Source: Siminovitchia terrae (GTDB lineage Bacteria > Bacillota > Bacilli > Bacillales > Bacillaceae_C). From it: a DNA stretch of 52,759 nucleotides. Below are positions 1 to 52,759 of this stretch, piece after piece. Below the pieces are notes generated by a model that was given only the letters and a program-made list of their open reading frames with translations, did not search any database and was not told where the DNA came from. The position numbers and the translations under genes were made by a program. Each line of letters begins with the position of its first letter. Within the stretch, counting starts at the first letter, position 1. Location of the stretch: NCBI RefSeq assembly GCF_003605405.2, contig NZ_QYTW02000030.1:11872-64630 (forward strand), written 5' to 3'.

Positions 1-4
1 CCTG

Positions 5-202
5 CGTTTTAACTTCATTCAGCAGAAGTCTCCCACTTCTATAAGTGGTGAGATGAAAGCATGTTGGTATTTCATTCAGTGGGGGTTCAAACCCCGGCTG
101 AATAAAGTAAAAGCCTCCGGCGGATGCCACAGATTTTCAAAGGAAATTTATCGAGCAGAGCTCGATAAAATCTGGGCGCAAATACGCCAAGGCGCATTTG
201 AT
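5..202 (+). repeat. 198-bp dispersed repeat, copy 1
   Basis: This block matches 4292-4489 over 198 bases with no gaps and about 14 mismatches (roughly 93% identity, counted by eye). It contains two hairpins: CCACTT/AAGTGG near the left end, and ATTCAG..GGGG/CCCC..CTGAAT in the middle. It has no convincing gene of its own. The left edge starts CGTTTTAAC, as in copy 2, where that TAA is the stop codon of the preceding gene, so an upstream gene may also end at position 12. The hairpin-rich, non-coding layout recalls IS200/IS605-derived non-autonomous elements, but this is inference. Confidence 0.85.
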
Positions 203-252
203 CGGATAAGAAAAAATAAAACTAGATGTTTTGGTATATGTCTAGCTGCAAC

Positions 253-363
253 GTACAGGAAGTACTAGTACAGGCGAAGCGACAGGACGTCGGCTAACAT
301 ACAGGAAGTACGAAGCTTGTCTAAGGCCACCAGTGAGGAACTGCCTGCCTTGCGCTTTTCTTA
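253..363 (+). repeat. Short AGGA-loop hairpin repeats upstream of metN
   Basis: Three small dyads are packed here: GTAC-AGGAA-GTAC (253-265), CGAC-AGGAC-GTCG (280-292) and a weaker TAC-AGGAA-GTA (300-310). A GTGAGGAACT...GCTTTTCTTAT stretch (about 333-363) follows and is also found at 5443-5511. The same units form a larger array at 5183-5508. The segment 203-384 is the leader of metN. I see no S-box (SAM riboswitch) consensus and no clear promoter in it. Confidence 0.6.
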
Positions 364-384
364 TAGAATGGGAGGAGATTTTTC

Positions 385-1464
385 ATGATTGAATTCCGCC
401 GGGTCTCAAAAGTGTTCAGAAGTGGAGAAAAAGAGATTGGGGCATTAAAGGATGTAAATTTGACTGTGGAAAAGGGAGATATCTTCGGAGTTATTGGCTT
501 TAGTGGTGCTGGAAAAAGCACATTGATCCGAACAGTCAATCTGTTGGAATATCCTACTTCGGGTGAAGTAATCGTGGAAGGAAAAAGCTTGGCAAAGATG
601 TCGGAGAAGGAATTGCGGAAGGCTAAAAAAAGTATCGGGATGATCTTTCAACACTTTAACTTGCTGCATTCCAAGAGCGTTTTTGAGAATGTAGCTATGC
701 CATTAATTCTTAGTAAGGGGAAGAAAAAGGAGATTGAGAAACGTGTCCATGAAGTTCTCCGATTTGTCGGGTTGGAAGATAAAGCCCAAAATTATCCCGG
801 CCAACTTTCAGGCGGACAAAAGCAGAGAGTAGGCATTGCTCGGGCTCTTGTAACGAATCCCTCTATCCTGTTATGTGATGAAGCCACTTCGGCCTTAGAC
901 CCACAAACGACCCGTTCAATTTTGGATTTGTTGAAGCGAGTGAACGAAGAATATAAAATCACGATTTTAATCATTACACACGAAATGGAAGTTATTAAGG
1001 AAATTTGCAACAGGGTGGCAGTTATGGAAGACGGCCGAATCATTGAAAAAGGGTCGACATTTGATATTTTTGCCCACCCCCAAACTGATACGACGCGCAA
1101 CTTTGTCCGGACTGTTGTCCAAGATGAGATTCCAGAAAGTGTCTATCCTTTTTCACCATCTAATGAACATCCCGGCCGGATTTTTAAAATGAATTTTATC
1201 GGATCCAGCTCAGGGCAGCCTGTCATATCCAAAACTGCAAAGAGTTATGATGTGGAAATCAATGTGTTATTTGGAAACATTTCGGAGTTGCAAGGAATTC
1301 CTATTGGTCATTTGATCGTGGAATTGATAGGAACAGAGTATGAAATTGAACGTGCATTAAGATTCATCACTACGCAAAATATCGAAGTGAAGGAGGTTCT
1401 GGAAGATGGAAGTCAGTACAGAGTTGATTTTGAACGCCTTGTGGGAAACGCTCTACATGGTTAG
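385..1464 (+). CDS. metN: Methionine ABC transporter ATP-binding protein MetN
   Basis: This is the ATPase of the MetNIQ importer, which drives uptake of methionine and related sulfur compounds across the membrane. Visible motifs are Walker A GFSGAGKS (residues 38-45), the signature LSGGQ (141-145), Walker B ILLCDE (161-166) and a THEM H-loop. The C-terminal 90 or so residues look like the NIL regulatory domain of MetN proteins. The ATG follows GGGAGGAG. At 359 aa it is slightly longer than the usual 340-345 aa because its 3' end runs 59 bases into metI. It is the first gene of a sulfur operon in the window. Confidence 0.93.
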   Translation: MIEFRRVSKVFRSGEKEIGALKDVNLTVEKGDIFGVIGFSGAGKSTLIRTVNLLEYPTSGEVIVEGKSLAKMSEKELRKAKKSIGMIFQHFNLLHSKSVFENVAMPLILSKGKKKEIEKRVHEVLRFVGLEDKAQNYPGQLSGGQKQRVGIARALVTNPSILLCDEATSALDPQTTRSILDLLKRVNEEYKITILIITHEMEVIKEICNRVAVMEDGRIIEKGSTFDIFAHPQTDTTRNFVRTVVQDEIPESVYPFSPSNEHPGRIFKMNFIGSSSGQPVISKTAKSYDVEINVLFGNISELQGIPIGHLIVELIGTEYEIERALRFITTQNIEVKEVLEDGSQYRVDFERLVGNALHG

Positions 1465-2059
1465 TATCTCACTTTTTTTCGGGGGAATTCTTGGGATATT
1501 CCTTGGCGTTTTGCTAGTTGTGACAAGGAAAGGCCACATATTGGAAAATCGCTGGGTTTTTTCCATAGTGAATCCGATCGTTAATACGTTCCGTTCCATT
1601 CCGTTTATCATTCTACTCGTCGCTATCATCCCGTTCACTAGGCTTGTCGTCGGAACGTCAATTGGAACGACAGCAGCTATTGTACCACTTGTCCTTCATA
1701 TCGGTCCATACTTCTCCAGGCTCGTGGAAAATTCATTACTTGAAGTGGATGAGGGGATTATTGAAGCGGCAAAGGCTATGGGGGCTACTCCATTTCAAAT
1801 CATACGCCGATTCTTATTCCCGGAAGCCTTCGCCTCTTTAATACTGAGCTTAACTACCGTAACGATCGGATTGATCGGTGCTACAGCGATGGCGGGTGCT
1901 GTTGGAGGCGGTGGCCTTGGTGATGTGGCAATTACCTACGGTTATCAGCGGTTTAGTACGATTACGATATTTGTGACAGTTGTGATCCTTGTTTTGCTTG
2001 TACAAGGGATCCAAAGTATAGGAAACTTCCTTGAAAGGAAAATCAGAAGAGTACATTAA
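1406..2059 (+). CDS. metI: Methionine ABC transporter permease MetI
   Basis: Integral membrane permease of the MetNIQ transporter (217 aa, the usual size). About five hydrophobic segments are seen, with the cytoplasmic EAA loop EAAKAMGATP..F that docks the ATPase. The ATG lies inside the 3' end of metN and follows AAGGAGG, so the two genes overlap by 59 bases in different frames and are probably translationally coupled. metQ follows after 26 bases. Confidence 0.93.
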   Translation: MEVSTELILNALWETLYMVSISLFFGGILGIFLGVLLVVTRKGHILENRWVFSIVNPIVNTFRSIPFIILLVAIIPFTRLVVGTSIGTTAAIVPLVLHIGPYFSRLVENSLLEVDEGIIEAAKAMGATPFQIIRRFLFPEAFASLILSLTTVTIGLIGATAMAGAVGGGGLGDVAITYGYQRFSTITIFVTVVILVLLVQGIQSIGNFLERKIRRVH

Positions 2060-2085
2060 TGCGGGGAAAGCAGAGAGGAGCATGA

Positions 2086-2928
2086 ATGGTGAAAAAATGG
2101 TTGATATCTATATTGATTCTTGGAATGCTTCTGGCAGGATGCTCCAGCAATACAACGAATGCGGAAGAAGAAACAGTAAAAGTTGGAATCAGGAGTAACC
2201 ATACAAGGGTTTGGGATTATTTGAAGGATGAAGCCAAGAAGGAAGGCATTAACATCGAGATAGTCAATTTTTCCTCAGCAGTTGATCCGAACCAGGCACT
2301 AGCAGAAGGGGATATCGATATCAATTCTTTTCAGCATGTGGCTTATTTAGATGCCTTTAATGAGAATACGGAATCTGACCTTGTCCCGATTGGAACGACA
2401 ATTATTGCTCCACTCGGTTTATATTCCATAAAATACGATTCCTTGGAGAAGCTTCCGGATGGAGCCAAAATAGCTGTACCAAATGATGCATCCAATTGGG
2501 GCAGAGCGCTGCTACTGTTGCAAGAAGCTAGGCTCATAAAAGTTGTAGAAGATTTTGATGGCAATGGCGGAGAAGACAAAATCAAAGAGAATCCGAAAAA
2601 TATTGATATTGTTCCTGTTGATGGGGCTAGTGCTCCGCGAGTGATGGAAGATACGGATGCCTCAATTATTAATAATGGTGTTTCAATGGAGGCAGGGCTT
2701 TCTTTAGCTGATGCGCTTATCCATGAAAGTAAAACGGCAAAGCCATACATTAACATTATTGCGGCTAGGAGTGAAGACGAAGATAACAAAATTTTCAAGA
2801 AAATTGTTGATCTTTATCAATCGGAAAAGACAGCAGAATTCATTGAAGAGGCGTACAAAGGGAATTACTTGCCAACGTTTATTTCGTTAGATGAGCTAAG
2901 CACTTATAAGGAGACATACTCCAACTGA
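2086..2928 (+). CDS. metQ: Methionine-binding lipoprotein MetQ
   Basis: Substrate-binding lipoprotein of the Met importer, anchored on the outer face of the membrane. It starts with a Lys-Lys n-region and a hydrophobic core, then a lipobox LLAGC giving a lipidated Cys at about residue 19. The mature part has the NlpA/MetQ pattern (GIRSNHTRVWDYLKDEAKK.. and NSFQHVAYLDAF). The length of 280 aa is typical. The ATG follows AGAGGAG. Its association with a monooxygenase and an FMN reductase suggests that the ligand could be an organosulfur compound rather than methionine itself. Confidence 0.9.
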   Translation: MVKKWLISILILGMLLAGCSSNTTNAEEETVKVGIRSNHTRVWDYLKDEAKKEGINIEIVNFSSAVDPNQALAEGDIDINSFQHVAYLDAFNENTESDLVPIGTTIIAPLGLYSIKYDSLEKLPDGAKIAVPNDASNWGRALLLLQEARLIKVVEDFDGNGGEDKIKENPKNIDIVPVDGASAPRVMEDTDASIINNGVSMEAGLSLADALIHESKTAKPYINIIAARSEDEDNKIFKKIVDLYQSEKTAEFIEEAYKGNYLPTFISLDELSTYKETYSN

Positions 2929-2946
2929 TAAGGAGAGATTTTCAAA

Positions 2947-4299
2947 ATGGCACGGAAAAGACAAATCAAGCTAGCAGCATATTTGATCGGATCGGGCATG
3001 CATTTCACTTCATGGAGGCACCCACAATCGAACCCGGTTGCAAGCATCGATGTGAAGGCTCTGCAGAAACTTGCTCAAATTGCAGAAAAAGGGAAATTTG
3101 ATCTCGCCTTCATTGCCGACAGTTTGGCGATCAACCATGAGTCGCATCCACATATCTTGAATCGTTTTGATCCGGTTGTGTTAATTACGGCATTAGCTGC
3201 GGCAACTGAAAAAATCGGGCTGGCTGCGACAGCTTCAACGACATATAGTGAACCTTATGTGCTGGCACGCCAATTTGCTTCAGTTGATCATATAAGCGGC
3301 GGCCGAGCCGGCTGGAATGTTGTCACGACTGCTGACGCCACTGGCGAAACAGCCCTAAATTTTAGCAGGGAAAAGCATTGGGAACATGATCACCGATATG
3401 AAAGAGCAGAGGAATTCATTGATGTCGTCCAAGGGCTTTGGGATTCATGGGAGGACGATGCGTTCATTTATGACAAGGAAAGCGGGCAATTCTATCATCC
3501 GGAGAAAGTGCATGAGCTTCGTTATGAAGGGGAATATTTCCAAGTGAAAGGTCCATTGAACATTGCGAGGTCACGGCAGGGGCAGCCTGTGATCATTCAA
3601 GCGGGTGCCTCTGTTCCGGGACAGCGGTTGGCAGCCCGCACAGCGGAAGTTGTTTTTACCCATTGGGATGATCTTGAAGAAGCCAAACAGTTTTATCAAA
3701 AACTGAAATCACAACTGAAGCAATTTGATAGAGAAGAAGATGAGTTTCATATTCTTCATGGAATCTCTCCAATTGTTGGGGAAACGGAAGAAGAGGCTGT
3801 TCGAAAATATAATGAACTTCAACAGCTTGTTGATCCTTATGAAAGTTTAAGGTTCGTTTCAGGATATATGGGAAATGTGGATTTTTCCAAATATACACTG
3901 GATACTCCCGCACGCAAAGTAGAGTTTCCCAAGGTGAACAGTATTCAAAGCCAGTTTAATGAAATGAAGAAAATAATTGATCAAGAGAATTTAAAAGTTG
4001 GAGATTTATATACGAGATTTTTTGGAGCTGCAAAACGCGATGGATTCATCGGAACGCCGGTGCAGGTAGCTGATGAAATAGAAAAATGGTTTACGGCAAA
4101 AGCGGCAGATGGGTTTATGATACAATTTCCGCTGTTGCCAAGGGACCTGGATGATTTCGTAACGCACGTTGTTCCAATTTTACAGGAGAGAGGTTTGTTC
4201 CGCCTGGATTACGAGGGAGACACGCTTCGTGAACATCTCGGTTTACAGGTTCCAGAAAACCGCTTTGTATCAAAAGAAAAGCAGTTCAGCACGTTTTAA
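2947..4299 (+). CDS. FMN-dependent LLM-class monooxygenase, NtaA/SnaA/YxeK type
   Basis: Bacterial luciferase-like monooxygenase of 450 aa, the length of the NtaA/SnaA/DszA subgroup that includes B. subtilis YxeK. Typical segments are visible: FIADSLAI, the TSTTYSEPYVLARQFAS region, SGGRAGWNVVTT, the EEFIDVVQGLWDSW box and QAGASVPGQRLAA. Such enzymes use reduced FMN and O2 to oxidise C-S or C-N bonds, and they need a partner reductase, which follows at 4506. With metNIQ upstream the likely role is breakdown of an imported organosulfur compound; the substrate cannot be named. The stop codon lies inside the second copy of the 198-bp repeat. Confidence 0.88.
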   Translation: MARKRQIKLAAYLIGSGMHFTSWRHPQSNPVASIDVKALQKLAQIAEKGKFDLAFIADSLAINHESHPHILNRFDPVVLITALAAATEKIGLAATASTTYSEPYVLARQFASVDHISGGRAGWNVVTTADATGETALNFSREKHWEHDHRYERAEEFIDVVQGLWDSWEDDAFIYDKESGQFYHPEKVHELRYEGEYFQVKGPLNIARSRQGQPVIIQAGASVPGQRLAARTAEVVFTHWDDLEEAKQFYQKLKSQLKQFDREEDEFHILHGISPIVGETEEEAVRKYNELQQLVDPYESLRFVSGYMGNVDFSKYTLDTPARKVEFPKVNSIQSQFNEMKKIIDQENLKVGDLYTRFFGAAKRDGFIGTPVQVADEIEKWFTAKAADGFMIQFPLLPRDLDDFVTHVVPILQERGLFRLDYEGDTLREHLGLQVPENRFVSKEKQFSTF

Positions 4300-4489
4300 C
4301 TTCATTCAGCAGAAGTCTCCCACTTCTGTAAGCGGTGAGATGAAAGCCTATTGGTATTCCATTCAGTGGGGGGGCAAACCCCGGCTGAATAAAGTTAAAG
4401 CCACCGGCGAATGCCACAGATTTTCAGAGGAAATTTACCGAGCGGAGCTCGATAAAATCTGGGCGCAAATATGCCAAGGCGCATTTGAT
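4292..4489 (+). repeat. 198-bp dispersed repeat, copy 2
   Basis: This is the same element as 5-202. It begins at the stop codon of the monooxygenase gene and ends one base before the ribosome binding site of the reductase gene (AAGGAGAGGG at 4490-4499), so it exactly fills the intergenic space of the operon. Compared with copy 1, the middle hairpin keeps its GGGG/CCCC stem although the loop differs, while the left hairpin has one base pair broken. It would be transcribed as part of the operon mRNA. Confidence 0.85.
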
Positions 4490-4505
4490 AAGGAGAGGGA
4501 ATGAA

Positions 4506-5051
4506 ATGAGTCATATTGTGATCTTGTCGGGAAGTCCATCAGCATTTTCTAGATCCGATAAAGTATTGAAGTATTTAGGAGAATTGCTTGAAAAGGAGCG
4601 TTTTTCCGTACAGTATATATCTGTCAAAGATGTGCCACCGGAGGATTTGATCTATGGCAAATTTGACAGTCCGGCAATTGAAAGAATTTCTTACGACATT
4701 CAAGGAGCAGCCGGTGTCATTATCGGGTCACCGGTTTATAAAGCAGCTTATTCAGGTGCCTTGAAGACCTTGATAGACGTCCTACCACAGGATGCATTTA
4801 AAAATAAACCGGTTTTTCCACTGATGACAGGAGGAAGCCCGGCACATTTATTGGCAGTTGAATTTTCGTTGAAACCGCTCATTGCTTCTTTAAAAGGGCA
4901 TAGTTTACAGGGGCTTTATGTATTGGATAGCCAAATCGATAAGCATTTGGAAGGAAGCCCGTTTCTTGAAGATGAGATTTTATCCAGGACCAAAAAGCGG
5001 CTTCATGAATTTATCAGCGCTGTTAATAATAATCGGCTAGTAGCTATTTGA
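4506..5051 (+). CDS. NADPH-dependent FMN reductase, SsuE-like
   Basis: Flavodoxin-fold reductase of 181 aa with the phosphate-binding start ILSGSPS and the SsuE-family segment GSPVYKAAYSGALKTLIDVL. It would supply reduced FMN to the monooxygenase at 2947. The ATG at 4506 follows AAGGAGAGGG; an upstream in-frame TTG at 4485 falls inside the repeat and is not used in this call. It is the last gene of the operon and a strong terminator follows. The similarity to SsuE (the alkanesulfonate system) fits a sulfur-starvation operon. Confidence 0.88.
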   Translation: MSHIVILSGSPSAFSRSDKVLKYLGELLEKERFSVQYISVKDVPPEDLIYGKFDSPAIERISYDIQGAAGVIIGSPVYKAAYSGALKTLIDVLPQDAFKNKPVFPLMTGGSPAHLLAVEFSLKPLIASLKGHSLQGLYVLDSQIDKHLEGSPFLEDEILSRTKKRLHEFISAVNNNRLVAI

Positions 5052-5081
5052 AGGTATTGAAGGGCACGAAGTGCTGTTGAT

Positions 5082-5137
5082 TAAAAAATCAGGTGAAAGG
5101 AAACCAAAAATGGTTGCCTTCACCTGATTTTTTATTT
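5082..5137 (+). terminator. Rho-independent terminator of the sulfur operon
   Basis: A long stem pairs AAAAATCAGGTGAA with TTCACCTGATTTTT, with an inner AACC/GGTT pair and a T-rich tail. It lies 30 bases after the reductase stop. Confidence 0.9.
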
Positions 5138-5182
5138 AAGATGAAATATTTTGTTCGAATTAAGTTTTTTAATGTTCAGGTA

Positions 5183-5508
5183 CGACGTACAGGACGTCGC
5201 GCCTGAGCCTGCCGACGTACAGGAAGTAATAGTGCCACCGAAGCCACAGGATGTGGCGGCTTGAGGCGGCCAAGCGCCATCGGCGCAAGGATCAACTCAC
5301 GCGGAAGTTTATTCAGGAAGAATGTGCTCCTGTGGCACAGTTTATTCAAGGAAGCATATGTTTCCCTCGTCGTAATGCTGCATGAAGCAACTTAAGGAAG
5401 CTCTCATGATGTAATTGAAATAAGCAGCTTTGCTGTGGTGGCTGAGGAACTCCCACATCAAAATTCGCCTTGTGCTTGTCGCCTAAGGCTACGCGCCTTT
5501 CGCTTTTC
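5183..5508 (+). repeat. Array of short hairpins with AGGA loops (intergenic)
   Basis: The space 5052-5508 has no gene. After the terminator it holds a cluster of tiny dyads: CGACGT-ACAGG-ACGTCG (5183-5199), TAC-AGGAA-GTA (5218-5228), GCCACA-GGA-TGTGGC (5243-5257), ATTC-AGGAA-GAAT (5311-5323) and the inverted unit GTGC-TCCTGTG-GCAC (5324-5338). Further AAGGA cores follow at about 5287, 5348 and 5394. The right end (5443-5511) shares GAGGAACT...GCTTTTCTTAT with the metN leader, and the ydiK stop codon falls in it. The stems differ while the loop is kept, which argues for a structural repeat. Confidence 0.65.
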
Positions 5509-5703
5509 TTATTTTTGTCCATTTTTTAAGCGGAAGTGGAGAGAGATCAGTCGAAAGCCTGCCCCAAAATCGAAGGTGGCTAAAACGATCAGTAAGTATG
5601 CCATGAAACCCCATTCGTTCAACTTCACTTGTTGAACGGCGAAAAAAGTGAACACGACCCCAAGCGTGATATAGATCAAGCCGGAAAATAACGGCGACCT
5701 CAT
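5509..5703 (-). CDS. ydiK: YdiK-like small membrane protein
   Basis: A 64-aa protein with two hydrophobic segments (GLIYITLGVVFTFFAV and FMAYLLIVLATFDFG), matching the small YdiK family encoded beside ydiL and groES-groEL in B. subtilis. Function unknown. The ATG at 5703 overlaps the ydiL stop as ATGA and follows GGGAGGT, so an upstream in-frame start at 5724 is unlikely. It is the distal gene of a ydiL-ydiK pair, and its stop lies at the edge of the hairpin repeat array. Confidence 0.75.
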   Translation of the reverse strand: MRSPLFSGLIYITLGVVFTFFAVQQVKLNEWGFMAYLLIVLATFDFGAGFRLISLHFRLKNGQK

Positions 5704-6443
5704 AAAAAGAAACCTCCCATCCACTGTACCGAGTGTATAAAGCTTTGAATATTTTTCTCCAGGTCTTCTGGGACGAATCGCTGCGCCACAACGACAAGTG
5801 TGTTCATCATGACGTGAGCGATAATTGGAACGATAATCCTTTTGGTTTGTACATACAAAAAAGCGAAGACAAATCCCATTGCTGTATATAAAATCAAGTG
5901 GATTGGCTCCATATGTGCAAAAGCAAAGATGACAGAGCTAATGACTGCCGCCATTCCAAACGGCAGTCGGTTATAGAGCGTCCCGAAGATGACCTTTCTA
6001 AAAACAATTTCTTCTAGGATTGGCCCGATAATGGAGCTAATCAAAACAATTGCAGGAAAGAGATCAATCAACTTTAAAATTTCCTGCGTATTTTCCGACC
6101 CCGGAGTTACACCAATCACCTGTTCAATGGCTACTGCGATGACTTGTGCAAAAAAGGCCATGAAAATCCCGGCCACGGCCCAAGCAAGGGACAGGCCGAA
6201 TGAAAGGGGGGCAGCCCGTTCAATTTTATTATGTTTTTCATTTTTCCAAAGAAGAAACAATACGATGGCCAGTCCAACGAAAAAACTAAAAACAAGCCAG
6301 TAACCTGTCGCTTGGATCTCCGCTTCCTTAGGAGAAAGGTTGAAGCCTTTTATTCCGATCGCATAAAAAAGCGGCATACCGATAAAGACGGATAGCTGCA
6401 TAGCAATATAGGTCATGACAATAAAGATATATCTTCTATTCAT
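5700..6443 (-). CDS. ydiL: CPBP-family intramembrane metalloprotease YdiL
   Basis: Membrane protein of 247 aa with about seven hydrophobic segments. It carries the three CPBP (Abi/CAAX-protease) motifs: EEIVFR, FAFAHM (F-x3-H) and HVMMN (H-x3-N), all expected inside the membrane at the active site. In B. subtilis ydiL lies directly upstream of groES; here it is on the opposite strand and separated from groES by four transporter genes. The ATG follows AAAGGGA. The substrate is unknown; family members act in prenyl-protein processing, signalling or bacteriocin immunity. Confidence 0.85.
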   Translation of the reverse strand: MNRRYIFIVMTYIAMQLSVFIGMPLFYAIGIKGFNLSPKEAEIQATGYWLVFSFFVGLAIVLFLLWKNEKHNKIERAAPLSFGLSLAWAVAGIFMAFFAQVIAVAIEQVIGVTPGSENTQEILKLIDLFPAIVLISSIIGPILEEIVFRKVIFGTLYNRLPFGMAAVISSVIFAFAHMEPIHLILYTAMGFVFAFLYVQTKRIIVPIIAHVMMNTLVVVAQRFVPEDLEKNIQSFIHSVQWMGGFFL

Positions 6444-6531
6444 AAAGTTAAGTCCCTTTCAACGATATAAAAACCGCAAATCCCATTTTACTAATAAATA
6501 CAAGGGGATTCAAACCGGGAGCCTTCGAGGC

Positions 6532-7437
6532 TCATACTCCTACAAGGAATAGGACATATGGAATCGTCAGCAAACTGACAATCGTCGTGATGAACGTTGT
6601 GAATGAAACTAGATCAGGCTCTGTATCAAATTGGATTGCCAGCAAAGTCGTATTGGCTGCGGCCGGCATGGACGCTTGGATGAAAAGTACGGCTTTGATC
6701 AAATCATCCATGGGCAAGAAATATAAAATAAGAAGAGCAATCAACGGTGACAATATCATTCGAATGCCAACAGTAGCTGAGACGAACCTGTAGGCGACTC
6801 GCTTTCTTTGCATGGCGGCCAGCTGCATTCCGAGTACAAGCATGACGGTCGGAATGGAGGCGTCTGCAACGAGTTCAACGGCATTCATAATGGTACCAGG
6901 CAGATGAATGGAAAGAAGCTGTAAAGCAAGACCAAGGATTGCTCCATAAATGACAGGCATCTTGATCACTTGCATGACAGCATCCCGAATCGATGCATTT
7001 TCTTTTCCACCAATCGACGCCACTAGGATTCCAATTGAGTTCATCAAAAATGACTGAAAAACCATCATGATGACCGCATAATCGAAGGCAACTGCCCCGA
7101 GGGCAAACAGTACGACTGGTGCTCCATAGTTTCCGCTGTTCATAAACGCTCCGCCCAGAATCATTGCCGAGAGCTTCTGCTTGTCCGATCGCATGAGCAA
7201 GCCCGTTATCCAAGTGACTATAATTAGAATGAACGATAAAAGACAACAAAATAGAAAGATATAAATATAGTCCATCGTGACTTCATTTGTATAAAAGGTA
7301 CGGAAGGCGAGAAATGGCGACATCAAATAAAGCGCCACTTTCGAAATGGATTTTATATCGAATCCGATGAGCTTTTGCCCAAGCCATCCTGCAAAAAATA
7401 TTAAAAAAACAGGTAGTACAATTAAAAGCAAGTCCAC
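6532..7437 (-). CDS. AEC-family (auxin efflux carrier-like) transporter
   Basis: Membrane protein of 301 aa with about ten hydrophobic helices in two halves. It has AEC-family features such as GGAFMNSGNYGAP in the middle and a C-terminal ASMPAAANTTLLA crossover-like segment. Family members move malate, other carboxylates or amino acids. I chose GTG at 7437 (VDLLLIVLPVF) because GGAG precedes it and it gives the normal family length; an extension to 7521 would add 28 polar residues. A GAGCCT/AGGCTC dyad overlaps the stop (6519-6533) but has no T-tract. Confidence 0.8.
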   Translation of the reverse strand: MDLLLIVLPVFLIFFAGWLGQKLIGFDIKSISKVALYLMSPFLAFRTFYTNEVTMDYIYIFLFCCLLSFILIIVTWITGLLMRSDKQKLSAMILGGAFMNSGNYGAPVVLFALGAVAFDYAVIMMVFQSFLMNSIGILVASIGGKENASIRDAVMQVIKMPVIYGAILGLALQLLSIHLPGTIMNAVELVADASIPTVMLVLGMQLAAMQRKRVAYRFVSATVGIRMILSPLIALLILYFLPMDDLIKAVLFIQASMPAAANTTLLAIQFDTEPDLVSFTTFITTIVSLLTIPYVLFLVGV

Positions 7438-7510
7438 GGGGCGTTCATCTCCATTTGTGTATCTTACTCTATCATACCAAATAGAGGCTAAGCAGATGGA
7501 CTGAGATTGT

Positions 7511-7544
7511 AAAAAAAACAAACCATCTATTAAGAGATGGTTTG
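7511..7544 (-). terminator. Terminator of the glnHPQ-like operon
   Basis: On the - strand AAACCATCT/AGATGGTTT forms a hairpin followed by GTTTTTTTT, just after the ATPase gene. Confidence 0.85.
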
Positions 7545-7559
7545 GACTTTGATAGAATA

Positions 7560-8282
7560 CTATAAAACTTTGCTCAAAAACGCCTTCGTCCTCTCGTTGT
7601 TCGGTGAGCCAAAAATTTGTTCAGGAGGTCCCTCTTCAACAAGGAGCCCCTGGTCTATGAACAATACGCGGTCCCCCATTTCCCTCGCAAATCCCATCTC
7701 ATGTGTTACAACCACCATGGTCATTCCATCCATTGCCAATTGTTTCATGACATCAAGGACTTCTTTGACCATTTCGGGGTCAAGGGCAGAGGTGGGTTCG
7801 TCAAATAGCATGACTTTTGGTCTCATCGCCAACGCTCTGGCAATGGCTACTCTTTGCATCTGACCTCCTGATAACTGCTCGGGATAGGCATTTGCTTTGT
7901 CTCCGAGACCGACCTTTTGTAGCAACTGATGCGCAAGCTCCTCGGCGTCACGAAGATTCATTTTCCTGATTTTTATCGGAGAAATTGTGATGTTATCGAG
8001 TACTGTCATGTGAGGAAAAAGATTGAACTGCTGAAAAACCATTCCCACTTCTTTCCTGATTTCATTTATATCTGTTTGGGGATCATTTATTTTGACGCCG
8101 TCAATATAAATGGAACCATCTGTGATTTCTTCCAATAGGTTGATACAGCGAAGGAAAGTGCTTTTTCCCGATCCGCTCGGCCCGATGACACAGATGACTT
8201 CTTTTTCATTCACTTTGTAATCGATCCCTTTTAAGACTTGCAGTTGTCCGAACGATTTATGAAGCCCTTGAATTTTAATCAT
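7560..8282 (-). CDS. glnQ: Polar amino-acid ABC transporter ATP-binding protein, GlnQ type
   Basis: ATPase of 240 aa with Walker A GPSGSGKS, signature LSGGQ, Walker [15 protein letters not shown] and the H-loop TTHEMGF-like VTHEMGF, typical of the glutamine/polar amino-acid (PAAT) subfamily. It energises import with the permease and binding protein upstream. The ATG overlaps the permease stop (ATGA at 8279-8282). It is the last gene of the operon. The exact amino acid cannot be read from the sequence. Confidence 0.9.
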
Positions 8283-9019
8283 TTGTTCACCTCTATTGTT
8301 GAGCGGCCAAATGTGAATATTCGTCTCCTTTGCCGCGGAATGTAGCTATTGCTGAAACGTTTTTCCACATAGGCTATCACTTTTGTAAATAGCCAGGTGA
8401 GGACTAAGTATAAGATAGCTACTGTTATATAGGGCTCCCAGAATCTGGCGTAAGCTCCGGCAACAACTTTACCCGCGTAGAGCAGGTCGTTTGCCGCAAT
8501 AACAGTGACAAGAGATGAGTCTTTCAATAATGCGATCAATTCGTTCCCAAGAGGAGGGACCATCCGCCGGAACGCTTGCGGAAGAATGATATGTTTCATA
8601 GCTACGCTTCTTGGCATCCCAAGTGATCTAGCCGCTTCCATCTGTCCTTTTTCGATCGATTGGATTCCTGCCCGGATAATTTCTGCATTATAGGCTCCAC
8701 AGTTAAGCGCAAGAGCAATCGATCCAGATACAAAATATCCTAGGGAGTGTCCAAATACGGACGGAATAAGGGCTAAGTGGATAAGCAGGATCTGCACCAA
8801 TAGCGGTGTTCCACGGAAAAAGTCTACAAAGTATTTACAAGGATAGTAGATCCATTTTCTTTTGGACAGCTTGCCCATTCCGATAAACAGACCTAAAATG
8901 ATTCCGCTTACATAACCGACAGCGGTGAGGGCCAGGGTGATCCACAGCCCCCGGATAAACAGCTCCTTGTAGTTCCAAATCATATCCAGCCGAATATCTA
9001 AAAAATCTATTATAACCAC
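8279..9019 (-). CDS. glnP: Polar amino-acid ABC transporter permease, GlnP type
   Basis: HisM/GlnP-type permease with about five hydrophobic segments and the EAA loop [20 protein letters not shown]. The start is uncertain: the GTG at 9019 lies inside its own GGAGGTG ribosome site, and the first in-frame ATG (8983) has no clear site. The residues just after the GTG ([15 protein letters not shown]) look like the family N-terminus, so initiation close to 9019, perhaps at a rare codon, is favoured. Middle gene of a three-gene import operon. Confidence 0.88.
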
Positions 9020-9063
9020 CTCCAGATTGAGTAAACGATGTTCATAGACTAAGAAGCAACTTC

Positions 9064-9867
9064 TTACTCAACATCAAAGCCGGTGATCTCTTTCAACTTT
9101 CCGTTCTCTTTAACTTTTTTGATTCCTTCATTTAATAGATTGACAACCTCAGAGTTTCCTTTTTTAACCATCAATCCATAATATTCTTTTTCCGCGCTGT
9201 CATCTTCAACGATTTCAACTTCTACGTTCGGATTATTTTTAATGTACTCGTTAACGGTGGAGTTATCTCCAACAGATGCGTCCGCATTTCCGTTAAGTAA
9301 CTCTTCAATGGCAAGCGGCATTGTTTCGGAAGCTATGATCTTAGAACTTGTTTTGCCTTGAATTTCTTTCATCATTGTGTGGCCTGTTGTGTTAATTTGA
9401 ACGGAAACTTTCTTATCTTTTAAATTTTGGAAGGATTTAATATCCGATTCTTTTTTCACAAGAATGACCTGGTTAGCGATGTAGTATGGTTCAGAAAAAT
9501 CAAAGGATTCCTGGCGCTCTTCTGTGATTGTAATAGAAGAAACCGCGAAGTCCACTTCTCCGTTCTCTACTGCAGGAAAAAGAGGCTCCCAGCCGATGTT
9601 CTTAAATTCAACTTCAACACCAGCTTCTTCTGCAATCGCCTTCACTATATCGATGTCAATACCGACGATATTTCCGTTATTATCCATATATTCCATTGGT
9701 GCGTATGTAGCATCTGTTCCGACAACGAGTTTTTTCTTACCGTCGCTGTCGTCATTACTGCCGCTTGCAGGTTCCGCATCATCTGTTCCTTTTCCGCAGC
9801 CAAGTAATAGGGCAGTCAAACTTAATAAGAGAAAACCCAGTGACCAAAAGCGTGATACCTTTTTCAT
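9064..9867 (-). CDS. glnH: Amino-acid-binding lipoprotein, GlnH type
   Basis: Extracellular solute-binding protein of family 3 (267 aa). The signal peptide ends in a lipobox LLLGC, followed by a Gly/Asp/Ser linker and then the typical start LVVGTDATYAPMEY, plus GIDIDIVKAIAEEAG and the DFAVSSITIT block. It delivers the ligand to the GlnP/GlnQ pair. The ATG follows AAGGGGGAAA. First gene of the operon, with a consensus promoter about 75 bases upstream. Confidence 0.9.
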   Translation of the reverse strand: MKKVSRFWSLGFLLLSLTALLLGCGKGTDDAEPASGSNDDSDGKKKLVVGTDATYAPMEYMDNNGNIVGIDIDIVKAIAEEAGVEVEFKNIGWEPLFPAVENGEVDFAVSSITITEERQESFDFSEPYYIANQVILVKKESDIKSFQNLKDKKVSVQINTTGHTMMKEIQGKTSSKIIASETMPLAIEELLNGNADASVGDNSTVNEYIKNNPNVEVEIVEDDSAEKEYYGLMVKKGNSEVVNLLNEGIKKVKENGKLKEITGFDVE

Positions 9868-9943
9868 AATGTTTTTCCCCCTTGTTATTTTCTACATCAT
9901 TCTGAAGTCCGAAATTTTTCTGTTACTTCTGATGATTACCACA

Positions 9944-9972
9944 ATTATAAGCGAATTGATAGAGTGAATCAA
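9944..9972 (-). promoter_or_regulatory. Sigma-A promoter of the glnHPQ-like operon
   Basis: On the - strand TTGATT, 17 bases, then TATAAT. It is placed upstream of the binding-protein gene. Confidence 0.75.
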
Positions 9973-10037
9973 TATGACAATTATTTTTGAAAAATGTGTT
10001 TTAGAGCGAAATCAACGCTTTAACGCGTTATCGCAGC

Positions 10038-10052
10038 GGGGGTCAGACCCCC
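10038..10052. repeat. GGGGGTCAGACCCCC palindrome
   Basis: A 15-base perfect dyad in the gene-free space between the gln promoter and the groE promoter. Palindromes of this GGGGTCAGACCCC form recur in many bacterial genomes and resemble REP-type sequences. It lacks a T-tract, so it is not an intrinsic terminator. The rest of 9973-10167 shows nothing else I recognise. Confidence 0.5.
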
Positions 10053-10167
10053 TGTTGTTTGTGCAGAATAGTTTATTGGACTGAAAAAACGCCGCATTCC
10101 GACAAATTGCCTCCTACGGATGACTCGAATTATGGAGAAACTTTTTTTAAAAATGAATGGTTAAGGC

Positions 10168-10199
10168 TTGCAAATGGAAAACAAATTATTTAATATAAT
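10168..10199 (+). promoter_or_regulatory. groESL promoter
   Basis: A perfect -10 TATAAT (10194-10199) lies just upstream of CIRCE. The best -35 is TTGCAA (10168-10173), but the 20-base spacing is long, so the -35 assignment is uncertain. Confidence 0.6.
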
Positions 10200-10206
10200 A
10201 CTTGTG

Positions 10207-10233
10207 TTAGCACTCATGGTGTTAGAGTGCTAA
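10207..10233 (+). promoter_or_regulatory. CIRCE operator (HrcA binding site)
   Basis: Perfect inverted repeat TTAGCACTC, 9 bases, GAGTGCTAA. CIRCE is the HrcA repressor site of class I heat-shock genes. Its place at the expected transcription start puts groESL under HrcA control. Confidence 0.97.
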
Positions 10234-10270
10234 TGAAAAATCTACATATACTTTAAGGAGGTTGTTTCAC

Positions 10271-10555
10271 TTGTTAAAACCACTTGGGGATCGTGTAATC
10301 ATTGAACTGGTGGAGTCAGAGGAGAAAACAGCGAGCGGCATCGTTCTTCCGGATTCTGCGAAGGAAAAACCGCAGGAAGGTAAAGTAGTTGCTGTTGGAA
10401 CAGGACGTGTACTTGACAGCGGCGAGCGTGTTGCACTGGAAGTATCCGAAGGAGACACAATCATCTTCTCTAAATACGCTGGTACAGAAGTGAAATACCA
10501 AGGTACTGAATATTTAATTTTACGTGAGTCTGACATATTGGCTGTTATCGGCTAA
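10271..10555 (+). CDS. groES: Co-chaperonin GroES
   Basis: Cpn10 lid of the GroEL chaperonin, 94 aa, the standard length. Typical features are [11 protein letters not shown] at the start, the mobile-loop region [20 protein letters not shown] and [10 protein letters not shown] near the end. The start is TTG at 10271, 9 bases after AAGGAGG; the same unusual TTG start is known for Bacillus groES. First gene of the CIRCE-regulated groESL operon. Confidence 0.97.
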
Positions 10556-10609
10556 TAAAAAAGAACGCTTTTTATATGAGAGAATTCAACGATAGGGAGG
10601 ATATTTTAA

Positions 10610-12244
<1,635 letters not shown>

Positions 12245-12277
12245 TAAACGTAAAAAAACATGATAATATCAATGTTT

Positions 12278-12311
12278 AATGGTCATGGGTTTATCCCGTG
12301 ACCATTTTTTG
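12278..12311. terminator. Terminator after groEL
   Basis: The stem AATGGTCATGGG/CCCGTGACCATT with a 5-base loop and TTTTTT tail ends groESL. It can also act on the - strand for the integrase gene. The prophage boundary lies close by. Confidence 0.85.
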
Positions 12312-12318
12312 ACCATAT

Positions 12319-13524
12319 TTAGTCAAAATCCAATACGCCATTCATCAGATTGGAAAACTTTTCTGCGTCTCTTTTTCTGACAGCTTCAGTTGTATGTAGA
12401 TAAACTTTTTTAGTGATATCATCATCGGAATGACCTAACCTTTCCATGATCCTTTCTAGGCTAACTCCCGCCTCAGATAATAAAGATGTATGTGTATGCC
12501 GTAGAGAGTGAGGGGTTAATGACTCGTTTAGATTTGCCAGTTTCAGTATTCTTTTCATTCTTTGCTGAATGATCTTTACATAAATAGGGTATCCGGGATT
12601 TGTACCGTTGTTTACAAATATAAACCCCTCATCCAAGTATTCCTTGCCAACAATTCGTTTTATTTCTTTGTTTCGTTCAATAACCGACTGTAAACAATTC
12701 ACAACAAGATTATCAATATCAATTATTCTTCTTGATGATATGGTTTTAGGGGTCACAAGCTTAAAGGATTTTATGTTATTGTTTGGGTTGTAATAAGTTT
12801 TAGTGATGGAGAGCAAATAACTTCCATCGTTATTTTTTATTAAGTCCGTCTCCTTTAACGGACAAAGCTCACCAATCCTTATCCCTGTATAGGCTAGGGT
12901 GACGAATATCTCAAAATCCAGATCCAATCCTTTTTCTTTGGCTGTTTTCAAAAATAAAGCCAAGTCCTCTTTTTCCATATATTTCGGTAACTCATAAAAA
13001 CTATCTAACTCCTCAATGGTTTGGGCTGCTTTAGGAATATAGGCAAATTCAGTCGGATCTTTCTTTATAACCTCTTTCTCCAATGCTTTTCTGAATATCA
13101 TCCTCCCAGTTCTATGTATGCCTGCCAATGTGTTCTTTGCAAACTGTCGATTCAACTTGCTTAAAGCTGTTTGATATTGCTCTTGAGTAATGTCGGCCAT
13201 CTTAATATTTTTAAAAAATGGCAGCAAATTATTAATTTCATGCCTTCTGATTCTAATGGTACCAGGTTTTACCCCTCTTTCTTCCTGATAAATGTTTATC
13301 CACAATTCACTAAAACTTTTGAAGGTAATGTGGATATCTTTCAAACTATTGCCTGCCTCAATTTCATTCTCCATATGCCTTGCTGCAGTTCTAGCCTCTC
13401 CGATGGTTTTAAATCCTCTCCTGGTAGTGTGCTTTCTCTTGCCTGTGGCTGGATCGATGCCAGTATAAATTTTAAACATATACCTTTCGCCGTTCTTTGT
13501 TTTATAGCTTTGAAAACTAGCCAC
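12319..13524 (-). CDS. int: Phage tyrosine-family integrase
   Basis: Site-specific recombinase of 401 aa. The N-terminus has the small DNA-binding domain of phage integrases (SYKTKNGERYMFKIYTGID), then a SAM-like core-binding domain, then the catalytic domain with Arg in TGIRIGEL, HSLRH for the H-x-x-R box, LGHS and the nucleophile Tyr in KKVYLHT. It integrates and excises the prophage. GTG start at 13524 preceded by AAGGAAGGAG. First gene next to the host junction. Confidence 0.95.
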   Translation of the reverse strand: MASFQSYKTKNGERYMFKIYTGIDPATGKRKHTTRRGFKTIGEARTAARHMENEIEAGNSLKDIHITFKSFSELWINIYQEERGVKPGTIRIRRHEINNLLPFFKNIKMADITQEQYQTALSKLNRQFAKNTLAGIHRTGRMIFRKALEKEVIKKDPTEFAYIPKAAQTIEELDSFYELPKYMEKEDLALFLKTAKEKGLDLDFEIFVTLAYTGIRIGELCPLKETDLIKNNDGSYLLSITKTYYNPNNNIKSFKLVTPKTISSRRIIDIDNLVVNCLQSVIERNKEIKRIVGKEYLDEGFIFVNNGTNPGYPIYVKIIQQRMKRILKLANLNESLTPHSLRHTHTSLLSEAGVSLERIMERLGHSDDDITKKVYLHTTEAVRKRDAEKFSNLMNGVLDFD

Positions 13525-13525
13525 A

Positions 13526-13699
13526 TTAATGCTCCTTCCTTTTTATATCATCCTGCAACCACTCAATCGGTGTATCAACGTATCCTTCAATATCACCGAC
13601 CAATTTTCCGTTTTCGTAACGTATAGTTGAATATACGGGTATTTTTACCATCTTAGTTACTGGAAATAGGTTAGTCAGAGATTCTTTTTTCTTTACCAA
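13526..13699 (-). CDS. 57-aa phage protein between integrase and ImmA-like gene
   Basis: Small ORF with a TTG start at 13699 after AGGAG, overlapping the end of the ImmA-like gene in another frame and stopping two bases before the integrase start codon. The piece KIPVYSTIRYENG..DIEGYVDTP resembles the beginning of the S24 (LexA/CI) peptidase domain, but the catalytic Ser and Lys regions are missing. It could be a decayed repressor domain or a small excisionase-type accessory. Function not known. Confidence 0.55.
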   Translation of the reverse strand: MVKKKESLTNLFPVTKMVKIPVYSTIRYENGKLVGDIEGYVDTPIEWLQDDIKRKEH

Positions 13700-14169
13700 T
13701 GCTTGATCACTCCTATTCTGGCATGCCCATTCAATAGCACTCTTGAATAAATTTTATTTTTATACATATCTAAGCGTTTACTCGCAAACTCATACCCGAC
13801 GTTAAATAGATTCATAATGTCGGATAAAGTGTAATTAAACAACCTATCTAACATAAAAGTAGGTACGCAAAAATGATATGCAAAATAATTAGCCTGGTAT
13901 TCTTGTAGATCAATAAACAACGGATGCATGTCTAATTGGTTACCGTAGTGTCTTAAAAAGTGACAAATTTCATGTCCAAATTCCATCCATTCCTCACTTT
14001 CGGTTCCTTTCACCAAAATAATTTCATCATCGAATCTGAACGCCTTTTGTTTATAAGTAATATTTACCCCTAGTTTACTGGCTATGAATTTTATATCTAA
14101 ATCTGTAGGATTCATTACCCCGATTGATTTGTACAGCTCATAAATGTAATCCTCAAGATGTGAACGCAA
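13693..14169 (-). CDS. ImmA/IrrE-type metallopeptidase
   Basis: Protein of 158 aa with the zinc motif HEICH in MEFGHEICHFLRHYG. Members such as ImmA of ICEBs1 cleave a partner XRE repressor to release an element from dormancy; the likely partner is the CI-like protein at 14741. I start at TTG 14169, preceded by GAGGGGG, because a hairpin terminator lies just upstream and the longer reading (from 14259) would run through it and overlap the lipoprotein gene. Confidence 0.8.
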   Translation of the reverse strand: MRSHLEDYIYELYKSIGVMNPTDLDIKFIASKLGVNITYKQKAFRFDDEIILVKGTESEEWMEFGHEICHFLRHYGNQLDMHPLFIDLQEYQANYFAYHFCVPTFMLDRLFNYTLSDIMNLFNVGYEFASKRLDMYKNKIYSRVLLNGHARIGVIKHW

Positions 14170-14213
14170 GATATGACCCCCTCTTTGAAAGGAACGTATG
14201 TTTGTTTTTTGGT

Positions 14214-14240
14214 TAAAAGAAAAGGTGTACTTGGTACACC
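14214..14240 (-). terminator. Terminator after the lipoprotein gene
   Basis: On the - strand GGTGTAC/GTACACC with a 3-base loop is followed by TTTTCTTTT. It separates the lipoprotein unit from the ImmA/integrase unit. Confidence 0.7.
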
Positions 14241-14245
14241 ATGTT

Positions 14246-14728
14246 TTAATTGTTTGCATTTTCTACTCCTGTATGAATTCTAACCGACGGTGGTAGCTCC
14301 CCATCTAGATAAGTCCTCGATATATCTCCAATAATTTCACCAGTTTTTTCAGAATAACTACCTTTGGTCGCGTGTTCTCCTATCAACAGTTTATTCAAAG
14401 CTACCTCTACGGCATCTGCTAACTTCAAAAGTTCTTTTGCGGCCTGATCATCTGGGTATTCTTCTTCTATTTCACTTACGGCTGAATCTACGTCTAAAAG
14501 AGCTTTCGTGATAACTTCCAACTGCCTTGTGCTATCTTTTTCGTACATATCAACTGTTAAATATTTCCCTGTAATTAGCTCCATGTACAGTAGTATAGAG
14601 TCCTCCGACATACCTTCGTTTTTTTCTTCTGAAGATGCATCAGTGATAGGAGTTTTCGCGCTTTCGGAAGCAGAAGCACAACCAATTAACAACAAAGAAA
14701 ATGCCAATGCTAAAGTTATTTTTTTCAA
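14246..14728 (-). CDS. Prophage lipoprotein, candidate superinfection exclusion factor
   Basis: 160-aa protein starting at TTG 14728 after GAGGAG. Signal peptide with Lys-Lys-Ile and a hydrophobic core, then lipobox LLIGC, so it should be anchored on the outer membrane face. The mature part begins Ser/Ala/Glu-rich and continues as a mostly helical acidic domain without Cys. Its place between the repressor and the integrase matches the lipoproteins (for example Ltp of Streptococcus phage TP-J34) that block DNA entry of related phages. That role is inferred from position and anchoring only. Confidence 0.75.
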   Translation of the reverse strand: MKKITLALAFSLLLIGCASASESAKTPITDASSEEKNEGMSEDSILLYMELITGKYLTVDMYEKDSTRQLEVITKALLDVDSAVSEIEEEYPDDQAAKELLKLADAVEVALNKLLIGEHATKGSYSEKTGEIIGDISRTYLDGELPPSVRIHTGVENANN

Positions 14729-14740
14729 TCGAATTTCTCC

Positions 14741-15091
14741 TCACTGTTTTTTCTGGCTCATCTTAAATTTTATATACTCATAAACTTCTTTCATTTCTTC
14801 TGCTGTTAAGGATTCCATATCCTTGAACATGAGGTCTATATCTGGGAACTCCGTAGAAATCTTGTTTTTGTAGTGTTCTAATTCACTATAACTTGTATCC
14901 TGTCCTAATAAATAATCAATTGAGACTTCGAATATGTTAGATATCTTTTCTAGTGTTTCGAAATCTGGCTCTCTTGTTCCTGATTCATATTTAGCAATAG
15001 TTGAATATGAGATGCCTAATTTATTAGCTAGATCATCCCTACTAAATTTATTTTCTTTTCTTAGAAATTTTAATCTATCGTTAAATTTCAT
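14741..15091 (-). CDS. CI-like XRE-family repressor
   Basis: 116-aa protein with an N-terminal Cro/CI helix-turn-helix (FSRDDLANKLGISYSTIAKYESG) and the typical following segment PDFETLEKISNIFEVSIDYLLG. The C-terminus is short and helical and lacks an S24 peptidase domain, so induction would depend on the ImmA-like protease rather than self-cleavage. It is transcribed away from the Cro-like gene at 15244, with the operators between them. ATG preceded by GGAGGA. Confidence 0.9.
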   Translation of the reverse strand: MKFNDRLKFLRKENKFSRDDLANKLGISYSTIAKYESGTREPDFETLEKISNIFEVSIDYLLGQDTSYSELEHYKNKISTEFPDIDLMFKDMESLTAEEMKEVYEYIKFKMSQKKQ

Positions 15092-15117
15092 TAGTTTTAT
15101 CCTCCATTACCCCCTAT

Positions 15118-15224
15118 ATTATACTATTTGTCCAATCTATAAAATAAATTGGACAAAAAGGGTAAAAAAGTGTTGACATAGGACGAATTGTCCAATATGA
15201 TAATAACAACAAGACAATTCGTCC
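15118..15224. promoter_or_regulatory. Lysogeny switch: operators and divergent promoters
   Basis: Three related dyads lie here: half sites TTGTCCAAT (15128-15136) and ATTGGACAA (15148-15156), GGACGAATTGTCC (15181-15193) and GACAATTCGTCC (15213-15224). The leftward promoter has -10 TATAAT (- strand, 15118-15123) with TTGTCC-type half sites just upstream of it. The dyads are the likely binding sites of the CI-like and Cro-like proteins. Confidence 0.8.
15173..15201 (+). promoter_or_regulatory. Rightward early promoter
   Basis: TTGACA, 17 bases, TATGAT: a near-consensus sigma-A promoter. Operator 15181-15193 lies between the -35 and -10 boxes, so repressor binding would occlude polymerase. Confidence 0.85.
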
Positions 15225-15243
15225 AATAAAAGGCGGTGAGATT

Positions 15244-15474
15244 GTGAGACGTAATTTGAGACAACAACGAGTTGCAAAAGGTTATACAGACGTTGAAAAA
15301 TTTTCCAAAAAAATTGGTATATCGGCGTCATACTACTACAAGATTGAACAAGGAAAAAGAACACCAGGAATCATTTTGGCAAAAAAAATTGCTGACACTT
15401 TAAATCAGACGGTAGACGAAATTTTTTTTGAAGAACAACTGGACGATTCGTCCAAAACGAAACAAGCCATATAG
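15244..15474 (+). CDS. Cro-like XRE regulator
   Basis: 76-aa protein with one helix-turn-helix (EKFSKKIGISASYYYKIEQG) and PGIILAKKIADTLNQTVDEIFF, typical of small phage XRE regulators. First gene of the rightward early operon, GTG start after GGCGGTGA. Probably competes with the CI-like repressor for the operators. Its 3' end contains a further perfect operator dyad (15441-15453). Confidence 0.85.
   Translation: MRRNLRQQRVAKGYTDVEKFSKKIGISASYYYKIEQGKRTPGIILAKKIADTLNQTVDEIFFEEQLDDSSKTKQAI
15441..15453. promoter_or_regulatory. Intragenic operator dyad
   Basis: GGACGATTCGTCC is a perfect palindrome around a central T and matches the operators at 15181 and 15213. It lies inside the Cro-like gene, 33 bases before the next start codon. 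Confidence 0.65.
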
Positions 15475-15485
15475 GAGTTGATCTA

Positions 15486-15638
15486 GTGAACGCCAAACAA
15501 AAAGAAAAAGTCATTAACGAGATGTTGAAAACACTGGTAGATAACGGCGTTACCTTTGCCGAAGTTCCAGAAGTGCTTAAAAGCTTAGAAATTGAACTTG
15601 ATGAAATATGTAAACAACAGGCAATTCAGTTTCCGTAA
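15486..15638 (+). CDS. 50-aa phage early protein
   Basis: GTG start after AGGAG, 11 bases past the Cro-like gene. Acidic, mostly helical, two helices likely (NAKQKEKVINEMLKTLV and FAEVPEVLKSLEIELDEI). No family recognised. Confidence 0.6.
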   Translation: MNAKQKEKVINEMLKTLVDNGVTFAEVPEVLKSLEIELDEICKQQAIQFP

Positions 15639-15650
15639 GGAGGTGATCTA

Positions 15651-15965
15651 ATGCAAAGCGCTATTGATGAATTAAATCAAAATCTTTTGGCAGAAACCAT
15701 AAAAGAAATGTGCCAACAAGCCTACGAACAAGGGGTGGAGGATGCTCGAAACAAATATGCATATCCTCCTACGCTTAAGAAAACACATCTAACCGAGATA
15801 TTTCAAGTGGCGATGCCAACTGTTGACAACATCATTCGAATGGAAGGATTTCCAAGGTCTACAATCACGAAAGCCCGTTATCCAAGAGACCAAGTTTTTG
15901 AGTGGATTAAGGACAACATCGAGTACGTTCGTTACAACACCAATTATTTAAAAGGTATTTCTTAA
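15651..15965 (+). CDS. Excisionase-like DNA-binding phage protein
   Basis: 104 aa. The C-terminal half (LTEIFQVAMPTVDNIIRMEGFPRS..ARYPRDQVFEWIKDN) has the winged-helix pattern of phage excisionases and small MerR-like proteins, with a 'GFP' turn and a basic wing. The N-terminal half is helical. In this position it is likely an early regulator or Xis; which one cannot be decided. ATG after AAGGAGGTGATC. Confidence 0.7.
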   Translation: MQSAIDELNQNLLAETIKEMCQQAYEQGVEDARNKYAYPPTLKKTHLTEIFQVAMPTVDNIIRMEGFPRSTITKARYPRDQVFEWIKDNIEYVRYNTNYLKGIS

Positions 15966-16033
15966 TACTAGTTTACTAGCTTAAGCCATACACCTACCAT
16001 TCCGATTCGGAATATTGAGGGGAGGTGAGAAAA

Positions 16034-16297
16034 ATGGAATTTGGGGGAGTGTTCAAAGCGCTCAGACAGAAAAGAGGTTTGACGCAAGAGGAGTTTGCAG
16101 AAGAGCTTAATGTTAACCAATCAGACATAAGCAAGTTTGAAAATGATGATAAATTGCCGGATCTACACTTATTCCGACAAATGATATTAGCATCGAACGC
16201 ACCAGAGGTTGCTGTTGCTTTTATGTTCGGGATGGACGGTGTCGGCATTATCCAAAACGTATTACAAATGATGGGAGGGTTCATTTTATGGATGTAA
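16034..16297 (+). CDS. XRE-family transcriptional regulator
   Basis: 87 aa with a clear helix-turn-helix (LTQEEFAEELNVNQSDISKFEN). The C-terminal third is hydrophobic and glycine-rich (VAVAFMFGMDGVGIIQ), unusual for a soluble regulator. ATG at 16034 after GGGGAGGTG. Third DNA-binding protein of the early operon. Confidence 0.8.
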   Translation: MEFGGVFKALRQKRGLTQEEFAEELNVNQSDISKFENDDKLPDLHLFRQMILASNAPEVAVAFMFGMDGVGIIQNVLQMMGGFILWM

Positions 16298-16560
16298 ACA
16301 ATTTTTTGGCCGAAGATTACCCAGCGGCATTTAAGGAAACAATCTGCATCATGGATTGCATTTATGTCATGAGACAGGAACTGGTAGAGGGAGATTACGA
16401 GCAAGCTATTGTTGCTACAGAAAACGCCCTACGTTCATTTAAAGAGTTGTACAAGATGCAACAGGAGAAAGCGCATCGTGACGAAGTTCAGGCCATCATA
16501 CAAGAAGCCAAGGAAAAGGGAATGGGAATTGTCATCATACAGGGGTTACTCAATGGATAG
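16288..16560 (+). CDS. 90-aa phage protein, unknown
   Basis: Overlaps the preceding regulator by 10 bases; ATG after GGGAGGG. Helical, with FKETICIMDCIYVMRQELVEG followed by ALRSFKELYKMQQEK. The C-terminus AQ-free segment IIQEAKEKGMG is short. No family recognised. Confidence 0.6.
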   Translation: MDVNNFLAEDYPAAFKETICIMDCIYVMRQELVEGDYEQAIVATENALRSFKELYKMQQEKAHRDEVQAIIQEAKEKGMGIVIIQGLLNG

Positions 16561-16714
16561 CAAAACTTGGACAGCCTTAATCATGTGGGGAATCCCGTTA
16601 ATCGTCCTATCGGCCTTATGCATTACCAGTTTCATTATCAGCGAAAGGAGATCCGAAAATGAACCTAAGACAGGAAGTAGAAAACCCTATGGTCCTGGAC
16701 AGTCATTGGAATGA
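16553..16714 (+). CDS. 53-aa single-pass membrane protein
   Basis: Starts inside the end of the previous gene (coupled). One transmembrane helix (ALIMWGIPLIVLSALCITSF) followed by a basic, Pro/Gly-containing tail. Function unknown; small early-region membrane proteins are common in Bacillus prophages. Confidence 0.6.
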   Translation: MDSKTWTALIMWGIPLIVLSALCITSFIISERRSENEPKTGSRKPYGPGQSLE

Positions 16715-16871
16715 TACGGTGAAAGTCTCGGGTACAGATGCACTCGGCAATGAAATACATGCAAGGGATGAGGTATTTGAATATGACGATAAGACATTTG
16801 TCATTGAAGAACTATCATACGATGCACAGAAAGTCCTTGAGTTACTTGGCGCAGAGAGAAAATACGCATAA
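16659..16871 (+). CDS. YqaI-like phage protein
   Basis: 70 aa. It starts with VENPMVLDSHWND, close to the start of YqaI of the B. subtilis skin element, and ends in an acidic segment FEYDDKTFVIEELSYDAQKVLELL. ATG follows AAAGGAG; overlaps the membrane protein gene in another frame. After it (16880-16900) a CTTCCTT/AAGGAAG hairpin without T-tract precedes the next gene. Function unknown. Confidence 0.65.
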   Translation: MNLRQEVENPMVLDSHWNDTVKVSGTDALGNEIHARDEVFEYDDKTFVIEELSYDAQKVLELLGAERKYA

Positions 16872-16950
16872 AAAAACTTCCTTCGGCAAAAGGAAGCTAG
16901 CGAAAAATATTTGATACAAACATTATACCACAAAAGATGGAGGGATTGAA

Positions 16951-17148
16951 ATGAGTTTCGACACTCCAAACGGCCCAGTTTTTGAACCTGAAAATCCTAT
17001 GCTGAGAAGCTTTTATGAAATGTTGGAAGAACTCGCCCCAATGGAAGCAGGATGTCGCAAGTTTGAAAAGTGGGTTGAAATATACGAAGCACTGGAATAT
17101 GACACAAGAGACAAAGGGGAAGATGTAATTGGCATTAAAGCCGTTTAA
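16951..17148 (+). CDS. 65-aa phage protein, unknown
   Basis: ATG after ATGGAGGGA. Acidic and helical, with MLRSFYEMLEELAPMEAG and KFEKWVEIYEALEYDTRD. Overlaps the start of the recombination gene by 20 bases, so it belongs to the recombination operon. No family recognised. Confidence 0.6.
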   Translation: MSFDTPNGPVFEPENPMLRSFYEMLEELAPMEAGCRKFEKWVEIYEALEYDTRDKGEDVIGIKAV

Positions 17149-17776
17149 TGAATTATTCCAAGTTGATTTGTCAAATGAAGTCGCGAAAAGGCCAGTTAAA
17201 AAGAATTCAGACCTTACATTGGATTACCTGGAATGGGCCAACTGCATCAAGCTGCTATATCAACATGGCGCCGAAAGTGTTAAGTACGGAATGAAAAAGA
17301 ACGGGAATGACTACCCTTGTTTTTACAATCCAAACGGAGAATCACCATTTGTTAGTGTGTGGGTGGATATTGATGGCAATCGATATGAGGAAGATTATCC
17401 GGTTGTGAACGGGATCTATGCAGTAAGCAACCCAAACCAACTGGACATTAATAAAGCCAAGCAGAGGGGATTTGTGAAGGCAGTAGCCATCAACACCGGA
17501 TTAGGGTTAAGCCTTTGGATCAAGGAAGAAGAAATGATTAACACAGATCAAGAAATCCAAAAAGAACTTTATCAGAATGAAACAGCCTCATTAAACGATC
17601 AGATAACAAATTTATTCGCAAAGGCCCTCCAAAAAATCGGAGACAAGGACGAGCTTTACGCAGTCTTGCAAACGACTAAAGAAGAGATTCACAAGCTTTA
17701 TAGGTCAAATGATCATGCTGCCAAGAAAATATTAATCGGCCAGTTAGTAGTGATATTGAATGATCAAAACAACTGA
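17129..17776 (+). CDS. Phage ssDNA-annealing recombinase, DUF1071/Rad52-like
   Basis: 215 aa. The N-terminal KPFNELFQVDLSNEV and LDYLEWANCIKLLYQHG, then SPFVSVWVDIDGNRYEEDYPV and KAVAINTGLGLSLW, follow the DUF1071 pattern of phage single-strand annealing proteins. The C-terminal third is an acidic helical extension. It would pair complementary ends made by the exonuclease at 17760, with which it overlaps by 17 bases. TTG start after AGGGGA. The exact SSAP subgroup is not certain. Confidence 0.72.
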   Translation: MALKPFNELFQVDLSNEVAKRPVKKNSDLTLDYLEWANCIKLLYQHGAESVKYGMKKNGNDYPCFYNPNGESPFVSVWVDIDGNRYEEDYPVVNGIYAVSNPNQLDINKAKQRGFVKAVAINTGLGLSLWIKEEEMINTDQEIQKELYQNETASLNDQITNLFAKALQKIGDKDELYAVLQTTKEEIHKLYRSNDHAAKKILIGQLVVILNDQNN

Positions 17777-18332
17777 TGATAGGAATCAATTTATAGGTGG
17801 TTCAGAAGCAAATATGATCTACATGAACTATGAATCTGCCAGCTTTAAAAAATGGTGGGCTAGCAAACTATCTGAATCACCTAGTGATTCTTTCTCAAAC
17901 ATTCATATGTCTGTAGGGACGATTTTGGAGCATGACATTTTGGACTTATATGAACGAGTAAACAACGTTAAAGGGATTCGAGAAGCGCAGAAGGTTAAAG
18001 GGATTGCCAGAGCAAACACGGATTACATCTTGGGAAATAAGGTGTCAGACGTTAAAGCAACGAACAAGGCGTTTGAGTGGTTCTTGAAAGAAAAGGTCCC
18101 GTTAAATTACAAGCGCCAGCTGATTCATTACATGTACATCTTTGGCTTAAGTGAAGCGTCCATAATTGCGTACCAAGTTGACAAAGCATTAATGACAAAC
18201 CCTTTTGAAAGCCTTGTTCCAAGTAAACTTTTTGAGGTAATGGTACCTGTTACAACGGACGAAATCACAGTACACAAACAAAAGATAGATTACTTGGAGC
18301 ACTGCAAGAGTATAAGTATTTTTCCAAAATAA
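17760..18332 (+). CDS. YqaJ/lambda-Exo-like recombination exonuclease
   Basis: 190 aa. RNQFIGGSEANMIYM matches the start of YqaJ-type nucleases. Glu in GTILEHDILDLYER and the Asp..Lys pair in KVSDVKAT fit the PD-(D/E)xK active site, followed by a Gln/Tyr helix (YKRQLIHYMY). It would resect dsDNA 5' ends to give strands for the annealing protein upstream. The protein is on the short side for the family. TGATGATAGG overlap region couples it to the upstream gene. Confidence 0.75.
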   Translation: MIKTTDDRNQFIGGSEANMIYMNYESASFKKWWASKLSESPSDSFSNIHMSVGTILEHDILDLYERVNNVKGIREAQKVKGIARANTDYILGNKVSDVKATNKAFEWFLKEKVPLNYKRQLIHYMYIFGLSEASIIAYQVDKALMTNPFESLVPSKLFEVMVPVTTDEITVHKQKIDYLEHCKSISIFPK

Positions 18333-18347
18333 GGAGCGATCGGGGCA

Positions 18348-19286
18348 ATGGAGGAAAACAGGTTAAAAGCTTCGGGGTTTGTAATCCAGCCCCGATTACA
18401 GTTTGAAAGTATAAAGGACAAGATGCTTTACCAACACTTTATCGATGATGCGAATTACAAAGAAGGAAACTGCAAGAGAGGTCAATTGATCACTTCATCA
18501 ATCAGTCTATCTAAAAAAATAGGATGGACGCGGGGGGATATAAGAGGTTCCATCAAACGACTAACTGATGCAGGTTATATAAAATCGGAGCCTTACAAGA
18601 AAAACAAAGGGTTAATCATCACTATTGAAAACTATGATGACTTCCAAAAACTAGAAAATTATAGCAAGAAAATTAACCAACTCGAAAACCAACAAGGTAA
18701 CCAACAAGACAACCAACAAGGAGACGTTCAAACTCCTTGCGAGAGTAAGGAGGAAGACGATTTGAAGAATGATAATAACCAACCCATTAACCAACAAGGT
18801 AACCAACTCAAAAACCACACTATAACAGCATTTATTAACAGCATTAATAACATCAATAAAACATTAAAAGAATATATCACCGAAGCTCCAGTGAAAAATA
18901 AAAATTTGACTTCAACCGATGATACAGAAATCTTTGTTGATTTCGCTTCGCGAACCAACGCTATACCTTCTGGGGTTAATCGTAAGTTACTTGTTTCTTA
19001 CTTTGATTGTGTACGACTTACAAGGCAGACATGCGCCATTTCAGCGAACATCTTAGTCAACTTCATTGAAAAACTACAGAAATACTCTGCCAACCAAATC
19101 AATTACGCGATATGGAACCACATTGAAAACCATGATGACAAAAAAGAGCAATACACACTTGGGATTCTGCGGAATACAAAAGAGCCAGAAGCTAGGCGGG
19201 GCCTAATGAAGTTGAAAAATAGCAGGGGAGGTCAGTCCTTTGAATCTAATAAAGCAAGTTCTGGAGAATACGACTACGGGTTCTAA
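18348..19286 (+). CDS. Phage replication initiator (DnaD/winged-helix type)
   Basis: 312 aa. N-terminal winged helix (QLITSSISLSKKIGWTRGDIRGSIKRL..AGYI) as in phage initiators. The middle is a low-complexity linker of NQQG/NQQD tetrapeptides (about residues 110-155), and the C-terminal domain (about 215-290) contains an ANILVNFIEKLQKYSANQINYAIWN pattern in two helices like DnaD-type loaders. The linker DNA makes 12-bp iterons (see 18675). Followed by a DnaC-like helicase loader, the standard partner. Confidence 0.8.
   Translation: MEENRLKASGFVIQPRLQFESIKDKMLYQHFIDDANYKEGNCKRGQLITSSISLSKKIGWTRGDIRGSIKRLTDAGYIKSEPYKKNKGLIITIENYDDFQKLENYSKKINQLENQQGNQQDNQQGDVQTPCESKEEDDLKNDNNQPINQQGNQLKNHTITAFINSINNINKTLKEYITEAPVKNKNLTSTDDTEIFVDFASRTNAIPSGVNRKLLVSYFDCVRLTRQTCAISANILVNFIEKLQKYSANQINYAIWNHIENHDDKKEQYTLGILRNTKEPEARRGLMKLKNSRGGQSFESNKASSGEYDYGF
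18675..18890. other. Candidate phage replication origin (iterons plus AT-rich tract)
   Basis: Seven copies of AACCAAC start at 18675, 18687, 18699, 18711, 18777, 18789 and 18801, with exact 12-base steps inside two clusters; most extend to AACCAACAAGG. A very AT-rich stretch follows (about 18810-18890). Iterons next to an AT-rich tract inside the initiator gene is the layout of lambda-type origins. The repeats also encode the NQQG linker, so a purely protein explanation remains possible. Confidence 0.55.
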
Positions 19287-20064
19287 AATCGCCCCTCAAA
19301 AAATCCTAGAAAGGTATTGCTGTATGGGGTGTAGGAAAGAGGTTTGGGTCAAAGAGTTCACGATAACAATCGGTCCGCTAAAAGGACAGACAGATATAGC
19401 AAAAATCGGTTGCGACTGCGAGCTGATTGCGAAGGTGAAACAGGAGCGACAGGCAGCGAAAAAAGAACGAACAAGGTTCATTTTTGAAGAAAACAGCCTT
19501 ATTAATCAATCTTTGCAGGATGCCACTTTCGAAAACTTTGAGCGCGGTGAATTTGGACAGGCTTATCAGAAAGCAAGGAAGTACGTTGAAACCTTTGACC
19601 CGAAGAATCCTAGGAATCTATTCTTTCAAGGTTCATTTGGTACAGGGAAAAGCCATTTGTCTGTATCTATCGCAAAGGAACTAACTAAAAAAGGATACAC
19701 AACCATATTTATTTCTACTCCAAAATTGCTTACAAAAATACGCGGTACATACAACAAGAGCAGCGAATTTGGGGAAGAGCAAATCATTCAAACTCTAACA
19801 AATGCTGATTTAGTGGTATTCGATGACATAGGAGCCGAAGGTGACATATCCGGTTGGGGAATGCAGAAAATTTTCGAGGTCATTGATCAACGCGCAGGGA
19901 AAAGTAGCGTCTTTACTACCAACTTATCGTCATCTGATTTTGAGTCAACAAGAGACTTAAATCGAATATTTTCGCGAATGATGATGAATTCAGAACCAAT
20001 AATCATGAACGGAACTGATTACCGCAGGCGTCAATTCATGAAAGGAAGCAGAGATTATGCATGA
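19240..20064 (+). CDS. DnaC/DnaI-like helicase loader
   Basis: AAA+ ATPase of 274 aa that would load the replicative helicase at the phage origin. The N-terminus has a zinc-binding set (YCCMGCRKE and CDCE); the ATPase has Walker A GSFGTGKSH, Walker B LVVFDDIG and an Arg-rich end (NRIFSRMMM, YRRRQF). TTG start after AGGGGAGG, overlapping the end of the initiator gene. Confidence 0.9.
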   Translation: MNLIKQVLENTTTGSKIAPQKILERYCCMGCRKEVWVKEFTITIGPLKGQTDIAKIGCDCELIAKVKQERQAAKKERTRFIFEENSLINQSLQDATFENFERGEFGQAYQKARKYVETFDPKNPRNLFFQGSFGTGKSHLSVSIAKELTKKGYTTIFISTPKLLTKIRGTYNKSSEFGEEQIIQTLTNADLVVFDDIGAEGDISGWGMQKIFEVIDQRAGKSSVFTTNLSSSDFESTRDLNRIFSRMMMNSEPIIMNGTDYRRRQFMKGSRDYA

Positions 20065-20284
20065 ACACATTATAAATCAGATCGTCATCACAGTCGGGCA
20101 ATGGGGAAAGTTCGGCGGAGTAGAATACGAACATCGGTTTGAATCGTTGCTCGGGCAATTGCAAAAAGCTACTGGTCTTGATCATGAAGGAGCCGTGAGA
20201 TTCATAGAACGGCAGGTCGGGATTACTGCTAGAAAAAGATTCAGGGAGTTGAAAGGAAATGGGTGCTCAACAAAAACTGGATAA
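20057..20284 (+). CDS. 75-aa phage protein, unknown
   Basis: Overlaps the loader stop by 8 bases; ATG after a GCAGAGA region. Helical: YEHRFESLLGQLQKATGLDH then AVRFIERQVGITARKRFREL. The basic C-terminus could bind nucleic acid. No family recognised. Confidence 0.6.
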   Translation: MHEHIINQIVITVGQWGKFGGVEYEHRFESLLGQLQKATGLDHEGAVRFIERQVGITARKRFRELKGNGCSTKTG

Positions 20285-20705
20285 CGATCTGAAATTGTTA
20301 AACGACTTCCACAGGTCTCACGAAAAGGCATTGGATGAAATCCAGAAGCTGGACAGTCGCATGGACCACCTGGCACCTTACGAAATTGGCAAACTCCAAT
20401 ACTTGTACACCAAAGCGGAACGGCAAGCCTGGAACATAGCAGCATGGCACAAAAAGAAGCAGAAATACTACGAAGGCATGGCAGAGATAGCACAAGGGCA
20501 GGAGTACAAGCAGATGCGGGACAGTGGCAAGACAGGAACGGATGCACAGTACCTGTCCCGGATTTCAAAGGGTGCACAGCTAACGGAAGCGGCGAAGTAT
20601 GAGGGTGACTATATCACTTGGAGGGGAATAGCGCAGACTTACGAAGGGGCGCGCCTGGCATTGAAGGACATTCTGAAATCAATTGAAGCGCAGGGAGGAA
20701 GTTGA
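20259..20705 (+). CDS. 148-aa coiled-coil phage protein, unknown
   Basis: Mostly charged helices (NDFHRSHEKALDEIQKLDSR, EIGKLQYLYTKAERQAWN), no Cys, no membrane segment. Overlaps the previous gene by 26 bases; ATG follows AAAGGAAA. Located between the helicase loader and SSB, so a replication accessory role is possible but not shown. Confidence 0.6.
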   Translation: MGAQQKLDNDLKLLNDFHRSHEKALDEIQKLDSRMDHLAPYEIGKLQYLYTKAERQAWNIAAWHKKKQKYYEGMAEIAQGQEYKQMRDSGKTGTDAQYLSRISKGAQLTEAAKYEGDYITWRGIAQTYEGARLALKDILKSIEAQGGS

Positions 20706-20706
20706 A

Positions 20707-21009
20707 TTGGCTAAAGATGCATGGGTATTGCGATTGAAACCGGAGATCGCGGAAGAACATCACGGTAATGAAACTCTTTATCTAACGGACGACGAGGAAC
20801 TTGATTTTTTAACAGACGACATACAGAAGGCACAACTAGTTTTTGATAAAGAAAAAGAAATCGAAAGTATGAAAACACATGAAAGAATCATACTTGAAAA
20901 GTTTGGGCCTGGTGCAATCTGCGATTTTGGATACACAAATATCACCAAGAATTTTGATTGGGTTGAAGTTGAAGTGGAGGAAGAAACATGGTCAACAGAA
21001 CGGTATTAG
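20707..21009 (+). CDS. 100-aa acidic phage protein, unknown
   Basis: TTG start at 20707 after AGGGAGGA, one base past the previous stop. Acidic ([19 protein letters not shown]) with a helix and a C-terminal acidic EVEVEEETW segment. Overlaps the SSB start by 22 bases. No family recognised. Confidence 0.55.
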
Positions 21010-21395
21010 TCGGACGTCTTACAAAAGACGTTGACTTGAAATACACGCCAAACGGTGTGCCTGTAGCCAGCTTCACACTGGCAGTTAATCGCACATTTAC
21101 AAATCAACAGGGAGAACGTGAAGCGGATTTTATAAATTGCGTGGTCTGGCGTAAACCTGCTGAAAACGCGGCGAATTATCTCAGCAAGGGTTCGCTTGCC
21201 GGAGTGGACGGAAAGCTCCAAACACGAAGCTATGAGAGGCAGGACGGGAAACGAGTTTACGTGACAGAGGTTGTCGCTGACAGTGTGCAATTCCTGGAGC
21301 CGAAAAAGCAAGGCGGCGGACAACAGCGTGATTCGGGAGATCCGTTCCAGGATGGAGAGCCGGTGGATATGAGTTCGGAGGATTTGCCTTTTTAA
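20988..21395 (+). CDS. ssb: Single-stranded DNA-binding protein
   Basis: OB-fold SSB of 135 aa: start [21 protein letters not shown], core FTLAVNR and [19 protein letters not shown], then a Gln/Gly/Asp linker and the conserved acidic tip DLPF that binds partner enzymes. A phage copy, shorter in the linker than host SsbA. ATG after GGAGGAA. Coats ssDNA in phage replication and recombination. Confidence 0.95.
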
Positions 21396-21424
21396 TACGA
21401 ATTATGAAGTAAGGGGGTTGTTTA

Positions 21425-21541
21425 ATGGGCAAGGAAAAAGAATGCGATTTATGTATGATCGATAAAGCCACAACAACGGTTGATTATCAAGATGTTATCT
21501 ATGATGTTTGTGAACAATGCCGCGTTTTGGCAACGGAATAG
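21425..21541 (+). CDS. 38-aa zinc-ribbon microprotein
   Basis: Very short ORF with ATG after AAGGGGG. Two knuckles, CDLC and CEQC, 25 residues apart, form a likely zinc ribbon. Function unknown. One of several Cys-pair microproteins of this early region. Confidence 0.6.
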   Translation: MGKEKECDLCMIDKATTTVDYQDVIYDVCEQCRVLATE

Positions 21542-21558
21542 CGGACAGTTCGAACCCA

Positions 21559-21578
21559 CAAACCAATCAAAAAGGAGC
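21559..21578 (+). repeat. 20-bp intergenic linker repeat, copy 1
   Basis: CAAACCAATCAAAAAGGAGC lies before the start of the 21586 gene and includes its ribosome binding site. An identical copy is at 21798-21817 before the next gene. Confidence 0.8.
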
Positions 21579-21585
21579 GTTTTAA

Positions 21586-21783
21586 ATGGTTTCAGTTCAC
21601 GTAATGTTTAACGGTGCATCAATGTATTACGAATTTGAAAATGATATAGAAGGGTTTATGAAACGGTGGAATAACCACATGCCGGCAGTTGGTTTTTTTA
21701 CCGGAGAAGATAAAGATGGGAAAAAGGTAATTATAAACCCATCAAATTGCGGAACGATTGAAATTAGAGAGATTAATGGATAG
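21586..21783 (+). CDS. 65-aa phage protein, unknown
   Basis: ATG after AAGGAGC. Beta-rich, no Cys pair; FMKRWNNHMPAVGFFTGED and GKKVIINPSNCGTIEIRE suggest a small compact domain. No family recognised. Confidence 0.6.
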   Translation: MVSVHVMFNGASMYYEFENDIEGFMKRWNNHMPAVGFFTGEDKDGKKVIINPSNCGTIEIREING

Positions 21784-21797
21784 CAAGTGATACTTTT

Positions 21798-21817
21798 CAA
21801 ACCAATCAAAAAGGAGC
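21798..21817 (+). repeat. 20-bp intergenic linker repeat, copy 2
   Basis: Identical to 21559-21578, placed before the HNH gene and carrying its AAGGAGC site. Confidence 0.8.
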
Positions 21818-21824
21818 CGATCCT

Positions 21825-22358
21825 ATGAGTTTTGGTTTTCATCCTATCAGCAAAGCAGAACAGGTACGGAAAGTGCCAGTCAAGCAACGGAAACAGCATA
21901 GCAAGCCGGAGTTGTATAGAGGACGCAGAATCCCAATGAAATCAATAAGAGGCCGTATCACAAGGGAGACATACAACAAAACGATTGACATGCACGGATT
22001 TGAATGTTTCTTCTGCGGCACTACTCACAGTTTGGAATGTCATCATGTGGTGCCGAAAGGATATTCCAGGACAATCAGCGGGAGGGGCGTATGGCGCAAT
22101 CTTAGGTTTGTATGCACGAAAGATCATGAGAACAGTCCGAACGGTGTACACGGTAATCCGGCGATGCTGAAACAGCTGCAGGAACATCATGAACAACTTT
22201 ACGGCCCGCATTACTACAAGGATGTATATGACCTGTTTATGGAGGGGCTAGTGGAAAACACATCACCGGAGGCATACGAAGCCTTTATGCAGGAAGAAGA
22301 ACGGAAGGCCGCATTTCTCCGGGTAGATGCGGAAGCTAGTGAGGCGGCTTGGTTTTGA
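21825..22358 (+). CDS. HNH endonuclease
   Basis: 177 aa. Zinc/HNH pattern: CFFCG, then LECHHVVPKG (the His-His of the HNH core), then RNLRFVCTKDHE and GVHGN. The N-terminus is very basic. It lies in the early region, far from the terminase, so it is more likely a recombination or homing-type nuclease than the packaging HNH. ATG after AAGGAGC. Confidence 0.85.
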   Translation: MSFGFHPISKAEQVRKVPVKQRKQHSKPELYRGRRIPMKSIRGRITRETYNKTIDMHGFECFFCGTTHSLECHHVVPKGYSRTISGRGVWRNLRFVCTKDHENSPNGVHGNPAMLKQLQEHHEQLYGPHYYKDVYDLFMEGLVENTSPEAYEAFMQEEERKAAFLRVDAEASEAAWF

Positions 22359-22606
22359 TGCTACGACTTAATGAAAGGGTGAGAAACATAAAAAAATTAG
22401 GATTTAAGCATATTTACACGATATTTCCTTGTGTATTCAAAAGGAATTTACCGAGTTTTATATACGATGCAGAAAAATCAGCCAGAGAGAAAGGTGCACA
22501 GGATTACGAAAATCCTAGTGTTGAATTAGTTTCTATTCAAAAAGTTGGTTTCGTTAAGTATCTAGTCGTATGGAAAGTGCGGGGTTATAGAAAACAGCAG
22601 ATCTGA
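22358..22606 (+). CDS. 82-aa basic phage protein, unknown
   Basis: ATG overlaps the HNH stop (TGATG). Basic N-terminus, then RNLPSFIYDAEKSAREKGAQ and a beta-rich VELVSIQKVGFVKYLVVWK end. A second possible start is GTG at 22379. No family recognised. Confidence 0.55.
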   Translation: MLRLNERVRNIKKLGFKHIYTIFPCVFKRNLPSFIYDAEKSAREKGAQDYENPSVELVSIQKVGFVKYLVVWKVRGYRKQQI

Positions 22607-22642
22607 TTTCAAACTGAATGCTTATTTTTAGGAGGGGTTTCA

Positions 22643-22879
22643 TTGGAGTTCATACAAAAGAGAACAAAGCCGTTTATTAAGACTTTTAAAACGAAGAAAA
22701 GAACAATCAAAATTGAGCGCAGAGATTGCGGCGCACTAGGTAGCTTTGGTGGTGGATGGTTTTTTGAGTGGGGATTATCAGTAAAGACCGGGAGCGAAGG
22801 GTTAAAAGGGACGATTCTAATTACTTGGCTAGTTTATACCATAAGAATTGATAAAAAACGATCAGATTCTTTGATTTAG
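22643..22879 (+). CDS. 78-aa basic phage protein, unknown
   Basis: TTG start after AGGAGGGG. Very basic N-terminus (QKRTKPFIKTFKTKKRTIK), then a glycine-rich GSFGGGWFFEWG and a hydrophobic strand. No family recognised. First of four consecutive genes that share an AGGAGGGG leader. Confidence 0.55.
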   Translation: MEFIQKRTKPFIKTFKTKKRTIKIERRDCGALGSFGGGWFFEWGLSVKTGSEGLKGTILITWLVYTIRIDKKRSDSLI

Positions 22880-22893
22880 GAGGGGTGGGAGAA

Positions 22894-23160
22894 TTGACTA
22901 GCTTTAAATCTATTTTTAATCAGATAGAAAAAATGGTCAGGCAAAGCGCTCACTATGTACCAAGAAATTATAAGACGGTCGGTGGAATGTGGACTGTAGA
23001 CACTTATAAAAAAGGCAATGTAACCCTGCAAATCATGGACGAGGGCTGGACGATTAAAATCTTCACCAAAGATATTTGCGCAATTGATTCAGGAAACACA
23101 TTCAAGGTTGAAAGAGGATCGCTGGAAGACTTTGAAAATGTACTAAAATCCATTAATTGA
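22894..23160 (+). CDS. 88-aa phage protein, unknown
   Basis: TTG at 22894 after AGGAGGGG. N-terminal helix (FKSIFNQIEKMVRQSAHYV), then beta strands (NVTLQIMDEGWTIKIFTKD). No family recognised. Confidence 0.55.
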   Translation: MTSFKSIFNQIEKMVRQSAHYVPRNYKTVGGMWTVDTYKKGNVTLQIMDEGWTIKIFTKDICAIDSGNTFKVERGSLEDFENVLKSIN

Positions 23161-23176
23161 TACAGGAGGGGCGGGA

Positions 23177-23314
23177 ATGACCGTAAGAGTTTTATTCATT
23201 GATCCGAAGAAGGGTCTAAAAGATGTTTCGATTCAGGAAGCTCCATCTGTAGATGATGTTGTAAGCAAACTTAAAAATATGGGCTGTGTAGTGTTATCAG
23301 CCGAACAAGCCTAG
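23177..23314 (+). CDS. 45-aa phage protein, unknown
   Basis: ATG after AGGAGGGG. Reads VRVLFIDPKKGLKDVSIQEA then a VDDVVSKLKNMGC helix, suggesting a beta-beta-alpha miniature domain. Its stop TAG overlaps the next AGGAGGGG site. Confidence 0.55.
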   Translation: MTVRVLFIDPKKGLKDVSIQEAPSVDDVVSKLKNMGCVVLSAEQA

Positions 23315-23325
23315 GAGGGGTGGAA

Positions 23326-23754
23326 ATGCGGGAGATAAAATTCAGGGCGAAGCTTGATAAAGAATCATTTCCAAATAGTTATAAAAAAGACTGGGTGTAT
23401 GGTTTTGTGTCTAAGCACGAAGGCGAATGGTGCATTGATACCTATGGAAACAATGGAAGGTTTGTGAGTGATGGTCAGTATTTGAGAATTAATGGTGAAA
23501 CGATTGGTCAATACACCGAACTCAAAGACAAGAACGGCGTGGAAATCTTTGAGGGGGATGTTGTTCGTCAATATCCAAAAGATGGATACCAACAAATCAT
23601 TATGAATGGGAATTTGGGAATTATTGAATTTGGTCATAGTGCATTTGTTTCAAGGAATGTTAATGACCACAGAACACATTTCTTGTTCTATACAGAACAA
23701 GAAGTCATCGGCAACATCTACGAACACAGTCACTTATTGGAGGTGGCGGAATGA
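23326..23754 (+). CDS. YopX-family phage protein
   Basis: 142 aa. Start REIKFRAKL, then WVYGF, and IGQYTELKDKNGVEIFEGDVV are hallmarks of the YopX family found in SPbeta and many Gram-positive phages. Structural work shows oligomeric beta domains; the biological role is unknown. ATG at 23326 after AGGAGGGG. Confidence 0.9.
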   Translation: MREIKFRAKLDKESFPNSYKKDWVYGFVSKHEGEWCIDTYGNNGRFVSDGQYLRINGETIGQYTELKDKNGVEIFEGDVVRQYPKDGYQQIIMNGNLGIIEFGHSAFVSRNVNDHRTHFLFYTEQEVIGNIYEHSHLLEVAE

Positions 23755-23978
23755 GTGAAAAAATAAAGCGGTGTGAAGCTTGCGAAGATCCTTTTCGTTG
23801 GAATGATGATGTTATCGAAGTGAATGATAAATTCTACCACAAAAATTGCGTAGAGCTTTATCCAACCGGATACTTTGCAATGTTGGATGATGAGCCATTG
23901 GGGGGAACGGAAAACGAAGACGGAAGCATGGCCTTCGAAATCCTAGATCAAGATGAATATCTGGAGGATGCGGAATGA
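23751..23978 (+). CDS. 75-aa acidic protein with LIM-like Cys/His cluster
   Basis: ATGA overlap with YopX gene. CEACEDPFRWNDD then FYHKNC gives a C-x2-C..H-x2-C zinc site, followed by a long acidic tail. Function unknown. Confidence 0.65.
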   Translation: MSEKIKRCEACEDPFRWNDDVIEVNDKFYHKNCVELYPTGYFAMLDDEPLGGTENEDGSMAFEILDQDEYLEDAE

Positions 23979-24256
23979 ACCAAGATCAAGTAAGAAAAAA
24001 AGAAGATAGGTTTTTCCGGGAAGTCGAAGCTGATCTAGTCAATCATCCACCACACTATACAGCGGGAACAATCGAAACCATTGATTATATAAAGGACGTT
24101 CAAACAGCAGAAGAATTTCAAGGTTATTGCATCGGCAACGTAATTAAGTATCTATCACGACACAAATATAAAAACGGGCTAGAAGATTTAGAAAAAGCAA
24201 AAATTTATCTTGGTTGGGCAATTGATTCGATGAAGGGGGAGCCACTTCAAAAATGA
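23975..24256 (+). CDS. DUF3310 phage protein
   Basis: 93 aa with the signature VNHPPHYTAG..ETIDYI and CIGNVIKYLSRHKYKNGLEDLEKAKIYL split by helices, as in SPbeta and T7-like phages. Sometimes labelled a nucleotide-kinase-associated protein, but the function is not established. Overlaps neighbours on both sides by 4 bases. Confidence 0.85.
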   Translation: MNQDQVRKKEDRFFREVEADLVNHPPHYTAGTIETIDYIKDVQTAEEFQGYCIGNVIKYLSRHKYKNGLEDLEKAKIYLGWAIDSMKGEPLQK

Positions 24257-24546
24257 GTATAACCCTTGAGTCAGAAAACAGATCCATCGGCAAATTGGAA
24301 GGTCATTACCTCCGAAACAAGGCAGGTCAAACATATCTAGCATGCGAGGACATGAATTTCATATGGACAAGACAGCAAGTAAAAGATTTCCGCATCCTTT
24401 GGGAAGAGGGAATAAATTTGGACGAGTTGTCACGGTATTTCCAGCGGTCGCAAGAAGAGATTCTCATACTTGCTCTTGATTTAGGAGTGAAAAATAAAAT
24501 AAAGCCAAGGGATGGAGGTCTTATAGGTGAAATGCCCTTCTTGTAA
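24253..24546 (+). CDS. 97-aa phage protein, possible HTH
   Basis: ATGA overlap with the DUF3310 gene. C-terminal half (DFRILWEEGINLDELSRYFQ then SQEEILILALDLGV) looks like a helix-turn-helix of the GcrA/sigma-region-4 sort. Overlaps the NrdR-like gene by 20 bases. Confidence 0.6.
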   Translation: MSITLESENRSIGKLEGHYLRNKAGQTYLACEDMNFIWTRQQVKDFRILWEEGINLDELSRYFQRSQEEILILALDLGVKNKIKPRDGGLIGEMPFL

Positions 24547-24706
24547 GAAAAATACTAGGGTAATTGATTCTCGGCCAGTCAGTGAGAGTTTGATCAAGAG
24601 AAACCGGAGTTGCTGTAGTTGTGACACAAGGTTTGTAACGTTTGAGAAGGTTGGATATGTCTACAGGGATTGCGGGTTACCGGTGGAGCAAGACGTTTAT
24701 CAATAA
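24527..24706 (+). CDS. Stand-alone NrdR-type zinc ribbon (59 aa)
   Basis: GTG start after GGAGG. MKCPSCKK, then VIDSRPV, then CCSCDTRFVTFEKV follows the zinc-ribbon half of NrdR, the repressor of ribonucleotide reductase genes, including its DSRPV and RF-T-E motifs. Host NrdR is about 150 aa with an ATP-cone after the ribbon; here the protein stops after a short VYRDCGLPVEQDV tail. It could compete for NrdR boxes or for NrdR oligomers and so raise dNTP supply. That role is inference. Confidence 0.7.
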   Translation: MKCPSCKKNTRVIDSRPVSESLIKRNRSCCSCDTRFVTFEKVGYVYRDCGLPVEQDVYQ

Positions 24707-24726
24707 CCTTTAAGGGGGCGGCAGTG

Positions 24727-24993
24727 ATGCCTAGTCGATTCGAGGTCGGTGAGTGGGTCCGCAGGGGCGCAGAGGTTGGCTGGATTGATCAGATTCTTAA
24801 TTACAACGTTATGGTTCAATTTGTTGGCAATAGCTACACATCGAGCGCCAGCCCTGACTCGCTAGAAAGCTATGATGCGATATTACCGGAAGCCGTAGAA
24901 GATGCGAAACCTGTATTTGTAGAAATGGCAATCTCGACATGGGATGAAGATTTGTTTAATTACGCCATTGGGAAAACGGAGGAACTGACATGA
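24727..24993 (+). CDS. 88-aa phage protein, unknown
   Basis: ATG at 24727 after AAGGGGG. SRFEVGEWVRRGAEVGWI..YNVMVQFVG resembles a small SH3/KOW-like beta barrel, followed by an acidic helical end. Overlaps the next microprotein by 4 bases. Confidence 0.55.
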   Translation: MPSRFEVGEWVRRGAEVGWIDQILNYNVMVQFVGNSYTSSASPDSLESYDAILPEAVEDAKPVFVEMAISTWDEDLFNYAIGKTEELT

Positions 24994-25103
24994 CCTGCAT
25001 CGAGTGTAAGCAGCTGCCGGCGATTTATTGGGATAAATCGTTTTGTATGGATTGTTACACGAATCTTTTGAAGAGTAAAAAGAAAGAGGAAGTGCGGGCT
25101 TGA
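24990..25103 (+). CDS. 37-aa zinc-ribbon microprotein
   Basis: ATGA overlap with the previous gene. CIEC and CMDC knuckles 14 residues apart, then a Lys-rich tail. Function unknown. Confidence 0.6.
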   Translation: MTCIECKQLPAIYWDKSFCMDCYTNLLKSKKKEEVRA

Positions 25104-25127
25104 TACAAAAAGTGAGGGAGTGAAGCT

Positions 25128-25349
25128 ATGAAATACATTGTTTTAAAAACAGAGGATGTTGAAAAATATTGTTCTTTTGAACAGCAGGAACAACTAATGG
25201 AAATTTGCGGAGATATTCACGCAGGCAGATTTAGAGCAGGAAAGGAAGAAGAAAACAGGTACTTGGTTGTAAATGTAGATGAACCATATGCCCACGATGT
25301 AAGGACGTTAATTGAAGAACATGAAGGTGAAGCAGTTTCTTTTGATTAA
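25128..25349 (+). CDS. 73-aa phage protein, unknown
   Basis: ATG after GTGAGGGAGTG. Reads YIVLKTEDVEKYCSFEQQEQ, GKEEENRYLVVNVDEPYA, alpha/beta and acidic. No family recognised. Confidence 0.55.
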   Translation: MKYIVLKTEDVEKYCSFEQQEQLMEICGDIHAGRFRAGKEEENRYLVVNVDEPYAHDVRTLIEEHEGEAVSFD

Positions 25350-25351
25350 CA

Positions 25352-25368
25352 CACAGTACGGAGAAAAA
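25352..25368 (+). repeat. 17-bp intergenic linker repeat, copy 1
   Basis: CACAGTACGGAGAAAAA before the MazG-like gene; the identical 17 bases occur at 27939-27955 before another gene. Confidence 0.75.
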
Positions 25369-25382
25369 CGGAGGTAAAAATA

Positions 25383-25688
25383 ATGCAGGAATTAACAACG
25401 AAAATAAAAGAATGGGCAGAGGAACGGAATCTACATACAGCAGACCCAAACAAACAAATTCTAAAGCTCGGAGAAGAATTCGGAGAGTTATGCCAAGCAA
25501 GGGCCAAAAACAGACCAGAGCTTGCTAAAGATGGCATAGGAGATATGTACATTGTCCTCACGATATTGGCAATGCAGTTGGGAACGAGTATAGAAGAATG
25601 TGCGGCGTTGGCATATGAGGAAATCAAGGACCGGAAAGGGAAAATGGTGAACGGCGTGTTTGTGAAGGAGGCTGACTTGAATGTCTGA
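25383..25688 (+). CDS. MazG-like nucleotide pyrophosphohydrolase
   Basis: 101 aa. QILKLGEEFGELCQARAK gives the E-x2-E (EEFGEL) metal site, with DGIGDMYIVLTILA providing the E/D-x2-D part of the all-alpha NTP-PPase fold. Such phage enzymes hydrolyse dNTPs or (p)ppGpp-related nucleotides and may keep the host metabolically active. ATG after GGAGGT. Confidence 0.8.
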   Translation: MQELTTKIKEWAEERNLHTADPNKQILKLGEEFGELCQARAKNRPELAKDGIGDMYIVLTILAMQLGTSIEECAALAYEEIKDRKGKMVNGVFVKEADLNV

Positions 25689-26079
25689 ATGGCTAACCAC
25701 AGGGCAGATGATTGATACGTTGAAGGTTGGGGAAGTGGCGGAGAGTGACGATGGCAAGCTGACAGCTAAATGGAATGAATATGACAAAATTGTTTTTAAC
25801 AATACAAGTAATGGGGGCGGCAGAAATAGCCTGCACCTTTATGACTTGGGAAGAAGATGGCGTATCCTTCCTAAATTTGTGAGCTTCGATGATGCTATGA
25901 AGGCTCATGAAGCAGGTAAGGTTGTTTTTTATCACGGTCACATTGATGTAGTTGAATTGTGGGATAAGCTATTACCTGATCAAAAACACATTAGGGTAAG
26001 TTCCACTGATTTGGGCGATTATTCATTGCTTGGTATGTGGAAAGGAAAATGGACCATCGAGGATGATTCCAATGACTGA
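25681..26079 (+). CDS. 132-aa phage protein, unknown
   Basis: Overlaps the MazG-like gene by 8 bases. MSEWLTTGQMIDTLKVGEVAE and a central ILPKFVSFDDAMKAHEAGK repeat a pattern seen in uncharacterised phage proteins; beta-rich with W residues. No function known. Confidence 0.65.
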   Translation: MSEWLTTGQMIDTLKVGEVAESDDGKLTAKWNEYDKIVFNNTSNGGGRNSLHLYDLGRRWRILPKFVSFDDAMKAHEAGKVVFYHGHIDVVELWDKLLPDQKHIRVSSTDLGDYSLLGMWKGKWTIEDDSND

Positions 26080-26215
26080 AAGCAAAGAATGGTACGTGGA
26101 GCAATTATTAGCAATGCCAAGCAACGGCTATGACCGAGACTCACTGGAAAGGATGTCCGTTGTGCAACTATACAAACTTTACTGTGAGCGCATCGACAGG
26201 CAGGGGATGGTGTAA
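26072..26215 (+). CDS. 47-aa phage protein, unknown
   Basis: ATG at 26072 after GAGG, overlapping the previous stop by 8 bases. A helix pair (EWYVEQLLAMP.., RMSVVQLYKLYCERID). RusA gene follows immediately. No family recognised. Confidence 0.5.
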   Translation: MTESKEWYVEQLLAMPSNGYDRDSLERMSVVQLYKLYCERIDRQGMV

Positions 26216-26575
26216 GTGGTTGAGATAGTCATACCAGGGGAATTCCCCACGATGAATGAAATAGTGGCGGCAAGCAAAAAACATCATATGCAATACGCAA
26301 ATATGAAGCGTACATACACAAGGCTTGTCGCCTTGAAATCTAGGAACCTACCAAAAATAGATAAAGCTAACTTTGAAATCACATGGTATTGCAAGGATCG
26401 GAGGAAAGATAAAGACAACATCATGGGCGGTCAGAAATTCATCTTTGATGGTCTTGTGGAAGCTGGCGTCATCAAAAATGACGGATGGGCGCAGATTGGA
26501 GACATATGGCATCGGTTTTCGGTAGATAAAGAGAATCCGAGGGTGGAAATAAGGGTGGAGGAAATGGAAGGATGA
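26216..26575 (+). CDS. rusA: RusA-family Holliday junction resolvase
   Basis: 119 aa. RRKDKDNIMGGQKFIFDGL contains the acidic D-x-D-N active-site set of RusA, followed by GVIKNDGWAQIG, also conserved. It would resolve branched DNA before packaging. GTG start directly after the previous stop. Confidence 0.9.
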   Translation: MVEIVIPGEFPTMNEIVAASKKHHMQYANMKRTYTRLVALKSRNLPKIDKANFEITWYCKDRRKDKDNIMGGQKFIFDGLVEAGVIKNDGWAQIGDIWHRFSVDKENPRVEIRVEEMEG

Positions 26576-26871
26576 AATTTGATTTAAAAACACCTTGTAA
26601 AGATTGTCCATTTATAAAAGGCAGCTCCACAAACAAAACTTTAGCTGAAGATCGGATAGAGGGCATTGTTGACGACATTAGAGCCGGTATGACCTTTACT
26701 TGTCACAAAACATTACAAAAACATACATCAGAACAACAACATTGTGCTGGAGCTTTAATCTTCTTAGAAAAGGAAAACAAACCTAATCAAATGATGAAGA
26801 TAGCTGAACGACTAGGGTTATACGATCATCGTAAGTTAAAAATGAATGTTGAAATTATAGATGAATATTAA
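26572..26871 (+). CDS. 99-aa four-cysteine protein
   Basis: ATGA overlap with rusA. Cys pattern: PCKDCPF near the start, FTCHKT in the middle and QHCAGA later, giving a C-x2-C..C..C set with a His. This resembles the DUF6283 type of phage/actinobacterial proteins and could hold Zn or an Fe-S cluster. Function unknown. Confidence 0.65.
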   Translation: MKFDLKTPCKDCPFIKGSSTNKTLAEDRIEGIVDDIRAGMTFTCHKTLQKHTSEQQHCAGALIFLEKENKPNQMMKIAERLGLYDHRKLKMNVEIIDEY

Positions 26872-26896
26872 CCTGAAATGAAAATGGAGTGATTCC

Positions 26897-27034
26897 ATGA
26901 AAAGAAAACAAAAATACCGCCACGGTTACTACCTTCTTCACAGAATAGAGGAAGGGCAACCTGTTTGGCAGTATGATTACTTTCAAAATCACGAAGTAAA
27001 AGCCCGCATCCGGCAAGGATGGAAGATAGCATGA
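26897..27034 (+). CDS. 45-aa basic phage protein
   Basis: ATG after ATGGAGTG. Basic and aromatic (KRKQKYRHGYYLLHRIEEG), then VKARIRQGWKIA. Overlaps the next start by 4 bases. Confidence 0.5.
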   Translation: MKRKQKYRHGYYLLHRIEEGQPVWQYDYFQNHEVKARIRQGWKIA

Positions 27035-27162
27035 GGCAGAAGGGAGATAAATATCGTCCCATTGTAACGATCCTCAAAACTAAAAAGGGAACGCCCACTG
27101 TGATACAGGTCAGTGGTAGACAATACACGTTGCAGCATCCGGATCAGTATAAGCGGGCATGA
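27031..27162 (+). CDS. 43-aa basic phage protein
   Basis: ATGA overlap with the previous gene. Basic, beta-like (RPIVTILKTKKGTPTVIQV). The 13 bases GGATCAGTATAAG near its 3' end recur at the 3' end of the 27477 gene. Confidence 0.5.
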   Translation: MRQKGDKYRPIVTILKTKKGTPTVIQVSGRQYTLQHPDQYKRA

Positions 27163-27193
27163 GTCAAATTGCGAGGCAAGAAGAGGTGAAAAT

Positions 27194-27442
27194 ATGACTA
27201 TATTAGTTCCATTTGAATACTTCAATGAACGCATGAGTGATAAGCCTTATACGGTTTATATGGTTAACGAGGACAACCCTAATAAAAGTGGATATATTCA
27301 AGGGTATTGGGAATGTACTCATTGTGGAGAAGGAACTCAATTCAGATTCTTTGATGACAGCCGATTCCCTTATTACCAAGCGAAGTGTCCGAAGTGTCGC
27401 AAAGATTTTTTAGCCAAAGACGATACGGATTGGGAAGATTAA
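27194..27442 (+). CDS. 82-aa zinc-ribbon phage protein
   Basis: ATG after AGAGGTG. ECTHCGEG and KCPKCRKD give two C-x2-C knuckles about 28 residues apart, with an acidic C-terminus. Function unknown. Confidence 0.65.
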   Translation: MTILVPFEYFNERMSDKPYTVYMVNEDNPNKSGYIQGYWECTHCGEGTQFRFFDDSRFPYYQAKCPKCRKDFLAKDDTDWED

Positions 27443-27476
27443 CGTACAGTTCGAAATAACAAGGCGGGTGATACCT

Positions 27477-27662
27477 ATGGTATTTGAAGTAAAGATTAAG
27501 TTTTTACACAAAGGCTCAAAAAGAAAAGAAATTGAAAGCAAAGATGGGTTTACCGCAATAACCAAGGCATTGGAGACTCTTAATTCTACGGAAAAAGATA
27601 ACGTTTCAGCAGTGCTTATAACTGATATTAAATCCCATGCAGGGGATCAGTATAAGAGGTAG
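27477..27662 (+). CDS. 61-aa phage protein, unknown
   Basis: ATG at 27477 after GGCGGGTGAT. VFEVKIKFLHKGSKRKEIES then an ITKALETLNSTEKD helix and SAVLITDIK strand. No family recognised. Confidence 0.55.
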   Translation: MVFEVKIKFLHKGSKRKEIESKDGFTAITKALETLNSTEKDNVSAVLITDIKSHAGDQYKR

Positions 27663-27696
27663 TGGATAAAGACTGTGCGACAAGGAGGTTAAACAA

Positions 27697-27936
27697 GTGA
27701 AAGTTAAATCTATTGAAGAGTATTTAGGAAAAATGGGAGTAAAAGCTGATGATGTATTTACAAAAGAACAGGCAGTCGAACTGGTAAATGCGAATGTAAT
27801 CGCTATATATAAAGGTCGAGTAAATCTTAGAGAGGATAAAATTTTCACTGGTTACGACATAGCCGACAAACTTCACACCATTGAATCAGTATTTACAGAA
27901 GCCTTTGAAAAAGCCTTAGACGATGAAGATGTTTAG
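27697..27936 (+). CDS. 79-aa phage protein, unknown
   Basis: GTG start after AAGGAGG. VKSIEEYLGKMGVKADDVFT then helices; acidic C-terminus. No family recognised. Confidence 0.6.
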   Translation: MKVKSIEEYLGKMGVKADDVFTKEQAVELVNANVIAIYKGRVNLREDKIFTGYDIADKLHTIESVFTEAFEKALDDEDV

Positions 27937-27938
27937 TT

Positions 27939-27955
27939 CACAGTACGGAGAAAAA
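27939..27955 (+). repeat. 17-bp intergenic linker repeat, copy 2
   Basis: Identical to 25352-25368, between the 27697 and 27969 genes. Confidence 0.75.
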
Positions 27956-27968
27956 GGGCGGTGATCCC

Positions 27969-28388
27969 ATGCAACAAATCAATCAAGGCCTGCGGGGCAG
28001 AGTGGGAGTGAGTGATGTGGAACGGTTGGAAGAAACACAAGAACACTTAGTAGCGATCAAAAATCTCGTTGATAAGTATGAAAATTGTTATGACAAAGAT
28101 ATCGCGCTTAAATATTGCAGAGATTTAATGAGATACCACGCAAAATGGTTTATCCAACAAGCTGAACGAGTGGAGGAACAGCAGAAGGAAATAGAACGGT
28201 CGGGTAAGTGGAAAAAACATGCAGAGAGCTTATCGGATGTTGTGTCAGATTTGGAATTAGAAAACAAACGTTATCGGGAAGCTTTAGAAAAAGCTGTAAA
28301 AATAATGCAAGACCACGCAATAGGTGATGCTCAGGCGGAAGTTGACATGATGTACTTCGTGGAAGAATGGAAGTCACTAAAGGAATGA
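27969..28388 (+). CDS. 139-aa coiled-coil phage protein
   Basis: Long charged helices: ERLEETQEHLVAIKNLVDKY, then AERVEEQQKEIERSGKWKKH and a heptad-like LSDVVSDLELENKRYREAL. ATG after GGCGGTGAT. Function unknown. Confidence 0.6.
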   Translation: MQQINQGLRGRVGVSDVERLEETQEHLVAIKNLVDKYENCYDKDIALKYCRDLMRYHAKWFIQQAERVEEQQKEIERSGKWKKHAESLSDVVSDLELENKRYREALEKAVKIMQDHAIGDAQAEVDMMYFVEEWKSLKE

Positions 28389-28402
28389 CAGGAGGGAACG
28401 GG

Positions 28403-28600
28403 GTGGAAAAAAGGTCTATTGACAATGCCACGGTTAACATACTTCTTGAATTGGATGGAAAGGTCCATCTTGTCGGAATGGAAAAAGATGCCCTAGACAC
28501 AATCACATTTCTTATAAAAAGATCCACAGAACAAATTGTAGAAACAGGAAAAACACAAATGGAACTATTAAACTTTCTGAACTACAAACGGGAGGACTAA
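28403..28600 (+). CDS. 65-aa phage protein, unknown
   Basis: GTG at 28403 after AGGAGGG. TVNILLELDGKVHLVGMEKD then DTITFLIKRSTEQIV, a beta-beta-alpha look. No family recognised. Confidence 0.55.
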   Translation: MEKRSIDNATVNILLELDGKVHLVGMEKDALDTITFLIKRSTEQIVETGKTQMELLNFLNYKRED

Positions 28601-28601
28601 C

Positions 28602-28790
28602 ATGCACGACAACACAACAAAGGCAGTGATCAACCTGACAGAGGATGCAGCATATGTAGTGAAAAAGGGGAAGCTCACTAAAATAACAGCTCGGGAGCAT
28701 GGACAGGACGTCATCATTTGGAAAAATGGACAGGTCCTTGATGTAGATCGGAACGAACGAATAAGGATAGAGGGGCAGGAGGTTATATGA
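28602..28790 (+). CDS. 62-aa phage protein, YqaO/XtrA-like
   Basis: ATG after GGGAGGA, 1 base past the previous stop. INLTEDAAYVVKKGKLTKI and QDVIIWKNGQVLDVDR resemble the small YqaO/XtrA proteins of Bacillus skin and PBSX-like elements. Weak similarity from memory; function unknown. Confidence 0.5.
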   Translation: MHDNTTKAVINLTEDAAYVVKKGKLTKITAREHGQDVIIWKNGQVLDVDRNERIRIEGQEVI

Positions 28791-29063
28791 TTGAGCGAAT
28801 ATACGGTCGTAATTGAGCGAAAGCCATTAAGAAAAACATTCACAAAAATAGGACTACACATGTTTCAATTCACCAAGGATTTTACCCGAATACGATATCA
28901 GAAAAAAGATAAAAAATGTCATCTATGTAAAGAAGACTTTTTCAACAATGAACGTATTAGTTTGGCTTTTGTGAAGGGTATGAAAAATCATTTGTTGTGC
29001 GAAAAGTGTGCTAAAAAATTAATTGAAAAAGGTGTTTCTTATATTGATAAAAGTAAAACATAA
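28791..29063 (+). CDS. 90-aa zinc-finger phage protein
   Basis: TTG start after AGGAGG. CHLCKEDFF and CEKCAKK form a likely zinc knuckle pair; the N-terminus is basic. Function unknown. A terminator follows. Confidence 0.6.
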   Translation: MSEYTVVIERKPLRKTFTKIGLHMFQFTKDFTRIRYQKKDKKCHLCKEDFFNNERISLAFVKGMKNHLLCEKCAKKLIEKGVSYIDKSKT

Positions 29064-29089
29064 TAAATAGTCCTTACGGAAGAACCGAC

Positions 29090-29130
29090 GGACACTGAAA
29101 GGCGAAAGCTTTTTGGTGTCTTTTTATATT
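29090..29130 (+). terminator. Intrinsic terminator in the early operon
   Basis: GACACTGAAAG/CTTTTTGGTGTC stem with a short GCGAAAG-type loop, followed by TTTTTATATTTT. Confidence 0.75.
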
Positions 29131-29147
29131 TTAGGAGGGAAAAGAGA

Positions 29148-29303
29148 ATGGTTATAGCATTTCAAATAATTATATTGATCATAATTGGAATTTCGTTCCT
29201 CGGAATTGTGGGAGAGAAAGAGGACAAAGCATTGAGAAATAATCTATTTCCATTATGCATTGCGGCAATCGCTGGGTTCATTGTGAGTGTGATGTGGTTA
29301 TGA
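29148..29303 (+). CDS. 51-aa membrane protein, two helices
   Basis: ATG after AGGAGGGAAA. Two hydrophobic segments (FQIIILIIIGISFLGIVG and LCIAAIAGFIVSVMWL) joined by a charged turn. Function unknown. Confidence 0.6.
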   Translation: MVIAFQIIILIIIGISFLGIVGEKEDKALRNNLFPLCIAAIAGFIVSVMWL

Positions 29304-29467
29304 ATCCACCAATGAAAGAGCAACTTGAAAAAGCATACGGAAAGCCAAAGCACAGGGAGCCGCAGAAGCGCCGCAGGGAAGACTTATCAGAGTTTGAGAT
29401 CAAAAGCCTTATGGGGATGGATAGACCAGTTTATCGCAAGTACAGGGGTTCTTACAGACAAAGATAA
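29300..29467 (+). CDS. 55-aa basic phage protein
   Basis: ATGA overlap with the membrane protein gene. Very basic (KPKHREPQKRRREDLSEFE, RPVYRKYRGSYRQR). Possibly a DNA-binding companion of the next regulator. No family recognised. Confidence 0.55.
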   Translation: MNPPMKEQLEKAYGKPKHREPQKRRREDLSEFEIKSLMGMDRPVYRKYRGSYRQR

Positions 29468-29480
29468 GGGAGGGGTCGGA

Positions 29481-29939
29481 ATGAATAAAATTGATATCGA
29501 GAACACACTCAAAGATTACCATTGGATGATTAACAGCATAAAAATCATGAGGCAGTCATTGGAATCTGCAGGAGAAGGATTAACGGCCCAGTATGGAATC
29601 GAATCAACTATGCCAAAAGCGAAGGGACAGACAAGTGATCCAGTCCACAGGGAAGTCGTAAGACGAGGCCGGCATTGGAAAAAGGTAAAAGGGTATGAAG
29701 AAAAGATCAAAGTCATTCAGGAACGTGTCCACTTGATTACGAACGAAAGAGAAACGGAAGTCCTTCACTGGATCTTGGAAGGGAAAAGCTATCGTTGGAT
29801 TGCTGCTCATATGGGACTGTCTCATTCACACATCAAAAGAATAAAAGAGAGCATCGTGGATCAAATAAGCCAACATGTTCCAGATGTTCCAAATGTTCCA
29901 GATGTTACGAATTATGGATGTGGTAAATCAGCATGTTAA
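29481..29939 (+). CDS. ArpU/sigma-region-4-like late regulator
   Basis: 152 aa. The C-terminal helix-turn-helix (ETEVLHWILEGKSYRWIAAH then GLSHSHIKRIKESI) resembles sigma-70 region 4 and ArpU-type phage late activators. This gene ends the early region, where such activators usually sit before terS. The last residues repeat VPD/VPN, encoded by four 9-base units (29877-29912). ATG at 29481 after GGAGGGG. Confidence 0.75.
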   Translation: MNKIDIENTLKDYHWMINSIKIMRQSLESAGEGLTAQYGIESTMPKAKGQTSDPVHREVVRRGRHWKKVKGYEEKIKVIQERVHLITNERETEVLHWILEGKSYRWIAAHMGLSHSHIKRIKESIVDQISQHVPDVPNVPDVTNYGCGKSAC

Positions 29940-29987
29940 ACTGGAAGAGAGGTTTAGTTCTGCTGTTCCTCTGTTATGTATCTGTCT

Positions 29988-30297
29988 GCGCTGTCCCTTG
30001 GAAAAGGATGGCGCTATGCGGTGGCGGAAAAGGTAGACGCTAAATAAACTCGGCCCGAGATCCAGACGGAGTAGTCATGCATGGGGTCATAATAAAGGTG
30101 TGCATGATATGTAAGGTGCAAATCCTTGCCCGCATATTGTCGCTTGTTCCTGTAGGTTCGGGGATAGCCCGGACGGCCGATGCGTGCCACGTGTTGTGCT
30201 TCAGCAGGAGGGGGCTATTTAAATGTGATCTGAACCCATGCTAGACATGGCAGTAGGATCGGTTGCCGGGAATCCTAACGTGAATCCCGGCTTTTTA
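29988..30297 (+). ncRNA. Candidate structured phage RNA with tRNA-Leu-like part
   Basis: Part of the 528-base gene-free stretch 29940-30467. A hairpin GCGCTGTCC/GGATGGCGC (29988-30014) is followed at once by TATGCGG (30015-30021), which pairs with CCGCATA (30130-30136). Inside are TGGCGG..AGGTAGACGC, as in a class II D-arm, and AAGG-TGCAAAT-CCTT, as a T-arm. A 7-bp stem TCATGCA/TGCATGA fills the middle. No orthodox anticodon arm fits, and the enclosed part is 122 bases, so it is not a normal tRNA. Further stems (ATAGCCC with GGGCTAT; CCATG/CATGG) lead to a terminator. Confidence 0.4.
30265..30297 (+). terminator. Terminator at the end of the candidate RNA
   Basis: GCCGGG/CCCGGC with a partly paired 15-base inner loop, followed by TTTTTAG. 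Confidence 0.75.
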
Positions 30298-30304
30298 GCT
30301 GATG

Positions 30305-30372
30305 TGCCATGATGCACAAACAGCCAGTTGGATTTCGTAATGCGATAACCAGCCTTTATGGTAATCATGGCA
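30305..30372. repeat. 9-bp inverted repeat in gene-free space
   Basis: TGCCATGAT (30305-30313) and ATCATGGCA (30364-30372) are perfect inverted copies 50 bases apart. It lies after the RNA terminator and before the next gene, in the zone where pac or cos sites are often found. The rest of 30373-30467 shows nothing I can name. Confidence 0.55.
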
Positions 30373-30467
30373 GTTTCGGTCTATTGTCGATTAATGTCAA
30401 ACTATAGAGATTAATCACAGTGAGCAGATAGCCATTTTTGGTGTAATATATAGCCAGGTGAGTTGAT

Positions 30468-30728
30468 TTGTCGAAAAAAAGCGTGAACTTTATTCAGGTT
30501 ATTAAAAATGATATGAGTGAAGTGAATAATAGAGGTGTAGTCAAGGTTAATTATAAGGCCTTGAATAAGCTTTTAGAAGAACATGAGAGACTGTCTAGCT
30601 ATCATGGGGATATTGACCTCGGGATTGAAGATGGAGGCATAGAGTCCTATGGTAATGAAACGTTAACCGTTAATTACAAGACTTTATCAGAGTTGGTAAA
30701 GAATTATGAAATATTAAAGAAGGATTGA
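30468..30728 (+). CDS. 86-aa phage protein, unknown
   Basis: TTG start with a weak CAGGTGAG site. Two similar segments, VVKVNYKALNKLLEEHERL and LTVNYKTLSELVKNYEIL, suggest an internal duplication (VNYKxL..L). Followed by its own terminator, so it forms a single-gene unit. Function unknown. Confidence 0.6.
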   Translation: MSKKSVNFIQVIKNDMSEVNNRGVVKVNYKALNKLLEEHERLSSYHGDIDLGIEDGGIESYGNETLTVNYKTLSELVKNYEILKKD

Positions 30729-30743
30729 CGTCGATTTAACGGG

Positions 30744-30766
30744 AGCGTCTTGGTAGATGCTTTTTA
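30744..30766 (+). terminator. Terminator after the 86-aa gene
   Basis: AGCGTCT-TGGT-AGATGCT hairpin (one G-T pair) with TTTTT. Confidence 0.75.
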
Positions 30767-30831
30767 GGTAAATAGTTGCAGGAAAATATCTCCTTTTGTC
30801 GAATAGGTTCGATGGGAGGGGGGTGTAATAC

Positions 30832-31071
30832 ATGAGTGAACAAGAAAAGTATTTTTATATATTTGAATTTGTGAACGGTAAAATAATAGAAATCGAAAGA
30901 GATGACATAGTTCTAGCTGGAAAATTAAGAAGCACAGATAAACGCATGTTCCCGATTGACAATATGTTCATAAACCTTGATAACGTTATTAGCATAACTG
31001 TTGAAACACAAAGTGAGAGAGAAAGCGATGCGGAAGAAATTTTAAATTTAGTACATGATATAAAATTTTAA
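30832..31071 (+). CDS. 79-aa acidic phage protein, unknown
   Basis: ATG after GGGAGGGG. Beta-rich (FYIFEFVNGKIIEIERDDI, INLDNVISITVETQ) with an acidic helix at the end. It is bracketed by terminators, another single-gene unit just before the packaging genes. Function unknown. Confidence 0.6.
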   Translation: MSEQEKYFYIFEFVNGKIIEIERDDIVLAGKLRSTDKRMFPIDNMFINLDNVISITVETQSERESDAEEILNLVHDIKF

Positions 31072-31073
31072 TT

Positions 31074-31097
31074 AAGCACCCATAGCGGTGCTTTTTC
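31074..31097 (+). terminator. Terminator before terS
   Basis: AAGCACC-CATAGC-GGTGCTT followed by TTTC. Confidence 0.8.
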
Positions 31098-31132
31098 TTA
31101 TGACTAAAATTCGGAGGTGGCGGTGATGTAAT

Positions 31133-31672
31133 ATGAGTAAATTGACAGCTAAACAAGAGCTATTCTGTCAGGAGTATATCATTGACTTAAACGCTACTCA
31201 AGCAGCTATTAGAGCAGGTTATAGCGAGAAAACAGCGAGAGTGACGGCATCGAAGTTGCTAACAAAAGCTAACATTTCCACACGTATAAAGGAACTGAAA
31301 GATAAACGTGCCGATAAGTTAGAATTGGATGCCTATTGGGTGCTGAAACGATTAAAAGAAATATCCGATCGCTCAATGCAAGCTGAACCAGTTATGGAAT
31401 GGGATCATGCAGAAGGTAAGCTTGTTGAAACGGGGGAATATCAGTTTGACAGCACTGGTGCCAATAAAGCCACTGAGTTAATCGGTAAGCATATTGGTAT
31501 GTTTGATCCTAAGTTACCTGGCCAATTAAAGATGATGGATATACAGCAAGAAAAGGTGAAGGCAGAGATATCAAAAGTTAAGGCTGAAACTGACAAGATA
31601 TCCAAAGATGATAACAACAAAGCTCCACCAACTATAATGATCGTTGATGCATGGAGTAACACCAATGAGTAA
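31133..31672 (+). CDS. terS: Terminase small subunit
   Basis: 179 aa. N-terminal helix-turn-helix LTAKQELFCQEYIID..NATQAAIRAGYS..TARVTASKLL is the standard Terminase_2 pattern. The C-terminus is a charged helix (QEKVKAEISKVKAETDKI). It recognises the phage pac or cos DNA and feeds it to TerL. ATG at 31133; GGAGGTGGCGGTGA lies upstream. terL overlaps its 3' end. Confidence 0.93.
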   Translation: MSKLTAKQELFCQEYIIDLNATQAAIRAGYSEKTARVTASKLLTKANISTRIKELKDKRADKLELDAYWVLKRLKEISDRSMQAEPVMEWDHAEGKLVETGEYQFDSTGANKATELIGKHIGMFDPKLPGQLKMMDIQQEKVKAEISKVKAETDKISKDDNNKAPPTIMIVDAWSNTNE

Positions 31673-33023
31673 GCCTACTATCGACATTCAGCAAAACGTC
31701 AATCCGCATTTCAAGCCTGTATGGACAACCAAGAAGCCGTACAACATATTGAGGGGCGGTCGGAACTCATTTAAATCATCTGTCATAGCCTTGCAGCTTG
31801 TTTACATGATGCTCTGGTATTTAATAAAGGGCGAGAAAGCTAACGTTGTTGTGATCCGTAAGGTAGCAAATACGATTCGCGATTCCGTATTCTTAAAAAT
31901 ACAATGGGCTTTAGGTAAGTTCGGTTTTATGGTAGCCAAAGGTGGAGACTTCGAACCAACAGTTGCGCCGTTTAAAATAACTCATAAAGGTACAGGCTCT
32001 ACGTTCTATTTCTATGGCCAAGACGACTTTGCGAAACTGAAATCTAACGACATCGGAAACATAATTGCGGTCTGGTATGAAGAAGCAGCAGAGTTTGCAG
32101 ATGCGGAAGAATTCGACCAAACGAATACTACGTTTATGCGGCAAAAACATCCTTTAGCTGATATAGTGCGTTTCTTTTGGTCATATAACCCACCAAGAAA
32201 CCCATACAGTTGGATCAATGAATGGTCTGACAGCATGATTGGTGAAGATAACTACCTCGTACATGATTCAAGCTATAAGAATGACGAATTGGGTTTTGTT
32301 ACTGAGCAAATGCTGCAGGATATTGAGCGCATCAAGAAGAACGACTATGATTATTACCGTTATCTTTATCTGGGTGAACCTGTGGGGCTTGGAACTAACG
32401 TCTATAACATGAACCTGTTCAAGGGATTAGATGTATTGCCGGATGACGATAGAATCATAGCCTTGTATTACTCAATGGATACAGGTCATTCAGTTTCAGC
32501 AACCTCTTGTGGGTGCTACGGACTGACAGCAAAGGGAAATGTAATAAGGTTGAACACGTACTATTACAGTCCTGCTGGACAAGTGAGGAAAAAGGCTCCT
32601 AGTGAGTTATCTAAGGGCATTCATGAGTTTGTGACGGCCACATCAACTTGTGAACACTGGAAAGGCGCCCGAATCCAAAAGAGGACGATTGATAGTGCAG
32701 AGGCAGCACTAAGAAATCAATATCTCAAAGACTTTGGGCAACATTGGATGCCGGTGGCTAAGAAAAAGAAAATAGATATGATCGATTACGTCCATGACTT
32801 ATTAGCGCAGGGGCGTTTTTATTATCTTAAGAAGCCAATACCTACTGGATTGCCGTATTGTGACAGCAACGACATATTCATCGAAGAACACAAGAAATAT
32901 CAGTTTGACGAGAAAACACTCAACTCAGACGATCCAAAAGTTATCAAAGAAGATGACCATACGTGTGATGATTTTCAATATTTCTGTACGGCCAATGCTC
33001 GTGATCTAAGACTGAGAGTGTAG
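31665..33023 (+). CDS. terL: Terminase large subunit (PBSX-type)
   Basis: 452 aa. ATPase start ILRGGRNSFKSSVIALQLV (Walker A variant GRNSFKSS), Walker B IIAVWYEEAAEF, and a C-terminal RNase-H-like nuclease with Asp in YYSMDTGHS. Pumps DNA into the prohead and cuts it. ATG at 31665 after GGAG, overlapping terS by 8 bases. Confidence 0.93.
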   Translation: MSKPTIDIQQNVNPHFKPVWTTKKPYNILRGGRNSFKSSVIALQLVYMMLWYLIKGEKANVVVIRKVANTIRDSVFLKIQWALGKFGFMVAKGGDFEPTVAPFKITHKGTGSTFYFYGQDDFAKLKSNDIGNIIAVWYEEAAEFADAEEFDQTNTTFMRQKHPLADIVRFFWSYNPPRNPYSWINEWSDSMIGEDNYLVHDSSYKNDELGFVTEQMLQDIERIKKNDYDYYRYLYLGEPVGLGTNVYNMNLFKGLDVLPDDDRIIALYYSMDTGHSVSATSCGCYGLTAKGNVIRLNTYYYSPAGQVRKKAPSELSKGIHEFVTATSTCEHWKGARIQKRTIDSAEAALRNQYLKDFGQHWMPVAKKKKIDMIDYVHDLLAQGRFYYLKKPIPTGLPYCDSNDIFIEEHKKYQFDEKTLNSDDPKVIKEDDHTCDDFQYFCTANARDLRLRV

Positions 33024-33034
33024 GAGGTGAGCGC

Positions 33035-34597
33035 GTGAGCATCATCCAGAGCATTAAGAAATTCTTTAAGAGAGGAGGTTACGCTTTGTCGGGGCAAACA
33101 CTCAAAACAATCAATGACCATCCTAAGATCAATATAGAACCCGAAGAATTGGAGAGGATTGAAAGGGATCTCGAGGAGTACAAAGGGAATTATCCTGAGG
33201 TTGAATATATCAACTCGATGGGGCAATTGCAAAAACGAGATTACATGCATTTAAACATGGTTAAGTTAAGCGCCGAATTGCTGTCCGGTTTAGTCTTTAA
33301 TGAGCAATGCGAAATCACTGTATCGGATGCTGATGACGAGAAAAAGAAGACTAACACCTATAAATCGGCAAATGACTTTATACAGCATGTGTTTGAGCAT
33401 AACGACTTCAAAAAGAATTTAATGCGGTATCTGGAACCGATGTTTGCAATAGGAGGCATAGCAGTCCGGCCGTACGTTGACCAATCGACTGGAGAAATTG
33501 AATTTGCTTGGGCTTTGGCAAATGCATTTTATCCGTTGAAATCAAACAGTAACGGCATTTCAGAAGGCGTTATTGTGTCCGTAACAACGAAGGTAGACCG
33601 GGACAAGACCATTTACTATACACTGCTAGAGTTTCATGAGTGGGAAAATGAATTGTACGTGATTACAAACGAACTGTATAAATCGGACAACAAAAGTGAA
33701 ATAGGCAAGCGAGTGCCTCTAAACGAGATATACGAAGGATTGGTGGAGAGGACCGAGGTTGCAGGCTTATCACGCCCGATTTTTAATTACTTAAAGCCCG
33801 CTGGATTCAACAATATTAGTCCTCTCAGTCCGTTGGGGTTGGGGATTACAGACAATTGCAAGCCTACTCTTAAGCAGATCAATGACACATTTGACCAATT
33901 TAATTGGGAAATCAAGATGGGGCAACGTACCGTCTTTGTCAGTGATTACATGCTGCAAACATTGCCGAGTGAAGATGGGTTGCCGCCAAAACAAGTGTTT
34001 GATCCTAACACCAACGTATTTAAAGCCATGAGGATGGCTAGCGATGAAGAGATGGTAAAGGATGTCACAAATGACATTCGATCTGATCAATATATTTCAG
34101 CCATAAATCATCATCTGAAAACATTGGAAATGGATCTGCAGTTATCAGTAGGCACACTTTCCTTTGATGGCAAATCAATGAAAACAGCGACAGAAGTAGT
34201 CAGCGAGAATAGTTTGACATACCGAACTCGAAACAATCACGTTAATGAAGTTGAAAAGTTTATCAAAGGATTAATCATTTCTGTGCTTGAATTAGCCAAA
34301 GCGACCACCGGAAAGAATAGCAAACGTCTGTTTGATGGTGAAATACCAACGTTCGAGCATATTGGCGTTGATTTTGACGATGGTATTTTTGTCGATAAAG
34401 CACAGCAATTGAAGTTCTATGGTCAAGCTAAAACACTTGGTTTTATCCCAACTGTGGAGATTATTCAAAGGATTTTTGAAGTGCCTAAGGAAACAGCTGA
34501 ACAGTGGGTTAAAGAGATACAGTCAGAGCAATTGGCATTTGACCCAATGGAGGTTAGCGATAGGACGGCAAGGCGTATGTTTGGTGATGAGGAGTGA
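33035..34597 (+). CDS. Portal protein (SPP1 Gp6 family)
   Basis: 520 aa. Order and pattern (YEDLYREYIE-free start, then NMVKLSAELLSGLVF, HHLKTLEMDLQLSVGTLSFD, FEVPKETAEQWV) fit Phage_prot_Gp6 portals of A118- and SPP1-like phages. Forms the 12-subunit ring through which DNA enters. GTG start after AGGAGGTGA. Confidence 0.88.
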   Translation: MSIIQSIKKFFKRGGYALSGQTLKTINDHPKINIEPEELERIERDLEEYKGNYPEVEYINSMGQLQKRDYMHLNMVKLSAELLSGLVFNEQCEITVSDADDEKKKTNTYKSANDFIQHVFEHNDFKKNLMRYLEPMFAIGGIAVRPYVDQSTGEIEFAWALANAFYPLKSNSNGISEGVIVSVTTKVDRDKTIYYTLLEFHEWENELYVITNELYKSDNKSEIGKRVPLNEIYEGLVERTEVAGLSRPIFNYLKPAGFNNISPLSPLGLGITDNCKPTLKQINDTFDQFNWEIKMGQRTVFVSDYMLQTLPSEDGLPPKQVFDPNTNVFKAMRMASDEEMVKDVTNDIRSDQYISAINHHLKTLEMDLQLSVGTLSFDGKSMKTATEVVSENSLTYRTRNNHVNEVEKFIKGLIISVLELAKATTGKNSKRLFDGEIPTFEHIGVDFDDGIFVDKAQQLKFYGQAKTLGFIPTVEIIQRIFEVPKETAEQWVKEIQSEQLAFDPMEVSDRTARRMFGDEE

Positions 34598-34602
34598 TTT
34601 AA

Positions 34603-34761
34603 GTGACTGTAAACGATTTGATTAAACGGTTAAAGAAAATCGACGGTGACAAGATGGTGTTACATGTTGACGAAAATGGTGGATGGTCAAATATAGAAAT
34701 TAGCGAAAAGGAGCATGATGTTCATATTTACGATGAACACAATCCACTGTTTCATGATTGA
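34603..34761 (+). CDS. 52-aa phage protein between portal and minor capsid
   Basis: GTG start after AGGAGTGATTTAA. VNDLIKRLKKIDGDKMVLHV then an acidic, His-containing tail. A small ORF often occurs here in A118-like phages. Function unknown. Confidence 0.55.
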   Translation: MTVNDLIKRLKKIDGDKMVLHVDENGGWSNIEISEKEHDVHIYDEHNPLFHD

Positions 34762-34771
34762 AGGTGATTAA

Positions 34772-35941
34772 ATGGTTAAACCTAAAATTACACCTTACCA
34801 ACTAGACTTATGGTCCAGTAACATGGCTGAACTTTACAACAGCCTAGAAGGTGAAATCATTCGTATCATCATCAAGCGCTTGAAAAACGGATCAGATGAC
34901 ATTACCGAATGGCAAGCTCAAAAGCTATCAGAATTACGCTTGTTTAATAGAAAAGTGACTAAGCTGTTAGCAAAGGTAACGGGAGTTGCAGAGCCCGAAA
35001 TCAAGCGAATGTTTGAAGAATCAGGACATGAGATTGTTCAAGATGTAGATAAGGCTATGCCCTACCAAGCAAAGCCAATGCCCAACAACCTAGATAACGT
35101 CATGAGAGCCTATCATGATCAAGTATGGAGCGAGATTGATAATTACGTCAACCAAACCCTTATTACCACAAATTACAGAGTTGGAACGGCACAGAGGGCA
35201 TATCAAGACGTGCTTAATCGAACGACAGCAATGTTTAACACAGGGCTTTATACATTCGAGCAATCATTGGAGCGCTCAATCACTGAGTTGGCGCAAAAAG
35301 GTATTAAAAGCACCATGGTTGATAGAGGCGGCCACGCATGGAGCTTAGAAGGGTACACACGCACTGTTTTAAAGTCTACGCTAGGCAATACCTATAACGA
35401 GCTTAGAAAAGACCGCATGGCTGAATATGACGTGCATACAGTGGTTGTCACAAGTCATGCAGGGGCTAGAAAACAATGTTCAGCTATTCAAGGTCATGTG
35501 GTGGATTTAAGATTCCCTAGTGAGATTCCTCCTGATAACGAGTATAAATCTATTTATGATCCGTCATGGGGTGCTGAATATGGAACAGCAGGCGGACACC
35601 GAGGTGTTAACTGCCGTCATTTGCATATACCTTTTATTCCAGGTGTCAATACGAACAATCAACCACAATATGACTCTGAATTGAATCAGGAAGTAGCAAA
35701 AGCCAGAGATACTCAGCGACGAATTGAAAGAGAGATTGTTAAATATAAGAAAAACCTTATGGTTGCTGAGAAGCTTGGAAGCAAAAAAGCCGATCACTGG
35801 CGAATGATGGTTAGACGCAGGCAGGCTGCTATGAGAGATCATTTGAGTAAGAATGGTGAGCATTTAAGCCGTAATTATAAGCGTGAGAAGGTATATACTC
35901 CTTTAGATACGTTGTTGAAAGACTTTGATTACAAAAAATGA
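34772..35941 (+). CDS. Minor capsid protein 2 (Phage_min_cap2)
   Basis: 389 aa. N-terminal helical portal-interacting part, then TSHAGARKQCSAIQG and GGHRGVNCRH, the conserved Phage_min_cap2/MuF-like block, then a basic coiled-coil end. Likely carried inside the capsid. ATG after AAGGTGA. The 171-base gap after it (35942-36112) holds a GCGTG/CACGC hairpin and the scaffold ribosome site, no gene. Confidence 0.88.
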   Translation: MVKPKITPYQLDLWSSNMAELYNSLEGEIIRIIIKRLKNGSDDITEWQAQKLSELRLFNRKVTKLLAKVTGVAEPEIKRMFEESGHEIVQDVDKAMPYQAKPMPNNLDNVMRAYHDQVWSEIDNYVNQTLITTNYRVGTAQRAYQDVLNRTTAMFNTGLYTFEQSLERSITELAQKGIKSTMVDRGGHAWSLEGYTRTVLKSTLGNTYNELRKDRMAEYDVHTVVVTSHAGARKQCSAIQGHVVDLRFPSEIPPDNEYKSIYDPSWGAEYGTAGGHRGVNCRHLHIPFIPGVNTNNQPQYDSELNQEVAKARDTQRRIEREIVKYKKNLMVAEKLGSKKADHWRMMVRRRQAAMRDHLSKNGEHLSRNYKREKVYTPLDTLLKDFDYKK

Positions 35942-36112
35942 TCCATATTGTAAGAAGAACATTTAATAGGTTTTAAGTTTGTCTTTAGCCAATAGACGTT
36001 ATAAACAGGGCTATTTATTATGCCCATTTTAAAAGCTTGGGGTAAAACTAAGCGTAACCTTTCAGCGTGAGGTGTGACACGCCTAAAAACATTAATAAAG
36101 GAGCGTATATAG

Positions 36113-36679
36113 ATGGATTTAAAAGAATTGCTAGGTGAAGAACTGTATAACCAAGTCACAGAAAAAGCAGGTGATAACAAAATTGCGATTGTTTCTGATG
36201 GTCAATGGATCCCTAAACAGAAATTTGATGATGTCAATACATCGTTAAAAGATTTCAAGGATCAGTTGAAGGAAAGAGACGATCAATTGGAAGAACTGAA
36301 AAAGATTGATGCAGCAGGACTTCAACAAAAGATTCAAGAACTGCAGCAAGAAAATGAAACCACCAAGACCGATTATGAACAAAAGCTTCAGCAAAAGACC
36401 TTTGATTACGCTTTGAAAGATGCTCTTACAGGAGCAAAAGTTCGCAATCCAAAGGCTGCTAAAGCTCTGTTGGACTTGGAAACTATCAAGCTTGATGGAG
36501 AAAAGCTTCTAGGTTTGGATGACCAACTAAAAGCCATCCAAGAAAGCGATCCATATCTGTTCGAGGTTAAAGAGGAACCCAATCCCTCCCCGCAGATTGT
36601 TGTGCCAGGCAATCCAAATGGCGGGAAAGGCAATGGTGAGACTGACCCATTTGCCGCAAAGTTGGCTAAATACAATTAA
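36113..36679 (+). CDS. Scaffold protein (Phage GP20 family)
   Basis: 188 aa, almost entirely coiled coil in the middle (DFKDQLKERDDQLEELKKID.., LQQKIQELQQENETT), with a Pro/Gly C-terminal tail and a short capsid-binding end (FAAKLAKYN). GP20-type scaffolds guide capsid assembly. ATG after AAGGAGCG. Confidence 0.88.
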   Translation: MDLKELLGEELYNQVTEKAGDNKIAIVSDGQWIPKQKFDDVNTSLKDFKDQLKERDDQLEELKKIDAAGLQQKIQELQQENETTKTDYEQKLQQKTFDYALKDALTGAKVRNPKAAKALLDLETIKLDGEKLLGLDDQLKAIQESDPYLFEVKEEPNPSPQIVVPGNPNGGKGNGETDPFAAKLAKYN

Positions 36680-36698
36680 AAGAAAGAGGTAATAAGAA

Positions 36699-37583
36699 AT
36701 GGCAGGAGAAAACAACAACCAAGCTGTACGCAGTTATCAAAAGCAATTTAAGGAGTTATTGCAAGCTGTATACCAAAAACAAGCTTACTTTGCTGAGTTT
36801 TTCGGTGGAGGCGTGGAAGCTCTGGACGGAGTTACTCATAACAAAACAGCATTTTCCATCAAAACAAGCGATATTCCGGTGGTTATCGGTACGGAATACA
36901 ACAAGGATCCAGATGTTGGTTTTGGTACTGGAACAGGTAAGTCTACTCGATTTGGTGAGCGTCAAGAAATCATTTATACGGACACTGATGTACCGTACAC
37001 ATGGGAATGGGTATTCCACGAAGGTATTGACCGCCATACGGTTAATAATGACTTTGCCGCAACGATTGCAGACCGTTCCGACTTGCAAGCGCAAGCTAAG
37101 GTTCAATTGTTTGATAATCATGGTGGTTTGTTTATTTCACAGGTTGCAGACCAAACATTCAAACTGGCCGGAATTACAAATGATGCAGTATTAAAGCTGT
37201 TTAACGACCTATCCAATGCTTATGTAAACATGGAAGCAGTCGGCACTAAGATGGCATGGGTGAAGCCAGAGCTATACAACGCAATTGTCGACCATCCGAT
37301 CACTACAACAGCAAAACATTCGGGAGCTAATATTGACGCCAACGGAATCATTAGCTTTAAAGGCTTCCAGATTAAAGAAGTACCAGAAACAAAATTCCAA
37401 GATGGTGAGCTTGCTTACACATCTATTACAGGTGTTGGTAAACAATTTACAGGGATTAATACAACTCGTACTATCGAATCAGAGGACTTCGACGGAGTAG
37501 CTTTCCAAGGTGCGGGTAAGGCTGGGGAATTCATTTTGCCAGCTAATAAAAAGGCGGTTATCAAGGTGACTTTGGGGGAGTAA
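36699..37583 (+). CDS. Major capsid protein, zero-frame product
   Basis: 294 aa, placed after the scaffold. Segments such as YAEFFGGGVEALDG-like AYFAEFFGGGVEALDG, SIKTSDIPVVIGTEYNKD, VADQTFKLAGITNDAVL and the Lys-rich end ANKKAVIKVTLGE fit capsid proteins of the PSA/A118 type. The zero-frame stop follows a run of five G; the -1 frame stays open for 20 more codons (see 37574). So two capsid forms are expected. ATG after AGAGGT. Confidence 0.9.
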   Translation: MAGENNNQAVRSYQKQFKELLQAVYQKQAYFAEFFGGGVEALDGVTHNKTAFSIKTSDIPVVIGTEYNKDPDVGFGTGTGKSTRFGERQEIIYTDTDVPYTWEWVFHEGIDRHTVNNDFAATIADRSDLQAQAKVQLFDNHGGLFISQVADQTFKLAGITNDAVLKLFNDLSNAYVNMEAVGTKMAWVKPELYNAIVDHPITTTAKHSGANIDANGIISFKGFQIKEVPETKFQDGELAYTSITGVGKQFTGINTTRTIESEDFDGVAFQGAGKAGEFILPANKKAVIKVTLGE

Positions 37584-37642
37584 ATCCCCCGAATATTGAC
37601 GTCACGCCAACGACTGACGGGGCAGTCATTAACCTTAAATAA
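37574..37642 (+). other. Probable -1 frameshift site and capsid C-terminal extension
   Basis: GGGGG (37574-37578) meets the zero-frame GAG-TAA. A P-site tRNA on GGG (37575-37577) can slip to 37574-37576. The -1 frame then runs to TAA at 37640-37642, adding GVNPP.., a VTPTTDGA block and a terminal LK. CCCCC at 37586-37590 can pair with the G run, placing the stop codon in a 7-base loop. The tail-tube gene has the same arrangement at 40059. Confidence 0.7.
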
Positions 37643-37653
37643 GGAGGGCTTTT

Positions 37654-38127
37654 ATGTTTAAAATCTACAAAGGCAATGATGTGGTCGTAGAGGGTGAAAG
37701 CCCTCTAACAATCACAGGGATTAATCCCAATACAGATGTTGCTGCAGGTGAATATCAAGCAGTAAGGGTAGACGGTGATAGGGAGTCTGAAAGAGTGGAT
37801 ATTCCTGCATTTAAAACATTGCCGATTGCGGTAACAGGAGTAACACTATCACCTAAAACATCCAGTGCAGAGGCAGGAACGGCGGGTACAAGGCAGTTAA
37901 CAGCTACCGTAGCGCCAACTAATGCAACGAATAAAAGCGTATCATATGCTATTGTACCAACCACAAACGGATTATCCGTTAATGCCAGCGGCTTAATCTC
38001 ATGGAACGAGGATGTACCAGCAGGGACTTATACAACTACTGTAACAACGGCTGATGGTGCGAAGAAGGATACGCATGTATTAACATTGGCTGAACCAGAG
38101 CCAGATCCACCACCAGAGGGTGAATGA
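37654..38127 (+). CDS. Ig-like (Big_2) phage structural protein
   Basis: 157 aa. The C-terminal two thirds (VTGVTLSPKT.., QLTATVAPTNATNKSVSYAI, GLISWNEDVPAGTYTTTVTT) is a bacterial Ig-like fold of group 2; the end is acidic and Pro-rich. The N-terminal part (FKIYKGNDVVVEGESPLTI) is a separate small domain. Likely a surface decoration on the capsid. ATG after AAGGAGGG. Confidence 0.8.
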   Translation: MFKIYKGNDVVVEGESPLTITGINPNTDVAAGEYQAVRVDGDRESERVDIPAFKTLPIAVTGVTLSPKTSSAEAGTAGTRQLTATVAPTNATNKSVSYAIVPTTNGLSVNASGLISWNEDVPAGTYTTTVTTADGAKKDTHVLTLAEPEPDPPPEGE

Positions 38128-38129
38128 AC

Positions 38130-38534
38130 ATGGCTTATTTAACGTATGAAGAATTCAAAAAGTTGAATAGTGCAGATGTCGATGAAAAAAAGTTTGATGA
38201 ACTACTTCCGAAGGCATCTGCCATATTGGATAACGTAACCAGTCATTTTTATGCAAGATATGACATGGAAAAAGACAACCCTTGGCGAGTAGATAAATTC
38301 AAACGTGCATTATGTGCCCAAATAGAGTACTTCAACGAATTAGGCGCAACAACATTTGAATCAATCAATAACGCTCCACAGACGTTTTCAGCAGGTCGCA
38401 CAAGCGTGTCTAATGCTAGTCGGTACAACCCAAGTGGAGCCAATGAAAGTAAACCTCTAGTGGCAGAAGATGTGTTTGTTTACCTTGAAGGGACTGGATT
38501 ACTCTATGCTGGCATCGGGGTGAGATCATGGTAA
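38130..38534 (+). CDS. Head-tail connector protein (adaptor)
   Basis: 134 aa. YLTYEEFKKLNSADVDEKKF and LLPKASAILDNVTSHFY are typical of helical connector proteins that bind the portal. First of four short neck genes in the A118-like order. ATG at 38130 after GAGGGTGA. Confidence 0.8.
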   Translation: MAYLTYEEFKKLNSADVDEKKFDELLPKASAILDNVTSHFYARYDMEKDNPWRVDKFKRALCAQIEYFNELGATTFESINNAPQTFSAGRTSVSNASRYNPSGANESKPLVAEDVFVYLEGTGLLYAGIGVRSW

Positions 38535-38869
38535 TGCTAAAGCCGCCAAAGGATTTTTGTATTGATGCATTTGAGTACAAAGAATATCTAGGCGAGAACG
38601 ATTGGTCTGAACCTCAATACGCCAAACCTATTCTAATTGAACATTGTCGTATTGATCGTGGAGCTGAATATACGTCAACAACATCTGGAAAGCAACTGCT
38701 GTATAATGCGGTTGTTTTTTGCTATGGAGGCATTACAACGCCGTTACCAGCGTTTAAAACAGAGTCTGTGCTTGTGTTTGATGGCATTGAGCATGTTGTT
38801 ACAAAGGTTATACCAATTTACGAAGCGTATAGCACGACCATCTATTCCTATGAGTTAGAGGTGGTCTGA
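38528..38869 (+). CDS. Minor capsid/head closure protein (Minor_capsid_1)
   Basis: 113 aa, beta-rich; LIEHCRIDRGAEYTSTTSG and the HVVTKVIPIYEA..YSYELEVV end match the Minor_capsid_1 family. Acts as head closure. Overlaps the previous gene by 7 bases. Confidence 0.82.
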   Translation: MVMLKPPKDFCIDAFEYKEYLGENDWSEPQYAKPILIEHCRIDRGAEYTSTTSGKQLLYNAVVFCYGGITTPLPAFKTESVLVFDGIEHVVTKVIPIYEAYSTTIYSYELEVV

Positions 38870-39216
38870 TGGTACAAGTTAACATCAATATAACAGGAGT
38901 ACGCCGGAAATTAAGTTCGCAGGCTCAACAACAAGGACAAAGGGCGCTCGCTAACCAAGCGCTAGCTGACATGAATCCATTTGTGCCAGCGGATGAAACT
39001 ACCTTAAGGCAAAGCGCGACAATCGCCACTGATGGTTCGGCTGTCAATTACAACACTCCGTACGCAAAGGCGCAATTTTATGGGCGTGTAGGTAAAGGTG
39101 GTTACCCTGTTCGTAATTACACAACACCTGGTACGGGTCCACGGTGGGATGAAAAAGCGAAATCAATACACATGAAGGATTGGGAAGATGCATTCAAGAA
39201 GGGAGCTGACTGGTAA
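38869..39216 (+). CDS. Minor capsid protein (Minor_capsid_2)
   Basis: 115 aa. NPFVPADETTLRQSA then YNTPYAKAQFYGR and GTGPRWDEKAKS match Minor_capsid_2, equal in position to head-tail joining proteins of the HK97 gp10 type. Start overlaps the previous stop by one base (TGATG). Confidence 0.85.
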   Translation: MVQVNINITGVRRKLSSQAQQQGQRALANQALADMNPFVPADETTLRQSATIATDGSAVNYNTPYAKAQFYGRVGKGGYPVRNYTTPGTGPRWDEKAKSIHMKDWEDAFKKGADW

Positions 39217-39611
39217 TGGATTTTATGGAGAGGCTATGCGACAAAGTAAATGAAATGCCAGAGCTTCCTATTACATGTAAGAAGGGTTACCTTGGCGCAG
39301 ATGAATCATTCGTGGTTTATCCTTTGCCAGGATCGAGAGTTGTGCAAGAATACATGGATGGCACAAAAGACTGGGCAATGAATTATGAATTTGCCATGAA
39401 GTCTAAGGTGCAAAGCAAAATAAACCAAACCTTATGGACCGTTCAGACCGAATTAGAAAAGCTCGCTGAACTAGAAAGTCAAAATGACAGCTTTGAATTC
39501 GAAGAACTAATCATAACGAACAAGCCTTTTATCAATCAAATTGATGACCAAGGTTGGTTCGTTTTTTTATTGGATGTACAAGCAAAAATAACAGTTTTGA
39601 AAGGGGATTAA
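39216..39611 (+). CDS. Tail terminator-like minor capsid protein (Minor_capsid_3)
   Basis: 131 aa, alpha/beta: DFMERLCDKVNEMPELPI then VVYPLPGSRVVQEYMDGTKD and the C-terminal WFVFLLDVQAKITVLKGD. By family and position before the tail-tube gene it should cap the tail tube. Start overlaps the previous stop (TAATGG). Confidence 0.82.
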   Translation: MDFMERLCDKVNEMPELPITCKKGYLGADESFVVYPLPGSRVVQEYMDGTKDWAMNYEFAMKSKVQSKINQTLWTVQTELEKLAELESQNDSFEFEELIITNKPFINQIDDQGWFVFLLDVQAKITVLKGD

Positions 39612-39615
39612 TCAA

Positions 39616-40068
39616 ATGGCAAGATTAAAAAACGCATTAAGAGGTCACTTTGTGCAAAAGTACACACCAGGTCAAGAGGAACCAGGAACAGAATGGCTAG
39701 AACTAGCGAAATATATCTCAACTATCGGTGATGATACACAAGAAGAAACGGAAGATACAGCATTTTATGATGGCGATGGCACGCCAGAAACAGATGTGGT
39801 TTCTGTTGCCGGGGCATATACACCAGAAGGTTCTTTTGATCCAGAGGATCCAGCTCAAGCGCTAATTGCAAATATGAAATACAAGACGGGAGACGGTCGT
39901 AAGATTTGGCATAAAGTTGTATCAGCTGACGGAAAGAAAGAATGGGTTGGTAGAGCTACGGTGTCCGCAATTGTTGCAGGTGCTGGTGATGCTAGTGCTT
40001 ACGAAGATTTTAGTTGTAACATTCGATTCGATTCACTCCCAAAGGAAACTGACCTGTCGGGGGAGTAA
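39616..40068 (+). CDS. Major tail protein (tail tube), zero-frame product
   Basis: 150 aa. ARLKNALRGHFVQK, the DDTQEETEDTAFYDGDGTPE segment and SVAGAYTPEGSFDPEDPAQA..are typical tail-tube features; the end is SLPKETDLSGE. As in the capsid gene, the zero-frame stop follows five G, and the -1 frame continues for 21 codons (see 40059). ATG after AAAGGGGAT. Confidence 0.88.
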   Translation: MARLKNALRGHFVQKYTPGQEEPGTEWLELAKYISTIGDDTQEETEDTAFYDGDGTPETDVVSVAGAYTPEGSFDPEDPAQALIANMKYKTGDGRKIWHKVVSADGKKEWVGRATVSAIVAGAGDASAYEDFSCNIRFDSLPKETDLSGE

Positions 40069-40130
40069 TGGCCCCAGTGGTTGAATCAGTATCACCCACA
40101 ACAGATGGGGCGACTGTAACACTTAAATAA
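40059..40130 (+). other. Probable -1 frameshift site and tail-tube C-terminal extension
   Basis: GGGGG (40059-40063), then GAG-TAA in frame zero. The -1 frame runs to TAA at 40128-40130, giving GVMAPVV.., a VSPTTDGA block and a terminal LK. It aligns with the capsid extension (same GV start, same PTTDGA, same LK end). CCCC at 40072-40075 can pair with the G run, as in the capsid gene. Confidence 0.72.
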
Positions 40131-40137
40131 TGATTAT

Positions 40138-40168
40138 GAGGCGTTCTGTAATGGAACGTCTCTTTTTA
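40138..40168 (+). terminator. Partial terminator after the tail-tube gene
   Basis: GAGGCGTTC/GAACGTCTC hairpin with a 7-base loop and TTTTTATA. Located between an abundant structural gene and low-copy chaperone/tape genes. Confidence 0.7.
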
Positions 40169-40183
40169 TATAGGAGGATAAAC

Positions 40184-40645
40184 ATGTCAAAAGGTATAGA
40201 TATCCCCATTAAAAGGGCGGGGTTTCCTGTAAAAATCGGAGAAGTGGAAATTTGGTTTGATGACAGAATCGAAGCGATTTCAGATTTTTGGGATAGGGAT
40301 GAAAAAGCGCGAGAACAATTGGAAGAATTAGATGAGAAAATTGAAAAATCGCAGCTAAAAGATATTGACGAAACTAATGTTGATAGAGAGGCATACAACT
40401 CCACATTCGACTTTAAAAAGGAAGAACTGAAAATACGATACGATTCTCTTTTAGGTGAAGGGACGTTTGAACAAATTTACAGCAGGTATCCCGATATTCG
40501 TGAATTGATGTCGATATACGAACCGCTTGAAGAGGCAATCGTAGAGATTGTTGTTGACCGGATGCAAACATATGAAAAAGAACGAAAGAAAGAATTTGAA
40601 TCAAAGAAAAAAGAGTATTTGAAGAAAAAAGCCAAAAAGAAGTAG
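40184..40645 (+). CDS. Tail assembly chaperone, first (gpG-like)
   Basis: 153 aa, ATG at 40184 after TAGGAGGA. KGIDIPIKRAGFPVKIGEVE then acidic coiled-coil helices and a Lys-rich end. By position before the tape measure it equals gpG of lambda. The gene ends with TAG and the next ORF continues in the same frame (see findings). Confidence 0.78.
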   Translation: MSKGIDIPIKRAGFPVKIGEVEIWFDDRIEAISDFWDRDEKAREQLEELDEKIEKSQLKDIDETNVDREAYNSTFDFKKEELKIRYDSLLGEGTFEQIYSRYPDIRELMSIYEPLEEAIVEIVVDRMQTYEKERKKEFESKKKEYLKKKAKKK

Positions 40646-40654
40646 GTGACTAAC

Positions 40655-41221
40655 GTGCGTCTTAATGATCCGTTGGTCACCTCTTTTGTTTATGAAGATG
40701 AAGAATATGCCATTGATTTGGCTTTTGATAATGTCCTTGACGTGTTTGACGTGCTTGACGACAAAGCCCTTAGAGATCACGAAAAAGTCAAAATAGCCCT
40801 TGAATTATTGCTAGGAGATCAACCTTACGAGGCAACAGTTGATTTATGGAATCACATTTATGAGTCATTTATCCATATCGAAAGCAAGCAACTAATTGAA
40901 TACGACAGAAAAGGAAATCCGATGCCTGTTAGAGAGGATGAAGACAAGAAATTCATCGACTTGAGCAAAGACACTGAATACATTTTCGCGTCATTCCAGC
41001 AAGCCTACAACATGAACTTGTTTGAGCAACAAGGGAAGCTTCATTGGCGTGAATTCAAGTCGTTATTGAATGGATTGCCAGCTGATACGATCATGCGACG
41101 CATCATCTCAATACGAATGTGGGAACCGTCTAAAGGTGAATCAACCGAATACAGGCAGGCTATGCGTAAGCTGCAAAAAATATATGCGCTTGACAACGAA
41201 GAGCCGGAGGAGGTGGATTGA
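40655..41221 (+). CDS. Tail assembly chaperone, second (Phage_Gp15)
   Basis: 188 aa. RLNDPLVTSFVYEDEEYAID and FDVLDDKALRDHEKVKIALELL match the Gp15 family of Gram-positive phages, equal in role to gpT. GTG at 40655 fits AGGTGA best; GTG at 40646, directly after the previous stop, is the alternative. Its stop overlaps the tape measure start. Confidence 0.82.
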   Translation: MRLNDPLVTSFVYEDEEYAIDLAFDNVLDVFDVLDDKALRDHEKVKIALELLLGDQPYEATVDLWNHIYESFIHIESKQLIEYDRKGNPMPVREDEDKKFIDLSKDTEYIFASFQQAYNMNLFEQQGKLHWREFKSLLNGLPADTIMRRIISIRMWEPSKGESTEYRQAMRKLQKIYALDNEEPEEVD

Positions 41222-44200
41222 TTGAGCGATGGCAGCATTAAGATATCTATCGAAGTAGATGGCAAGCAAATTGAAATAGCGTCAAAAGATATGGATGCAA
41301 TGAGTAGCGTTGCGAAGAAGCTAGGCACAGGCCTTAAATCTACAGAATCTAGTGTTGGTGGTTTAGGTAGTAGTAGTGCTAAGGCAAGCAAGGACGTAAA
41401 AAACGCCTCTGACTCTGTCGAAAACTTAGCCGATAGCGGTAATAAGGCAAGTAAAGACCTCAAAAACGCCGATAATGCAATAGATGGCGTTGCTGATAGT
41501 AGCGCAAACGCCACTAAAGACATAAAAGGTACATCTGATGGTATAGATGATTTAGCTGATAGCGGATCTAAAGCAGGCAAAGATTTGAAAGATGTTGACA
41601 GCGCAATAGACGGTGTTGCGGATAGTAGTGCTGACGCAAAAAAGGGTATTGGTGATACATCTGATAGTTTAGATGACTTATCAAGCAGTGCAAATGAAAC
41701 AAAAGTTGATTTGAAAAATGTAGATACTGCTATAGATGATTTGGCAGACAGTACACATGGAGCTAATAAAAATGTTTCCGACACTTCGGAAAACCTCGAT
41801 AAACTATCAAGTACCGCAAATGACGCATCTAACAAAATTGATGGCGCAAGTGGCGCGGTAGATGATCTAGGAGCTAAGGGTGGTAAAGCTGGTAGTGAAA
41901 TTAAGGATGTTGACGGAGCCGTTGAAGACTTAGGCAACAAGAGCTCAAAAGCGCAAAGTGATGTTAATGGTTTAGGTGATTCTGTAGACGGTTTGGGTAA
42001 TGAGGCAGACCATACAACAAAATCAACAGACGATTTAGGTAAAAGTACTGATGATGTAGGTAAAAAAACATCCGGTGCAACAGCACGCATAAAAGAATTA
42101 GCGGTATCAATTGGATTGGTGGCCATTGCATCAAAGGCGTTCGATGTTCTGAAATCTTCGCTAGATGACGCTATCGGAAGATTTGACACCTTGACAGGAT
42201 TCCCAGTTGTAATGGAGCGGATGGGTTTTAGTAGTGAACAGGCTCAAAAATCCATCTCTAAGCTATCAGACGGCATACAGGGCCTACCAACAACATTAAA
42301 CGGCATCGTGGCCAGCACTCAAAATATTGCCATTTTAACAGGTGACTTAGATAATGCAACGGACACGGCGTTGGCGCTAAATAATGCATTTTTAGCCAGT
42401 GGATCAAGCGCCGCTGATGCAGAGCGTGGTTTAGTGCAGTATGTTCAGATGCTTTCTAAAGGGGAAGTTGACTTGCAGTCGTGGAGGACGCTGCAAGAAA
42501 CGATGGGATATGCAATAAACAAGACAGCGGAAGCATTTGGTTATGCTGGCAAATCAGCACAAAACGATTTTTACGAAGCCTTGAAGTACGGGGCTGTTTC
42601 TTTTGAGGAGTTTAACGATAAGTTAATTGAGTTGAATAATGGCGTCGGTGGATTTGCCGAAATGGCATCTACTGGTAGCGCGGGTATTGCTACATCTTTT
42701 AGTAACTTGAAAAATGCGGTCATCGTCGGGGCTGCAAACATGATCACATCATTCAATGAGTTGTCGAAAGAAGTAACCGGAAATGACATCGCAAAGAATC
42801 TTGATGGGTTAAAGGTCGTTGTTGGCTCAACGTTCAAATTTATTGGATCGACTATCGAAGGTGTGGCGCCTGTTGTAAAAGGATTTGCATCAGCAGTACA
42901 AGCAACTACCCCGATAGTACAAGCCTTATCTCCTGCGATCATTGGACTAATGTCGGCTTATGCTGCACATGCAGTGATAACAAAAGTTACAGCCGCAGTA
43001 CAGGCATCTAACGCAGTTTTAAAAACAGCTATGGCATCTACGCAAGTCATGACTTTGTTGACGCAAAAACAGACTTTAACACAAATATTGTCAACTAATG
43101 CAACACTTGCCGATATAGTTGCTAAACGAGCCCAATTATCAACAATTAAGTTATCATCCTTAGCGATCGGCGTAATGACAGGTGCTGTATCTCTTTCCAC
43201 AGCTGCACAAGTTGTTGCGACTACAGCAACTTACGCATTGGGTGCCGCAGTTAAATTCTTAATGGGTCCAATCGGGTGGATAACGGCTGGAATTGGATTA
43301 TTAGTGGCGGGTACAATCGCTATCGTAAAGTGGTTCAAAAAAGCCACCGAAGAAGGCACTAGATTAAGTGGTGAAACGGAAAAGTTAGCGAGTTCGACTG
43401 ATGAATTAAGTAAGGCGACAGAAGAATCGGCTGCAGCCCATGAGAAGAACCAATCAAAGATCGAAACTAACGCAGAAGCTTATGCCCAATTAGCTGCTAA
43501 AGCAGAAGAAATGGCTTCAAGAGATAAATTATCAGGAGAAGAAAAGAAGACTCTAAACTCTTATATCGAAGAATTAAACAGAAATGTTAGTGGTTTAAAT
43601 CTTGTTTACGGAGAAGAATCAAAGGCGCTAAGCGCATCATCTGAACAAATATTAAACCGCATCAACCTCATGAAAGAAGAGGAAAAGCTACAATCAGCCC
43701 AAGAGAGACTCACGGAAATAATGAAAGAACAAATTGATATCCAGAAACAGTTAGAAGATATCAATTCTCTTAGGGAAGAATGGTCGCAAAAACTAGAAGA
43801 AGGAACAGTTAAAAGCGGAGAACATAAGAAAGCTCTTAAAGAACTGGAAGAACAAGAGACTACTCTTATGGAAGCTAGCAAGTTAGCTGGTGAAGAAAGA
43901 ATAAAGGTAGACCAGCAAATAAAAGAATCATCTGCAGCAGTAGCGGCAGCGGCTGAAAAAGACACAGGACGCCAATTATTGATGCTCGACGAATTATCCG
44001 AAGCTCAACAAAAAACCGTTGAAAATATGAAGGATACGTGGGAAAGCTACAAAGATTCAGCACTGGATATGTTCAATACGCTCAGCGAAAAATCCGAAGT
44101 ATCTGTAAGCGAAATGACCAAGAACCTCGAAGAAAACCAACGGATTATTACCAGTTGGTCTGAAAATATCGCAAAGCTAGCGGAACGTGGTGTGGACGAA

Positions 44201-46600
44201 GGTTTACTTAACACTTTGCGTGAGGCTGGTCCTGAATCAGCCGGGCATGTCAATGCGCTTGTTAAAGCGTCGGATAGCGAGCTTGAGAAGTTAAGCATAG
44301 CCTTTTCCAAAGGTGGAGACGTAGCAACGAAGGCGTTAAGTACATCACTTGGCATTGAAAATTCAGGAATCTTGGAATCCGTTGGGCATTTGGTGATGAA
44401 TACTGAACGTGCACTTACTGAAAGTATTGCTGGCGCAGGTTTCGAATCGATTGGCGGAGATGTGTCAAAAGGTCTAGCGCAAGGGATTGATGCGGGATCT
44501 AAAGAGCCTGCTAATGCATCTAAAAAAATGGCTGATGATACAACGAATGCAGCTAAGGATTCTCTTGGAGTACGCAGTCCATCGAGAGTGTTTAAAGAAA
44601 TCGGCACAAATATCACAGAAGGTCTAGTACTCGGTATCGATGGTGGATCATCTAAAGTCGTTCAAGCAATCCAAAGGATGTTTAAGTCCGTAGAGACTAA
44701 TTCCACAAACAGTTTTAAAACGATAACTAGAGGCTATGACAACGCCGTAAAACAGATTGAGACAACACTTGCTAAGTTGCCACAAGTCACTCAAAAGGCA
44801 ATGCAGAATATGACGAACAGGCTAAAAAGTGGGTCACAAGCGCAACTGAGCGCTATGAAATCTTTGTCCCAGAAATACGATCAGTCAGTTAAACAAATTG
44901 ACAAGTCGCTTAACAAACTTTCTAAAGTGGCTCAAAAAGCAATGTCTGACATGCTTAATAGAATAAAATCAGGCGGAAATGCACAGTTAAATACCATGAG
45001 AAGCCTAGCCAGAGCTATGCCGATTCCTTTTAACAGCTTACCTGGTCAAATGAGGTCAGTCGGGCAACATGCAATGTCTGGCTTAAACTCCGGTTTAAAT
45101 GCCGGCAGTGGTCATGTAATGTCGACAGCTAGGAGCATTGCAAACAGAGTAGCAAGCACGATGAGACAGGCTTTAAAGATACATTCTCCATCTCGAGTTA
45201 CGAAAGAAATCGGGAAGTTCGCTGGACAAGGGGTGGTTAAAGGTCTTGCATCCACAAAGAAAGGTGTAGCTGCTGCATCAAAAAATATAGCGAATGAAGC
45301 TATTAAAAATCTGCAGTTTAAGTATTCCACCAAAAGATTAAGCCCGGCAAATTACATCGCTGGATTGAGACAAATTCAACGCCAATACAAACTTACTGGT
45401 GATCAGTCCAGAAAACTGCAAAAGGAAATGTACCGGGCAAACCAAGCTATCATGAAGCAAGCTGAAGCACATAGCAAGTCGATTAAAAAGATCAATGACG
45501 GCGTTAAGAAGGCTGATAGCGCGTATCTAAAAAAGGTTAAGTCCATTAACAGTAATCTTGCTAAAGACATCAAGAAAGCGCAGGATGATTACAAAAATCA
45601 GCTTTCCAATCTCACTAAGTCCTTATACAACCAAACAGGCTTGTTCGATAAAGTTAAGGTCAAAAGAGTTGACGCAAACAAGCTACTCAAAAATTTAAAA
45701 GACCAAAACGCACAATTCAAGCAATTTAAGTCCGATATTGCAAAGATCCAAAAAACCGGAGTATCCAAAAACTTTGTAAATGAACTCAGGGAAATGGGTG
45801 TCGATGCTGCAGCAGAGATCAATGCTATTGCTAACATGCCGAAATCAATGTTGAAAGATTATGTGAAAGCTTGGTCTGAAAAACATAAACTAGCCAAAGA
45901 TGAAGCTACTAAGCAAATGGCTGACGAAAAGAAGAATATGCAAAAGCAAATTAAATCTTTGACAGCGGCAGCTAAAAAGGAACTGACCAAAGCTAAAGCT
46001 GATTGGCGAGCCAGTTTAACTAAGTTGAGTGAGGAAACTAAAAAACTCGGAAACTTCAAAAACAGCGGAAAGGTCCTGGGTAAAAATACTGTACAGGGTC
46101 TAATCAAAGGATTAAAGACCATGAAAGGGCCATTGGCTAACGAGGCTAGAGCACTTGCTAAGACCATTGAAAAAGAAGTCAAGAAGGCCCTTAAAATCAA
46201 ATCTCCCTCTCAACTGATGAGGGACGAAGTCGGAAAGATGATTACAGCAGGAATTGCGGTAGGAATTGATAAAGACGCCAAGACGGTTTATAAAGCTTTG
46301 GATAACCTGTCTCAAGGTATGATTTTAACTTCGACCCCTGAAGCTGCACTAGGAACATCAAGAATGGGTTACGCAAATTCCAGTAATCACGTTATTGATG
46401 CCTTACGAAGCTTTAAAATGCCACCTGGAAACCAACAGAATGATGACAGTGAGACTAAATCTCTCCTAAGTCGCATCGTGAAAAACACTGAAAATATCAG
46501 TGGTGATCTATACATTGGTCCAGAAAAGGTGGGTGGATGGATAGATCGAAATCAAGCTAAGAGGACTGGTCTGTATGGAAGGAGGATCGCTATTGACTAG
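41222..46600 (+). CDS. Tape measure protein
   Basis: 1792 aa; sets tail length and carries DNA-ejection functions. Residues about 43-294 are twelve 21-residue repeats. Next is the tape measure domain (FPVVMERMGFSSEQAQKSI.. with QMLSKGEVDLQSWRTLQET), hydrophobic segments around 570-720, charged coiled coils (720-950), and later copies of the capsid-pore type motif GVRSPSRVFKEIG/KIHSPSRVTKEIG/KIKSPSQLMRDEVG. TTG start after GGAGGAGGTGG. No cell-wall hydrolase domain is obvious to me. Confidence 0.9.
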   Translation: MSDGSIKISIEVDGKQIEIASKDMDAMSSVAKKLGTGLKSTESSVGGLGSSSAKASKDVKNASDSVENLADSGNKASKDLKNADNAIDGVADSSANATKDIKGTSDGIDDLADSGSKAGKDLKDVDSAIDGVADSSADAKKGIGDTSDSLDDLSSSANETKVDLKNVDTAIDDLADSTHGANKNVSDTSENLDKLSSTANDASNKIDGASGAVDDLGAKGGKAGSEIKDVDGAVEDLGNKSSKAQSDVNGLGDSVDGLGNEADHTTKSTDDLGKSTDDVGKKTSGATARIKELAVSIGLVAIASKAFDVLKSSLDDAIGRFDTLTGFPVVMERMGFSSEQAQKSISKLSDGIQGLPTTLNGIVASTQNIAILTGDLDNATDTALALNNAFLASGSSAADAERGLVQYVQMLSKGEVDLQSWRTLQETMGYAINKTAEAFGYAGKSAQNDFYEALKYGAVSFEEFNDKLIELNNGVGGFAEMASTGSAGIATSFSNLKNAVIVGAANMITSFNELSKEVTGNDIAKNLDGLKVVVGSTFKFIGSTIEGVAPVVKGFASAVQATTPIVQALSPAIIGLMSAYAAHAVITKVTAAVQASNAVLKTAMASTQVMTLLTQKQTLTQILSTNATLADIVAKRAQLSTIKLSSLAIGVMTGAVSLSTAAQVVATTATYALGAAVKFLMGPIGWITAGIGLLVAGTIAIVKWFKKATEEGTRLSGETEKLASSTDELSKATEESAAAHEKNQSKIETNAEAYAQLAAKAEEMASRDKLSGEEKKTLNSYIEELNRNVSGLNLVYGEESKALSASSEQILNRINLMKEEEKLQSAQERLTEIMKEQIDIQKQLEDINSLREEWSQKLEEGTVKSGEHKKALKELEEQETTLMEASKLAGEERIKVDQQIKESSAAVAAAAEKDTGRQLLMLDELSEAQQKTVENMKDTWESYKDSALDMFNTLSEKSEVSVSEMTKNLEENQRIITSWSENIAKLAERGVDEGLLNTLREAGPESAGHVNALVKASDSELEKLSIAFSKGGDVATKALSTSLGIENSGILESVGHLVMNTERALTESIAGAGFESIGGDVSKGLAQGIDAGSKEPANASKKMADDTTNAAKDSLGVRSPSRVFKEIGTNITEGLVLGIDGGSSKVVQAIQRMFKSVETNSTNSFKTITRGYDNAVKQIETTLAKLPQVTQKAMQNMTNRLKSGSQAQLSAMKSLSQKYDQSVKQIDKSLNKLSKVAQKAMSDMLNRIKSGGNAQLNTMRSLARAMPIPFNSLPGQMRSVGQHAMSGLNSGLNAGSGHVMSTARSIANRVASTMRQALKIHSPSRVTKEIGKFAGQGVVKGLASTKKGVAAASKNIANEAIKNLQFKYSTKRLSPANYIAGLRQIQRQYKLTGDQSRKLQKEMYRANQAIMKQAEAHSKSIKKINDGVKKADSAYLKKVKSINSNLAKDIKKAQDDYKNQLSNLTKSLYNQTGLFDKVKVKRVDANKLLKNLKDQNAQFKQFKSDIAKIQKTGVSKNFVNELREMGVDAAAEINAIANMPKSMLKDYVKAWSEKHKLAKDEATKQMADEKKNMQKQIKSLTAAAKKELTKAKADWRASLTKLSEETKKLGNFKNSGKVLGKNTVQGLIKGLKTMKGPLANEARALAKTIEKEVKKALKIKSPSQLMRDEVGKMITAGIAVGIDKDAKTVYKALDNLSQGMILTSTPEAALGTSRMGYANSSNHVIDALRSFKMPPGNQQNDDSETKSLLSRIVKNTENISGDLYIGPEKVGGWIDRNQAKRTGLYGRRIAID
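41348..42103 (+). repeat. Twelve 63-base tandem units in the tape measure gene
   Basis: Each unit encodes 21 residues on the plan xxVxxLxxSxxxAxxxLxxAx, with hydrophobic residues spaced 3-4-3-4, that is three heptads. Two unit types alternate in part (xGIDDLADSGSKAGKDLKDVD and xAIDGVADSSA..). The DNA copies have diverged, so recent slippage is not evident. Confidence 0.75.
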
Positions 46601-47300
46601 ATTCGGAATTACATTTGATGGCAAACACAGCTATAGAGACTATGGATTAACTGTTGCAGATAAAGTTATAGGCAATCCATCGAAAATCAAAGTCAAAGAA
46701 CGCGTTCCCTTCTCCAATGAGATATATGATTTCAGCGGGATATACAGCGGTCAGGAATACGAGGAACGCCAACTAACCTATGTATTCAATGTTAAGGATT
46801 ATGATAAGATCGATCTTTCAATAAAAAAAGTCGAAGTTCTTAATTGGGTGATGCGGCCTAATAGAAAGGTAAAGCTGATTGATGATTATATCCCAGGATA
46901 CTACTTTATTGCCGAGGTTGAGGAAGATCCTGACTTTGGCGAATTGAGGTACCACGGTACATTAACAGTCAACTTTACAGCATACCCTTTCAAAATTGGT
47001 GAACTCGAAGAAGGCAATGACTTATGGGATCCGTTTAACTTTCTGTTGGACTATGCACAAGCCACAGAATTTGATATACGAGGCAGTCAAAACATTACGC
47101 TGTATAATCCAGGAACTAACACAAGTAAACCAACTATAAAGGCCACAGCACCAATGCAGATCATTAAAGATGGTAAGACGTTTAACGTGCCTGTCGGAGA
47201 GTCGCAATCATATGATTTCTTGTTGACAGGGATTGAAAACAAAATGACGGTAAGAGGAAACGGCAAAATCTCCTTTCACTTCCGAAAGGAGCTGATCTGA
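46593..47300 (+). CDS. Distal tail protein (Dit)
   Basis: 235 aa. TRFGITFDGKHSYRDYGLTV, YEERQLTYVFNV and the C-terminal galectin-like end (NKMTVRGNGKISFHFR) match Dit of siphophages, the hub joining tail tube and baseplate. TTG at 46593 after AAGGAGGA; an in-frame ATG at 46575 lies before the ribosome site and overlaps the tape measure gene more. Confidence 0.88.
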   Translation: MTRFGITFDGKHSYRDYGLTVADKVIGNPSKIKVKERVPFSNEIYDFSGIYSGQEYEERQLTYVFNVKDYDKIDLSIKKVEVLNWVMRPNRKVKLIDDYIPGYYFIAEVEEDPDFGELRYHGTLTVNFTAYPFKIGELEEGNDLWDPFNFLLDYAQATEFDIRGSQNITLYNPGTNTSKPTIKATAPMQIIKDGKTFNVPVGESQSYDFLLTGIENKMTVRGNGKISFHFRKELI

Positions 47301-48829
47301 TGTATAAAGTCACCATCATTAATGGCGGAAAGGAAACTGTCATTCATCATCCGTCCTTTAACGATTTAAAGGTACAGGAAGGGCAGATTAACAAAGGTAT
47401 CAATGTTTCTGACAGTTTTAGCTTTACAATCATGCCAAATAACCCTGGCTACAACATAATACGTCCACTCAAAACTCTAATCAATGTTTTCAACATGAAA
47501 ACAGGAGCATATGAGTTTGAGGGGCGTATTTTAATGCCCACAGAGTCCATGAGCGATTCCGGAGTATTTGCTAAGGCGTATGTCTGCGAAAGTGAATTAG
47601 GATACTTAAATGACAGCGCACAACGTCACGGAGAATACCATGACATAACTGTCCGACGGTTCTTCGAAATTATGATTGCCAACCATAATGCTGACATTGC
47701 TAATGATGATATTGATAAAACCTTTAGAGTTGGGGAAGTGACGGTCACCAATACCACAGACAACATTTATCGATATCTTGGCTACGAATCTACTTTCGAC
47801 ACCATCGATGATAAATTGATCAGCCGTCTAGGCGGAGAGTTGCGGGTCCGAAAGGAAAATGGTGTCCGTTATATTGATTATCTTGATAGTATTGGGGCCA
47901 CAAAACAAACAGAAATAAGGCTTGCGAAGAATCTGAAAAGCATCACTAAAGAAGCTGATCCTGATGAAGTAATCACAAGATTAGTGCCTTTAGGAGAACG
48001 CATTGAATCAGATTATGAAGATGCAACGGACGCTAGCGAAGCTAGACTTACAATTGAATCGGTGAATAACGGAAAAGAATATATCGAGGATACGGAAGCC
48101 AAGTCAGTTTTTGGTGTGATAACCAAAAGCCAAGCATGGGATGATATTACAATACCATCAAACCTATTAAGGACCGGTCAACAATTTTTGAAAGAAAACA
48201 ACCGAGTAAAAGTAAAATATTCAATCACTGCCCTCGATCTCTCATTAATTGGACTTGATACAGACAGTTTTGAGGTTGGGAACTATTATCCTGTCATCAA
48301 CCCAGTAATGGGCATTAACGAGCATTTACGAGTTATTGCTAAGACAATTGACATCATTGAACCAGACAATAATGACCTGACCATCGGTGATAGATTTCCC
48401 ACAGCCTCACAGTATCAATATGAGGCTAATAAAGCACAAAAAGAGGTTGTGGGCCTCAAATCAACAGTGTCTAGGCAGAACACTAAGATTGGTACACTAT
48501 CTATCAATCTTAGTACCACGAAAGATGAACTGGAAGCAACTAAACAGCAGTTGCAAAACTTTGAACAGGTCACTGACCAAGACATAGAATCTATCACCAA
48601 CTCAATTACTACCATGTTGGACACTATCCAGCAATTGGAACAGATTGTCACAGATCTGGTATCTGTAGTATCACCGGAAGAAATCCAGCAGATGAAAGAT
48701 GATATACAGAACAACTCAACAAACATCAAAACGAATACTGATGCAATTTTTGATATTAATAATCAAATCAGTTCAATTAATATAGAAATAGAAAATATAA
48801 AACAAAGATTAGATAATGGAGGGTTGTGA
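47300..48829 (+). CDS. Tail-associated protein (Tal, prophage endopeptidase tail family)
   Basis: 509 aa. The first 370 residues follow the gp27-like Tal fold of the prophage tail endopeptidase family (DSFSFTIMPNNPGYN.., YESTFDTIDDKLISRLGGEL, VITRLVPLGERI). The last 130 are coiled coil (TTKDELEATKQQLQNFEQV.., NQISSINIEIENIKQRL) and probably link to the receptor-binding protein. No separate hydrolase domain is seen. Start overlaps the Dit stop by one base. Confidence 0.87.
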   Translation: MYKVTIINGGKETVIHHPSFNDLKVQEGQINKGINVSDSFSFTIMPNNPGYNIIRPLKTLINVFNMKTGAYEFEGRILMPTESMSDSGVFAKAYVCESELGYLNDSAQRHGEYHDITVRRFFEIMIANHNADIANDDIDKTFRVGEVTVTNTTDNIYRYLGYESTFDTIDDKLISRLGGELRVRKENGVRYIDYLDSIGATKQTEIRLAKNLKSITKEADPDEVITRLVPLGERIESDYEDATDASEARLTIESVNNGKEYIEDTEAKSVFGVITKSQAWDDITIPSNLLRTGQQFLKENNRVKVKYSITALDLSLIGLDTDSFEVGNYYPVINPVMGINEHLRVIAKTIDIIEPDNNDLTIGDRFPTASQYQYEANKAQKEVVGLKSTVSRQNTKIGTLSINLSTTKDELEATKQQLQNFEQVTDQDIESITNSITTMLDTIQQLEQIVTDLVSVVSPEEIQQMKDDIQNNSTNIKTNTDAIFDINNQISSINIEIENIKQRLDNGGL

Positions 48830-48830
48830 T

Positions 48831-50897
48831 ATGGCTGATATAAGCAATGAACTAATTCAGATCAAAAGTGCTATATACGGCAAAGATGTACGCGGGTCTA
48901 TTCATGATGGGATTGATAAGATTAACCGAGAAACAGAAAAGACAACTGGTATTGCGAAAGATACAGAACGTAGGCAAACATCCCTTGAACAACAATTTGA
49001 TGAACAGATTCAAAATATGACGTTAGATGACCCATCCTCTGCCGAATTGGTTGCTGCAAGAACAAATACAGTAACTGGAGAAACACTTACTACAATAGGT
49101 AGAAGATTAGATGAAGAATACGAAAAGTTCTCAAGTGAGATTACCAACATATCCGGTGTTACTGGAAAAACACCATATGATTATTTATCGTTGGTCAGCG
49201 GATTAGGGACACCTGATGAAGATTGGACTCTTGCTATACAAACGTTGATAGACACCGGAAGACTACACAGGTTACCACCAGGTAGATATAGAGTAACAGA
49301 GGAATTGAAAATGAGACAGAACCGATCGTCACTAGAAGGTGCTGGTAACACACTAGTATGGGATAAATCAAAAGACACAGTCATATTCTATGATGGCCCA
49401 ACAGATCCGAACAAGACTGTTTTGCGTGTATCAGGTAAACCAATAGGAGAAACATCGGACATCCAACTTTCAAATATCCATTTAAAAAACATTGTCTTAG
49501 ATGGAAACCAAAAGGCAGGATATGGCTTATATACCAATTATGTGACTAATGACAGCACAGTTGAAAATGTGACAGCTGTGAATTGTATTAACCATGGTGT
49601 GTTTATCGCAAAATCGTGGTACGCTTCATACCGTAATATCATCGCGGCGTTTAACCTTGGTTGTGGTATAACGATCGGGAAAGGATTTGAGGGATGGGCG
49701 GGTTCTGATCGTCAAGTAAATTCTGTTTATTTTTCAAATTTAAGAGGATTTGATAACGGGAAAGATTTAGCGTTTGATATGGAAACTAATAGAGAATGGG
49801 GTTATGGTATCGGATTGTATGATGGCTATAATCTTATGTTACGAGGAATAACGTGTGAACGAAATGACGGAGCTGGCCTTGTATTTAACAATAAAGCTAC
49901 TGGTGCAGGTGTTCAAGGTTCCTATTTTGAACGAAATGGGCAAAGGGATTCAGGTGCAAATGGAATGGATCGAGCCATTATTTATGTGGGCAATTCTGGA
50001 GGTGGCGGCCATTATCTATTGGATACATTTCTTGTGGGAGAACAATCACATGAGCGTCATCAAACAATTTTTTTAACAGGTGGAAGGCCGAGAACAGAAC
50101 TGGTAATTGATAGAGTATCATTCGGTAAGTTAAACGCTGAATGGAGTGATTATAAGCTTCATAATGCCTATTTCGGTATGGCTGCCTATATTAAAGGACA
50201 CGCACCCAAAAATACAGTAATAGTAGATTACGGGCAGGATACATTATATGTCCGTTCGAACGGTTCGGATAATAATGACGGCAGATCATCATCAACTGCA
50301 TTTGCGACACTTCAAAAAGCAATTGAAATGGCTGAGTATTTTGAGCGAGTGACAAAAATAAACTGTGCGGGTCTTGTGTCCGGAGAAATTACCTTGGACC
50401 TTTCCAAAATCCGAAAAGAACTACGGATTGATGGTGTGGGCACAGCCAAAGTGATTAATGCATCAGCCCATAAAGGGTTAGAGATTAAAAATAACGCATT
50501 TAAAGTCACGATTGCTAACTTTGGTGAGATTTCAAGGATAATTGCAGAAAACGCAGATTTGAATATCTTAGGGTCAACATTGGCTCTAAAAGATAATTCC
50601 GCTACCCCATGCCTTAATGCAATTGACTCTAAAATTAACATGAAAACAGTAATGGTAGACGGTAAAGGTAGTTCGGCGCCAGTTAAAAATGGAATCAGGA
50701 GCAATGGGTCAGAAATAAGAATGATGGATTGTAATACATCAGGACTTGATAATTATTTCAGCATAGAGAATAACGGAATAGTGATGGCTGATCGTTATAT
50801 GGCCGGATTTAACTATATTGACTTTAGAGATGGTTCCGGTCATGTAATTGGCGGAAACAAAATGATTACAAGTGCAGGAGCTATTACATTTCAATAG
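48831..50897 (+). CDS. Receptor-binding tail protein with beta-helix
   Basis: 688 aa. The N-terminus IQIKSAIYGKDVRGSIHDGI is the usual tail-attachment start of Gram-positive phage receptor-binding proteins, followed by a helical stalk. From about residue 140 the pattern is a right-handed beta-helix (SNIHLKNIVLDGN, STVENVTAVNCINHGVFI, LRGITCERNDGAGLVF), as in pectate-lyase-like tail spikes that bind or cut polysaccharide. A smaller helix domain follows after DTLYVRSNGSDNNDGRSS. ATG at 48831 after GGAGGG. Confidence 0.87.
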   Translation: MADISNELIQIKSAIYGKDVRGSIHDGIDKINRETEKTTGIAKDTERRQTSLEQQFDEQIQNMTLDDPSSAELVAARTNTVTGETLTTIGRRLDEEYEKFSSEITNISGVTGKTPYDYLSLVSGLGTPDEDWTLAIQTLIDTGRLHRLPPGRYRVTEELKMRQNRSSLEGAGNTLVWDKSKDTVIFYDGPTDPNKTVLRVSGKPIGETSDIQLSNIHLKNIVLDGNQKAGYGLYTNYVTNDSTVENVTAVNCINHGVFIAKSWYASYRNIIAAFNLGCGITIGKGFEGWAGSDRQVNSVYFSNLRGFDNGKDLAFDMETNREWGYGIGLYDGYNLMLRGITCERNDGAGLVFNNKATGAGVQGSYFERNGQRDSGANGMDRAIIYVGNSGGGGHYLLDTFLVGEQSHERHQTIFLTGGRPRTELVIDRVSFGKLNAEWSDYKLHNAYFGMAAYIKGHAPKNTVIVDYGQDTLYVRSNGSDNNDGRSSSTAFATLQKAIEMAEYFERVTKINCAGLVSGEITLDLSKIRKELRIDGVGTAKVINASAHKGLEIKNNAFKVTIANFGEISRIIAENADLNILGSTLALKDNSATPCLNAIDSKINMKTVMVDGKGSSAPVKNGIRSNGSEIRMMDCNTSGLDNYFSIENNGIVMADRYMAGFNYIDFRDGSGHVIGGNKMITSAGAITFQ

Positions 50898-50908
50898 GAG
50901 GTGCAGCT

Positions 50909-51178
50909 TTGAGAAAGGTTGAAAAAGAGTTCCCAGTTGCCCGTTTAATTCATGAAACAAGGACAAGTATTGGCGAAAAAATCTTAGCTGTGAATGAGAA
51001 TTGGGAGGAACAACAAGCAGAAATTTTTACAGTTTTCTTGTCTATTGATGACGAACAATTGTCTCAACAAAGCTACGTGGCACGGGGATCAGCTTTTGAT
51101 TTGTTGATGTCAAACACAGGTAAGAATAGAGAAGATCAAATTTGGCAGGTGGTAGATATGATTCAAGCTAACCAATAA
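50909..51178 (+). CDS. 89-aa tail-region protein, unknown
   Basis: TTG start after AGGAGGTG. Acidic, helical (RLIHETRTSIGEKILAVNEN, DQIWQVVDMIQANQ). By position a small baseplate or tail-fibre accessory. No family recognised. Confidence 0.6.
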   Translation: MRKVEKEFPVARLIHETRTSIGEKILAVNENWEEQQAEIFTVFLSIDDEQLSQQSYVARGSAFDLLMSNTGKNREDQIWQVVDMIQANQ

Positions 51179-51198
51179 AAATAATATTGAGAAACAAA

Positions 51199-51227
51199 TT
51201 GATAAAATCTTTCTCCTTTCCTATAAT
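51199..51227 (+). promoter_or_regulatory. Sigma-A promoter of the moron gene
   Basis: TTGATA, 17 bases, TATAAT, ending 23 bases before the start codon of the polymerase gene. It is in the middle of the late operon and should be read by host RNA polymerase in the lysogen. Confidence 0.85.
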
Positions 51228-51250
51228 TAAAGAGATTTGGAGGAGGATTT

Positions 51251-52522
51251 ATGACTAGGTTAATCAAATTTTTATTATCAAAAGAGTTTTTCTTTGTGTT
51301 ATTTTTAACATCTGGGTACTTTAAGTCGTCAGAGTCAAAAATAGATATAACTTTTGTGTGTTTATTGGTTACTGTAGTACTGGCTTTAAAAGACATGCCT
51401 AATAAGATGGAAAAGGTAACATTTAGGTTAATAGTTGTTCTTGCTTTTATATATGCGCTCATATTAATAGGTTTTTTATATTCGCCTAGTGCATCTTATG
51501 CTATTGATAAACTGATAAAATTCACAGTTCTAACCATCCCTGCTTTCTTGATTGGAATTATGATTTTGCAGTCAGAGGAATCGGTAAAAAGATTCTTAAA
51601 ATCTATCATTGCTGTTGGGGTTACGATGTCAGTATTCGCTATTTATCTCTTTATGAGTAACAATGCTGGTATCGGTTTTATCGGATTGGGTGACGGTAAT
51701 TACCTAGGGCTAGGAAGAGTAACCGGATTGACGTTCCTTATATTAATGATTTGGATCACTTTTTCTCGAATGCCGCGCATAAAAGCGTTACTGACCATAG
51801 CTGTGGCATTGCTTGTCTTTGCTGCTTTATCTATATCAGGAGCTAGGATGCCGTTACTTGCTGCATTAGCAGTTGGCGCTCTAATAGTCCTACGTTCAGT
51901 TCGGATAAAAAACGGTGTCGTACTTGTAAGTAGCGGATTTAAATATCTTTTCTCTTTGTTAATTGTTGGAGTAGCGTTTGTGTCTTGGTTGTTTTCCAAA
52001 GGTTATTTAGACACAATTATATACAGAGTGTCTGTATTGTTCACCGAAAAACAGGGAGGAGTATCTGCTGAAGGTAGGCTTGATAGATACAACGAGGCTT
52101 ACGAAATGTTTGTTAGCAGTCCGATTTTTGGTAAGGGATTAGGGAGCTTCACTATATTTTATAATAATGGGGTAGATATAAACGACTATCCTCATAATAT
52201 ATTCCTAGAATTTCTGTCTGAATTAGGGTTAGTTGGGTTAATAGGTTTTTTAGTTTTAATCTTTTTATGTTTAACCCCTATTTTAAAGAGTGGCTTTAAA
52301 GGTATGAAGTTGGAGCAATCAGCTTTATTGGCATGCTTTTTATTCTTGTTATTAAACGCAAACACAACCGGTGATATAAACGACAACAGAATGATGTTTG
52401 CCTTTCTAGCAATCATTTTTAAAGTTGGTACTATCAAGAGAAAAGAATTTGAAACTGTCAGATCGGTTAAAGTGCCCACTGAGCAAAGCGGTGGTCGCAT
52501 TAAAGGAAGACAGCTGGCATGA
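51251..52522 (+). CDS. Wzy/O-antigen-ligase-like polysaccharide polymerase (moron)
   Basis: 423 aa with about 11 to 12 hydrophobic helices. The large loop GRLDRYNEAYEMFVSSPIFG..GLGSF and DYPHNIFLEFLSELGLVGL carries the Wzy_C family's R, G-x-G and PHN..L-E-x-G signature. Such membrane enzymes polymerise or ligate lipid-linked glycan repeats on the outer face. ATG after GGAGGAGG. Own promoter upstream and terminator downstream, no role in phage assembly expected. Likely changes the host surface glycan; target unknown. AT content looks higher than that of neighbouring tail genes. Confidence 0.85.
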   Translation: MTRLIKFLLSKEFFFVLFLTSGYFKSSESKIDITFVCLLVTVVLALKDMPNKMEKVTFRLIVVLAFIYALILIGFLYSPSASYAIDKLIKFTVLTIPAFLIGIMILQSEESVKRFLKSIIAVGVTMSVFAIYLFMSNNAGIGFIGLGDGNYLGLGRVTGLTFLILMIWITFSRMPRIKALLTIAVALLVFAALSISGARMPLLAALAVGALIVLRSVRIKNGVVLVSSGFKYLFSLLIVGVAFVSWLFSKGYLDTIIYRVSVLFTEKQGGVSAEGRLDRYNEAYEMFVSSPIFGKGLGSFTIFYNNGVDINDYPHNIFLEFLSELGLVGLIGFLVLIFLCLTPILKSGFKGMKLEQSALLACFLFLLLNANTTGDINDNRMMFAFLAIIFKVGTIKRKEFETVRSVKVPTEQSGGRIKGRQLA

Positions 52523-52571
52523 GGTTAACCTAAATCAAAGTATCTTTGCAAATAAGTCATTTTATTGTTTT

Positions 52572-52600
52572 AAAAGAGTCCTTTTGGGCTCTTTTTATTT
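52572..52600 (+). terminator. Terminator of the moron unit
   Basis: AAAAGAGTCC-TTTT-GGGCTCTTTT hairpin followed by TATTT, 50 bases after the polymerase stop. Confidence 0.85.
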
Positions 52601-52620
52601 TGCAGAAAAGGAGAGGGAGT

Positions 52621-52759
52621 ATGGAAACTATATTTAAATCAGTTGTCGCTGTCATCGGGGCGATCATTACATTCTTATTGGGAGGTTGGTCGCCTTTGTT
52701 ACAGGTGCTAGTTATTTTTATTGTCATGGATTATGTATTGGGATTTTTGGTTGCAGCAA
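52621..52759 (+). CDS. Phage holin (partial, runs off the window)
   Basis: The visible 46 residues hold two hydrophobic segments (SVVAVIGAIITFLLGG and PLLQVLVIFIVMDYVLGFLV), the start pattern of the phage_holin_4 (TcdE/Cph1) family with its VIFIVMDYVLG motif. It would make the membrane hole that releases the endolysin, expected just past the window. ATG after AGGAGAGGGAGT. Confidence 0.8.
   Translation, partial: METIFKSVVAVIGAIITFLLGGWSPLLQVLVIFIVMDYVLGFLVAA

Follow-up and report, generated by a model that had tools for sequence, protein, structure and literature searches.

Conversion of the O-antigen serotype by a phage polymerase is textbook knowledge for Gram-negative bacteria, and for the phages D3 and epsilon15 the portion of the source available here presents it as experimentally established (PMC4815439). 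According to that portion, Iap and Wzy-beta make D3 lysogens resistant to superinfection, and the epsilon15 polymerase carries a Wzy_C domain (PMC4815439). The D3 genes follow one another as tail protein orf27, iap, O-acetylase, wzy-beta, HNH and endolysin, and those of epsilon15 as tail spike, then wzy and the alpha-polymerase inhibitor gene, both in the opposite orientation, then membrane protein, holin and endolysin. The protein family phrog_19842, whose match to D3 Wzy-beta (L114, 23421-24581) spans the whole length, carries the label 'DNA, RNA and nucleotide metabolism: polymerase', which looks like an artefact of the term 'polymerase'. A further Wzy_C moron, in the Variovorax phage VarioGold, is placed behind the spanins and not beside the spike in the accessible part of its description (PMC9658991), a position that counts against any universal association of spike and wzy. 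For Gram-positive phages, titles and abstract openings, with thin coverage of subscription journals, yielded no polymerase-type conversion; the words 'Gram-positive', 'teichoic' and 'Bacillus' are absent from the main text, as accessible, of a review on superinfection exclusion (PMC11436027), and the accessible parts of PMC10821137, PMC12599335 and PMC13141910 hold nothing on phage Wzy.

The window, that is, the whole stretch of 52,759 nucleotides analysed here, covers positions 11872-64630 of a 64630-base contig from a 5.3 Mb genome and contains a prophage whose left end, with a phage integrase gene (12319-13524, minus strand), adjoins groEL. From the integrase onwards, the order is repressors, terminase, portal, tape measure (41222-46600, plus strand, as are all features that follow), distal tail protein Dit (46575-47300) and a Tal-type tail protein of the Prophage_tail family PF06605 (47300-48829), both identified by Pfam/profile search, a presumed receptor-binding protein or tail spike of 693 aa (48816-50897), an 89-aa ORF (50909-51178), the wzy-like gene and a holin (52621-52759; PF05105, phrog_199). 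The contig ends inside the holin gene, so that neither the remaining lysis genes nor the right-hand attachment site can be seen; the IMG/VR contig of the same prophage likewise breaks off within or just behind the holin region. In the translation of the N-terminal part of the tape measure (41222-42100) a degenerate unit of ~30 residues is repeated; DNA tandem repeats were found nowhere in 41000-52759, this stretch included, nor RNA elements in 46000-52759.

The receptor-binding identity of the 693-aa protein was assigned by tblastn alone: it matches 30 phage records at 26-30% identity, and several of these carry the annotation antireceptor or tail spike. The same protein gave zero Pfam matches, its sole match in the viral scan was its own contig, and its single-sequence fold model (pLDDT 36.9) is unusable, its beta-helix remaining putative. 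The 89-aa ORF matches phrog_22445 (unknown function) weakly, and its hydropathy profile contains no membrane segment. The first-pass annotation had set the polymerase gene between the receptor-binding protein and the holin; the presumed spike and the PF05105 holin bear out these flanks, but the 89-aa ORF had been overlooked.

The wzy-like gene (51251-52522) opens with an ATG, is preceded by a ribosome-binding site read from the sequence as GGAGGAGG (51239-51246) and by a predicted sigma-A-type promoter TTGATA-17-TATAAT (51199-51227; 11/12 consensus positions, weighted score below), and is followed by a predicted intrinsic terminator (52572-52595; 10 pairs then TATTTT, -12.6 kcal/mol). Sites of either kind arising by chance were considered: in 46000-52759, 23 promoter-like sites were observed against a shuffled mean of 23.0, and 3 terminator-like sites against a shuffled mean of 4.3. 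Site numbers thus stay at shuffle level, so that for the promoter only quality and place are informative, and for the terminator place and not number; quality and place were tested instead, and the explanation by chance was set aside. The wzy promoter is the best of the 23 sites, and none of 300 dinucleotide shuffles reaches the weighted sigma-A-type score of the 130 nt 5' of wzy (p ~0.003, the smallest value reachable in a test with 300 shuffles), nor does any of 14 control genes from this late region. GC content is 0.356 versus 0.408, the lowest of the late region, none of 94 equal-length windows being as low. A moron anatomy, with predicted promoter and terminator of its own inside the late genes and a deviant GC content, is therefore well supported as far as sequence features go; the first-pass annotation had described it from the promoter, the terminator and the position. 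The coordinates and the likeness to a polymerase or O-antigen ligase that it gave are likewise upheld.

An HMM search for Wzy_C, which that annotation had proposed as a check, recovered Wzy_C (PF04932) at 61.5 bits against a cut-off of 31.7 (E 1e-16). No other Pfam family exceeded its own cut-off, Lycopene_cyc (below its cut-off) being the only further family at E up to 0.1, and the product was without match in PHROGs, NCBIfam and PADLOC, whose anti-phage defence models also returned 0 families for the 89-aa ORF. The 423-aa product has nine hydropathy segments, and its all-helical model, built from a 28-sequence alignment, reaches pLDDT 87.5 and pTM 0.88. Foldseek against the PDB placed WaaL (7tpg) on top (E 3.9e-7, TM 0.59/0.61, ~13% identity), followed by FtsW (E 0.0016) and RodA (E 0.0033). 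The profile of the same alignment also ranked WaaL first among PDB sequences (E 8.5e-12), with the oligosaccharyltransferase 9rmk second (E 1.9e-7). In the profile match, Arg199, Arg276 and His315 align with the Arg, Arg and His of WaaL that we take to be its active-site residues; across the 28 sequences His315 and Arg276 are invariant and Arg199 is conserved in at least 90%. The product can thus be securely assigned, from sequence and model, to the polytopic GT-C-type membrane enzymes of the Wzy_C superfamily. Polymerase and ligase are indistinguishable at the level of sequence, and the context of the relatives favours a Wzy. WaaL ligates O-antigen to lipid A core, and Gram-positive cells have no lipid A core, which makes a polymerase the likelier role. 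A fold search in BFVD gave one good match, the uncharacterised protein A0A3G2KG04 (E 1.7e-4) of the actinobacterial Arthrobacter phage Faja.

Relatives were searched with the Wzy protein alone, its neighbours not being used. In IMG/VR, seven contigs were obtained (the window's own, L015, L016, L101, L103, L104 and L105), the gene lying in the tail module in 7/7; the Wzy proteins of L021, L104, L105 and L098 used as queries added no further phage relatives. The window protein had no match in INPHARED, and five other phage Wzy queries retrieved ten distinct records there. Three of these are annotated, those of Geobacillus virus E2 (L097; two accessions) and of Halomonas phage YPHTV-1 (L098), all with wzy in the tail module. 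None of the seven unannotated records was counted as phage: the five that were opened show bacterial neighbours, the other two being OR849951 and OR849084. In MT837375, MT835880, OR844989, OR847250 and PQ520113 (L112, L113, L116, L117, L118), Wzy stands among bacterial-looking genes, likely host DNA. Among genome contigs 179 relatives were found, and phage marker profiles on the best 80 of these 179 located two in prophages, those of Metabacillus kandeliae (L021) and Gracilibacillus dipsosauri (L022), both in the tail module. The other high-scoring genome loci that were read (L003-L005, L013, L017-L019, L031) turned out to be polysaccharide clusters. In a Halobacillus locus (L020), an apparent giant ORF of tandem epimerases next to wzy proved to be an artefact of 5421 masked N, and this locus was counted as non-phage.

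Phage or prophage wzy loci consequently total 11, and what is new here is that ten Wzy_C genes besides that of the window lie in phage or prophage tail modules, each of them at a presumed receptor-binding gene or adjoining one. The first-pass annotation had called serotype conversion by such a gene in a Bacillales prophage unusual; given the ten other cases, the gene is no isolated instance, and that of E2 had previously received the annotation 'putative O-antigen polymerase'. All ten Bacillota-type phage Wzy proteins scanned against PHROGs (that of the window and nine others) were without match, so that routine phage annotation misses these genes.

A Tal gene was recognised in 9/11 loci. In seven of these nine (L015, L016, L022, L101, L103, L097, L098) the order is presumed receptor-binding gene, wzy, Tal, and in the remaining two (the window and L105) the presumed receptor-binding gene follows Tal and precedes wzy. 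No Tal was recognised in L104 and L021; wzy comes behind a 630-aa protein that matches a beta-helix weakly in the former, and behind a 508-aa protein unmatched in Pfam in the latter. The space between spike and wzy is occupied by one small ORF in the window and by one opposite-strand GDSL gene in L022, and in L097 and L103 wzy lies on the strand opposite to the late or tail genes. That these neighbours bind receptors is in part a presumption. In 4/11 they have a Pfam match exceeding the cut-off: BNR in L015, GDSL lipase in L022 and pectate-lyase types in L097 and L101. The neighbours of L103, L104 and L105 have weak Pfam matches below cut-off, and that of L021 has none; the neighbour of L016 (74% identical to that of L015) and that of L098 (annotated zinc carboxypeptidase) were not Pfam-scanned.

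Several loci show features of their own. Behind wzy, L098 has an acyltransferase-3 gene, and L105 (9181-10052, plus strand) has a hexapeptide acyltransferase together with an ORF of 87 aa that shows three hydropathy segments, is unmatched in Pfam and is a candidate polymerase inhibitor or holin-like protein. In L022 a GDSL/SGNH-type gene (7068-7835, minus strand), opposite to the tail genes, sits between the GDSL tail protein and wzy; it is a second possible moron and might alter glycan acylation. In L103 (2823-4048, plus strand) wzy is spread over two overlapping ORFs, either a decayed gene or a sequencing error. The host of YPHTV-1 is given as Halomonas; its GC content of 0.35 and its Prophage_tail-type Tal resemble the Bacillota loci, and the label may be wrong.

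The cassette features of the window gene were then compared with those of the other loci. In 7/11 loci no control gene of the locus reaches the weighted sigma-A-type score upstream of wzy (100 control genes overall), and in L022, L103, L097 and L098 one to four control genes score at least as high as the wzy upstream site; for L101 and L105 the starts were placed a few codons inside the listed ORFs. Taken singly, 3/11 upstream regions beat their own shuffles at p < 0.05, the Fisher combined p being 1e-4. Terminator-like hairpins (-5 kcal/mol or better, no more than 110 nt from the stop) follow 7/11 wzy genes versus 21/103 control genes (p 0.004) when the scan starts after the stop codon. A rescan admitting hairpins that overlap the stop codon, which added 35 nt for wzy and controls alike and was made post hoc once the overlap in L022 had been spotted by eye, gave 11/11 versus 33/103 (p 1.2e-5), nine of the 11 wzy hairpins reaching -9.7 or better and those of L105 (-5.0) and L098 (-5.9) being weak. 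GC content of wzy is below that of the flanks in 11/11 loci, and in nine no equal-length flank window is as low (L015, 1/48; L105, 25/71), a supporting and not a decisive feature because hydrophobic proteins tend to low GC. For L015/L016, the only close pair among these wzy genes, dN/dS is 0.147/0.96 (NG86) or 0.163/0.633 (YN00), that is, ~0.15 or 0.26, and the two genes are kept under purifying selection.

As regards origin, the window Wzy shares 18-37% identity with eight other phage Wzy proteins in an alignment, and the closest non-phage sequences among the best 80 of 179 are those of Ureibacillus sinduriensis and Sporosarcina (L017 and L018; 36% and 33%). A quick tree of 89 rows joins the window, L015, L016, L021, L022, L101 and L103 in a set of 13 rows (support 96), six of them non-phage, and places L097, L098, L104 and L105 elsewhere. 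The phage label requires at least nine changes on this tree, which has many long branches and whose starred branches alone are compatible with one origin. The mixing of phage proteins with chromosomal capsule polymerases points to repeated capture; a single origin of the phage genes is formally possible, but several captures from capsule clusters are likely and make the simplest reading.

Lipid-linked repeat units, candidate substrates for a foreign polymerase, should be present in this host. It has two other Wzy_C genes, each belonging to a polysaccharide cluster that also encodes glycosyltransferases and a Wzx-type flippase; the proteins of these two genes share 20% identity with the Wzy of the prophage. 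Three further Prophage_tail places make the host a polylysogen, for which exclusion would matter.

Considering these observations, the gene probably, if far from surely, encodes a lysogenic-conversion polymerase that remodels a Wzx/Wzy-made surface polysaccharide of the host and hinders adsorption in the manner of D3 and epsilon15. It would be transcribed from the otherwise silent prophage via its own predicted promoter, ending at its own predicted terminator, and its product would take undecaprenyl-linked repeat units flipped by a host Wzx/Wzy cluster and join them by a different linkage, or to a different chain length, from that produced by the host Wzy. The spike encoded by the adjacent gene and those of related phages would then bind the changed polysaccharide less well, leading to superinfection exclusion, and released phage would be kept from sticking to sister lysogens. 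With the lock-changer (wzy) beside the key (spike gene), the pair would stay together in tail-module exchange. This exclusion mechanism draws on the two experimental analogues and on the recurrence of wzy beside the receptor-binding gene. The reading as a whole is supported by (i) the WaaL-like fold, the promoter and terminator and the low GC, (ii) the D3/epsilon15 slot and the ten further loci, (iii) the opposite-strand wzy genes of L097 and L103, the acyltransferase-type genes and the purifying selection in L015/L016, and (iv) the host's own Wzx/Wzy clusters with Wzy proteins only 20% identical. Against it, host and prophage polymerases would compete, as no inhibitor is visible within 50801-52759; the capsule could be modified for reasons unrelated to phages; and four of the 11 loci do not have the best promoter of their locus at wzy, the hairpins of L105 and L098 are weak, and VarioGold carries its gene elsewhere.

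The best-surviving alternative, though an unlikely one, keeps the conversion gene and changes its beneficiary: the enzyme would serve the host by adding or thickening a capsule or biofilm matrix, with no role in exclusion, and the spike neighbourhood would be just a place that tolerates inserts. The Wzy_C family does come mainly from capsule and exopolysaccharide clusters, and the slot between tail and lysis genes is a usual place for morons; however, in 7/9 Tal-bearing loci wzy lies between the presumed receptor-binding gene and Tal, inside the tail block and not at its end. Insert tolerance was gauged on 40 control prophage tail loci, some of them cut by contig ends, where no ORF of at least 180 codons with at least four hydropathy segments was found within 4 kb of the tail genes, ORFs read as tape measures (partly profile-checked) being set aside; other membrane proteins of this kind are thus seen in 0/40, against the idea of a generally permissive site. 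Of 397 genomes of the order, 14 contain a relative (E 1e-20 or better), and tail genes adjoin this relative in two of them (this genome and Gracilibacillus; for the others a flank of 1.5 kb was seen). In 199 genomes of the order, 75 Prophage_tail places occur in 53 genomes, and at least 2/75 (the window and Gracilibacillus) have Wzy_C within 5 kb, as compared by eye among the matches listed, E to about 2e-14. The cargo is therefore rare, and membrane enzymes are not usual inserts there.

A quite improbable alternative is that the product is a membrane ligase or oligosaccharyltransferase that glycosylates phage tail proteins or a host protein and does not polymerise a polysaccharide. The GT-C superfamily includes ligases and oligosaccharyltransferases, 9rmk being the second profile match, and the wzy genes lie inside tail modules. 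Nonetheless, Wzy_C is the sole Pfam family above cut-off in the protein. PglL/PilO-type O-oligosaccharyltransferases have specific additional domains, PglL_A and Wzy_C_2, and both are absent from the product in the Pfam scan at E up to 0.1. Glycosylation of the virion would moreover need late co-expression with the tail genes, which the wzy genes of L097 and L103 oppose in strand, and the nearest non-phage relatives lie in polysaccharide clusters beside glycosyltransferases and flippases. That the gene is a passenger without effect, a captured capsule gene silent or substrate-less in its host, could be suggested by its rarity (at least 2/75 places) and by the split frame of L103, but is highly improbable given a 423-aa frame that is unbroken and has its promoter, ribosome site and terminator, the conserved catalytic columns, the purifying selection in L015/L016 and the recurrence beside spike genes.

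Returning to a conversion polymerase acting in exclusion, a broader proposal may tentatively be made, with doubts outweighing confidence at present: temperate phages of Bacillota might share a recurrent lock-and-key cassette in which a surface-polysaccharide polymerase with its own promoter and terminator has come from capsule clusters, by several independent captures, to occupy the gap beside the receptor-binding gene, the two genes travelling together in tail-module recombination as a Gram-positive counterpart of D3 and epsilon15 that acts on capsule or wall polysaccharide, here without a visible inhibitor. If this were true, prophages would be a source of capsule diversity in Gram-positive bacteria, phage resistance would arise with the host's own capsule cluster intact, and the linkage altered by Wzy should be the linkage recognised by the neighbouring spike, so pointing to the receptor.

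Compared with known proteins and systems, the chromosomal capsule/EPS Wzy proteins of L017 and L018 differ from that of the window in lying in polysaccharide clusters with no phage genes in the marker search. WaaL (7tpg), the best solved-structure match by fold and profile, aligns in its Arg, Arg and His, with the overall identity of only ~13% setting it apart. Geobacillus virus E2 offers a Gram-positive temperate phage in which ORF19, the 'putative O-antigen polymerase', carries Wzy_C (67 bits) and is flanked by the genes for a pectate-lyase-type tail protein and for Tal; unlike the window gene it opposes the tail genes, it is 21% identical to the window Wzy, and its function is putative, taken from the annotation. 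In D3, the conversion unit stands between tail protein orf27 and the endolysin, a likeness to the window on which the first-pass annotation had rightly drawn, but it has three components (iap, O-acetylase and wzy-beta), and Wzy-beta falls below the Wzy_C cut-off (21.9 bits), with 29% identity to the window protein over 116 columns (E 3e-4). The D3 O-acetylase is paralleled by the acyltransferase-type genes behind wzy in L098 and L105, whereas the window has no such partner. No polymerase inhibitor was found within 50801-52759, where, among the other ORFs of at least 28 codons, the holin frame alone shows a hydropathy segment, and the window gene was not filed as a D3-type unit because no inhibitor partner is visible nearby. 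Closer still is epsilon15, although its host is Gram-negative with an O-antigen, its wzy and inhibitor genes oppose the late operon, a 66-aa inhibitor gene adjoins its wzy, and its Wzy matches that of the window in BLASTP over 53 columns (E 0.026): like the prophage studied here, it is a temperate phage, and the gene for its Wzy_C protein (40 bits) comes immediately after the tail spike gene and ahead of those for holin and endolysin.
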